DNA of 42,275 nucleotides, taken from Granulicella sp. (GTDB lineage Bacteria > Acidobacteriota > Terriglobia > Terriglobales > Acidobacteriaceae). Each line of letters opens with the position of its first letter. The stretch's first letter is position 1. The notes beneath the pieces were generated by a model. The model made no database searches, was not told the origin of the DNA, and saw only the letters and a list, made by a program, of their open reading frames with translations. Position numbers and translations under genes: made by a program. The DNA is taken from NCBI GenBank assembly GCA_003138795.1, contig PLHC01000146.1, positions 1-42,275 on the forward strand, read 5' to 3'. Positions 1 to 42,275 of this stretch are shown here, in pieces.

Positions 1-68
1 CCTAGCAGCCATCCCCTCATCTGTCTTACGCTCGCCCTCCGCGCAGGAGTTGGTAGAATGAAGGCCTC

Positions 69-554
69 ATGAAATGCCCGTTTTGCGCCTTCACCGAGGA
101 CAAGGTCATCGACAGCCGCGAGAGCAAGGACGCCGACTCCATCCGGCGCCGCCGCGAGTGCGAACGCTGCAACAAGCGCTTCACTACCTACGAGCGTCTC
201 GACGAAATTCCCTACATGGTCGTCAAGAAGGATGGCCGCCGCGAAATCTTCGACCGCCAGAAGGTGCTTGCCGGCCTGCTGCACTCCTGCCAGAAGCGCA
301 AAGTCTCCGTCACCCAGATGCAGGAGATCGTCGATGCCGTCGAGGCCTTTGTCGTCGATTCACCCGAGCGCGAGCGCTCCACCGCCTCCGTCGGCGAACT
401 CATCATGGCGCGCCTCAAGGATATCGACACCGTCGCCTACATCCGCTTTGCAAGCGTCTATCGCGATTTCAAGGACGTCAACGAATTCAAAATTGAACTT
501 GAAGGCCTCCTCAGCGGCAAAGACTCCCGCACCAAACGCCCCAACCCCCGCTAG
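69..554 (+). CDS. nrdR: Transcriptional repressor NrdR
   Basis: This 161-residue protein is the zinc-ribbon/ATP-cone repressor that controls ribonucleotide reductase genes by sensing ATP and dATP. The N-terminal zinc ribbon is visible as cysteines at residues 3, 6, 31 and 34 (CPFC and CERC). The ATP-cone domain follows at about residues 49-139, with the usual YMVVKKDG entry strand. Length and architecture match the family closely. The ATG at 69 is preceded by GAAGG at a short spacing, and an out-of-frame ATG at 58 opens only a few codons. No ribonucleotide reductase gene is present in the window, so its targets lie elsewhere. The downstream genes run in the same direction after a gap. Identification is firm. 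Confidence 0.97.
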   Translation: MKCPFCAFTEDKVIDSRESKDADSIRRRRECERCNKRFTTYERLDEIPYMVVKKDGRREIFDRQKVLAGLLHSCQKRKVSVTQMQEIVDAVEAFVVDSPERERSTASVGELIMARLKDIDTVAYIRFASVYRDFKDVNEFKIELEGLLSGKDSRTKRPNPR

Positions 555-625
555 CGACACCCATTTCTTAATGGTGGGCCGCGCTCCACATCCCGGCGAC
601 AACTCTCCGCATCCAAGCAAGCATC

Positions 626-844
626 GTGAACTTTAGCTCGACCTCACTGCTTCCTTTTACCGCGATCTTCATCTCCGGCTGCAAGCCCTCCCCCGCGCCG
701 GCCGAACCCAATGGTGAGACCATCCAGGCTCACCCCGCACCCGCCGTGCATGAAAAGCTCAGCAAACCAGACATCCAGATAACCGTCCCAGTGCAACTCA
801 GTACTATCCATTGCGCATACCGTCCCTTGAAAGGCTTCTTATGA
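626..844 (+). CDS. Possible small lipoprotein (doubtful ORF)
   Basis: This 72-codon reading frame starts at GTG and overlaps the start of the next gene by four bases. Residues 1-19 form a short hydrophobic leader ending in ISGC, which fits a lipobox with Cys19 as the lipidated residue. The rest is rich in proline and alanine, as in periplasmic linkers. The leader has no basic N-terminal residues and no clear ribosome binding site precedes the GTG. I recognise no family. It could be a real lipoprotein coupled to the following membrane protein, or only an open frame. Confidence 0.3.
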   Translation: MNFSSTSLLPFTAIFISGCKPSPAPAEPNGETIQAHPAPAVHEKLSKPDIQITVPVQLSTIHCAYRPLKGFL

Positions 845-1140
845 ACTTCTCGCTCGCCCTACCTGTTCACGCGATTCCGCTCTGGTTTCTGGTTCTATCG
901 CTTTTCCTTCCGCGCATCTGCATCCTCGTCGCCTGGCTTCAACACGGCATGGGACACTTTATTCCAGCGACCGCCACTATTCTGCAGATTGTGGTCGCCA
1001 TTCTCATCCCGCGCATCCTGATCCTTTTCTGGATCTATCAGGATCAGGGCATCACCATTTGGTTCCTGCTCCACGCCATCGCGCTTGTTATCGCATGGGG
1101 CGGCGGCAGCTCGCGGGTCTACCGCCGCCGCCTCGCGTAG
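841..1140 (+). CDS. Small membrane protein of unknown function
   Basis: This 99-residue protein has three hydrophobic stretches, at about residues 11-33, 41-64 and 69-85, and ends in a basic tail (YRRRLA). It is therefore probably a three-span inner-membrane protein with the C-terminus in the cytoplasm. I chose the ATG at 841 because GAAAGG lies six bases upstream; the frame could extend to a TTG at 811. The small frame ending at 844 overlaps this start. No known domain or catalytic motif is visible, and I assign no function. Two hairpins follow within 110 bases. Confidence 0.65.
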   Translation: MNFSLALPVHAIPLWFLVLSLFLPRICILVAWLQHGMGHFIPATATILQIVVAILIPRILILFWIYQDQGITIWFLLHAIALVIAWGGGSSRVYRRRLA

Positions 1141-1166
1141 GTCGACTAAGCCATTGCATTCCAAGT

Positions 1167-1198
1167 CGCATTTCTTTCATTCCACCGAAGGAAATGCG
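1167..1198. repeat. Imperfect hairpin, 12-bp stem
   Basis: CGCATTTCTTTC at 1167-1178 pairs with GAAGGAAATGCG at 1187-1198 with one G-T wobble and an eight-base loop. No T-run follows on either strand, so it is not a classical intrinsic terminator. It lies between the small membrane protein gene and asd. Confidence 0.6.
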
Positions 1199-1203
1199 CT
1201 GTT

Positions 1204-1248
1204 GTCTCTGAGATAAGTCCGGGCTTCAGCCGGACTTATCTCAGAGAC
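1204..1248. repeat. Perfect 19-bp inverted repeat, REP-like hairpin
   Basis: The arms are GTCTCTGAGATAAGTCCGG (1204-1222) and its exact reverse complement (1230-1248), separated by a seven-base loop. The structure would be very stable, but no T-run follows on either strand. A dispersed palindromic repeat (REP-like) or a transcript-stabilising or terminating hairpin upstream of asd are the options. I cannot test its copy number from one window. Confidence 0.75.
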
Positions 1249-1331
1249 TTGCGAAGCATGGCGCTTCAGCCCTGATACATGGTCTCGTTTCCAGCGCCTG
1301 CAATCCGCCAAGCTTGCGATATCCTAGATAA

Positions 1332-2462
1332 ATGGAACGGCGTAACGTAGGCATTCTGGGCGCAACCGGCATGGTCGGTCAGCGATTTATCCAACTTCTG
1401 GCAGACCACCCCTGGTTCAACATTACCTGGCTCGCCGCCAGCGACCGCAGTGCCGGCAAAACCTACGCCGAGGCCTGCAAGTGGAAGCTCGACACGCCCA
1501 TCCCCGCGCGCATCGCGGAGATGGTCCTGCAGCCCAACACCCCCGAGGCCTGCACTACCGAGCTCCCGCGCATCATCTTCGCCGCGCTCGACACCGACAT
1601 CGCCCGCGACCTCGAGCCGAGGTTCGCCGCCGCCGGCTGCGCCGTCATCTCCAACTCCTCGGCCTTCCGCATGGCCCCCGACGTTCCCCTCGTCGTCCCC
1701 GAGGTCAACGCCGATCACCTCGTCGTCATCGAGCACCAGGCAACGCGCCACACCTCGGGCGGCTACATCGTCACCAACCCAAACTGCAGCGCGATTGGGT
1801 TAGTGCTTCCACTAGCCCCATTACAAGCCCGCTTCGGCATTGAGAAGCTCTTCGTCACCACCATGCAGGCCATCAGCGGCGCAGGCTACCCCGGAGTCGC
1901 GTCGCTCGACATCCTCGGCAACGTTGTTCCCTTCATCAAGAACGAAGAGGAGAAGCTTGAGGAAGAAGTCGCCAAGCTCCTCGGCTCGACCGACGGCCGC
2001 AGCTTCACCCCAGCCGCCGCCACGCTCTCCGCCCACTGCAACCGCGTCGCCGTCATCGACGGCCACACCGAGTGCGTCAGCATCAAGCTCCGCAAGCCCG
2101 CCACCTACGAGCAGATCCTCGCAGCCTGGGCCGAATTCCAGCCCCTCCACGGCAAGGGTCTCGACGGCCTTCACCTCCCGTCCGCGCCGCTCTTCCCGAT
2201 TGAATACACCAGCGAAGAGGCACGCCCGCAGCCGCGCCTCGACCTTATGCGCGGCAACGGCATGGCGACCACCGTTGGCCGTCTGCGGCCCTGCACGCTC
2301 TTCGACTGGAAGTTCACCCTGCTCTCGCACAACACCATCCGCGGAGCCGCCGGCGCAGCCATCCTCAACGCCGAGATCCTCGCCGTCCTCGGCAAGTTCG
2401 ACTTCCGCGAATTTCCTCCCGTGCAGTACGGCCAGAACGCAGAAGCGCTGGTGAACGCATGA
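1332..2462 (+). CDS. asd: Aspartate-semialdehyde dehydrogenase
   Basis: This 376-residue cytoplasmic enzyme reduces aspartyl phosphate to aspartate semialdehyde with NADPH, the second step of the aspartate pathway to lysine, threonine and methionine. The dinucleotide-binding loop GATGMVG lies at residues 10-16 and the catalytic cysteine is Cys152 in the NPNCS motif. The sequence and length resemble the archaeal/fungal type of Asd rather than the E. coli type. Its stop overlaps the lysC start as ATGA at 2459-2462, so the two are probably translationally coupled, and dapB follows. Regulation was not visible: the upstream region has two hairpins but no recognised lysine riboswitch. Confidence 0.96.
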   Translation: MERRNVGILGATGMVGQRFIQLLADHPWFNITWLAASDRSAGKTYAEACKWKLDTPIPARIAEMVLQPNTPEACTTELPRIIFAALDTDIARDLEPRFAAAGCAVISNSSAFRMAPDVPLVVPEVNADHLVVIEHQATRHTSGGYIVTNPNCSAIGLVLPLAPLQARFGIEKLFVTTMQAISGAGYPGVASLDILGNVVPFIKNEEEKLEEEVAKLLGSTDGRSFTPAAATLSAHCNRVAVIDGHTECVSIKLRKPATYEQILAAWAEFQPLHGKGLDGLHLPSAPLFPIEYTSEEARPQPRLDLMRGNGMATTVGRLRPCTLFDWKFTLLSHNTIRGAAGAAILNAEILAVLGKFDFREFPPVQYGQNAEALVNA

Positions 2463-3904
2463 GCACACCCCGCCCGCACATCGTCGTCATGAAGTTCGGA
2501 GGCACGTCGGTCGAGGACTCCGCGGCCATCCTGCGCACGGCATCCATCGTCACCTCGCGCCTGAAGAAAACGCTCAGTCCCATCGTCGTCGTCTCCGCAA
2601 TGTCCAAGGTCACCGACACGCTGCTTGCTGCCGCCGCCGCAGCCGGACGCAACGACCGCGAAGCGGCACTCAAGCTCTCCGACTCACTGCGCACGCGCCA
2701 TCTCAACGCCGCCGCGGAACTAACCAGCGGCGACCGCCTCACCTCGCTCCAGTTCAACATCCATAACGACTTCGACACTCTCGACGACCTTCTCCGCGGC
2801 ATCTCCGCGGTCGGCGAGCTCACCTCCCGCACCTCCGACAACGTCGTCAGCTTCGGCGAGCGGCTGTCGTCCGTTCTCGTATCCGCCGCCTTCGCCGAGC
2901 ATGGCATCGCCAGCGCCCACGTCGACGCGCGCACCGTCATCCTCACCGACCACCACTACGGCAAAGCTGCACCCAACGAGCCGGCCACCGAAAGCGCCCT
3001 CACCGCACAGGTCCTGCCGATCGTCGACCTCGGCAAAGTTCCTGTCATGGGCGGCTTCATCGGATCGTGCGACGGAATTACAACCACCTTGGGTCGCGGA
3101 GGTTCGGACTACACCGCCGCCATCGTCGGCGGCGGCCTCCACGCCGGCGCCATCGAAATCTGGACCGACGTCGACGGCATCATGACCACCGATCCGCGCA
3201 TCGTCCCCGAGGCCCTGCGCGTCAAGACCATCAGCTTCGAAGAGGCCGCCGAGCTTGCCTACTTCGGTGCCAAGGTCCTGCACCCCGCCACCATCCTTCC
3301 TGCGGTCCAGAAGAACATTCCCGTCTTCGTTCTCAACAGCCGCAACTCCGGGAACGAAGGCACCAAGATCACCGCCACGCCTCCGCCCTGCGCGAGCCCC
3401 TTCAAGTCCATCGCCGCCAAGAAGAAGCTCACCATCATCGACATCGTCGCCAGCCGCATGCTCCTCGCCCACGGCTTCCTCGCAGCGGTCTTTGAAATTT
3501 TCGACAAGCACCACTGCGCCATCGACATGGTCTCCACCTCTGAGGTCTCGATCTCCATCACCGTCGATTCGCGTGAAGCGCTCCCCGCCATCTGCGCCGA
3601 ACTCAGCACCATCGCCGACGTCAAATACGAGAGCAACAAGGCCCTCATCTGTCTCGTCGGCGAAGACATCCGCGGCCAGGCCGGCATCTCCGGCCAGGTC
3701 TTCTCATCCATCTCGCACGTCAACGTGCGCATGATCTCGCAGGGCGCCAGCGAGATCAACATGAGCTTCATGATCAACGAGGAAGATGTCGACGAAGCGG
3801 TCCGCTCGCTGCATAAGAAGTTTTTCAGCGCGCCCGACGCCACCATCTTCGACGTCAGCGCCGCGGCCCAGACGGACGACCGCGCCGTCACCAGCAACGC
3901 CTAG
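2459..3904 (+). CDS. lysC: Aspartate kinase, monofunctional with C-terminal ACT domains
   Basis: This 481-residue enzyme phosphorylates aspartate, the committed step of the aspartate pathway. The kinase signature KFGGTS is at residues 12-17, and the aspartate/ATP-binding core contains FGERLSS, GRGGSDYTA and TDVDGI. The region after about residue 320 fits two ACT regulatory domains, which in this family bind lysine or threonine for feedback inhibition. There is no homoserine dehydrogenase fusion. Its start overlaps the asd stop and dapB begins 12 bases after its stop, so the three form an operon. The effector specificity cannot be read from the sequence. Confidence 0.95.
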   Translation: MSTPRPHIVVMKFGGTSVEDSAAILRTASIVTSRLKKTLSPIVVVSAMSKVTDTLLAAAAAAGRNDREAALKLSDSLRTRHLNAAAELTSGDRLTSLQFNIHNDFDTLDDLLRGISAVGELTSRTSDNVVSFGERLSSVLVSAAFAEHGIASAHVDARTVILTDHHYGKAAPNEPATESALTAQVLPIVDLGKVPVMGGFIGSCDGITTTLGRGGSDYTAAIVGGGLHAGAIEIWTDVDGIMTTDPRIVPEALRVKTISFEEAAELAYFGAKVLHPATILPAVQKNIPVFVLNSRNSGNEGTKITATPPPCASPFKSIAAKKKLTIIDIVASRMLLAHGFLAAVFEIFDKHHCAIDMVSTSEVSISITVDSREALPAICAELSTIADVKYESNKALICLVGEDIRGQAGISGQVFSSISHVNVRMISQGASEINMSFMINEEDVDEAVRSLHKKFFSAPDATIFDVSAAAQTDDRAVTSNA

Positions 3905-3916
3905 GAGTTTTTCATC

Positions 3917-4621
3917 ATGCGCATCCTCGTCCTCGGTACCGGCAAGACCGGCAAGCTCGTAGCAGAAGTAGCAGCCGAGCGCGGCCACAACGTTCACGTC
4001 CTCGGCTCCAGGGAGAACAAGGACGCTGCCGCACTCACCGCGCCCTTCCTCACTGGCTTCGACATCGTCATCGACTTCACTACGCCCGATGCCGTCGTCG
4101 CCAACATGCGTGCCTGCCTCGCAGCCGGCACGAAGATGGTCGTCGGCACCACCGGCTGGTATGACAAGCTCTCCGAACTCCGCGCCCTCGCCGAGCACAA
4201 CGGAGCCGGCCTGCTCTACGGCACCAACTTCTCCATCGGCGTGCAGATCATGTTCGAGCTCTCCAAGAAGATGGCCGCCGCGCTCAAGGACGCCGGCTAC
4301 ACCTTCTCCATCTCCGAGACCCACCACATCAGCAAGCTCGACTCGCCCAGCGGCACCGCCCTCACCCTGCGCGACGCCGTGCAATCGACCCTCGGTCGCA
4401 ACGATGTCGGCCAGAACGAGGAAGTCGTCATCCACGCCAACCGCACCGGCGACGTCGCGGGCGTCCACTCCCTCATCGCCACGGGCGCCAGCGACCGCCT
4501 CATCCTCACGCACGAGGCTACCTCGCGCCGTCCCTTCGCCGAAGGCGCCGTCCACGCCGCCGAGTGGCTCTCCACCCGCATCGGCGTCTACGACTTCCAC
4601 GAAGTCTTCAACGAACTCTAG
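3917..4621 (+). CDS. dapB: 4-hydroxy-tetrahydrodipicolinate reductase
   Basis: This 234-residue enzyme reduces the product of DapA on the way to diaminopimelate and lysine. The family motif around the active site is visible as ETHHISKLDSPSGTA (residues 134-148), with His136/His137 and Lys140 in the expected places, plus GTTGWY at 77-82. The N-terminal nucleotide loop is GTGKTG instead of the common GxxGRMG, and the protein is shorter than E. coli DapB (about 270 residues), as in the compact subgroup. GGAG lies upstream of the ATG. It ends two bases before the convergent receptor gene. dapA is not in this cluster. Confidence 0.93.
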   Translation: MRILVLGTGKTGKLVAEVAAERGHNVHVLGSRENKDAAALTAPFLTGFDIVIDFTTPDAVVANMRACLAAGTKMVVGTTGWYDKLSELRALAEHNGAGLLYGTNFSIGVQIMFELSKKMAAALKDAGYTFSISETHHISKLDSPSGTALTLRDAVQSTLGRNDVGQNEEVVIHANRTGDVAGVHSLIATGASDRLILTHEATSRRPFAEGAVHAAEWLSTRIGVYDFHEVFNEL

Positions 4622-4623
4622 CG

Positions 4624-6525
4624 CTACTTCCGCCCCAGCACCACCTGGACCCCGCCCACAAACGCCCTCCCCGGCATCTGCACGCCCACAATCTCCTGGT
4701 AGCCCGTGTTGCTCAGGTTCGTCATCTGCACATAGGGCTGCACGCGTCCCTTCTCGTACACCGCCGACGCATCCCATACCGGCGAAACGCCCCTGTCCAC
4801 GCGATTCACCACGCGCACTCTCTGCCGCAGCAGCACCCCGTTCTTCCACTGACCCATCCACTCCGCGACAGCATTCTGCACCGGATAGTTGAACACGTAC
4901 TCCGACTGCAGCCCATGCAGCGCCGACTGCGCTCCCTCCAGCGTCGTCAGCCCCAGCCGCAGCTCCTGTCCAGCCATCGGCCTCCACTCCATCTCTGTCG
5001 CGATGCCGGTAAAACTCACCCCATTCAGGTTCTCCGCCTGCCAGGGAACCGAAGCATCCGCCCTTACATAGTCGATCGCGTTCGTCTGGTTCGAATGAAA
5101 TGCCGTTAGCGTGAACGTCAGCCGATCACTCAAATACCAATCCGCACCTCCGTCGAAGTTCCACACCGACTCCGGCTTCAGGTTCGGATTCCCAACCGTA
5201 CTCGGGTCGCTGTAATACAAGTCGATATACGTCGGCAATCTGAACCCACGCTCCACAGACGCTCGCAGCTTCACCTTCTTCTGCACCCAGAAGCTGGCCG
5301 CAGCCGACGGCGTCGCCACCGCTATCCCACCACTAAAAATCTCCTCGCGCATTCCCCCCGAAATCGTTCCCCACCGCTTTCCCTTCAGCTCAAAGTCCGC
5401 ATAGCCCGCACCGCGATTGCGCCCATGATCGCCCAGATTCGTGCTGTTGATCTCGTCAGCATTCGCCTCCAGCCCGTAGTAAACCGCCATACCCTTCCAC
5501 GGCAGATCATCGCTTCGCCGCACCGCGCCCTGCCAGCTCATGTCGTCGTACTGGTTCTTGTAGTACGAAGGATCGTTGATCAGCAGTACAAAGAGGTCAC
5601 TGTGTCGCCGATACGCCAGCGCCGCCTGCGTCTTCCCATCTATCTGCTGATTGATCCCCGCAAACCACTCCTTCGTCCGCTCCCACGAGTCGTAGTCGCC
5701 ATAGAACTGGTTCGCTCCAAAGCTGCGATCGCTCCCGCCCAGCAGCACATCCGAGTCGCCCAGCAAAGAATGAAATCGCGTCTCCGAACTCCCTTCCTCC
5801 GAGCGATAACCGCGGTCAAACATAAACCCATCCGAAAAATCTCGCCCGCCGCCGATCACCTCGCTCAACTTCTTTCCACCCCACGACGCCACCGCCGCCT
5901 GGTCATCCTCGCCAAAACTCCCGCCCCCCTCACGCAGCCGTAGCTGCGCCCCCGGCGCCGGTGCCGCCGTCACAAAGTCCACCACGCCGCTCACCGCATC
6001 CGAGCCATACAGCGTTGACCCCGCCCCATGCAGCACATTCACACTGCCTACCATCTCCATCGGAACCGGCAGATCCAGATTGAAGTGCGATGTCTCCACA
6101 TCGTTGACCCGCCACCCATTCAGCAACACCAGCGTCTGCTCATACGAACTCCCCCAGATCGACAAATCCGCCTGCACACCGCCTCCGCCGCGCTGCTCCA
6201 GGTCCACCGATGGATCGTCTCGCAGCAAATCGTTCAAATCGGTGTATGCCAGCGGATACTTCTGGACCTCAAGCGTCTCGGTCGAGCGCGGAGACTCCTC
6301 TTCCGTCAACGGATCGGGCGTCCCCACCACCACCACCGTCGACCTCACCTCCGGAATCTTCTCCGGTTCTTGCTGGCCCTGCTGGCTTCCACTCGATTGG
6401 CCCTGCTGCGCCTGGTTCTCCTGCGGTTGATGCTGCTCCCCTTGCTGCGCACTGCCCGCTACAGCGAATGCCAATATCCACGGCAACACACACGCGGCGC
6501 TCTTCACTCTTATGGATAACTCCAA
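4624..6525 (-). CDS. TonB-dependent outer-membrane receptor, BtuB-like architecture
   Basis: This 633-residue protein should be a TonB-gated outer-membrane transporter. A signal peptide (about residues 1-26, cleaved near GSAQ) is followed by a Gln-rich stretch, then a TonB-box-like STVVVVGTP and a plug domain at about residues 70-190 (LNDLLRDDPSVDLEQRGG, VLHGAGSTLYGSDAVSGV). The remainder is a beta-barrel with aromatic strands. The last residue is Lys, not the usual aromatic. The annotated start is TTG with GAGG nine bases upstream; a GTG at 6507 would give a tidier leader beginning KSAACVLP. The substrate is unknown: no cobalamin riboswitch or transport genes adjoin. A MarR gene is divergent. 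Confidence 0.88.
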   Translation of the reverse strand: MELSIRVKSAACVLPWILAFAVAGSAQQGEQHQPQENQAQQGQSSGSQQGQQEPEKIPEVRSTVVVVGTPDPLTEEESPRSTETLEVQKYPLAYTDLNDLLRDDPSVDLEQRGGGGVQADLSIWGSSYEQTLVLLNGWRVNDVETSHFNLDLPVPMEMVGSVNVLHGAGSTLYGSDAVSGVVDFVTAAPAPGAQLRLREGGGSFGEDDQAAVASWGGKKLSEVIGGGRDFSDGFMFDRGYRSEEGSSETRFHSLLGDSDVLLGGSDRSFGANQFYGDYDSWERTKEWFAGINQQIDGKTQAALAYRRHSDLFVLLINDPSYYKNQYDDMSWQGAVRRSDDLPWKGMAVYYGLEANADEINSTNLGDHGRNRGAGYADFELKGKRWGTISGGMREEIFSGGIAVATPSAAASFWVQKKVKLRASVERGFRLPTYIDLYYSDPSTVGNPNLKPESVWNFDGGADWYLSDRLTFTLTAFHSNQTNAIDYVRADASVPWQAENLNGVSFTGIATEMEWRPMAGQELRLGLTTLEGAQSALHGLQSEYVFNYPVQNAVAEWMGQWKNGVLLRQRVRVVNRVDRGVSPVWDASAVYEKGRVQPYVQMTNLSNTGYQEIVGVQMPGRAFVGGVQVVLGRK

Positions 6526-6542
6526 AATCTATGACCTCACCC

Positions 6543-6615
6543 ATTGAGATTGAGGTACACGCGCAAAACTTTCAAGCATAGTTTGGTATCGTCTGAGATA
6601 ATTGAGTTGCTCAAT
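6543..6615. promoter_or_regulatory. Candidate MarR operator between divergent genes
   Basis: A perfect palindrome ATTGAG-TTG-CTCAAT occupies 6601-6615, overlapping a GATAAT element at 6597-6602. Two more copies of the half-site ATTGAG lie in tandem at 6543-6554, next to the receptor gene start. The arrangement suits a regulator that controls itself and the divergent receptor. The palindrome ends 16 bases before the regulator ATG. Confidence 0.55.
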
Positions 6616-6631
6616 CAAAGGCAAAAAGTTT

Positions 6632-7066
6632 ATGCGAATCGAAACCTTTCTGAAACAGAGTCCCATGTTTTGCATCGCCCTCACGGCACGCCGTTTCGAC
6701 ACGCTGACAACCCATTTGCTGGAAGCAGACGACCTGAATTTTCTTGAGGCCCTCATCATCTCAACGCTGTTTTTCGAGTCCTCCGCCGCGGTGAAACCTT
6801 CGCAACTCGCGGAAACTTTCGGGACCACGAGAGGCAATGTGAGTCATTGCATTTCGTCTTTAGAGGCCAAAGGTTTAGTTCAGAGGAAGATTGATCCAGA
6901 GGATGCGAGGGCATATCACCTGACGCTGAAACCCCAGGGCAGGAAGACAGCGATACGCGTGATTGGCGCATTGGACAAGGTTCAAAGAGAATTTGAAAAT
7001 AAGGTCGGGAAAGATGCGTTGCAGTCCGCACTCCGCGTGATTCGTTCCCTGGCTGGATCGACATAG
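6632..7066 (+). CDS. MarR-family transcriptional regulator
   Basis: This 144-residue DNA-binding protein has the winged helix-turn-helix layout of the MarR family. The recognition region reads PSQLAETFGTTRGNVSHCISSLEAKGLVQRK and is followed by the wing DPEDARAYHLTLKPQGR, with the conserved D-x-R of MarR wings. The helical flanks needed for dimerisation are present, and length is normal. I chose the ATG at 6632; the frame is open to a TTG at 6602, but that would overlap the operator-like palindrome. Its divergent neighbour is a TonB-dependent receptor, which may be its target. The gene is visibly richer in A+T than its neighbours. The ligand is unknown. Confidence 0.85.
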   Translation: MRIETFLKQSPMFCIALTARRFDTLTTHLLEADDLNFLEALIISTLFFESSAAVKPSQLAETFGTTRGNVSHCISSLEAKGLVQRKIDPEDARAYHLTLKPQGRKTAIRVIGALDKVQREFENKVGKDALQSALRVIRSLAGST

Positions 7067-7236
7067 AGTTAAAGATGTAGCCGACCGCCGAAACGATCAA
7101 AGCCACGGAGGCCATTTGTCGTAGCGAGGTCACGACTGTCCATCGCATCGATGAACTCCTCCATCAACTGAACTCCTCCGGCTGAAATTTCATGCTGCGC
7201 TTGCGAGAAGTCGCTGCAAACCCTAACCTTGACTTC

Positions 7237-8511
7237 ATGAGCTCCGTCGCAACCCTCGCTCCCACCACCTTCGCCTCTCTCCCCTTCGCACAAAAGCTCG
7301 ACCGCCTCGCCGAAGTCGCCGTCCGCATCGGCCTCGGCCTGCAGCCAGGCCAGGAACTCGTCATCACCGCGCCCATCGACGCGATCCCGCTGGTGCGCCT
7401 CATCACCGAGCACGCCTACAAGGCCGGCGCCAAGCTCGTCACGACCTTCTTCTCCGACGACGCCACCACCCTCGCGCGCTACCAGTTCGCCCCCGACGGC
7501 ACCTTCGACTACGCGCCCGCCTGGTACTACGACGCCCTCGCCACCGCCTACCGCAGCGGTGCCGCACGCATGGGCATCACCGGCGCAAACCCTGCTCTAC
7601 TTGCTGCTCAGGACCCCGCCAAGGTCTCGCGCGCCAACGTCGCCGTCTCCAAGGCCTACAAACCCGCCATGGAGCTCATCACGCGCCACGCGATCAACTG
7701 GACCATCGTCGCCTCTGCCTCGCCCGCGTGGGCCGCACTGGTCTTCCCCAACGACCCGCCGGAGCTCGCCCTCGGCAGGCTGTGGGACGCCATCTTCAGC
7801 ACCTCCCGCATCACCTCTGCCGACCCCGTCGCCCAGTGGCGCGAGCACGGCGCAAACCTCAAGAAGCGCGTAGACCTCCTCAACGCCAAGCGCTTCCACT
7901 CCCTCCACTTTTTTACCCCCGACGGCGCCACCGACCTCATTGTCGGCCTCGCCGACCAGCACCTCTGGGCCGGCGGCGGCACCACCGCAGGCAATGGTGT
8001 CTACTGCCAGCCCAACATCCCCACCGAAGAGTGCTTCACCACGCCGCACAAGTCGCGTGTCAACGGCCACGTCACCGCCTCCAAGCCGCTCTCGCACCAG
8101 GGCACGCTGATCGAAAACATCCGCTGCACCTTCAAAGATGGCAAGATCGTCAAGGCCACTGCAACCGCCGGCGAAGCTGCCATCAACAAGCTCATCTCCA
8201 CCGACGAGGGCGCGCGTCAGCTCGGCGAAGTCGCGCTGGTCCCGCACAACTCGCCCATCGCGCAGTCCGGTGTTCTCTTCTGGAACACTCTCTTCGACGA
8301 GAACGCCGCCAGCCACATCGCACTCGGCCAGGCCTACTCCACCTGCCTCATCGGCGGAGAGAAAATGTCAAGCGAGGAACTCTCCGCCCTCGGCGCAAAC
8401 GAGAGCCTCATCCACGTCGACTGGATGATCGGCGGCCCCACCATGAACGTCGACGGCCTCGCCGCCGACGGCACCGCCCAGCCGCTCATGCGGAACGGCG
8501 ACTGGGTCTAA
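7237..8511 (+). CDS. M29-family aminopeptidase
   Basis: This 424-residue metallo-aminopeptidase (thermophilic aminopeptidase II/AmpS family) removes N-terminal residues from peptides in the cytoplasm. Candidate metal ligands appear in order as IPTEECFTTP (Glu), GEVALV (Glu), FDENAASHIALG (His) and HVDWMIG (His and Asp), which matches the M29 pattern. There is no signal peptide. The start is uncertain: an in-frame ATG at 7192 would add 15 residues, and neither start has a good ribosome binding site. The trehalase-like gene begins 50 bases after its stop and may be cotranscribed. Family assignment is secure, peptide preference is not. Confidence 0.92.
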   Translation: MSSVATLAPTTFASLPFAQKLDRLAEVAVRIGLGLQPGQELVITAPIDAIPLVRLITEHAYKAGAKLVTTFFSDDATTLARYQFAPDGTFDYAPAWYYDALATAYRSGAARMGITGANPALLAAQDPAKVSRANVAVSKAYKPAMELITRHAINWTIVASASPAWAALVFPNDPPELALGRLWDAIFSTSRITSADPVAQWREHGANLKKRVDLLNAKRFHSLHFFTPDGATDLIVGLADQHLWAGGGTTAGNGVYCQPNIPTEECFTTPHKSRVNGHVTASKPLSHQGTLIENIRCTFKDGKIVKATATAGEAAINKLISTDEGARQLGEVALVPHNSPIAQSGVLFWNTLFDENAASHIALGQAYSTCLIGGEKMSSEELSALGANESLIHVDWMIGGPTMNVDGLAADGTAQPLMRNGDWV

Positions 8512-8561
8512 CGAGTTCCCCGCTCACAAACGGTTTCGTCTGGTGTAGCATCGCATCCGTC

Positions 8562-10193
8562 ATGCGTCTGCGCTACTATCTCACCGCTCTGCTGCTCGTG
8601 GGTCTGTGCGCACCCGCGCAGCAGCCGCAAACGCCAATCGACACATACATCCACCAGGGCTGGGACACGCTCTCCCGCTCGATGAACGACTGCGCCTCGT
8701 TTCCGGACAGCAAACTTGCCGCCGCGCCCGTGCTCTACCTTCCCGCCGAAGAGAAGCTACCCGCAGCCGTCCGCACCCTGCAGCAGCAGTGCAACGTGCA
8801 GGTCCTGCATCTGCCGCACCGCATCCGCAAGCCAGGCGACCTCCAGCCCAACCAGATTCCCACGCCCGGCCTGCTCTATCTGCCCAACCGCTACGTCGTC
8901 CCCGGCGGCCGCTTCAACGAGATGTACGGCTGGGACAGCTATTTCATCCTGCTGGGCGAACTCGCCGATGGCCGCATCGACCTCGCCCGCGGCACCATCG
9001 AAAACTTCTTCTACGAGATCGACCACTACGGCTCGATCCTCAACGCCAACCGCACCTACTACCTCACCCGCTCACAGCCTCCGTTCCTCTCCTCGATGGT
9101 CCTCGCGGTGTACCACGCTGAAGAGCCCGAAAACCCAAAGGAAGCGCGCAACTTCCTTCGCAAAGCGCTGCCCTACCTCATCCGCGACCACAGTCTCTGG
9201 GTCACGCTGCCGCACCTCGACCCCACCACCGGCCTCTCGCGCTACGTTGATCTCGGCAACGGCCCGGTGCCCGAGATCAACGATGACAGCACCTACTACA
9301 TCGACGTCATCCACTGGCTGCTCGCTCATCCGGCACAAGCGCCCGCCGGCTATCTGGAGAAAGCAACCACCGCACCCGCGCACTGTGCACAGTCGGGCTC
9401 AAGCGCCTGTCTCCAGACGCAGGCAGACGGCTACGAGCTTACGCCGTCCTTCTATGCCGGCGACCGCGCCATGCGCGAATCCGGCTTCGACACCAGCTTC
9501 CGCTTCGGCCCCTTCGGCGGCTCAACCGAGGACTATGCTCCCATCTGTCTCAACGCGCTGCTCTACAAGTACGAGCGCGACCTCGCCTTCATCACCGCCA
9601 CGCTCGGCGACACGACTGCTGCCGTCACCTGGAGTTCATCTGCCGGCGATCGTCTGCAGGCCATCAATAGCCTGCTGTGGGACGAGAACACAGGCCTCTA
9701 CTTCGACTACGACCTGCAGACGCAGCAGCGCTCCACCTATCCCTACCTCACGACGTACTATGCGCTCTGGGCCGGCATCGCCTCTCCTGCGCAGGCGAAG
9801 AGGCTCGTCGCTGCGCTGCCGCTCTTTGAGCGCCCTGGCGGCCTCGCCATGAGCACCCAAATCACCGGCGAGCAGTGGGACGCGCCCTTTGGCTGGGCAC
9901 CCACCAACTGGCTCGCCACCATCGGGCTTGCTCGCTATGGCTACACCGCCGAGGCCCATCGAATCGCGCGCGAGTTCACCTCCACCGTCGCAATCAACTA
10001 CGCGCACGACAGCACCATTCGCGAGAAGTACAACCTCGCAGACGCCTCAGCCAACGTCGCCGTCGCCACCGGCTACAAGGCCAACGTAATCGGCTTTGGA
10101 TGGACAAACGCCGTCTATGTGCGCATGATGCAGTTTCTCAATGCCCCCCAGCCTAGCTCACCGGCCTTAGCGACACCTTCGCAAAATCAATAA
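8562..10193 (+). CDS. Secreted GH37 trehalase-like protein
   Basis: This 543-residue protein belongs to glycoside hydrolase family 37, which splits trehalose into two glucose molecules. It starts with an export signal (MRLRYYLTALLLVGLCAPAQ) and so is periplasmic. Trehalase signature 1 is PGGRFNEMYGWDSYF and signature 2 is QWDAPFGWAP. The presumed general-acid aspartate sits in ESGFDTSFRFG. The Gly-rich loop that in E. coli TreA carries the catalytic glutamate just before GFGWTN is replaced here by a sequence without Glu (ATGYKANVIGFGWTN). Activity on trehalose is therefore open. The 3' end overlaps the convergent ribonuclease gene by 41 bases. Confidence 0.88.
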   Translation: MRLRYYLTALLLVGLCAPAQQPQTPIDTYIHQGWDTLSRSMNDCASFPDSKLAAAPVLYLPAEEKLPAAVRTLQQQCNVQVLHLPHRIRKPGDLQPNQIPTPGLLYLPNRYVVPGGRFNEMYGWDSYFILLGELADGRIDLARGTIENFFYEIDHYGSILNANRTYYLTRSQPPFLSSMVLAVYHAEEPENPKEARNFLRKALPYLIRDHSLWVTLPHLDPTTGLSRYVDLGNGPVPEINDDSTYYIDVIHWLLAHPAQAPAGYLEKATTAPAHCAQSGSSACLQTQADGYELTPSFYAGDRAMRESGFDTSFRFGPFGGSTEDYAPICLNALLYKYERDLAFITATLGDTTAAVTWSSSAGDRLQAINSLLWDENTGLYFDYDLQTQQRSTYPYLTTYYALWAGIASPAQAKRLVAALPLFERPGGLAMSTQITGEQWDAPFGWAPTNWLATIGLARYGYTAEAHRIAREFTSTVAINYAHDSTIREKYNLADASANVAVATGYKANVIGFGWTNAVYVRMMQFLNAPQPSSPALATPSQNQ

Positions 10194-11817
10194 ACGCGCG
10201 CTCCGGGTCCGTGTGAATCAGCTTCACATTGACCCTGTCGCCGACATCCAGCCCAGCCTCGCCCTGGATCACGCGCCCCTCAAACGGCGGCTGGATCACG
10301 CGCACATACACGCCCTTGTCGCTCGAGCCCGTAACCACCCCCGGAAACACCTCGCCGATGCGTCCCGCCATCGCCACCGCAGCCACGCGCTTCTGCATGT
10401 GGCGCTCGATCTTGCGCAGCGCCGTGTCCGCCTCGTTGCAGTGCAGCGCGATCGCTGCCAGCTCCATATCGCTGTACGGCGCGGGCTCGCCACGCATCAT
10501 CGCATGCAGAACACGCTGCGTTACCAGGTCGGGAAAACGCCGGTTCGGTGCAGTCGAGTGCGTATAGTCCCGCGCCGCCAGCCCGAAATGTCCGGTCGGA
10601 TCGTCACCCGGCCGCATCAGAATATACTCGCCCGGCCCCATCAACTTGATCACTGCGACCGCCAGATCCGGATAATGTATCGAGTCCGTCCGCCGCTTCT
10701 CCTGCAGAAACTTATTCAGTTCCAGGGAGTTCGGTTCAACTGGCAGCGTCGTCCCGTGCTGCGCCGCCAGCGCCACAATCCGGTCCCACCGCGCCGGAAT
10801 TCGCACCACGCGCTGCAATCCGCTCCGTCCGCCCCGTCGCAGCGCCCGCGCCATCACTCCATTCGCCGCGACCATCAGGTCCTCAATCAAATTCATCGCG
10901 CGGTTCTGGATCACCTCATGCACGGCGATCACGCGCCCATCCATCACCACCGGATCGGACTCGGCCCTGTGGAACTCCAGCGCGCCATTCTTCACCCGCT
11001 CCTCATGCAGCGCCTGCGCGGCCTCATCCTGCAGCTTCAACTGCTCCACCAGCCAGTTACTCGAAAGCGCCCCCGTCGCGTCCTCCTCCAGCGTCGCATC
11101 ATGCTCTCTCGCGCTATCCGACCGCAGCGATGCGACATCATCATCGACCATCCCCGCCGCCGTATTCTCCAGCCACGGCCCCACCCGCGAGTACGCCAGT
11201 TGGGCGCGATTCCGCACCAGCGCCAGCGACACGCTCTCGTCCGACATCGCGCCATCCGCGCCAACGGTGAAGCTCAGCATCACCGCCCGCCGGTCGCCAT
11301 TCTCGTTCAGGCTCGTCAAACCCGTCGAAAGCTCCAGCGGCAGCATCGGAAAGTTCCTCACCGCCGTGTAAATCGTCTGCGTCTGCGCCTGCGCATGCTT
11401 GTCGATCGGGCTTCCATCATCGACCGCCGTCGCGACATCTCCGACCGCCACGCGCAGCCTGATCCCGCCTCCATTGCTGGAGCCAGACCGCTCGGCAACC
11501 TCAATCTGGTCAAGGTCTGTCGACGTATCGTTGTCGATCGAGGACCACCCCAGCGCGCGCAGATCTTCCACACCCGCCGTCGGCTGCACTGCGGCAAACC
11601 TCGCCTCAATTCCCGCCAGTTGCTCGGCCACGCCCGCGCCAAACTCGGGCCGAAACCCCGCCTCATGCATCTCCTCGAGCGCAGCCCGTGCCAGGTCGAA
11701 GCCGCGCCCTCTGTGCCCGTCATCCCGCCATGAATTGGCAGGTTGGGTGTGCTGCGAATGCACGGGTTGTTCTTGCGAATGAATTACCTTGCGATGGCGT
11801 TCGATGTGTTCAGACAT
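10153..11817 (-). CDS. RNB-domain exoribonuclease (RNase II/R superfamily)
   Basis: This 554-residue protein has the RNB catalytic domain of RNase II/R-type 3'-5' exoribonucleases and a C-terminal S1 RNA-binding domain (from about VFPGVVTGSSDKGVYVRV). The N-terminal cold-shock domains of E. coli RNase II and R are missing. The active-site segment SIDNDTSTDLDQIEVA keeps the first three metal-binding aspartates, but the fourth (Asp210 in RNase II) is Gln. Downstream, AARDYTHSTAPNRRFPDL matches the RNB signature with its catalytic Arg. I chose the ATG at 11817 over a TTG at 11838. It is convergent with, and overlaps, the trehalase-like gene. Confidence 0.9.
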   Translation of the reverse strand: MSEHIERHRKVIHSQEQPVHSQHTQPANSWRDDGHRGRGFDLARAALEEMHEAGFRPEFGAGVAEQLAGIEARFAAVQPTAGVEDLRALGWSSIDNDTSTDLDQIEVAERSGSSNGGGIRLRVAVGDVATAVDDGSPIDKHAQAQTQTIYTAVRNFPMLPLELSTGLTSLNENGDRRAVMLSFTVGADGAMSDESVSLALVRNRAQLAYSRVGPWLENTAAGMVDDDVASLRSDSAREHDATLEEDATGALSSNWLVEQLKLQDEAAQALHEERVKNGALEFHRAESDPVVMDGRVIAVHEVIQNRAMNLIEDLMVAANGVMARALRRGGRSGLQRVVRIPARWDRIVALAAQHGTTLPVEPNSLELNKFLQEKRRTDSIHYPDLAVAVIKLMGPGEYILMRPGDDPTGHFGLAARDYTHSTAPNRRFPDLVTQRVLHAMMRGEPAPYSDMELAAIALHCNEADTALRKIERHMQKRVAAVAMAGRIGEVFPGVVTGSSDKGVYVRVIQPPFEGRVIQGEAGLDVGDRVNVKLIHTDPERAFIDFAKVSLRPVS

Positions 11818-11886
11818 TCCCCGCAGACTACCACGCAAAGACCAGCCTCGGCCTCTTCGCCTGCCCGAATCGACAGTTCATCTTAG

Positions 11887-12078
11887 TTGGTGGAAGAAGA
11901 TCGACCTATCTCCTTTTCCTTGCCGCTCACCCACCAAGAACTCGGCAGCATGGCCGGCCTGTCCCGCGAGACGGTCACCCGCCTGCTCAGCAAGTTCCGT
12001 CGCGAAGGCCTGATCAATCAAACCAGCGAGCACATGGTCCTGCACCATCCCGACAAGCTCGAAGCTCTCTACTGCTAG
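11887..12078 (+). pseudogene. Crp/Fnr-family regulator remnant (C-terminal HTH only)
   Basis: These 63 codons encode just the C-terminal helix-turn-helix of a Crp/Fnr regulator: LTHQELGSMAGLSRETVTRLL followed by a basic helix and GLINQ. The nucleotide-binding domain and dimer helix are absent, and a stop codon (TAG at 11884) lies directly upstream in frame. The other forward frames do not supply the missing domain. A TTG could start a 63-residue peptide, but no ribosome binding site is evident. The stop codon TAG at 12076-12078 coincides with the CTAG boundary of a MITE-like element. I read it as the relic of a deleted gene. Confidence 0.7.
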
Positions 12079-12208
12079 AGCATCTCCCAATTACCGTGAA
12101 TCGGAGGGATATGAGAGGGCTGTTTTTCTTTGGAAGAACCGTGTTGAAACCTGTGGCTTCGATCTACAGCATCAGGGGCTTCGATCTACAACATCAGGGG
12201 AAATGCTC
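12078..12208. mobile_element. MITE-like element, IS630-type TA boundaries
   Basis: Terminal inverted repeats GAGCATCTCCC (12078-12088) and GGGAAATGCTC (12198-12208) match at 10 of 11 positions. TA flanks both ends (12076-12077, 12209-12210) inside CTAG on each side, the target preferred by IS630-family elements. The 131-bp interior codes for nothing and contains two 22-bp direct repeats (12156-12177 and 12178-12199, one mismatch). No transposase is present, so it would need one in trans. Its copy number is unknown from this window. Confidence 0.6.
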
Positions 12209-12211
12209 TAG

Positions 12212-12814
12212 TTGCCGAGTGGAATCTTTTTTCAACTGCCGCTCGAGAGGGACCTCGAGCGGCAGCTTCCCTATCCAGAAACCCTTTCTCCCAAGAGAGC
12301 CCCAGATAGAGCTTCAGCGACCAGTACTCGCCGTCCTGCCGACAGCAAGCTCACCGGTTTGAAGATCAAAATAATCCAATAGCAACATCTGCTGAAATGC
12401 GTTTCGGGCCCTGCCTCAGCAGCTAACGCTTCAGGCTATGGTCGGCTGCTCAGAAAGCTCCGTGGCCCACCGCCACTGGCTTGGCATTCTCTGCGGCATC
12501 CAGCCCATAGGCCGATTGCTCATCCAATCCCTCCACCAGCACCGGACGACGAAGCATTCAGCGCGTCTTTTGCAGCAACCAGAGTCGCCAGCACCAGCAA
12601 CGACGGGCACCCGGTCCGGCTGCCATAGCCCGCGCAAGGTCCGGCGCATGAGCAGGGAGTCGACGACTGCACAACCTCAGGAAGAGAGATAGACGGCATA
12701 TAGATCCTCCAGCTTCATCTTGATGGGTGCCCCGCCCGATGTCTGTGACCGTCATCACGTCGCCAAACACCGTTTGTCGAAACTAAAACCCCGCTTAAGC
12801 CATCCAATAGCAAC
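12212..12814. other. Gene-poor stretch upstream of sucA
   Basis: About 600 bases hold no gene that I can support. Apart from the palindrome at 12236-12265, it contains a 15-bp exact direct repeat, ATCCAATAGCAACAT, at 12374-12388 and again at 12802-12816, where the second copy runs into the sucA start codon. Short frames on the minus strand between about 12430 and 12770 have no recognisable domain and may be decayed coding sequence. With the Crp/Fnr relic and the MITE, the region looks like a scar of past rearrangement. Confidence 0.5.
12236..12265. repeat. 12-bp perfect inverted repeat
   Basis: CTGCCGCTCGAG at 12236-12247 is exactly complementary to CTCGAGCGGCAG at 12254-12265, with a six-base loop. 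A T-run lies before it on the plus strand rather than after it, so it does not look like a terminator for either strand. It sits in the gene-poor region before sucA. Confidence 0.6.
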
Positions 12815-15343
12815 ATGAACCCCGGATCACGAAGTTCAACGTTCGACATATTTCGCCGCTGGGGTTACCTCCAGGCATCGCTCGATCCGCTCGGCCAGCT
12901 CCTCCCGCCCGAGCCCTTTCCCACCCCTGTCCCTGACGACCTCAAAGACAGTCCCGACGCCGCGGAGGCTCGCCGCTACTACTGCTCCTCCATCGGTGCC
13001 GAGTTCATGCACATTCCCTCGCCCGAAAAGCGCGCCTGGATTCAGCAGCGCCTCGAACGCGATCCAGCACGCGATCCGGCACGCGATCCCGCCAGCGATC
13101 CCGCCAGCGGCGTCCTCCCCGTCGACACCGCCAGAATCCTCACCGGCCTGATCCGCGCCGACCTCTTCGAGCAGGTCATCCAGCAGCGCTATCTCGGCAC
13201 CAAGCGCTTCTCCCTCGAAGGCCTCACCGTCCTCATTCCCTTCCTCGACCAGCTTTTCTCCGCTGCGGCGGAAAACGGCGTCAACCGCTCCGTCTTCGCC
13301 ATGAGCCACCGTGGCCGCCTCAACGTCATGGTCAACACCATCGGCCGCGCCTCCCGCGAGATCTTCACCAAGTTCGAAGACGTCGACCCGCGCAGCACCC
13401 TGGGCGGCGGCGACGTCAAATACCACACCGGCGCGACCGGCGTTTTCACCACCGCCAACGGCAAGACCGTGCAGCTCCACCTCGCCTCCAATCCCAGCCA
13501 TCTCGAAGCCGCCGACCCGGTCGTCATGGGCCGCGCCCGCGCCTACCAGGAGCGCATCGATAAAGAAAATGGTGGGGCCAGCAACCTCGACGCCAAACAG
13601 CAAGTCCTTCCGATGATCATCCACGGCGACGCCGCCTTCGCCGGCCAGGGCATCTGGGCCGAAACCCTCAACCTCGCCTCGCTCCACGGCTACAACGTCG
13701 GCGGAACCATCCAGGTCGTCGTCAACAACCTCATCGGCTTCACCGCTCTCCCCGAGGAATCCAACTCCTCGCGCTTTGCCACCGACCTCGCCAAGCGTCT
13801 GCCCATCCCCATCTTCCACGTCAACGGCGAAGACCCTGAAGCCGTCGCCCGCATCGCCGCGCTCGCCGCCGACTATCGCCAGACCTTCCACTCGGACGTC
13901 GTCGTCGATCTCATCGGCTACCGCCGCCACGGCCACTCCGAAGTCGATGACCCGACTGTCACGCAGCCCCGCCGCTACGCCATCATCAAGGACCATCCGC
14001 CCCTCTACAAGCTCTACGCCCAGAAGCTCGGTGTCGACACCAGCGCTGAGATCGCCGCCATCCAGGGCAAGTTCCTCGAAGAGCAGAAGGCCGCAACCCA
14101 CGCCTCGCACAAGCCGCAGATGTACGAGATCCCCGACTACTGGGAGCCCTTCTACGGTGGCCCCTTGCGCGACGACGACAACCCCCGCACCGGCCTCGAC
14201 GCCGCGGAGATTGCATCGCTCACCACGGCGCTGACCACCGCGCCCGCTGGATTCCACATCCACCCCAAGGTCGAAAAGCTCCTCGCCCAGCGCGTCGAGA
14301 TGGGGCGAGGCAAGAAGCCGCTCGACTACGGCATGGCCGAGTTGCTGGCCTACGCTTCTTTACTCAAGACCGGCGTGCCGGTCCGGCTCACCGGCCAGGA
14401 CTCCCAGCGCGGCACCTTCAACCAGCGCCACTCCGTGCTGATCGACATCGAGAACGAAGTCCGCTACTCCCCCCTCAACAACATCGCGCCCACGCAAGCC
14501 CGATGGGAGGTCTATAACACCCTGCTCTCCGAGGCCGCCTGCCTCGGCTTCGAGTACGGCTTCTCCCGCGACTACCCCGAAGCCCTCGTCCTCTGGGAGG
14601 CGCAGTTCGGCGACTTCGCCAACGGCGCGCAGATCATCATCGACCAGTTCCTCTCGGCTGGCGAAGCCAAGTGGGGTCTGCTCTCCGGCCTCGTCATGCT
14701 GCTTCCGCACGGCTACGAAGGCCAGGGTCCCGAGCACTCCAGCGCGCGCGTTGAGCGCTACCTCCAGCTCGCCGCGCAGGACAACATACAAATTGCTCAG
14801 CCTTCAACCGCCGCGCAGTACTTCCACCTGCTGCGCCGTCAGGCCCTGCGCCAGTGGCGCAAGCCGCTCATCGTCCTCACTCCCAAGTCGATGCTGCGCC
14901 ACCCCGACGCCATGTCTCCGGTCGCCGACCTCAACCGCGACACCTTCCTCAACGTCCTTCCCGACATCGGCGTCGTCAACCCGCGCCGCCTGCTGGTCTG
15001 CACCGGCAAGATCGGTCACAATCTTCGCGTCGAGCGCGCCAAGCGTGGCGACATGTCTGTCGGGATTATCTTTGTCGAGCAGCTCTACCCCTGGCCCGAA
15101 GCCGAACTGCAAGCCGCACTCGACCAGCACCCCTCCGCAACCGAGATCGTCTGGGTCCAGGAAGAGCCGGCCAACATGGGCGCTCTCTCCTACGTGCAGC
15201 CGCTGCTCAAGCGCCTCGCCGGCGACCGCGCCTCGCTGAGCGTCAAGCGCAGCGCCTCTGCCAGCCCAGCCACCGGCTCGGCAAAGTCCCACGCGCTCGA
15301 AGAAAAGACCCTCATCGACCTGGCCCTCGGCCACGACTCCTAG
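12815..15343 (+). CDS. sucA: 2-oxoglutarate dehydrogenase E1 component
   Basis: This 842-residue thiamine-diphosphate enzyme decarboxylates 2-oxoglutarate in the TCA cycle and passes the succinyl group to E2. Visible hallmarks are MSHRGRLNVM, the ThDP motif beginning GDAAFAGQGI and ending VVVNN, and GQDSQRGTFNQRHSVL in the transketolase-like half. It is shorter than E. coli SucA (933 residues), starting at the segment equivalent to roughly residue 80, so the usual N-terminal E2-binding tail is absent. Residues 83-98 are a tandem DPA(R/S) repeat encoded by four 12-bp units. No upstream start is available before the stop at 12746. The E2 gene is not adjacent, and no ribosome binding site is obvious. 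Confidence 0.95.
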   Translation: MNPGSRSSTFDIFRRWGYLQASLDPLGQLLPPEPFPTPVPDDLKDSPDAAEARRYYCSSIGAEFMHIPSPEKRAWIQQRLERDPARDPARDPASDPASGVLPVDTARILTGLIRADLFEQVIQQRYLGTKRFSLEGLTVLIPFLDQLFSAAAENGVNRSVFAMSHRGRLNVMVNTIGRASREIFTKFEDVDPRSTLGGGDVKYHTGATGVFTTANGKTVQLHLASNPSHLEAADPVVMGRARAYQERIDKENGGASNLDAKQQVLPMIIHGDAAFAGQGIWAETLNLASLHGYNVGGTIQVVVNNLIGFTALPEESNSSRFATDLAKRLPIPIFHVNGEDPEAVARIAALAADYRQTFHSDVVVDLIGYRRHGHSEVDDPTVTQPRRYAIIKDHPPLYKLYAQKLGVDTSAEIAAIQGKFLEEQKAATHASHKPQMYEIPDYWEPFYGGPLRDDDNPRTGLDAAEIASLTTALTTAPAGFHIHPKVEKLLAQRVEMGRGKKPLDYGMAELLAYASLLKTGVPVRLTGQDSQRGTFNQRHSVLIDIENEVRYSPLNNIAPTQARWEVYNTLLSEAACLGFEYGFSRDYPEALVLWEAQFGDFANGAQIIIDQFLSAGEAKWGLLSGLVMLLPHGYEGQGPEHSSARVERYLQLAAQDNIQIAQPSTAAQYFHLLRRQALRQWRKPLIVLTPKSMLRHPDAMSPVADLNRDTFLNVLPDIGVVNPRRLLVCTGKIGHNLRVERAKRGDMSVGIIFVEQLYPWPEAELQAALDQHPSATEIVWVQEEPANMGALSYVQPLLKRLAGDRASLSVKRSASASPATGSAKSHALEEKTLIDLALGHDS
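13061..13108 (+). repeat. 12-bp minisatellite, four units, within sucA
   Basis: Four consecutive 12-bp units beginning GATCC encode DPAR, DPAR, DPAS and DPAS. The first two units differ by one base and the last two are identical. The repeat lies in a linker between the N-terminal segment and the catalytic core, where length changes in multiples of four residues should be tolerated. Confidence 0.85.
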
Positions 15344-15405
15344 TCCAGCCAACCCAATAGGGAGTAGCAACCAGTCCCGGATCGCCGACCACACACTCGC
15401 GACCT

Positions 15406-15430
15406 GTCTGAGAGGACCGACAGACTTTTT
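15406..15430 (+). terminator. Weak intrinsic terminator candidate after sucA
   Basis: GTCTG (15406-15410) pairs with CAGAC (15421-15425) across a ten-base loop and is followed directly by five T residues. The stem is short. It lies 63 bases after the sucA stop, in a 290-base space with no other feature seen. Confidence 0.4.
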
Positions 15431-15633
15431 ACGGAGCGCCACGCCCTGTTGGCAACTGTCGACCTTCAGCCTGGGTCCGGGCGACGAGTAGATTGGTAAA
15501 TGCTGGCTCACTTCCCATTACTAATCCACACGATACGCATCGTAGTCGCAGATATTCTGGACAGTTCATTCAGGCGAGAATGGCTCTCCTTGCTTTAAAA
15601 CGAAGTCTCGTCTTTCCCAGTTCTTCGCAAGAG

Positions 15634-17994
15634 TTACGAGATACCAAGGCGATGGAAGACTGGGATCTTGACTCCGCAAAGGAGCAGCCCGAAAACAATC
15701 GCTGCTCCAAACTCATAGGACAGAACTGCCAAAGGAATCGGGGTCATCGCGATTCCGCGCAACGCCAACGTGGAAATGATCAAAACGTCAGCCATCGAGG
15801 ACAAGAACAGCCACAAGGTCGGTCGTAAACCCCAGAAGTGACGGCGATCTCTTATGGCGTAGATTGTGGCTTGGCTGCCGTAGACAATTGTCACAACTGA
15901 GAGGGTTCTCAGGGCATCGATGCCAAGATGCAGTTCAAACTTGCCAACAACGAGGATCGCTACACAGAACGTGAGTAGACATGCGCCAAGAATGGCAGCA
16001 GCGCCCGTGATCCTGCCGATTTGCCAGGAGTTCGGCGTCTCCGATGGGCGGACCCTGTCGGTGGTCAGCGACATGGTCAGGAAGTCGCCGGTAATCATCA
16101 CAAGGACCATCAGCAATGGCGTCAGGACGGCATGTCCCGTGATGATCAGGCCGATTGCGAGCAGGAGCACCTGAGCGATCTTCTTGATCACCGAGTTGAG
16201 CGTGTAGGTGAGGATGCGTTGGAATGTTGTCCTGCCTTCTTTCACCGCAGCGACGATTCCTCCCAGACCAGCTTTCGTTAGAACGACGCCCGCTGCCGAC
16301 TTCGCCACATCGGTTGCTGTCGATACAGCGATCCCGATTTGCGCCTGCCGAAGAGCCGGAGCATCGTTTGCACCGTCTCCGCACATCCCGACCGTATGTC
16401 CGTTCTTCTGAAATGCTTTGACAAGGTTGTACTTGCCTTCAGGGAGAATGCTTGCAAACACAGCGAAGTCCTGCGGCTTGACGCTGTCTGGAATGGGTCC
16501 AGGTGGGCAGACCGCTCCATCGAGCCCGACGGCATGCGCGACGATGGCGGCCGTTGCGGGTGCATCGCCGGTCACCATCACGGTGCGCACGCCAAGGGAC
16601 TTCAACTCCGAGATGAGGGCAGCAGAGTCGGCTCGTGGAGGATCGCTGAGAGCGATAAACCCGATCAGTTGCATGGATGCGGAAGGGCCCGCAGCTACCG
16701 CCAGGACGCGGAAGCCCTGCTTCTCCAACTCGTCGGCTATGCCCGATGCATCTGGCGTCGGTGCAGCAAGGCTGGCGACCACGGTGAAGGCGCCCTTGAC
16801 GATCCGCACCGTGCCACCCTTGGAATCTGTTGCCTCTGCCTCAGAGGTCTTCTTCGCAGGATCGAATGGGACGAACTTGGCGAGCTTTGGAAGGTCCGAT
16901 GCTGGCTTGCTCAAGGATGCTGCGCGAATTGCGGCATCAACGGAGTCATCGCCTCCGTCGGAACTTGCGAGGGCCGCCATGCCCAGAACGTGGGCCTCGT
17001 CAAAGCCTTGCATTGGCCGGACGCTCGTTACCGAAAGAGCATTGAGGGTGAGCGTGCCGGTCTTGTCCGAACAGAGGACGTTAATGGTTGCCGCTTCATC
17101 TACTGCGGACAGCCTCGTTGGAAGAACTCCGATCTTCGCCAGTGCACTTGCTCCGAGCGCCGCCGCAAGCGTGAAGGTTGCGGGTAATGCCACCGGAATC
17201 GCTGCAAGAACCGATGTCAGCAGCAGGGGCACGATCTCACTCCATGGCATCTTTTGCGAATACGCAAAGACGCCCATGAGCGCAATCACGATGCCATTAA
17301 AGATGGCAAGGTTGCGCACAATGCGCAGGACGGCGGTCTGTTGAGAGCTCACCGAGTGAGCCGTGCGAACAAGCTCCGCAGTTCGTCCGAACTTCGTATG
17401 GACACCCGTAGCTGTCACTTGAGCCGTAGCTTCACCGCGCCGCACGAGCGCGCCGGCATAGGAATCTGCCCCAGCACCGGCCTCGACGGGCAACGACTCT
17501 CCCGTGAGCATCGATTGATCAAGGGAGACAGATCCATCGATCAGGTGAACATCGGCCGCGACCACGCCACCAAGCGACAATTTCACCAGGTCGCCGCAAA
17601 CCAACTCCGTAGCGGGCACAGTTTTCCATGCTCCGTCCCGCTGCACTGAAGCGTTTAACGCGAGACTGGATTGCAAAGCCTTGAGCGTAGCCTGCGCACG
17701 GCCTTCCTGGAAGTAGGCCAATGCTGCGTTGAAGACCAGCAAGCCCGCAATGACCGCGGCCTCGAAGTACTTGTGGAGGACCACCTGAAGCAGGATGGCT
17801 GCCTCAAGCAGCCACGGGACCGGCGCCCAGAACTTGGCCAATGCGTTGCGAAGCGGATTGACTGACGTATCCGGCATCGCATTCGGGCCGTCTTTTTGAA
17901 GGAGGCTTGCCGCAGCATCGCTGCTGAGTCCAAGCGGTGTTGCAGTTGGGTACGCCTTCGTTGGTGGGACCGTGGCAGCCTTGCCTGCGAGCAT
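15634..17994 (-). CDS. P-type (P3A) plasma-membrane proton ATPase
   Basis: This 786-residue inner-membrane protein resembles the fungal/plant-type H+-ATPases and should export protons at the cost of ATP. The actuator motif TGES is at residues 164-167, the membrane kink PVALP at 267-271, the phosphorylated aspartate is Asp310 in CSDKTGTLT, and the hinge motifs MVTGD and GDGANDAPAL follow. About ten membrane spans are apparent. There is no C-terminal autoinhibitory tail. GAGGAA precedes the ATG at 17994. It stands alone, with MFS and sucA genes on either side, and has a somewhat lower GC content than its neighbours, so acquisition by transfer is possible. A related cation specificity cannot be excluded. 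Confidence 0.92.
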   Translation of the reverse strand: MLAGKAATVPPTKAYPTATPLGLSSDAAASLLQKDGPNAMPDTSVNPLRNALAKFWAPVPWLLEAAILLQVVLHKYFEAAVIAGLLVFNAALAYFQEGRAQATLKALQSSLALNASVQRDGAWKTVPATELVCGDLVKLSLGGVVAADVHLIDGSVSLDQSMLTGESLPVEAGAGADSYAGALVRRGEATAQVTATGVHTKFGRTAELVRTAHSVSSQQTAVLRIVRNLAIFNGIVIALMGVFAYSQKMPWSEIVPLLLTSVLAAIPVALPATFTLAAALGASALAKIGVLPTRLSAVDEAATINVLCSDKTGTLTLNALSVTSVRPMQGFDEAHVLGMAALASSDGGDDSVDAAIRAASLSKPASDLPKLAKFVPFDPAKKTSEAEATDSKGGTVRIVKGAFTVVASLAAPTPDASGIADELEKQGFRVLAVAAGPSASMQLIGFIALSDPPRADSAALISELKSLGVRTVMVTGDAPATAAIVAHAVGLDGAVCPPGPIPDSVKPQDFAVFASILPEGKYNLVKAFQKNGHTVGMCGDGANDAPALRQAQIGIAVSTATDVAKSAAGVVLTKAGLGGIVAAVKEGRTTFQRILTYTLNSVIKKIAQVLLLAIGLIITGHAVLTPLLMVLVMITGDFLTMSLTTDRVRPSETPNSWQIGRITGAAAILGACLLTFCVAILVVGKFELHLGIDALRTLSVVTIVYGSQATIYAIRDRRHFWGLRPTLWLFLSSMADVLIISTLALRGIAMTPIPLAVLSYEFGAAIVFGLLLCGVKIPVFHRLGIS

Positions 17995-18207
17995 TAGGTC
18001 TTCCTCGACTTCTCCGTAAGATGCTCCCGTCCTGCAAGTTGAGTTCTTGCTTGATTTATGGTCGCCCTTGAGAAGGAAAGTCCCCGCATCACCCCTGGCG
18101 GAGGAACGAAACGCAACTATTCGGTCTCGATTAAGAAGAGGAATCTGAGACGCTCGGCTGGCCGGCGAGCGTTCTTGGCTCGGTGGGGGGCCAAAGCGGT
18201 ACCCACG

Positions 18208-19839
18208 CTACGACTGCACCGGCTCATGCGTCTCGACCTCACCGGCCCAGATCTGGAACGTAATCTTCGGCGAATCCTTCCCGCGATGCAGCGCATACAC
18301 CTGCGCGCGTATCGCCTGATCGGCCGCTGTCATGCGTTCGCGGCTGCGCAGAAAGTCAAGCCAGCTCTCCATGATGAACGTCTCGTTCAGGTGCTCGGGA
18401 TCGGCGGCATCGCGATAGATGCCCCACCGCACCGCACCACCCCGCAACCGCACGCCCTTGAGCGAGTGAATGACCTGGGTGAACGCTGCATAGTCTTCTT
18501 GCGCAATGCGATAGTCCACCGAGATCCGCACCGGCCCGTCGTCGGGATCAGGCGTCGCAGCAAACCCCGGTAACGGACGCTTCCACTTATACGGTGTGAC
18601 GTCCGGCAGCAAGCCCTTCAGGATATGAATGCGCTGCATAAATGGGAGGCTCGCCGCGAGTCCGATCGCCGAGCAGATCAGCGCAACCCGTGTGGAACTC
18701 CGCTGCGCAATGGCTCCCCACAGCACGCTACCCAGCGCCAACCCGCCCTGGAACGTCATCAGGTAGGCGCCCAGCGCGCGCGCGTACACCCACGCAGGCA
18801 CAGACAGCTGCACCGACACATTCAGCGTCGACATCGTCGTCGTCCAGCAGAAGCCCGCACCGATCAGCGCGACGATCACTACCGCTGGAATCCGCACCAG
18901 CGCCAGCACCAGCATCGTCGCAACGTAGTACACCCCCGTCGCCAGCAGCAGCGTATCCGCATCGAACCGCCGCCGAATCCGCGCCAGCAACGTCGCCCCT
19001 ATCACCGCGCCCAGCCCCAGGCAGCCGTTCAGGATGCCGTACCCCATCGCCCCCTGGTGCAGGTCTCTCTTCGCCACCAGCGCCAGCAGCGCCCACACCA
19101 CGCTCACAAAAAACGTAAACGTAAACGCCCGAATCAGCGGCCCCTGCAAATCCGGCGCATGCCGCAGATACCGCAGCCCCGAGAGCACCGAGCCCGCAAT
19201 CCGCTCCGCCGGCAGCGCACTCTTGTAAATCGGTTGCCGCTTCCATCGCCACAATATCCAGATCACGCCCGCGAACGAAGCCGAGTTCAGCGCAAACACC
19301 CACCCCGCCCCGCGGTGCGGCACCGCGAACGCCGCAATCATCAAACCGCCGAGCGCTGGTCCCAATGCGCGCGCGATGTTGTTGCTCGCCGCATTCAGCG
19401 CCACGGCATTGGGAATCTGCTCGCGCGGCACCAGCTCCGGCACGATCGCCTGCCATGCCGGATTGTTCATCGCCGAACCGATATTCATCAGAAACGTAAA
19501 CAGCAGCAGCATCACCGGCGTAATCACGCCGAAGAACGTCAACACCGCCAGCACCGCAACACTCGCCAGCATCCACCACTGCCAGAAGATCAGCAGCCGC
19601 CGCCGCTCATAGATGTCCGCCGTAGCTCCCGCCAGCAATCCCAGGAACAACACCGGTAAACTTGCCGCGGTCTGCATCAGCGCGATCAGCAACGGCGACG
19701 TCGTCAGCACCGTCATCAGCCACGTGCCCGCAGTATCCTGCATCCACGTGCCCAGGCTCGACACCGTCGACGCAATCCACCGGTCGCGGAACAGCGGAAG
19801 CTTCAGCGGCTCGAACGCGTTCGGGCCGCCCGGAAGCAT
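18208..19839 (-). CDS. MFS exporter (EntS-like, MFS_3) with C-terminal soluble domain
   Basis: From an ATG at 19839 this is a 543-residue major-facilitator protein of the enterobactin-exporter-like group, opening with the typical FRDRWIASTVSSLGTWMQD. About twelve membrane spans are followed by a soluble tail of roughly 120 residues (from PDPDDGPVRISVDYRI to the end). That tail looks like a dimeric alpha-beta barrel of the antibiotic-monooxygenase fold, an arrangement seen in other members. The frame stays open upstream to 20151, with ATGs at 19956 and 19980, but those would run into the divergent gene and look non-coding. The cargo is unknown and no siderophore genes are nearby. Confidence 0.85.
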   Translation of the reverse strand: MLPGGPNAFEPLKLPLFRDRWIASTVSSLGTWMQDTAGTWLMTVLTTSPLLIALMQTAASLPVLFLGLLAGATADIYERRRLLIFWQWWMLASVAVLAVLTFFGVITPVMLLLFTFLMNIGSAMNNPAWQAIVPELVPREQIPNAVALNAASNNIARALGPALGGLMIAAFAVPHRGAGWVFALNSASFAGVIWILWRWKRQPIYKSALPAERIAGSVLSGLRYLRHAPDLQGPLIRAFTFTFFVSVVWALLALVAKRDLHQGAMGYGILNGCLGLGAVIGATLLARIRRRFDADTLLLATGVYYVATMLVLALVRIPAVVIVALIGAGFCWTTTMSTLNVSVQLSVPAWVYARALGAYLMTFQGGLALGSVLWGAIAQRSSTRVALICSAIGLAASLPFMQRIHILKGLLPDVTPYKWKRPLPGFAATPDPDDGPVRISVDYRIAQEDYAAFTQVIHSLKGVRLRGGAVRWGIYRDAADPEHLNETFIMESWLDFLRSRERMTAADQAIRAQVYALHRGKDSPKITFQIWAGEVETHEPVQS

Positions 19840-19978
19840 GGCCACCGCTGGTACTATGTCGGTTGAATCAACGTGCCCGGTCTCGCCCACAACTCTATGA
19901 TGCCACTCCGCGTATGCTGCCACCCAGCGGGCCGATTCCGGTAACGACTTTCGCATCGACCGCGGTTTATAGTGCAGC

Positions 19979-20956
19979 ATGGACCGATGTCTGACGCTCG
20001 CCCTCTGCTTCGCCAGTGCACTGGCGTCGGCGCAGCAGCCAATTGCGCCAGCAGCCCCACAGGATGCAACCGCGGCGCAACCCCTGCCGCCAATCCACGA
20101 GCTACTGCTTGACGTCGAACGGAATGAGAAGACCGCGGAAGCTGCCCGCAAGGACTACACCTACCACGTTCATCTCGAAGAGCAGAATCTCGACCGCATG
20201 GGCAACATCAAGAAGACCACGATCACCGATTCCGAGAGCCTCACCATCGACGGCGTGCTCGTGGACCGCGTCGTTGCCCGCAACGGAAAGCCGCTCACCC
20301 CCGACGAAGCAGAGGAGGAAAGTCAGCGCATCGACAAAGAAATCGCCAGGGCGAAAGCACGCCGCGAGAAACGCGAAGACAAGGGCCAGGAGACCGACTC
20401 GCGCGGCGATGTCATCCTTCCAGCCTCGCGCATCCTCGAGCTCGGCGCCTTCTCCAACCCGCGCCGCGCCGACCTCGACGGCCGCCCCACCATCGTCGTA
20501 GACTACGCCGGCGATCCCAACGCCAGGACTCGTAACGAGTTCGAAGGAATCGTGCGCGATCTCGTCGGCACCGCCTGGATCGACGAACAGGACCGTGTCC
20601 TCGTCCGGGGCGAAGGTCACTTCCTCAATGACTTCAAGATCGGCGGCGGCCTCGTCCTCAATATCCATAAAGGGCTGAGCTTCGACTTCCGCGCCACCAG
20701 GATCAACGGCGAGGTCTGGCTTCCCGCCATCGTCGACGGACAGGGCAGCGCACGCATTCTCCTCGTAGACAGCGTCAAAGGGCGCTTCCGCCTCGTCACC
20801 TCTGACTATCGCAAGTTCCGCGCTACCAGTACGATCGTCTCGACAAACGGAGCCATCGGGCCCGACGGCCAGCCTGTCCCAAACAAGACCCCAGAACAGT
20901 CAGCACCCGCGCCGCCACCAACGCCCAGCCAACCGTCCCCGCCACAGCGGCCTTAA
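19979..20956 (+). CDS. Secreted LolA-like protein of unknown function
   Basis: This 325-residue protein carries a signal peptide (residues 1-19, cleaved near ASAQ), a highly charged middle section (about 100-145, many Glu, Arg and Lys, possibly helical) and a C-terminal Pro-rich tail. The section around residues 160-290 (GTAWIDEQDRVLVRGEGHF, then NGEVWLPAIVDG) has the beta-rich pattern of LolA-like outer-membrane lipoprotein-sorting folds that is common in acidobacterial secreted proteins. The protein at 35441 shows a similar pattern. Its start ATG shares bases with an ATG on the opposite strand, and the MFS gene is divergent. I cannot assign a function. Confidence 0.75.
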   Translation: MDRCLTLALCFASALASAQQPIAPAAPQDATAAQPLPPIHELLLDVERNEKTAEAARKDYTYHVHLEEQNLDRMGNIKKTTITDSESLTIDGVLVDRVVARNGKPLTPDEAEEESQRIDKEIARAKARREKREDKGQETDSRGDVILPASRILELGAFSNPRRADLDGRPTIVVDYAGDPNARTRNEFEGIVRDLVGTAWIDEQDRVLVRGEGHFLNDFKIGGGLVLNIHKGLSFDFRATRINGEVWLPAIVDGQGSARILLVDSVKGRFRLVTSDYRKFRATSTIVSTNGAIGPDGQPVPNKTPEQSAPAPPPTPSQPSPPQRP

Positions 20957-20960
20957 ATGC

Positions 20961-20994
20961 GCAGGAGGGATGAGCCGCAGCTCTTCCCTCCTGC
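20961..20994. terminator. Hairpin between convergent genes
   Basis: GCAGGAGGGA (20961-20970) pairs perfectly with TCCCTCCTGC (20985-20994). Inside, after one mismatch, GAGC pairs with GCTC around a CGCA tetraloop. It starts four bases after the stop of the plus-strand gene and 43 bases beyond the stop of the cold-shock gene, so it could end transcripts from both. No T-run follows. Confidence 0.55.
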
Positions 20995-21036
20995 AGAGTT
21001 AAAGAATCTCACCCACCAGTCTGCCTTAGCCGTAGC

Positions 21037-21237
21037 TTAGAGAGGCTGAACGTCGGACGCCTGCCAGCCTTTCGGACCCTTTACCACGTTGAACTGTACT
21101 GCCTGGCCCTCTTGCAGGCTCTTGAAGCCATTGGAGTTGATTGCCGAGTAGTGCACGAAAACATCCTCACCATTCTGACGGCTGATGAAGCCAAAACCCT
21201 TGGCGTCGTTAAACCACTTCACTGTTCCCTGTTCCAT
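21037..21237 (-). CDS. Cold-shock domain protein (CspA family)
   Basis: This 66-residue single-domain protein is a nucleic-acid chaperone that binds single-stranded RNA and DNA. Both RNA-binding motifs are clear: RNP1 as KGFGFI (residues 13-18) and RNP2 as VFVHY (26-30). The length is typical. A 180-base space separates it from cmk upstream and could contain the long 5' leader that often controls such genes, but I see no defined structure there. Several paralogues usually exist in a genome, so no gene letter is given. Confidence 0.96.
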
Positions 21238-21419
21238 GTCTGGTAAATCCTTGTGATTGACTTTGACGCTGAATCCAAATCGGGGCTTCGGCTACAACTC
21301 TTGCAGAAAAAACCAATCTGTTTCAAACGATGGGGAAATGTTAGCACAAAGGTCTAATTTTCCACGAAAAAAAATGCAATCAATTGGAACTACACTGATT
21401 CCAGTGCATCTGTTGCGCA

Positions 21420-22163
21420 CTATTGCAATTGAGGCTCTCCAATATGCGTCCGGACGATCCCCTCAGCAGCCGCCAGCACCTCATTCAAGCTCATCGTCGT
21501 CGAATCCAGAATCACAGCATCCGCTGCCGGCCTCAGTGGCGATTCCGACCGATTACGGTCTCTCGCGTCGCGCTCCTTCAGCTCGCGAATGACGGCCTCT
21601 TCAGTCACCTCGGCCTGCGCCGGAACGCCTTGCCGGTAGCGCCGGTTGCCGCGCACCTCGGGCGCCGCATCCAGAAAGATTTTCACCTCTGCATCGGGAA
21701 ATACCACCGTCCCAATGTCACGGCCTTCCATCACCACGCCGCCGCTCGCGCCCATCAACCGCTGCTGATCCACCATCCACTCCCGCAGCCGGGGATGCAC
21801 CGATACGCGAGACGCCGCCGCCGTCACATCCCCATCCCGCACGCGCCGCGAAACATCCACGCCATCCAGCAGAACGATATTCCCCTCAAGCTGCGGCTTC
21901 AGCGCAATGCGCGTACGTCCAGCCAGGTCCAACAACTCGTCCTCATCGTCAAAGCCCAGGTCGTTGTCGATAGCCTTCAATGCCAGCGCGCGATACATCG
22001 CCCCCGTTTCCAGGTTGAGAAACCCAAAACGTCGCGCCAAATATGCTGCCAGCGTGCTCTTGCCTGCGCCTGCCGGCCCGTCAATGGCGATCACCGGCCG
22101 CTCGCGCCGTTTAGTTGTTGCCGGCTTTGCGATTGATCCAGTCTCTGCTGCGGGCGTGCCCAT
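21420..22163 (-). CDS. cmk: Cytidylate kinase
   Basis: This 247-residue enzyme phosphorylates CMP and dCMP with ATP. The P-loop GPAGAGKS is at residues 29-36, the substrate-binding segment LETGAMYRA follows, and VVMEGRDIGTVVFPDAEVK is the signature of the CMP-binding domain. The first 22 residues are a family-atypical extension. Its ATG lies three bases downstream of the stop of the winged-helix/repeat gene, implying translational coupling. The order mutL, winged-helix gene, cmk on one strand suggests a single transcript. Confidence 0.95.
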   Translation of the reverse strand: MGTPAAETGSIAKPATTKRRERPVIAIDGPAGAGKSTLAAYLARRFGFLNLETGAMYRALALKAIDNDLGFDDEDELLDLAGRTRIALKPQLEGNIVLLDGVDVSRRVRDGDVTAAASRVSVHPRLREWMVDQQRLMGASGGVVMEGRDIGTVVFPDAEVKIFLDAAPEVRGNRRYRQGVPAQAEVTEEAVIRELKERDARDRNRSESPLRPAADAVILDSTTMSLNEVLAAAEGIVRTHIGEPQLQ

Positions 22164-22166
22164 GAT

Positions 22167-24323
22167 CTACTCCTGTGTCTCGGGCTTCTTGCGCGTCGTT
22201 GGCTTGGCGCCACCCGCCGCACCGCTGCGCTTCGCGCCAAATCCGCCCGGCTTGCCGCCAAACTTGGCACCGGGCTTGCCTCCAAAGCTCTTCCTTGGAC
22301 CCGCACCTGCGCGAGAAAAGCTACCCGCTGCACGAGCCTTGTACGGTCGCTTCGCACCGTCACTCTCCGTCTTTGGAACCCACGGCGCCTTAGTGAAGGC
22401 GCGTTTGTCGGCGTCCGCCGCCCGAGGCTTGTACGGCCTCTTCGGGAGCGTACGCTCCACGCTGGACTCCGCAGCGCCACCCGCCGACGTGCGCGGTGTG
22501 TAAGGACGCTTCGCAAACGAACGCTCGCCACCCTCGCTTGTTCGCGGTGTGTAAGGACGCTTCGCAAACGAACGCTCGCCACCCTCGCTTGTACGCGGCG
22601 TGTATGGACGCTTCGCAAATGTGCGCTCGCCACCTTCGCTGGTCCGCGGCGTGTAAGGACGCTTCGCCCCGAAGCCTCCGGGCTTCGCACCACGATCCCT
22701 GCCTTCAAAGCTACGCGGCTTGAATGACCCGCGATCCCCGCCCTCAGACGTCCTCGGGGTATACGGACGCTTCGTAAACGTGCCCTCTCCGCCCTCGGCA
22801 GTCCTCGGCGTATACGGACGCTTCGCGAACGTGCGCTCTCCGCCCTCGGCCGTGCGTGGCGTGTAAGGACGCTTCGCCCCCAATCCACCCGGCTTGCTAC
22901 CGCGATCCCCGCCTGCACGTTCATAGCTGCGAGGCTTGAACGACCCGCGCTCACCACCCTCAGCCGTTCGCGGCGTATAGGGCCGCTTCGCAAACCCAGC
23001 CGGCTTGCTCGCACGATCAAAGCTCGACCTCGGAGCACTCCGCTGCTCTGGCGGCAATCCTGCCTGCTCTCTTGGTCCGAGTGGCTCGCGATCCTCCGGC
23101 GCCGGCCTGCGGAACTTCGTAAAACCATCCGGCTTTGCTGCTGGACGAGCCTTACGGTCCTCATTCCACGGCTTCGAAAAGTTCGACTTCCCGGCCGGTC
23201 TCGCGGCGCCATCCTTCTTGAACGGCCGTCGCTCACTGTCGGTCTTACCATCCAAACGCGCGCCAAAGCGAGCCGACGGCTTCACCGGCCCACCGGCACG
23301 CTTAGCCGAAAAACTCCGCGCAGCGGGCTTGCCACGGAACTCGCCTGCCGTCTTACCCTCGCCACTAAAGCTCTTGATGCGGCCCGTCCCCACCTTCTTC
23401 GGACGCTCCGCCGCAACCACTTCACCGCCTTCAACCGGTGTCTCTTCACCAGCAACCACGGCAAACGCCGGCAGCGTACCCGGAATATGCAGCAGCGTCT
23501 TGCCCTCGAGCACCACCGTCTCCAGTTGCCGCGCGCCCATCAGCGCATGCAGCACCTCGCGCACCCGCGAGCGCGCCGTCAGCGGCGAGAGGAACGTCGT
23601 AATCTCCTCCTCGGTCGCCACAAACACCTGCGCCAGGTACAACGACACCAGCGCTGAGAGCGCCGTCGGCTGACCTGCATTCGCGCCTGCCTTAATCGCC
23701 TTCGTGAAGCGCCGCGATGTCAGCTCCCACAACGTAACGCCGTCACCCTGCTGTAGCAGCGGAAGCACGCGCAACTGCGACCACAACTCGCTCAGCGAGC
23801 GCAGAATCGCAGTCTCCGTCACCTCACGGCCCAACTCCTGTGCCAGCTCGGCCGCAGACATCGGCCCGCGCTCCGTCAGCACCTCGAACACCCGCAGCCC
23901 CAGCGGAGAAACCTTCACCGCGCCCGAAGTTGACGGCGGCTGCTTCCACGCCTTGTCGCCGCGCATCGTGAAGATGTAGCTGAACACCTGCGCGCTCACC
24001 ACAAAATCCGGGTTGTCGCCGGGCACACTCAGCAGATTCAGCGGCAGTGCGAGGCCTTCGCCCACCAGCCGCGAAACCAGCCCACGGGCAACCTCGGTCT
24101 CCGCCAATGTCGGTGCAGCGTTCGCCGCTCCCAGCGTCGCCTCCACCAGCGATGGAGCCGGTGCCGGCAGCTGCGACGCACGAGGCGCAAACAGCACCAG
24201 CCCACGTTCGTTGATCCAGTCGCGAGCTGCCTCCAGGGTCAGCAGCGGCTCGCCTGCCTGTCGCCATGCGGTCGCGCGTGCAGCACTAAGCTGCGTCTCG
24301 TTAAACTCCGGTGTTGAACTCAA
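22167..24323 (-). CDS. Winged-helix (AlkZ-like) protein with basic KRPYTPRT repeat tail
   Basis: This 718-residue protein has two halves. Residues 1 to about 290 contain several helical/winged-helix segments (MSAAELAQELGREVTETAILRSL; TEEEITTFLSPL), similar in pattern to the AlkZ/YcaQ DNA-glycosylase fold, but I do not see its catalytic QxQ pair. Residues from about 300 to the end are low-complexity and strongly basic, with ten KRPY units, eight of them KRPYTPRT, spaced mostly 17 residues apart. This half should be disordered and could bind nucleic acid. It sits between mutL and cmk on the same strand. Function is unknown; DNA repair or RNA binding are guesses from context. Confidence 0.75.
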   Translation of the reverse strand: MSSTPEFNETQLSAARATAWRQAGEPLLTLEAARDWINERGLVLFAPRASQLPAPAPSLVEATLGAANAAPTLAETEVARGLVSRLVGEGLALPLNLLSVPGDNPDFVVSAQVFSYIFTMRGDKAWKQPPSTSGAVKVSPLGLRVFEVLTERGPMSAAELAQELGREVTETAILRSLSELWSQLRVLPLLQQGDGVTLWELTSRRFTKAIKAGANAGQPTALSALVSLYLAQVFVATEEEITTFLSPLTARSRVREVLHALMGARQLETVVLEGKTLLHIPGTLPAFAVVAGEETPVEGGEVVAAERPKKVGTGRIKSFSGEGKTAGEFRGKPAARSFSAKRAGGPVKPSARFGARLDGKTDSERRPFKKDGAARPAGKSNFSKPWNEDRKARPAAKPDGFTKFRRPAPEDREPLGPREQAGLPPEQRSAPRSSFDRASKPAGFAKRPYTPRTAEGGERGSFKPRSYERAGGDRGSKPGGLGAKRPYTPRTAEGGERTFAKRPYTPRTAEGGEGTFTKRPYTPRTSEGGDRGSFKPRSFEGRDRGAKPGGFGAKRPYTPRTSEGGERTFAKRPYTPRTSEGGERSFAKRPYTPRTSEGGERSFAKRPYTPRTSAGGAAESSVERTLPKRPYKPRAADADKRAFTKAPWVPKTESDGAKRPYKARAAGSFSRAGAGPRKSFGGKPGAKFGGKPGGFGAKRSGAAGGAKPTTRKKPETQE
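22390..22990 (-). repeat. 51-bp tandem repeats encoding KRPYTPRT(A/S)EGGE
   Basis: Within the winged-helix gene, near-identical 51-bp units encode a 17-residue repeat. Adjacent copies near 22490-22660 are almost identical in DNA, showing recent expansion. A longer super-unit (FKPRS...KPGG followed by KRPYTPRT units) also appears twice. The same repeat opens a long artificial reading frame in another phase (to about 23266), which I do not consider a gene. Confidence 0.85.
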
Positions 24324-24473
24324 AAGTGCCCCTATCTTGTATTGCTGCGCCAGGGTTTGCGCACAGCTCCCGATCTACCACGCAGAGGATACCCTCAGGT
24401 CGCAGCAATGTCATCGGGGGAATCCTGTGATGTGCGGGCTCGCTCGCGCGCCGAGCTAGCTCAATTGGAACAG

Positions 24474-26444
24474 CTAAATGCGCTGAAACGCCCGTTGGAT
24501 GTCTCTTAGAGAATACCGCAATGCGATGGGTCTGCCGTGCGGACAGCTCATTGGATGCTCAGTTTTCCCTAATTCCGCCAGCAGCCAGTCGATCTTTGCC
24601 GGCTCCAGCGGCATATTCACCTTAATTGCCGCGTGGCACGCAATTGACGCCGCAATCCTGGTCCGCCGCAGCTCCTCATTCTCCACCTGCGCGGACTTTT
24701 CCGTCACCCCCAGCACCTCTTCCAGCACCCGCTCCAGTTCGCGCCCCTCCAAACCCACCGGCGTCGCCTTCACCGCCAGCGTCTTTGGCCCAAACGGCTC
24801 GGCCTCAAACCCATTCCGTTCCAACTCCTCCGCGATCGCCGCAAACGTCACCATCTGTTCCGGCAGCAGCTCGATCAGCACCGGCATCAACAGCCGCTGG
24901 CGCTGCACCGCCTCGACCTTTCGCTCGCGCAGAATCTTCTCAAACAACACCCGCTCATGCGCCACATGCTGATCGACGATCCACAACCCCTCCTCATTCG
25001 TCGCCAGAATGAACGAGTCCCGCAACTGTCCCAGCGGCTTCAATGTCGCCAGCGAGTTCAGCGTCGGCTGATTGCCCGCGCTCTGCCCTGCCAACGCCTC
25101 CAGCGTTGCACCCGTCGCAGGCTCGTCATACCCCACGGCCATCCCCGCACCATCAAAGCCCAACCTGCCCGGCGACGGCGGCATCAGCCGCTCACGCAGC
25201 TCAAACGCCGCAACATCCCCCGGCTCAATCGCACCCTCGCTCCCGGCAATCATCCCTTCGCGAGGCTCATACACTCCCTGCTCGACACCCGGCAGCGGGC
25301 TAACATCCACCATCAACGACGAACTCGCCGTCCGCCCACCAAACGCACCACCGCTCAGCGCCTGAAAGAAGCTCGCCGCCGGTCGCGCATTCATCAGGGC
25401 CGTCCGCACCGAATCGCGCACAAAATCATGCACAAAACTTCCCTGCCTGAACCGCACCTCGGTCTTGGCCGGATGCACATTCACATCGACCTCCTGCGGC
25501 GGCATCTCCAAAAACAACAGCACCACCGGGAACGACGTCGGCGGAATGATATTGCGATACGCCTCGTTGAACGCATGCAGAATCAGTTTGTCGCGAATCA
25601 GCCGTCCATTCACGAACACATAGATCGAGTTCCGATTCAGCTTCTGCAGCTCCGGCTTCGACACAAAACCACTCAGCCGCACGAATCCCGGCTCCGGCGG
25701 CTCGTAATCTTCGCTACGCTTCCACGGCGGCGGCTCCGGCAAACCTGCCCGCGAAAAGTCGATCTCCGCCGCTACCGGAATCAGGCTCTCGAACGTCTCG
25801 CGCCCGAAGATCTGATACAGCCGCTCGCCCGCATTGGCCACGGCCGGTGCAATCAACAGCGCCTGGGTCGCCGAGTGCAACTCGAAGTGCTTGTCCGGGT
25901 TCGCCAGCGCGTAATGCGTTACCAGCGCCGCAACATGCCCCAGCTCCGTCTGCTCTGCACGCAGAAACTTCCGCCGCGCCGGAGTATTGAAGAACAGATC
26001 GCGCACCGCAATCGTCGTGCCCGCAGGCAGTCCAGCATCTTCCACGCGCAGCAGATTGCCACCGGCAATCTCCATCACCGTGCCAACCTCATCCTCAGCA
26101 GCGCGCGTCTCCAGGCTCACCCGCGCAACCGACGCGATCGATGGCAACGCCTCCCCGCGAAATCCCAGCGTTGCAATCGATAGCAGGTCATCCGACGAGC
26201 GCAGCTTCGACGTAGCATGGCGCTCAAACGCCAGCAGCGCGTCGTCTCGTCCCATTCCATGACCGTTGTCGACGATGCGAATCAGCTTGCGCCCACCCGC
26301 CTCGATCTCCACCCGAATCCGCGTCGCACCAGCGTCGAGCGAGTTCTCCAGCAGCTCCTTCACCACCGACGCAGGCCGCTCCACCACCTCGCCCGCGGCG
26401 ATCTGGTTGGCGACCTGGTCCGACAACACGCGGATTCTGCCCAT
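24474..26444 (-). CDS. mutL: DNA mismatch repair protein MutL
   Basis: This 656-residue protein couples mismatch recognition by MutS to strand removal. The GHKL ATPase motifs are all present: NSLDAGA (34-40), DNGHGMG (59-65) and GFRGEAL (94-100). The C-terminal dimerisation domain has DQHVAHERVLFE, a near match to the metal-binding endonuclease motif DQHA(X)2E(X)4E, and CPHGRP near the end. It is therefore probably a nicking MutL, as expected where strand choice does not rely on MutH. Its start is 66 bases beyond the end of pyk. The winged-helix and cmk genes follow. Confidence 0.96.
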   Translation of the reverse strand: MGRIRVLSDQVANQIAAGEVVERPASVVKELLENSLDAGATRIRVEIEAGGRKLIRIVDNGHGMGRDDALLAFERHATSKLRSSDDLLSIATLGFRGEALPSIASVARVSLETRAAEDEVGTVMEIAGGNLLRVEDAGLPAGTTIAVRDLFFNTPARRKFLRAEQTELGHVAALVTHYALANPDKHFELHSATQALLIAPAVANAGERLYQIFGRETFESLIPVAAEIDFSRAGLPEPPPWKRSEDYEPPEPGFVRLSGFVSKPELQKLNRNSIYVFVNGRLIRDKLILHAFNEAYRNIIPPTSFPVVLLFLEMPPQEVDVNVHPAKTEVRFRQGSFVHDFVRDSVRTALMNARPAASFFQALSGGAFGGRTASSSLMVDVSPLPGVEQGVYEPREGMIAGSEGAIEPGDVAAFELRERLMPPSPGRLGFDGAGMAVGYDEPATGATLEALAGQSAGNQPTLNSLATLKPLGQLRDSFILATNEEGLWIVDQHVAHERVLFEKILRERKVEAVQRQRLLMPVLIELLPEQMVTFAAIAEELERNGFEAEPFGPKTLAVKATPVGLEGRELERVLEEVLGVTEKSAQVENEELRRTRIAASIACHAAIKVNMPLEPAKIDWLLAELGKTEHPMSCPHGRPIALRYSLRDIQRAFQRI

Positions 26445-26509
26445 TGCTCGATTGTAGTCAGCGGCGCCCGCGGCCTCGCACCAGCCCTGCGTAAATCGCG
26501 GTTGAAATC

Positions 26510-27982
26510 CTAGCGGTCACCCACCCGATGCAGCCGCATAAAGTTCGTCGCTCCGGTCTTCGTCGCCGTTCCTGCCACAATTCCCACTACCTGATTCGGT
26601 TTCGCATACCCGCGCGCTTGCAGCATCTCCTCTGCCATCCTCACCAGCGTATCGGTGCCCTCGAAGCGCTCACAAAGAATCGCCACCGTGCCCCACAGCA
26701 GCATCGCACGATTCACCACATGCTCAAACGGCGAAAGTGCATAGATTGGCGCATCCGGCCTGTACTTCGATAGCAGCCGTGCCGTATTTCCGCTCTCCGT
26801 GAAGATCGCAATGGCCGTCAGATCCAGGTCCTGTGCCGAGTGCGCCATGCACTCGCAGATCGTCTCCGGCACCGTCAATGACCGCCGCTTGCCGACATGC
26901 ATTGGCCGCGGCCCATTTCTCTGACCCAGCAGGTGCATCTGGCTCTCGGTCTCAATCACGATCTTGCTCATCATCGCTACCGATTCCACCGGATACTTAC
27001 CCGCAGCGCTCTCCGCCGAAAGCATCACCGCGTCGCTTCCGTCGTAGATCGCATTCGCCACATCCGAAGCCTCCGCCCGCGTTGGCCTTGGGTTCTCAAT
27101 CATCGACTCCAGCATCTGCGTCGCCGTAATCACCGGCTTGCGATACTCCGCCGCGCGCCGAATGATGTGCTTTTGAATCGCTGGCACCTTTTCCGGTGGA
27201 ACCTCAACGCCGAGATCGCCACGCGCCACCATGATCGCGTCCGCAACCTCGAGAATGCTGTCCAGATGGTCGATTGCCTGCGGCTTCTCCAGCTTCGCAA
27301 TCACCCACGCATCCGATCCCAGCTCCGCGATACGACGCTTCACATAGCGCACATCGTCGGCCGTCTGCACGAACGACACCGCCACCGTATCCGCACCGGC
27401 CTTCAGACAAAACTCAAGATCAATCTCGTCCTTCTCGGTCAGCGACGGCACCTTGATCGCAACACCCGGCAGATTGATGCCCTTCTTCTCGCCAAGCAAT
27501 CCGCCGTTGACGATCTCGGTCACCACATCCGCGCCCACAATCTCCTGTACGCGCAGCTCGATCAACCCATCCGACAGCAAAATCTGATCGCCCGGCTTCA
27601 GGTTCTCCGCCAGCGTTGTGAACACCGTGCTCACGCGCTCCACCGTGCCGTCGATCGGGTCCGGCGTAATGGTCAGCCGTTTCCCAGCCTCCAGCAGCAC
27701 CGGTCTGTGGTCCACCAGGTTGCCCGTGCGAATCTTCGGCCCCTGCAAATCGGCAAGGATGCAAATCGGCTTACCCTCTTCGCGCGCCACCTTGCGCACC
27801 ATCGCGATCAGCTCGGACTTCTGCTCATGCGATCCATGCGAAAAGTTCAACCGCGCTACATCAAGCCCTGCCCGAACCAACTCTCGAAACGTCGCCTCTG
27901 TGCTCGATGCCGGTCCCAGCGTTGCTACAATCTTTGCGCGGCGTCCACCGAGCGCCGTCGTAAGTATGTCTCTTCCATCCAT
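26510..27982 (-). CDS. pyk: Pyruvate kinase
   Basis: This 490-residue glycolytic enzyme makes ATP and pyruvate from phosphoenolpyruvate and ADP. Visible signatures are RLNFSHGSH, the active-site block WVIAKLEKPQAIDHLD, ARGDLGVEVPPEKVP and TATQMLESM. The C-terminal allosteric domain is present (AIAIFTESGNTARLLSKYRP). Length is normal and there is no extra C-terminal domain. GGAAGG lies upstream of the ATG at 27982. It lies upstream of mutL on the same strand, 66 bases away, though whether they are cotranscribed is not evident. Confidence 0.96.
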   Translation of the reverse strand: MDGRDILTTALGGRRAKIVATLGPASSTEATFRELVRAGLDVARLNFSHGSHEQKSELIAMVRKVAREEGKPICILADLQGPKIRTGNLVDHRPVLLEAGKRLTITPDPIDGTVERVSTVFTTLAENLKPGDQILLSDGLIELRVQEIVGADVVTEIVNGGLLGEKKGINLPGVAIKVPSLTEKDEIDLEFCLKAGADTVAVSFVQTADDVRYVKRRIAELGSDAWVIAKLEKPQAIDHLDSILEVADAIMVARGDLGVEVPPEKVPAIQKHIIRRAAEYRKPVITATQMLESMIENPRPTRAEASDVANAIYDGSDAVMLSAESAAGKYPVESVAMMSKIVIETESQMHLLGQRNGPRPMHVGKRRSLTVPETICECMAHSAQDLDLTAIAIFTESGNTARLLSKYRPDAPIYALSPFEHVVNRAMLLWGTVAILCERFEGTDTLVRMAEEMLQARGYAKPNQVVGIVAGTATKTGATNFMRLHRVGDR

Positions 27983-28040
27983 CCGTACATCATCCTTCCA
28001 GCCTGGGAATCACGCCCGGTCGCTAAACGCTTTATCGCTG

Positions 28041-29084
28041 TTAGTCAGCAATTCTACCTGTACGGCGCCTATGCAGGCCGGGCAGCTTCCACAGCAACTC
28101 CGAGAGCTTCGGATCACGTCTCCTCGGCCCGTGCGCTGCGCGTTGTGCATTGAACTCCGCTCCAATCAGCACGCTCAACGCAATGATATACAGCCAGAAC
28201 ATCAGCGCGATCGCTGCACCCAGCGATCCATACACCTGTGAGTAGTTGGCAAAGCGCGTCACATAGTAGCCAAACACCAGCGTCGTCACGAGCCACAGCA
28301 GCGTCGCCACCGCTGCTCCCGGCAAGCTCGCGCGCCAGCTCCAGTCATTACGCAACAGTATCCAGGGCTCGCGCAGCAGGGGCTCCAGATGCTCACGCAT
28401 GTGCGTGGTCAGGTCCGTCCCCAGGTGGTAGATCACCGCGATAATCCCAACGCTGCCCGCGAGCGCTATCGTCCATCGCAACAGAAACGCCAGCACCAGC
28501 ACAGGCATCCGCAGCGCCAGCGTCACCTCACCCGCAAGCCAATGCGTTATCAGGTGACCGAAAACCACCAGCGCGCTAGCCGCCGCCAGCGGCAGCAGGG
28601 ACAGCGGCACCAGCGCAAGTGAGCGGACCCGCCGCGACCAGAAGCTGCCAGGCGTCAGCGGCAGATCGTACGCCTTCCGAAAGCCCTCCATCAGCGTCGA
28701 CATTACGCTTGAAGCGCCCGCGACACTCACCACCACCGACCCCAGCAGCGCACGAGTCGTATGTACACTCCCGTGCGCCGTCGAAAAGTACATCTCCAGC
28801 AGCGGGCTCACATTCGACGGCAGCACGCGACCGAAGAACAGCGCCATCTGCACGCGCAGAGGCAGGGTATCCGGCAACTGGCTGGCCACCGCCGCCGCCA
28901 CGATCAGCGCAGGAAACAACGCCACCATCGCCGAGTACGCCGTCGCCTGCGCCACCGTCAGCGCATCATGCTCGAGCGCCGTCAGCGCTGCACGGCGTAG
29001 CATCTGCGCCAGAGCCAGCGCGTGCTCCGCCTGCGACCTCCAGCGGTGCTTCCCCCTCGCCTCGCTCGCTGCTGCATGCGCCAT
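28041..29084 (-). CDS. YihY/virulence factor BrkB family membrane protein
   Basis: This 347-residue inner-membrane protein has about six membrane spans and the family-typical start of the core, TVAQATAYSAMVALFPALIV. The conserved TLVFGYYVTRFANYSQVYGSLGAAIALMFWLYI block near the C-terminus is the clearest signature. The biochemical role of the family is not established; older assignments as RNase BN were wrong. The ATG at 29084 has GAGG five bases upstream. The thioredoxin-like gene ends 15 bases before it, so the two are likely cotranscribed. Confidence 0.9.
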   Translation of the reverse strand: MAHAAASEARGKHRWRSQAEHALALAQMLRRAALTALEHDALTVAQATAYSAMVALFPALIVAAAVASQLPDTLPLRVQMALFFGRVLPSNVSPLLEMYFSTAHGSVHTTRALLGSVVVSVAGASSVMSTLMEGFRKAYDLPLTPGSFWSRRVRSLALVPLSLLPLAAASALVVFGHLITHWLAGEVTLALRMPVLVLAFLLRWTIALAGSVGIIAVIYHLGTDLTTHMREHLEPLLREPWILLRNDWSWRASLPGAAVATLLWLVTTLVFGYYVTRFANYSQVYGSLGAAIALMFWLYIIALSVLIGAEFNAQRAAHGPRRRDPKLSELLWKLPGLHRRRTGRIAD

Positions 29085-29099
29085 CCGAACCTCGTGCTC

Positions 29100-29594
29100 T
29101 TACGGCTTCCACTGGTTCAGAAACGCAGTCAGTGCCGAGGGCTCCAGGTGGCGCATATCCGAAAACTCCTGGTTCTGCGCGTACACAACCTTCCCGTCTC
29201 CGTCCACCACGGCCAGTGCCGGAACGCCCGTCAACGGAATCCCGTACTTGTGCGCGATGTCCAGGTTCGCATCCATTCGACCGATGTTCACATCCACCAG
29301 GATGAAGTACTTTGCCACCAGCTCCGCATTGGGGCTCTGATGAAAGTAGATGTTCAGCACCTGGCAGTCCGGGCACCAGTCTCCACCGAAGTCCAGGATC
29401 ACGCGCTTATGCGTGCGCCGCGCTTCGGCCAGCGCCGCCCTGATGTCGGCCGGAGCCGCTTCGATCGCCGGATAGATCTGCTTCCTCGGAATCGGCGAAT
29501 TCTGCGCCCGCGCTCCAACACCCACGATCAACGCCACGCCAGCAAAGGCCACCCCAGCCGCGATCAGCCCCATCCTGAACTTCCCTGCTCTCAT
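29100..29594 (-). CDS. Exported thioredoxin-like protein
   Basis: This 164-residue protein has an N-terminal hydrophobic segment (residues 8-29, ending GARAQ), a signal peptide or membrane anchor that would place it in the periplasm. The thioredoxin fold follows, with the redox motif WCPDC in FGGDWCPDCQVL and the cis-proline strand TGVPALAVVDGDG. It could reduce or exchange disulfides of envelope proteins, but no partner is identifiable. I chose the ATG at 29594 because AAGGAG lies six bases upstream; the frame is open further to 29669 without a ribosome binding site. Confidence 0.9.
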   Translation of the reverse strand: MRAGKFRMGLIAAGVAFAGVALIVGVGARAQNSPIPRKQIYPAIEAAPADIRAALAEARRTHKRVILDFGGDWCPDCQVLNIYFHQSPNAELVAKYFILVDVNIGRMDANLDIAHKYGIPLTGVPALAVVDGDGKVVYAQNQEFSDMRHLEPSALTAFLNQWKP

Positions 29595-29716
29595 GACCGT
29601 CTCCTTGTGCCAACTACTTGTATCATCCATCAGGTCGCTCCAGCCTCCAAACCCAAAATCACAGCTCACCTGCTTCTGGAGTCAACATCCCAACGCAGCC
29701 GCGCATCCTGCATCGC

Positions 29717-29920
29717 ATGGAAATCGAGCAGACCACCCAGAAGAAGCCGAACTTTCTCCTGATCTTCCTTCTGGTCTGCGGGTCGCTTCTGGTGATGTTC
29801 GTGCTCGCCTACCTCTTTGTCGACTTCGATGGCAAGCACTTCGTCTTCCGTCACCACCACGCCCACCCAACCTCGCAGCTGGTTCTCCCCATTCACTCCG
29901 CCCCCAGCACGCTCGCTTGA
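29717..29920 (+). CDS. Small single-span membrane protein
   Basis: This 67-residue protein has a charged N-terminus (MEIEQTTQKKP), one strong membrane span (about residues 13-33, FLLIFLLVCGSLLVMFVLAYL) and a His-rich outer segment (FRHHHAH). I chose the ATG at 29717; the frame is open to 29618 but that part looks non-coding. No family is recognised. It is divergent from the thioredoxin-like gene. Confidence 0.5.
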   Translation: MEIEQTTQKKPNFLLIFLLVCGSLLVMFVLAYLFVDFDGKHFVFRHHHAHPTSQLVLPIHSAPSTLA

Positions 29921-30093
29921 TCCGAACTGGTGCAAGTCGCCGCGCAGCACCCGGAACGCATCAGAATATCGATCTTCTGATTCATCTGCGCGTTCGCCGC
30001 ATTCAGTTCGATCTGATGAAACCCATAGCTTCGCCGTCACCTCATCCACCGGCAGAAACAACGAGTCCTGCAGCGACGCGGCGCTTCATTGTC
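29921..30093. other. Flank of the TnpB element with possible gene debris
   Basis: No intact gene is visible. On the minus strand short frames spread over different phases, for example one ending at 29893 that contains IELNAANAQMNQKIDIL and another that opens with MKRRVAAGLVVSA right at the element boundary. They could be pieces of one small secreted protein gene broken by frameshifts, or chance. Confidence 0.3.
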
Positions 30094-30164
30094 TTGACAT
30101 CCTCCCATTCCTCGACCTGTGGTCGCCGCTTGCGCGGGAACGAAGGGGATTCCGACGAGGGCAG
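30094..30164 (-). ncRNA. Putative omega RNA 3' region (right end of element)
   Basis: In this family the guide RNA overlaps the end of tnpB and the right end, and its guide is the flanking DNA. The structured segment ending in GATGTCAA at 30094 fits the scaffold. The predicted guide would begin GACAATGAAGCGCCGC (minus strand, 30093 to 30078). The 5' end cannot be placed and probably lies inside tnpB. Confidence 0.45.
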
Positions 30165-31352
30165 CTAGGCCGCTCTTTCGGAGGGTTCCTGCTGCTGACG
30201 GCTTACCTCGCCGTTCACTTCACAGGCTAACCGGGCGTGTCCCGCCCTTAGAACGTTGATCGCGCCGACGAGGTCGGCGTTCTCTTGAAAGCCACATTCG
30301 ACGCAAGCAAATCCTGCTTGCGTCCAGCGGTTATTTCCTGAGACATGACCGCAATGTGGGCACGTCCGGGAAGTGTTCTGCGGCGGCACGGCGAGGAACA
30401 CGCCACCCGCCCAGAGCATTTTGTACTCCAGTTGCCGACGGAATTCCGCCCAGCCCTGGTCGAGGATCGACCGGTTGAGACCGGCTTTTGCGCGGACGTT
30501 CTGGCCAGGTTGTTCAACAGAACCAGCGGCAGACCGCGACATATTGCTTACCTGCAAGTCTTCGACGACGACCATCGCGTGGTTTTTGCTGATGGTGGTT
30601 GAAGTCTTGTGCAGGTAATCCCGGCGAGCGTTGGCGATGCGAACGTGGATGCGCTGGACCTTGGCTTTCGCCTTCTTCCAGTTGCTGCTGAACTTCTTCT
30701 TGCGGCTCATGGCCTGCTGCGCTTTGCGCAGATCGACAGCATACCGCTTGAAGATGTTGAGCGGCGGATAGACGGTTCCATCTGAGAGCGTTGCAAAGCG
30801 GACCACGCCCATGTCGATGCCAATAGCATCACCTTGGGCAACCGGCTGCTCTACCTCGCGTTCAGTCTGGATCGAGACGAACCATTTGCCACCGCGGAGG
30901 CTGACGGTGACGTTCCTGACGGCGCCGAGGACCTCCCGGCTGTTGCGGTAACGCAGCCAGCCCAGCTTGGGCAGGAATATCCGGCTGTTGGCCTGGTCCA
31001 GCTTGAAGCCCTGCGGGAAACGGAAGCTATCTCCGTAGCCGCGCTTCTTGAAGCGCGGGTAATCAGCCCGTTTCTCAAAGAAGTTGGTGAAGGCTCGATC
31101 CAGGTTCTTGAGCGCGTGTTGCAAGGCTTGCGAAGGAGATTCCTTGAGCCAAGCGAATTCGCTTTTCCAGGCTGGAAGCTGGTTTGCCATTTCCACGTAG
31201 CGGATGAACTTGTTTCCGGCTGCATGGTTGGCTTGTTGCAGCGCCAGCGCCTTGTTGAACACGAACCTGCACGATCCGGCAAAGCGGCGCATGTCGCGCT
31301 GCTGGTTGCCGTCTGGCATGATCTCGTATTTGAAGGCTTGAAGCCGTTCCAT
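30165..31352 (-). CDS. tnpB: TnpB, RNA-guided nuclease of IS605-group elements
   Basis: This 395-residue protein is an IS605-type TnpB, the ancestor group of Cas12 nucleases, which cuts DNA guided by an RNA from the element's right end. The RuvC residues are intact: Asp in GIDMGVVRFA, Glu in VVVEDLQ and Asp in ENADLVGAINVL. The zinc ribbon is CPHCGHVSGN followed by CVECG. The N-terminal helix-turn-helix-like start (MERLQAFKYEIMPDGNQQ) is normal. I chose the ATG at 31352, which follows GGGAG very closely; a TTG at 31361 is possible. No frameshift is seen, so it may be active. Confidence 0.94.
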   Translation of the reverse strand: MERLQAFKYEIMPDGNQQRDMRRFAGSCRFVFNKALALQQANHAAGNKFIRYVEMANQLPAWKSEFAWLKESPSQALQHALKNLDRAFTNFFEKRADYPRFKKRGYGDSFRFPQGFKLDQANSRIFLPKLGWLRYRNSREVLGAVRNVTVSLRGGKWFVSIQTEREVEQPVAQGDAIGIDMGVVRFATLSDGTVYPPLNIFKRYAVDLRKAQQAMSRKKKFSSNWKKAKAKVQRIHVRIANARRDYLHKTSTTISKNHAMVVVEDLQVSNMSRSAAGSVEQPGQNVRAKAGLNRSILDQGWAEFRRQLEYKMLWAGGVFLAVPPQNTSRTCPHCGHVSGNNRWTQAGFACVECGFQENADLVGAINVLRAGHARLACEVNGEVSRQQQEPSERAA

Positions 31353-31523
31353 CTCCCACAACTATACCCACCGCTGAAAGCGAAGACAAGGCGAAACACC
31401 CCGGCTCCGCCGGGACGCTCTCGACCCAGCCCTGAAGGATGGGGTTTTCCACGCTAAGGATAAACGAAGTCCGGACGGTCTACTATTTATTACCAACCTG
31501 CAGCGCAAAACCAGTCAACGCTC

Positions 31524-33515
31524 CTACTCTTCGCTCTCCCTCAGTTTGGCCAGGATGCTGAAGTCCTCGAGCGTCGTCGTATCGCCCTTCACCTCACCTG
31601 TTGCCGCCAGTTCCCTCAACAATCGCCGCATGATCTTGCCCGACCGTGTCTTTGGCAGCATCTGCGTAAACCGCAGAACATCCGGTCGCGCCAGCGCGCC
31701 GATCTCCTTTGCGACCCAATGCCGCAGCTCCTGCCGCAGCTCCTCGGTTGGCTCCTGGCCTTCCTCAAGCGTTACAAAGGCCACGATCGCCTGCCCCTTC
31801 ACCGGGTCCGGACGCCCCACTGCCGCCGCCTCCGCTACCCTATGGTGCCCCACCAGCGCCGACTCGATCTCCGCCGTCCCCAGCCGATGTCCGCTGACCT
31901 TAATCACGTCATCCACGCGGCCCATCAGCCAGTAATACCCGTCCGCGTCGCAACGCGCGCCATCGCCCGTAAAGTACATCCCCGGAATCTCCGAGAAGTA
32001 GGACTTCTCATACCTCTCCGCATCGCCCCAGATCGTTCGCGCGATCGACGGCCACGGCTTCGTGATCATCAGCAGGCCACCCTGCCCCGGCCCCACAGGC
32101 TCGCCGGTTCCCGACAGAATCGCCGGTACGATACCAAAGAACGGCAGCGTCGCCGACCCCGGCTTGGTCGCCACCGCTCCCGGAAGCGGCGCAATCAGGA
32201 TCGCTCCGGTCTCCGTCTGCCACCATGTATCCACGATCGGGCAGCGCTCCTTGCCAATCTCGCGGTGGTACCACATCCAAGCCTCGGGATTGATCGGCTC
32301 GCCCACCGTCCCTAACAGCCGTAACGTGCTCAGATCATGCTTGTGTACCCACTCACTCCCCCACTTGATGAACGCCCGAATCGCCGTCGGCGCAGTATAG
32401 AAAATCGTGACCTTATGGTCGTCCACGATCTTCCAGAAGCGGTCATTCTCCGGCCAGTTCGGTGCACCCTCATACATCACCACCGTCGCGCCATTCTGTA
32501 GCGGCCCATAGACCACATAGCTATGTCCGGTGACCCATCCAATGTCCGCCGTACACCAGAACACATCGTCGTCGTGCAAGTCGAAGACGTACTTGCTCGT
32601 CAGATAGGTCTGCACCGCATAGCCGCCGGTCGTATGCAGTAACCCCTTCGGCTTGCCCGTCGTGCCGCTTGTATAGAGGATGTACAGCGGGTCCTCCGCG
32701 TCCATCCACTCTGCCGCGCACTCCCCGCTGACCGACGCCATCGCCTCGTGCCACCACACATCGCGACCGGCCTTCATCTCGACAGCGCTCTCCGGCTTTC
32801 GCTGATAGACCACCACCTTGCGCACGCCCGGGCACTTCGCCATCGCCTCGTCGACGATCTGCTTCAACTTCACCTCGCCGCCGCGCCGGCAACTAATATC
32901 CTGCGTCACCACCACCTGGCAGTCCGAGTCGTTCACCCGATCCGAGATCGCCTGCGCCGCAAATCCCCCAAAGATCACCGAATGCACCGCACCGATGCGC
33001 GCACATGCCAGCATCGCAATCGCCAGCTCCGGCCCCATTCCCATGTACACCGCTACGCGATCGCCCTTCTTCACCTCAAGCGACTTCAGCACATTGGCAA
33101 ACCGCTGCACCTTCACGTGCAACTCACCATACGTCAGCTGGCGCACCTCGCTGGCCTTGCCGTCGACGCAGGGCTCACCCTCCCACAGCAAAGCAACCTT
33201 ATCCTTGCGCGCGCCCTTCGCATGGCGGTCGACGCAGTTGTGCGAAAGGTTTAGCTTGCCGCCGATAAACCACTTCGCATGCATCCCGCTGCCGCCGAGC
33301 ACCTGCTCCCACGGCTTAAACCACTCCAACTCCCTCGCCGCTTCCCCCCAGAAGCCTGCCGGGTCTTCGACGCTGCGCGCATACATCCGCTCGTACTCTT
33401 CCTTGCTGCCGATCCATGCCTTCGCGGCAAACTCCGCGGGCGGCGGAAACACGCGCACCTCGTGCATGTGCGACTCAACAATATTGGCGTTCGCGACTTG
33501 GCTATCCTGTGGCAT
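31524..33515 (-). CDS. acs: Acetyl-CoA synthetase
   Basis: This 663-residue enzyme activates acetate to acetyl-CoA through acetyl-AMP. The ATP-binding loop is [11 protein letters not shown], the acyl-binding core has WWQTETG, and the C-terminal catalytic lysine that is reversibly acetylated lies in [13 protein letters not shown]. Length is typical. I chose the ATG at 33515 because GAGGGAG lies eight bases upstream; the frame stays open to 33638 but that part reads as arginine-rich noise. It stands alone next to the TnpB element and is divergent from tonB. Confidence 0.96.
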
Positions 33516-34173
33516 TGGCTTGGCTCCCTCTTTACAAGGTGCTGATCGCTGACAGTCTCCGCTCTCGCGGACCTCGGCACGGCACAACCTGCGTCGTCGC
33601 AACGACTCAGGCGGCTCTATGCCGCAAAAGCATAACATTATTATGCGTATCGTGAATTTTCATTACAGGGCACCGCACTGATCGGCTTTGCCTTCGGCGT
33701 TGGCTGCAGCGGCACATGAAACATGTCGTGCGACAGCGTTTGCAATAGCTCGTGCATCGATAAACTCTCCGCAGGTTACGGGCTTCTTCGGTGCTGCTTG
33801 ATCGCGAATTGCCCTCAACCTTTGTGCTATCCTGACCGTGATAGTCATAAAGCTCGATCTCCACCCCGACCCGTCGGGTTTTTGAGCGGATCTTCTCCCC
33901 GAACGCGCTACGAAGAACAGCCTCCGGCCCACGGAGCAATATCGAGCCAGTCGTACACAGGAGTCTCGATCTGAGACATCATTCAGTCGCATTGTTCGCT
34001 TTTATGCCAGTAGCTAACTAGTCAATGAGGGGTAAGGTGCGGGTTGCGTACTTACGCTGCAAGCTCAATAGCCGCTCCAAAGGCTGGCATAATCTTTTGC
34101 TATGCTCTGGATACCTTTTTACGAATGCAATTCTGCCCGATTTTCGGTGCAACCTTGAGGACTGAATTCTCAA
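33516..34173. other. Divergent intergenic region acs-tonB
   Basis: About 660 bases separate the two divergent starts. No gene is convincing: overlapping minus-strand frames (33607-33939 and 33663-33992, the latter with an ATG at 33848 giving 61 codons) have no recognised domain and no good ribosome binding site. The one clear signal is a hairpin plus T-run at 33864-33883. Promoters for acs and tonB must lie here, but I cannot define them with confidence. Confidence 0.5.
33864..33883 (+). terminator. Intrinsic-terminator-like hairpin without an upstream gene
   Basis: CCCGA and TCGGG pair around a CCCG loop and are followed by five T residues on the plus strand. No plus-strand gene lies upstream (acs is on the minus strand), so it would end an unannotated short transcript or an acs antisense RNA. 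The stem is only five pairs. Confidence 0.4.
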
Positions 34174-35271
34174 ATGGCGAAGCCCCTACGCAGCGAAGAT
34201 CCTAATCCGCCAAGTGTTCAATTTAGAGACTTCGGTGTTCTCGACGCGGGTAAACAAAGCAAAGGCGCGGCCATCGCCTCAATTGCGATCAACGTCGCCC
34301 TTTTGGCCCTGCTAGTCATCCTGGGTTACATCGTCAAGACCAATCCAACCGTTGCCAAAGAGGTTGCCATGCTGACGCTGCCTCCAGAGCCGCCTCCGCA
34401 GCCAAAGCCGGCGCCGAAGCCACCACCGCCGAAGCCGCCCAAGCCATTACCGCCAACGCCCACACGGCCACCGAAGGTTCACCTGCCGCGCATTGTGGAG
34501 CCGCCGCCTGACGTCAAGCCGTTGCCGATCCCGCAGCCCAAGCCCGTCAATCTGCAGCCGCCAGCTCCGCCCAAGCGCGAGAATCCCCGGCCCGCGCCGG
34601 TCAAGGTCAACCTCGGCGTGGCCAAGGCCGCTTCGGTCCCGAATAACGATGCGCATCCGTCCGCCGTGCGGCTCGGATCTCCGACGAATCCCCTCAAGCC
34701 TCTCACCGGGCCTGCAGTTTCAAGCGTCAACCTCGGTGTTGCTGGAATGCCCGGCATGAACCGTGGCAATACGGGCAATGGACCCCGTGCGACCTCAGTC
34801 AATATGGGCTCAGACTCCCCAAATTCCAACAATCTAAACGGTCATGACAATGGCGTGGGCCCCGTCAGGGGAGTGAAGCTGGGTAGCGGAACCGGCCCCA
34901 TAACCTCGAAAAATTACGCGGCCATAGCGCCTGTGCATCTGGGTACTCCACCGCCGCCACCCGCCGCCCGGCAGCCCGCCGCTTCCGCCCTGTCCGCCGC
35001 TACTCCGCCCAGGATCACCTTCAAGCCAGAGCCGGTGTACACCGAGGAAGCCAAGGAGCAGCATATTCAAGGCGATGCTGTTGTCAGAGTCGTCTTCCAC
35101 GCGAACGGGACCATGGAGGTCATCAGTCTAGTTCGCGGCCTTGGCCACGGTCTGGACGAGCCTGCACTTCAGGCCGCTCGTGGTGTTCGATTCCGTCCGG
35201 CCCTCGATGCTGGCGGCCATCCCGTCGACTTTCCAACCAATATCATTGTTCACTTCATCATTAATAACTAA
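34174..35271 (+). CDS. tonB: Energy transducer TonB
   Basis: This 365-residue protein links the inner-membrane proton motive force to outer-membrane receptors. A single membrane span lies at about residues 30-52, followed by a periplasmic Pro/Lys-rich spacer (about 70-145). The C-terminal TonB domain (about 275-365) has the expected YTEEAKEQHIQGDAVVRVVF and ends in FPTNIIVHFIINN. Between spacer and domain is an unusual section with six recurrences of V(N/R/K/H)(L/M)G. ExbB and ExbD are not adjacent. The receptor at 4624 could be a partner, but that is only inference. The LolA/M48-like gene follows in the same direction. Confidence 0.92.
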   Translation: MAKPLRSEDPNPPSVQFRDFGVLDAGKQSKGAAIASIAINVALLALLVILGYIVKTNPTVAKEVAMLTLPPEPPPQPKPAPKPPPPKPPKPLPPTPTRPPKVHLPRIVEPPPDVKPLPIPQPKPVNLQPPAPPKRENPRPAPVKVNLGVAKAASVPNNDAHPSAVRLGSPTNPLKPLTGPAVSSVNLGVAGMPGMNRGNTGNGPRATSVNMGSDSPNSNNLNGHDNGVGPVRGVKLGSGTGPITSKNYAAIAPVHLGTPPPPPAARQPAASALSAATPPRITFKPEPVYTEEAKEQHIQGDAVVRVVFHANGTMEVISLVRGLGHGLDEPALQAARGVRFRPALDAGGHPVDFPTNIIVHFIINN

Positions 35272-35440
35272 ACGTCCCGTCAGGCATTACTATTTGTTGG
35301 CAAGTTTCAAAAGCTTCACAATATTCTGAATCTGATCCAGTAGGAAAGCCCGCCAGGCAGAACCCATCGCTTTATTTCCTGAATCTTCGAAAGGGCTGCC
35401 CTCACCGGTAGCCGCACCAGCTAAGGAGCCCCTGAAGCCT

Positions 35441-37207
35441 ATGAACCTCCCGTCAAAACTCACCGCCGCCATGGCTTTCGCTCTTATGGTTGCATCGGCC
35501 CTGCCTGCTTTGGCCTTCCCGAAGAAACAACAGCTCGAATCGGCGTATGCACGCAAGCTCACGCCGGCCCAGAATGCCTTGATCGACAAAGCTATCGTTC
35601 GTGAGGCCGTGATCGTCAAGACACTCAGGGAGCGCAGCCCGATCGTCGAAACCTACATCCAGAACATGCGTCCCGATCCAGTCATGGGGCAAACCGTTGA
35701 TAGTGATGTCCACTTCCTGGCTCGCGTCGATTTTGGCAAGGTCATCGGTGAGAACAGCTTCGCCCGTGGCGGCCAACTCAGCACACAGGGCCGCTTCAAG
35801 CACTCCCTCAGCTACATCACCGATCTCTCTCTGCGCATGACTTACAACGAGGCAGGTTTTGTCCGCATGATCGTCGTCGACAGCGCCGGCTTCGACCGTC
35901 AACACTATAACTTCACCTTCCTGCGCAACGACTTCCTCGGCACCGTTCCCACCGTAGTCTTCGATGTTTCTCCAATCAAGAAGGCTCCGGGCCGCTTCTT
36001 TGGCCGCATCTGGGTTGAACGCAACGGTGGAAACATCGTCCGCTACGACGGCAACCTTGCCGGCGGCGAGAAAGACGACATCAACCGGTACTTCCACTTC
36101 AACTCCATTCGCACAAATGTTGAGGATGGTCTCTGGCTGCCCACTGCGTCTTACATCGAAGAGAGCGATCCAAAGAGTCCCTCACATAGCCTCAGATTCA
36201 AGGCGATTAACCAGATCTGGGGTTATTCTCTGAAGATTCCCGCAAAGGAATCCGATGAGGCAGAGCTGGAAGTCGAAGGTGCGACGGACGAGAGCCAGCA
36301 GAATGGCGTCCTCGGCCCACTTGGCGCACAGCGTCAATGGGTTCAGGAGGCCGAAGACAACGTCATCGAGCGCCTCTATACCGCAGGCCTTATCGATGCT
36401 CCCAGCGACTTCGACAAGGTCCTCGCGCAACTCGCCAACAACATCCTCGCCTACAACCAGATTCCAATCGACCGCCCCGTCCGCGTTCGTACACTTCTCA
36501 CGGAACCGCTCGAGTCTGTAGCGGTCGGCAACACAATTCTGATCTCCAAGGGCCTAGTCGACACCACCGCCGTGGTTACCGCAGACGGCGCGCAACAGAT
36601 GGGCAACCTCAACGCCTTACTTGCCTTTCAGGTGGCGCAAATCGTCCTCGGTCACCACATCGACACCAAGTACGCATTTAGCGATCGGCTGCTCTTTCCG
36701 CCCGAGTCCGCCTTCCAAAAACTGCCGCTGTTCCACACGGACGCCGACGACACCGAGGCTGCCAAGAAGGCCTTGGAATTACTCAGCGTGAAAGATCTTG
36801 CGGATGGCCAGCAGTACTTCGGTCTCTATCTCCAGCAGTTGCAGGCTCGCGAGAAGGGCCTGAAGGCTCTCACCAATCCGCAGTTCGGTGACAGCCTCAT
36901 CAAGCCGGATGGGACCTTCTGGATGCAGGCCCTCATCTCCAAGGCGCCCAAGCTCAACGACACCGATCTCAAGCAGCAGGCTGCCGAACCGCTCAACTCT
37001 TATCTCGTCAATGATCCTTGGACCGATCAGGTGATTAAGTTGAACGCTGCCCCGGAACCGCTTCTCAGCGCCCGGGACAAGCTCCCGTTCGAGATCACAC
37101 CCGTATCTGTGAATCTCTCCTATTGGAAGGCCCCCGTATCACCGGCGCCCGCACCGGCGGACACCGCAACTCCAGCGCCCGCACCGGCTTCACAGCCGCA
37201 ACGCTAA
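35441..37207 (+). CDS. Secreted LolA-like/M48-like fusion with degenerate protease motif
   Basis: This 588-residue protein has a signal peptide (residues 1-25, ending ALAF), a first domain of about 80-245 with a LolA-like beta pattern (GRFFGRIWVERNGGNIVRYDG, then DGLWLPTASYIEE), and a second domain of about 300-480 resembling M48 metalloproteases. In the second domain, VGNTILISKGLVD precedes the helix AFQVAQIVLGHH. The expected zinc motif HExxH reads FQVAQ (396-400), so both histidines and the glutamate are lost. The C-terminus is Pro/Ala-rich. It is probably a non-catalytic envelope factor. It follows tonB after 169 bases. Confidence 0.7.
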   Translation: MNLPSKLTAAMAFALMVASALPALAFPKKQQLESAYARKLTPAQNALIDKAIVREAVIVKTLRERSPIVETYIQNMRPDPVMGQTVDSDVHFLARVDFGKVIGENSFARGGQLSTQGRFKHSLSYITDLSLRMTYNEAGFVRMIVVDSAGFDRQHYNFTFLRNDFLGTVPTVVFDVSPIKKAPGRFFGRIWVERNGGNIVRYDGNLAGGEKDDINRYFHFNSIRTNVEDGLWLPTASYIEESDPKSPSHSLRFKAINQIWGYSLKIPAKESDEAELEVEGATDESQQNGVLGPLGAQRQWVQEAEDNVIERLYTAGLIDAPSDFDKVLAQLANNILAYNQIPIDRPVRVRTLLTEPLESVAVGNTILISKGLVDTTAVVTADGAQQMGNLNALLAFQVAQIVLGHHIDTKYAFSDRLLFPPESAFQKLPLFHTDADDTEAAKKALELLSVKDLADGQQYFGLYLQQLQAREKGLKALTNPQFGDSLIKPDGTFWMQALISKAPKLNDTDLKQQAAEPLNSYLVNDPWTDQVIKLNAAPEPLLSARDKLPFEITPVSVNLSYWKAPVSPAPAPADTATPAPAPASQPQR

Positions 37208-37257
37208 CCGCTCAGGAAACTGCATCACCGGCAGCTTCCTAAGCAGTCGCTTTATCG

Positions 37258-37290
37258 ACGGCACCCCGCCCCTCGGCGGGGTGCCGTTTC
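37258..37290 (+). terminator. Strong intrinsic terminator
   Basis: GGCACCCCGCC (37260-37270) pairs with GGCGGGGTGCC (37275-37285) around a CCTC loop, and flanking pairs extend the stem to at least 13. TTTC follows. It lies 50 bases after the stop of the LolA/M48-like gene and ends that transcript. Confidence 0.8.
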
Positions 37291-37497
37291 AGTCTTCTTC
37301 ACAGCAACCTTGCACAAGACGATACGCGCAGAGCTCAAGAAAGGTTGTTTAGCGTACCATCGAAAGTTGTTAATCTGCGTTGCCAACTGGTCTCCCCCAA
37401 CATGTTGAATCATGAGGATATCCCCCAAATAATGCTGGCAATCTCAGCGCAACCTGAACTACATTTTTTGACCTAACTAACCACAACCCCGGCCAAT

Positions 37498-37518
37498 GGA
37501 GGCGATCCATTGAAATGA
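37498..37518 (+). promoter_or_regulatory. Ribosome binding site and interrupted start of the beta-barrel gene
   Basis: GGAGG at 37498-37502 lies seven bases before TTG at 37510. From that TTG the frame reads Met-Lys-stop (TGA at 37516), then continues as TVLILAMLTVCSSFALGQA, an ideal leader. So the best ribosome binding site points to a start whose third codon is a stop. Alternatively ATG at 37515 would need loss of one base to enter this frame. Confidence 0.6.
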
Positions 37519-37536
37519 ACTGTCCTCATTCTTGCA

Positions 37537-38112
37537 ATGTTGACTGTGTGCTCCTCCTTTGCTCTGGGACAAGCTATTCCTGGCGCGACTCGAAATACTG
37601 ACCTGCAGGTTGGTGGAACGTTTACATTCGCCTACCCCGACTACACCCCACAGCAGGCTCTGGGCTTCGGCGTGTATGCCGACTTGGACATCAAGAGTCA
37701 CTGGGGGGCAGAGCTCGACTTTCACCAGATCTACATCGATCAGAACTCGCCGGCCAAGGAGTGGACCTTCGAGTACGGTGTCCGCTACCATCGGACCTAT
37801 GGTCGCTATAACCCTTACGCGAAAGCGCTTGCTGGTCGCGGCACCTTTGATTTTGCACCGTATTGGTGGCAAAAAGGCGCATCACCGGGCTATAACTTGC
37901 TCACTGCGGGCGCCGGCGTCGACACCGAACTTATGCCGCGCTTAAATCTTCGGGTTGGAATGGAGTACCAGGGCTGGTTTACCGGTGGCGCCCGCGGGCC
38001 TTCAGGTGTCGGTGGCCCGGGACAAAATTTATACCTCCCGAATGGGCTGACCCCTATTCTCTATGAGGTTGGCTTCGCATACCACTTCACTGGCGGCTCT
38101 CCAGTCCATTAA
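37537..38112 (+). CDS. Outer-membrane beta-barrel protein, leader apparently interrupted
   Basis: From ATG 37537 this is a 191-residue protein resembling small OmpA/OmpW-type barrels, with alternating aromatic strands (FGVYADLDIK, WTFEYGVRYHRTYGRYNPY) and a near-terminal GFAYHF. The barrel at 39067 shares the pattern YxRYNP and the YHF end but is only distantly similar. Residues before the mature part form just half of a signal peptide; the full leader would start at TTG 37510 but is broken by TGA. It may be a fresh pseudogene, a sequencing error, or translated from 37537 with a short leader. The function is unknown. Confidence 0.65.
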   Translation: MLTVCSSFALGQAIPGATRNTDLQVGGTFTFAYPDYTPQQALGFGVYADLDIKSHWGAELDFHQIYIDQNSPAKEWTFEYGVRYHRTYGRYNPYAKALAGRGTFDFAPYWWQKGASPGYNLLTAGAGVDTELMPRLNLRVGMEYQGWFTGGARGPSGVGGPGQNLYLPNGLTPILYEVGFAYHFTGGSPVH

Positions 38113-38186
38113 CTCTTGCTTCTTGAGAGCAATCGGAAGCCGTCTATTTGCACCAAGAACCGGGTAGCCTTGGCTATTGCTAAAGA

Positions 38187-38204
38187 CCCTGGTTATTACC
38201 AGGG
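38187..38204 (+). repeat. Short hairpin after the beta-barrel gene
   Basis: CCCTGGT pairs with ACCAGGG around a TATT loop. No T-run follows directly, although nine T residues occur at 38287-38295. It may end or stabilise the upstream transcript. Confidence 0.4.
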
Positions 38205-38327
38205 ATAGATCGCCAGGTTACACGGGTGCCTGCGCTGTTTGATAAGCCTTTAGTACACCTATATGGTCCCCGTTCCCGGTACCGTATTTTTTTTTAGCCA
38301 GACATTTTTCGAGTGCGAGTGAGTCGA

Positions 38328-38759
38328 ATGCCAGCAGCGATTGATTTCGAGCAATTAGTCGCAGCCATCGGCGATGCGATCATCATAGCGGACGCGAGCG
38401 GAGCGATCACGCTGTGGAATCCGGCCGCCGAGCGTATGTTTGGCTTTACCCAAAGCGAGGCGTTGGGGCAATCGCTGGATCTGATCATTCCGCAACGCCT
38501 GCAGCAGCGTCATTGGGATGGATATCACAAAACCATGAAGACCGGGCAAACCCGCTATGGCCATGACGTGCTGCGCGTACCTGCGGTGCATAAGGACGGT
38601 CGCGCTTTGTCGATCGCTTTCACGGTGGCGCTGCTGTACTCAGAGCAACACGCGGTGGTGGGCATTGCTGCGGTGATCCGCGATGAGACGGTGCGATTTA
38701 ATGAAGAGCGCGCTTTGCGCAAGCGTCTGGCAGAATTGGAAGCGCAAGTCGCAGGATAA
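38328..38759 (+). CDS. Stand-alone PAS domain protein
   Basis: This 143-residue cytoplasmic protein is a single PAS sensor domain with little else. The fold is clear: FEQLVAAIGDAIIIADASGAI, then LWNPAAERMFGFTQSEALGQ, then the F-helix region IIPQRLQQRHWDGYHKTM and the last strands up to AAVIRDETVRF. A short charged helix (about 120-143) may extend as a coiled coil and dimerise. There is no kinase, cyclase or DNA-binding output domain, so it probably acts through a partner. A His in the F helix recalls FixL, but spacing differs, so haem binding is unproven. I prefer ATG 38328 to the GTG at 38313. Confidence 0.85.
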   Translation: MPAAIDFEQLVAAIGDAIIIADASGAITLWNPAAERMFGFTQSEALGQSLDLIIPQRLQQRHWDGYHKTMKTGQTRYGHDVLRVPAVHKDGRALSIAFTVALLYSEQHAVVGIAAVIRDETVRFNEERALRKRLAELEAQVAG

Positions 38760-39011
38760 GCCGGCAAGCTAGCGGTGCAGGGCTGTCGGCAGGGGTTCTG
38801 ACACCAGCAGACGGTTTCCTTTATCGCCTAAAAAGTCACGTACCTCCCGCGGCCTGTCAGCACCACTCAAGCAGAACCACTCAGGTGGAGTACAGCCACA
38901 CGGCCAGACAATACTGCCAATTCATCCACCGTAGACCGCCCAAACCGCTCCGTCGGCAAGCCCAGGCGCTAGGGAGGCTCCAGCCAATAATCGAGCGGTC
39001 TCTACCCACCA
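38760..39011. other. Intergenic stretch after the PAS gene
   Basis: Together with the palindrome this space is about 300 bases. I see no coding potential beyond short chance frames and no repeat. Confidence 0.5.
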
Positions 39012-39049
39012 GGCAGAAGAACTCGGCCACGTGGCCGGGTTCTTCTGCC
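39012..39049. terminator. Long palindrome between convergent genes
   Basis: GGCAGAAGAACTCGGCCAC (39012-39030) is complementary to 39031-39049 with one G-T wobble, giving a 17-pair stem around ACGT. It is 18 bases beyond the stop of the minus-strand barrel gene at 39067 and also downstream of the PAS gene, so a bidirectional terminator is the simplest reading. No T-run follows. Confidence 0.55.
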
Positions 39050-39066
39050 CGATTACTGCTATCTAG

Positions 39067-39675
39067 CTAGAAGTGGTACGCAACGCCCAGCGACGGTGTC
39101 ATCAGTACGTAGTACCGATTCGTGGTCCATATCCCACCGGGTACACCGAAATCAGGGGCCTTCATCAGGAAGCCGCGATATTCAACTCGAAGATCGAAGC
39201 TGGGATTGATCTCATACGCCACGCCGCCGCCAAAGAGACCGCCGATCTCCATCTGCTGCTTCGTCTCTAACTGGGTCGTCCCATTATTCAGGATTGGCGT
39301 AAACATCTCGACGCCGATCCCGGCCTCGAGAAACGGGTTATATCTCTTATAGGTCCGCGAGTACACGTAGGCGCCGCTGATCTCCTGTTGGCGGACATCC
39401 ACCCTGCCATTGGGTTGCGAGATGCTGTCGTACTTCATGGAATCCTGCGCAAATGTGTAGTTCAATTCCACTGCGCTGCGTGGGGTCAGCATATAACGGT
39501 AGCTCGCCAGAAAGCCGCCGGTGGTCGTTGTCGTCATCGGATGAACCGAGGTCCCATAGACAGCCGGTGCGTAGACCCCAATCAAGCTAACGCTGGCATC
39601 CTGCCGGCTTTCCTGTGCGTGTCCCACGGCGGCGGTACACACGATCAGTGCACCGAGCAACATCATTTTCTTCAT
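39067..39675 (-). CDS. Outer-membrane beta-barrel protein
   Basis: This 202-residue protein starts with a clean signal peptide (MKKMMLLGALIVCTAAVGHAQ) and continues as a small eight-strand-type beta-barrel of the OmpA/OmpW-like class. Strands such as GGFLASYRYML, AVELNYTFAQDS and FDLRVEYRGFLM alternate polar and hydrophobic residues, and the protein ends in GVAYHF with a terminal aromatic residue, as expected for BAM recognition. No ligand or enzyme motif is seen. It is distantly related to the barrel protein at 37537. It is convergent with the PAS gene. Confidence 0.85.
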   Translation of the reverse strand: MKKMMLLGALIVCTAAVGHAQESRQDASVSLIGVYAPAVYGTSVHPMTTTTTGGFLASYRYMLTPRSAVELNYTFAQDSMKYDSISQPNGRVDVRQQEISGAYVYSRTYKRYNPFLEAGIGVEMFTPILNNGTTQLETKQQMEIGGLFGGGVAYEINPSFDLRVEYRGFLMKAPDFGVPGGIWTTNRYYVLMTPSLGVAYHF

Positions 39676-39856
39676 GCTTGCTGAAATCCCTTCGCATTCA
39701 CACCGCCGGCACAGGACTCCACGGATCTCTCCAGTGGGTACCTAGCCGGTAACCGCGGCGCGCTAATGTCTTATTGTACCTGCACACAGCGTCAACACGC
39801 GCATCGCTGATGATTCTGATTTTAGCGAACGTGGTTTGCACTTTCTGCTAGACGAA

Positions 39857-39892
39857 AGAGGCCTCGTTCCCGTATCCGGAAGCGAGGCCTCT
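39857..39892 (-). terminator. Hairpin terminator of the Spy-like gene
   Basis: AGAGGCCTCG (39857-39866) pairs with CGAGGCCTCT (39883-39892), and the interior forms further imperfect pairs. On the minus strand it follows the stop at 39913 by about 20 bases and is followed by TTCGTC, a weak U-tract. Confidence 0.55.
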
Positions 39893-39912
39893 ACACTCAC
39901 TTTCTATTCGGA

Positions 39913-40386
39913 CTACTGCTGCGGAACCGGCGGTGGCGGCGGCGGTACCGCACCACCCTGACCACCACGACGACGCTCGCGTTGCCTGGCCTGCATCTCG
40001 TCGTACTTCAGCTTCTGGTCGGGGGTCAACACGCCACGGACCTTCGCCTCCTGGTCCTGGTGCAACGCCTCAGCCTGCGCGTGACGGTCCTGCGGAGAAA
40101 GCGACTCATTTGCGCGCAGCGCCTCCATCTTCGCGCGGCTATCGGCGAAGATCACCCGGATCTGAGCGGTCTGATCCGCAGTCAGATCCAGCCGTTGCTG
40201 CAGCATCTCCACGCGACGCTCCGGATCCCATCCCTGATGACCACCCGGCGGCGGTCCCTGCTGTTGTCCATCGGGAGGCGGCGGTGGTACATCCTGCTGA
40301 GCCGCAGCAGCACTCACAACCAGGCCAGCACCACACAGCAATACCGCCGCTGCACGAAACATCTTCATCTTCACGATGCTCTTCAT
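39913..40386 (-). CDS. Spy/CpxP-like periplasmic protein
   Basis: This 157-residue protein has a signal peptide (to about residue 29, ending AAAAQ), a Pro/Gln/Gly-rich stretch, and a helical core with the paired LTxxQ motifs of the Spy/CpxP superfamily: LDLTADQTAQI and VLTPDQKLKYDEM. The core is amphipathic and charged, as in these chaperones or stress sensors. The end is again Gly/Pro-rich (PPPPPPVPQQ). In E. coli such proteins respond to envelope stress, but no Cpx or Bae regulator is nearby. An internal ATG at 40368 is a possible alternative start. Confidence 0.82.
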   Translation of the reverse strand: MKSIVKMKMFRAAAVLLCGAGLVVSAAAAQQDVPPPPPDGQQQGPPPGGHQGWDPERRVEMLQQRLDLTADQTAQIRVIFADSRAKMEALRANESLSPQDRHAQAEALHQDQEAKVRGVLTPDQKLKYDEMQARQRERRRGGQGGAVPPPPPPVPQQ

Positions 40387-40541
40387 ACGCTCAACCTACT
40401 TTCTTCTCGAAAGATCACGCCGCATATCTCGCCGCGCGTCTGTCTTCCCATACAGACGCTGAATCCCGTGAAATGTTCCGGCCGATTCTACATATCTTTC
40501 GCCCAGTTCTTTGGCCTCCGACTCCCGCTCCTGGGCGTCAC

Positions 40542-41456
40542 TCAACCCTTCTCCAGCACGAAGCAGAATGGATCTCCATGCGCTACCGCATGAGCTTGCA
40601 CGATGCGCAGAAACTCTCGTGCCGCATGCGACATAACCGCTTGTTTCCGATGGACCAGCCGCAGCTTTCGCTCCACCTGCAACTCGGGAACCTGAACCGC
40701 AACCAGGGTGCCCGATTCCAACTCTCCCTCCACCGTCAGCCTCGGCACCAGCGCCACCCCATTGCCACGCTGCACAAACCGCTTGATCGCCTCCAGCGAC
40801 GGCAGTTCCACCTCCATCTGCAGGGGTATCTTGCGACGTTGAAACGTAGCAATCACCTTCTGCCGCAGCGGCGACGGCACATTGTGCGCCACAAACGTCT
40901 CCCGCCCCAGCCGCACCAGCGACGCCTTCCCAGCCTCCGCCAGCGCGTGCGTCGGACTCACCACGCACACCAACTCATCGCGATACACCACCGTCGACAC
41001 CACCTGCGGATCCTCTGGTCGAAAGCTCACTACGCCCATCTCCACCGAGTGCGATTGCACCTCATCGGCAATGCGACTGGCCAGCGTCCGCTGCACGGCC
41101 ACCTTGATTTGCGGGTGCTCCTGCCGAAACGCATCCAGCACCGGCAGCAGATACAGACACGTATATTCATTTGCCGCCAGGTCCAGCCGCCCTCTATGCA
41201 GCGAGCGCAGGTCAGCCAGCGCCGCGCCCGCGTCCTTGCGCAGATTCAGCATCTTGTGCGCGTACTCCAGAAGAACCTTCCCCGCATCCGTCAGTTTCCC
41301 CGCCGACCGTTCCAGCAGCATCTCCCCCAACTCGGCCTCCAGCTTGGCGATCACCTGGCTCACTGCCGGCTGCGTCCTGTGCAAGCGTGCCGCCGCTCGT
41401 GAGAAACTTCTTTCCTCAGCTACAGCCAGAAATGTCTCAAGCTGAAATAAATCCAC
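40542..41456 (-). CDS. LysR-family transcriptional regulator
   Basis: This 304-residue regulator has the standard LysR layout: N-terminal helix-turn-helix ([23 protein letters not shown], about residues 18-40), a linker helix and a C-terminal effector-binding domain of two alpha/beta lobes from about residue 90. The start is GTG at 41456. It is divergent from leuA with 118 bases between them, a classic arrangement for a LysR protein acting on its neighbour. The effector is unknown; a leucine-pathway metabolite would be a reasonable guess. The binding site candidate lies at 41521. Confidence 0.92.
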
Positions 41457-41520
41457 GTGCGCCCACCCTTTTCAATGCGGTAAATTATCTATATCGTTAT
41501 TAGAATGCACAATACATCTG

Positions 41521-41537
41521 GCTCTGAGCATAAGAGC
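41521..41537. promoter_or_regulatory. LysR-type dyad in the lysR-leuA intergenic region
   Basis: GCTCT (41521-41525) and AGAGC (41533-41537) form a dyad containing a T-N11-A core, the general LysR recognition pattern. It lies about 40 bases upstream of the leuA ribosome binding site region. An AT-rich tract with a TAGATAAT-like -10 for the regulator (minus strand, 41484-41491) lies beside it. Confidence 0.4.
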
Positions 41538-41574
41538 GCGTTATGATTCTGTCCAGACGGAAAGGTCTATCCCC

Positions 41575-42275
41575 ATGGCAACCAACACCCCGATCGTTAT
41601 CTTCGACACCACCCTCCGCGACGGCGAGCAGTCTCCCGGCTGCACCATGTACCACGCCGAAAAGCTTCGTTTCGCCCACCAGCTTGCCAAGCTCGGCGTC
41701 GACATCATCGAAGCCGGCTTCGCCATCGCCTCGCACGGCGACTTCAACTCCGTGCAGGCCATCGCGAAGGAAGTTCGCGGCGCGCGCATATCCTCGCTCG
41801 CCCGCTGCAAGCGCGAGGACATCGAAGCCGCAGCCCGCGCCCTCGAACCCGCCGCGAAGAACCGCATTCACATCTTCCTCGCCAGCTCCGACCTCCACCT
41901 CGAAGCCAAGCTCAAGATCACCCGTGCCCAGGCCCTCGACAGCACCGCCGAGGCCGTCCGCCTCGCCCGCACCTTCGTCGACGACGTAGAGTTCTCCACC
42001 GAAGACGGCACCCGCTCCAACCTCGACTTCCTCATCCAGATGATCAACGTCGCCGTGCAGGCCGGCGCCACCACCATCAACATTCCTGATACTGTCGGCT
42101 ACACCACCCCCTCCGAGTACTGCCAGCTCTTCCGCACCGTGCGCGAGCGCGTCCCGGGCAGCGATGCCATCATCTTCTCCACCCACTGCCACGACGACCT
42201 CGGTCTGGCTGTCGCAAACTCCCTCGCTGGCGTCGAAGGCGGTGCGCGTCAGATCGAGTGCACCATCAACGGCAT
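41575..42275 (+). CDS. leuA: 2-isopropylmalate synthase, N-terminal part (runs off window)
   Basis: The first 233 codons are present; the reading frame continues past the window edge. The enzyme condenses acetyl-CoA with 2-oxoisovalerate, the first step of leucine synthesis. The TIM-barrel signature DTTLRDGEQ is at residues 11-19, and the metal-binding [14 protein letters not shown] is seen near the end. GGAAAGG lies nine bases upstream of the ATG at 41575. Related enzymes of the family (homocitrate or citramalate synthase) share these motifs, but overall resemblance favours LeuA. A LysR regulator is divergent. The C-terminal leucine-binding domain cannot be assessed. Confidence 0.9.

Follow-up and report, generated by a model that had tools for sequence, protein, structure and literature searches.

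The stretch of DNA analysed here, called the window, comprises 42,275 nucleotides of contig PLHC01000146.1 of Granulicella sp., a soil acidobacterium, and contains, at 35441..37207 of the plus strand, an open reading frame for a protein of 588 amino acids in which a LolA-like domain precedes a pseudo-M48 one. A possible ribosome-binding site read from the sequence (AAGGAG, 35423..35428, plus strand) lies 12 bases before the ATG. Residues 1-25 (35441..35515) look by eye like a signal peptide with an AxA-type cleavage site near residue 25 (ALPALA before F) and without a lipobox, and the AlphaFold2 model places a helix at residues 3-20, within this region; a lipobox-like motif was found in none of the 53 proteins of loci L001-L053, the window protein included, whose starts were chosen by script. 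The predicted model and fold comparison assign residues 37-270 (35549..36250) to a LolA/LolB-like domain and residues 296-539 (36326..37057) to an M48-like domain, while past residue 540 or so nothing follows but a short helix and a Pro/Ala-rich tail of low confidence (residues 560-588, 37118..37204, from sequence and model), and no TPR domain was detected with Pfam. The nearest named relatives belong to Granulicella, the protein of Granulicella sp. L46 being 84% identical over the best segment, and homologues are present in 35 of 41 near genomes; class-wide, matches were obtained in 279 of 299 genomes, a count that also takes in short LolA-only matches.

Directly upstream, on the same strand and separated by 169 bases, lies a tonB gene (34174..35271), the neighbour that the preliminary description had named. 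It encodes 365 amino acids, of which residues 285-362 match TonB_C (PF03544) with 49.5 bits against a cut-off of 24.6, and by eye it shows a membrane helix at about residues 31-54 and a Pro-rich stretch. The intergenic gap holds a weak promoter-like match, four such matches occurring in the scanned stretch against 1.8 expected. Downstream, at 37537..38112 on the plus strand, is a gene for a small outer-membrane beta-barrel protein that matches OMP_b-brl below the cut-off. Also near the pair are a second small beta-barrel gene (39067-39675, minus strand) and a gene for an LTXXQ-family protein (39913-40386, minus strand), another possible envelope-stress protein, which we take to be Spy/CpxP-like. 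Elsewhere in the window, a gene at 30165-31361 (minus strand) encodes a TnpB-type transposase with OrfB_IS605, a Cas12f1-like TNB domain and an N-terminal HTH. The defence-gene library scan rendered nothing, a search of the viral fold library was without a hit at E 0.001, and Rfam, run on the window, gave nothing at the gathering score.

The window protein matches no Pfam family at E 1, including M48 (PF01435) and PF17131; the NCBIfam scan gave only noise (E 0.3) and the PDB sequence search one unrelated hit (E 1.4). Its full length is not spanned by any Pfam or NCBIfam model. Its assignment to M48 is therefore made through its intact relatives and its fold, and not through a match of its own sequence. 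In the AlphaFold2 model of the full protein, built on 77 aligned sequences (mean pLDDT 81, pTM 0.80), residues 298-538 superpose on Escherichia coli BepA (6ait_E) with Z 13.0 and an rmsd of 3.8 over 189 residues, followed by the M48 peptidase 3c37 (Z 11.7) and a second BepA structure, 6sar (Z 10.7), so that the strand, turn and helix layout of an M48 peptidase described before is borne out. The relatives that keep HExxH provide the sequence link: a Peptidase_M48 match of E 1 or better was found in all 12 members of alignment A2, in which HExxH is invariant (best E 7.5e-10; 34.2 bits for the first member, cut-off 20.3), and the NCBIfam LoiP model matches 11 of the 12 (best E 1.2e-5). In the set of dead sequences (A3) only three of 13 match Peptidase_M48, the best at 1.4e-4. 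In PDB profile searches, A2 found 3c37 as its sole M48 chain (E 0.57) and a mixed alignment found no M48. Against the BepA-like M48 protein of the same genome, the intact profile A2 reaches a probability of 84.8 (E 6.5e-6) and the dead-group profile A4 a weak 3.7 (E 0.012, 54 columns). The window protein is 34-38% identical to the intact members in alignment A1, and they form one alignable family.

Residues 37-270 of the full model match structures of the LolA superfamily (3bk5, Z 8.7; 3buu, Z 8.4), and the N-terminal half folded alone (residues 34-288, pLDDT 73) matches 3bk5 with Z 9.6, 4z48 (DUF1329) with 9.4, LolB 8cm1 with 9.3, LolA3 9tp6 with 8.9 and 3buu with 8.8. The entries of E. coli LolA score lower (Z 5.5-6.2; 1ua8 5.8, 6f3z 6.2), and MucB/RseB reach 5.0-6.2. 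The LolA-like domain proposed earlier thus holds at the level of fold. This fold, a curved sheet with a helix, is common to the superfamily members 3bk5, 8cm1, 3buu and 9tp6, but those are stand-alone proteins, and a sequence match to PF17131 appears, weakly, only in relatives of the window protein (five of the 26 members of A1, best E 0.027). Stand-alone relatives of the N-domain also exist in Acidobacteriota: six frames of 278-335 amino acids (L271-L276) match the N-part of the family profile with E 2.8e-16 to 1.7e-23, and the four of them that were scanned match PF17131 (LolA_like) below the cut-off, at 2.9e-5 to 2.8e-4. Taken together, model and sequences make it firm that the gene product is a homologue of M48 metalloproteases without the zinc site, fused behind a LolA/LolB-like domain.

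The former zinc site can be read with the help of the aligned relatives. The segment VGNTILISKGLVD, which had been singled out as part of the M48 layout, corresponds to residues 362-374, and the helix noted after it to residues 384-402 (36590..36646 in the model), which terminates in FQVAQIV, followed by LGHH. Since aligned relatives carrying HELAH, HELGH or HEMGH fix the register, with H, E and H invariant in the 12 members of A2, F396, Q397 and Q400 (FQVAQ, residues 396-400, 36626..36640) are seen to occupy, in this order, the places of H, E and H of HExxH, as first noticed. The position of the third ligand, Glu of an ExxAD motif in the 60 fully intact relatives, is D437 (36749..36751). In the 80 named loci with the best matches, position 396 is never His. 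The exact motif of the window protein is atypical even of the dead group, in which the second His is usually kept (FQxAH, H400, in 113 of 124). An insertion of about eight residues in the loop preceding the former zinc helix (around 378-385, VVTADGAQ; 36572-36595) was observed in dead-type members of genera g1, g12 and g16; it is missing from dead-type L041-L043 (g15, g10) and from the intact members shown in the alignment.

A survey of Acidobacteriota genomes rendered, after merging of identical cores, 216 distinct family members including the window protein, with L134 and L135 (other M48s), L204 and L265-L276 outside the family counts. The site is intact (H/E/H/E) in 60 of them, of the dead type (F, M, Y, L or V at 396 together with N or D at 437) in 128, otherwise broken (for example HGLAA, RELAH, QELAE or HQLGS) in 25, and has HExxH with an altered third-ligand position in three; these proportions are not population frequencies, since most members were chosen because they matched the window or a mixed profile best. 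One sequence with a dead-type-like site (L200, from family f78) is placed outside the main clade, and the remaining 127 form one side of a branch with 100% support in a 216-row FastTree tree from which the zinc-site columns were removed, as do the 44 sampled dead-type sequences in a 105-row IQ-TREE tree, all trees being quick searches with SH-type support only and with several long-branched rows or rows of odd composition. The 127 come from named Acidobacteriaceae (59), from the family f1 of the window (50) and from genomes without a family name (17), and one is labelled Rhodanobacteraceae. The latter, L088, is 59% identical and lies inside the acidobacterial clade, so that its label is probably a binning or labelling error. 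The intact label requires at least 13 state changes in a 107-row tree, at least eight of them forced by well-supported branches, and at the fewest 10, of which seven are forced, in the 105-row tree; being too short, L264 does not figure in the former tree, nor L044 among the representatives. The trees are unrooted, and loss rather than gain is assumed because the rebuilding of HExxH is implausible. In 84 genomes of f1, the fetched copies are only of the dead type in 75, only of other types in nine and of both in none, which is what one would expect of a dead form that arose by alteration of the same locus where it stands. In two genomes of family f2 (L250-L254 in G031; L023, L255 and L256 in G029), several copies with differing broken sites (such as HGxxA, RGxxA and RGxxD) were observed, six of the eight with their own upstream tonB.

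According to the sequences surveyed, loss of the zinc site is thus fixed in one whole clade and recurs elsewhere, and is not local. The preliminary description had asked whether orthologues also lack HExxH, which those of the 127-member clade do, and had taken orthologues with an intact motif as a sign of a local mutation: such relatives do exist, but the loss is clade-wide and recurrent, and a mutation peculiar to this genome was dismissed. For the same reason there is virtually no chance that we are dealing with a decaying pseudogene, an assembly error or a local mutation, a reading to which only the FQVAQ of the window itself would lend some weight; it is refuted by the counts, the same type being found in 128 of the 216 members with the window included, the matches of the first 53 loci all being free of internal stops, and dN/dS lying well below 1.

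Selection was estimated as dN/dS (Nei-Gojobori) in 12 pairs of dead-type sequences, the values being rough because synonymous differences are high in most pairs. The M48 domain gave 0.012-0.072 in 11 of the 12 pairs, with one saturated, the LolA-like domain 0.009-0.145, and the former zinc helix (residues 384-410) 0-0.093 in 10 pairs, with two saturated; the C-terminal tail was mostly looser. Five other pairs gave 0.052-0.245 for the M48 domain. On these comparisons the dead M48 domain is under purifying selection. The dead group has, in addition, fixed residues of its own: H432 (36734..36736) occurs in 127 of 128 dead-type versus 10 of 52 intact sequences, D484 in 127 of 128 versus nine of 52, W494 in 127 of 128 versus none of 52, and K370 in 126 of 128 versus one of 52. 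Such residues together with the low dN/dS make the domain look remodelled rather than decaying. They also bear on the idea that the protein is a carrier of lipoproteins or lipids, with the LolA-like domain as its working part and the M48 half as a structural prop. The LolA/LolB fold and the weak PF17131 matches of the stand-alone N-domain relatives would suit a carrier; since the M48 half is constrained about as much as the LolA half, even along the former zinc helix, and since its group-specific H432, D484 and W494 exceed what a prop needs, we hold this to be quite unlikely.

It can also be the case that the site has been converted rather than lost, with H400, H405 and H432 forming, together with N or D at 437 and D484, a candidate metal or ligand site that serves another activity. 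H405 and H432 are invariant in alignment A4, and to these are added the frequent H400 and the near fixation of H432 and D484, but H400 is absent in 11 of 124 dead-type members overall, the window protein with its Gln among them, and His at 405 is common among intact relatives as well, so that a new activity appears distinctly improbable. Some metal binding is nonetheless possible in dead-type members, as H400 is usually kept and H432 nearly invariant. Position 481 (36881..36883), a candidate for the fourth ligand or for the active-site plug, is Gln in the window protein; in raw counts it is His in 45 of 53 HExxH members versus six of 126 others. An independent-pairs test of 481 against HExxH was not significant, with only five pairs, on starred branches, and the same held for 437, so that coevolution of either position with HExxH is unsupported once phylogeny is counted, despite the strong raw counts; the profile alignment puts the His at 481 several residues off the His of the M48 plug (HPx4R).

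Pairing with tonB extends over most of the family. Searching by tblastn and the TonB_C HMM, and taking as testable those members whose upstream DNA extends over 500 bases or more, we found that 197 of 209 directly follow a TonB_C open reading frame of the same strand, which answers in the affirmative the question, raised with the first description, of whether orthologues remain next to tonB. By type, the gene precedes 125 of 125 dead members, 49 of 56 intact ones, 20 of 25 otherwise broken ones and all three with a changed third ligand; measured from the stop of tonB, the first residue of the profile lies at a median distance of 105 bases (198 members). As a control, one in 478 other mechanical open reading frames of at least 300 amino acids from L054-L133, shadow frames included, has a TonB_C neighbour under a 600- or 900-base rule; the Granulicella genome itself contains six TonB_C matches in total. 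Where at least two copies were retrieved, tonB stands before every copy in nine of 17 genomes, and in G031 before four of five copies. Twelve testable members, seven of them intact, are without it; for L171, the first copy of L195, L219, L221, L254, L255 and L262 another copy in the genome has tonB, the remaining ones being L224, L240, L245, L259 and L264. No fusion of TonB with the protease was found among the open reading frames of the family loci scanned for one, and a 1023-residue frame of L245 considered as one is merely an open frame that runs upstream, without a TonB match. Since pairing is seen whether the zinc site is present or not, what the family is bound to is TonB and not catalysis, and by gene order the usual partner of the family is the tonB gene directly upstream. 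The downstream barrel behaves differently, a homologue being present at 110 of 125 dead-type loci but at one of 57 intact and none of 26 other loci, although distant barrels may be missed because the search began from the barrel of the window.

The frequent pairing could also fit a regulatory sensor of the RseB/MucB type, in which lipid or an unfolded protein of the outer membrane would be sensed by the LolA-like domain, and the dead M48 half would offer a surface for docking that gates the TonB next to it. RseB and MucB resemble the window protein in that their LolA-like domain is part of a larger periplasmic protein, and the N-domain matches them about as well as it does E. coli LolA. They are not known to have an M48 half, their genomic setting differs, and other LolA/LolB-superfamily structures (3bk5, 8cm1 and 3buu) are better matches; no anti-sigma or sigma-factor family appears among the neighbours in the window scanned with Pfam, and members with an intact zinc site occupy the same position. 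We therefore consider a sensor unlikely, if worth keeping in mind.

The same genome encodes, on other contigs, two further M48 proteins with HExxH that score above the Pfam cut-off. One is BepA-like (HEIAH, EAEAD, DHPATPERI) and the other, by reading of its sequence, Ste24/HtpX-like, so that M48 proteolysis is presumably supplied elsewhere in the cell. Their presence would allow the window protein to act as a decoy or inhibitor, binding the substrates of the active M48 proteases or dimerising with them. No genetic link is seen, however, because the active genes lie on other contigs, whereas the link to tonB is strong, and among the copies read in the 84 f1 genomes no dead type stands beside an intact family copy; a decoy is accordingly very improbable.

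We class the window protein as an M48 homologue that is not a peptidase and that carries a LolA-like domain; it is neither a member of the active family M48 nor a BepA. It has in common with E. coli BepA (6ait, 6sar) the M48 fold, a presumed export to the periplasm and an edge strand beside the active-site helix, but BepA has an intact HExxH/Glu/His site and a TPR domain and no LolA-like domain, whereas here the site is dead, the N-domain is LolA-like and no TPR was detected. The TPR domain of BepA is its docking part for the BAM machinery. The zinc ligands of BepA are given as H136, H140, E201 and H246 in the excerpted text of PMC7950410. By sequence the closest M48s, reached through the intact relatives, are 3c37 (Q74D82) and the NCBIfam LoiP model, neither of which the window protein itself matches. 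Both 3c37 and the LoiP-type peptidases are presumably without a LolA-like domain.

With not quite an even chance of being right, the function that we tentatively propose is that of a TonB-paired periplasmic factor that binds and holds clients during outer-membrane assembly, probably beta-barrel proteins belonging to the TonB system, and that can do without proteolysis; location, binding, client and TonB coupling are suggested by the fold model, the export signal and the neighbourhood. The protein would be exported to the periplasm, where the LolA-like domain may bind an acylated or hydrophobic segment, and the edge strand that flanks what was once the active site (residues 358-362, 36512..36526, by DSSP on the model) may capture an exposed strand of the client, as the edge strand of BepA does with LptD. 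The intact profile aligns this strand to NAMAL of the BepA-like M48 of the same genome, a stretch that we equate, by its residues, with N105-A106-F107 of BepA. The ancestral form would have been capable of cutting as well as holding; after loss of the zinc site, a client would be held and passed on rather than cut, and TonB may position or energise the factor. On this view, cutting disappeared on several occasions, and selection continued to maintain the fold, the groove helix and the pairing with TonB. In excerpts of PMC8423444, LptD is captured by the BepA strand that adjoins the active site, a strand used for degradation as well as for a chaperone-like function, and the protease-dead E137Q variant is only partly active as a chaperone; in those of PMC7950410, E137Q fails to complement a bepA mutant and is even harmful. 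A dead site does not, then, automatically mean a chaperone. It is conceivable, but improbable, that the holding factor forms a whole TonB-coupled module of outer-membrane assembly, in which the LolA-like/pseudo-M48 protein would hold nascent beta-barrels or TonB-dependent receptors, a dedicated TonB would give force or position, and catalysis would be an ancestral option often discarded in Acidobacteriota; if this were true, inner-membrane energy would feed the assembly or quality control of outer-membrane proteins.

The M48 fold, the LolA fold and TonB are each already known. For the combination of LolA and M48, the stable pairing with TonB and the repeated loss of the zinc site no description was found among the matches listed in open-licence PMC full text (subscription papers lie outside it), and no precedent for an M48 pseudoenzyme among those listed from the open full-text literature. 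Metallopeptidase pseudoenzymes in general likewise have lost catalysis and retained the fold (PMC11266112), and the terms M48, Oma1 and Ste24 are absent from the excerpted part of that review.

The family amounts to a natural series. Usually found in one genomic position and with one partner, it has repeatedly lost its active site while under strong selection, and it offers a direct test of whether envelope M48 proteins matter for binding or for cutting. For BepA this question is already an open one, a single strand serving both its chaperone-like and its proteolytic role (excerpts of PMC8423444). To our knowledge, the envelope of Acidobacteriota has been little studied. That the pairing with TonB is mostly kept whether or not the cutting site survives points, at the level of gene order and sequence, to a role that needs binding rather than cutting, and if the link to TonB is functional, the family would be a new partner for the TonB system.
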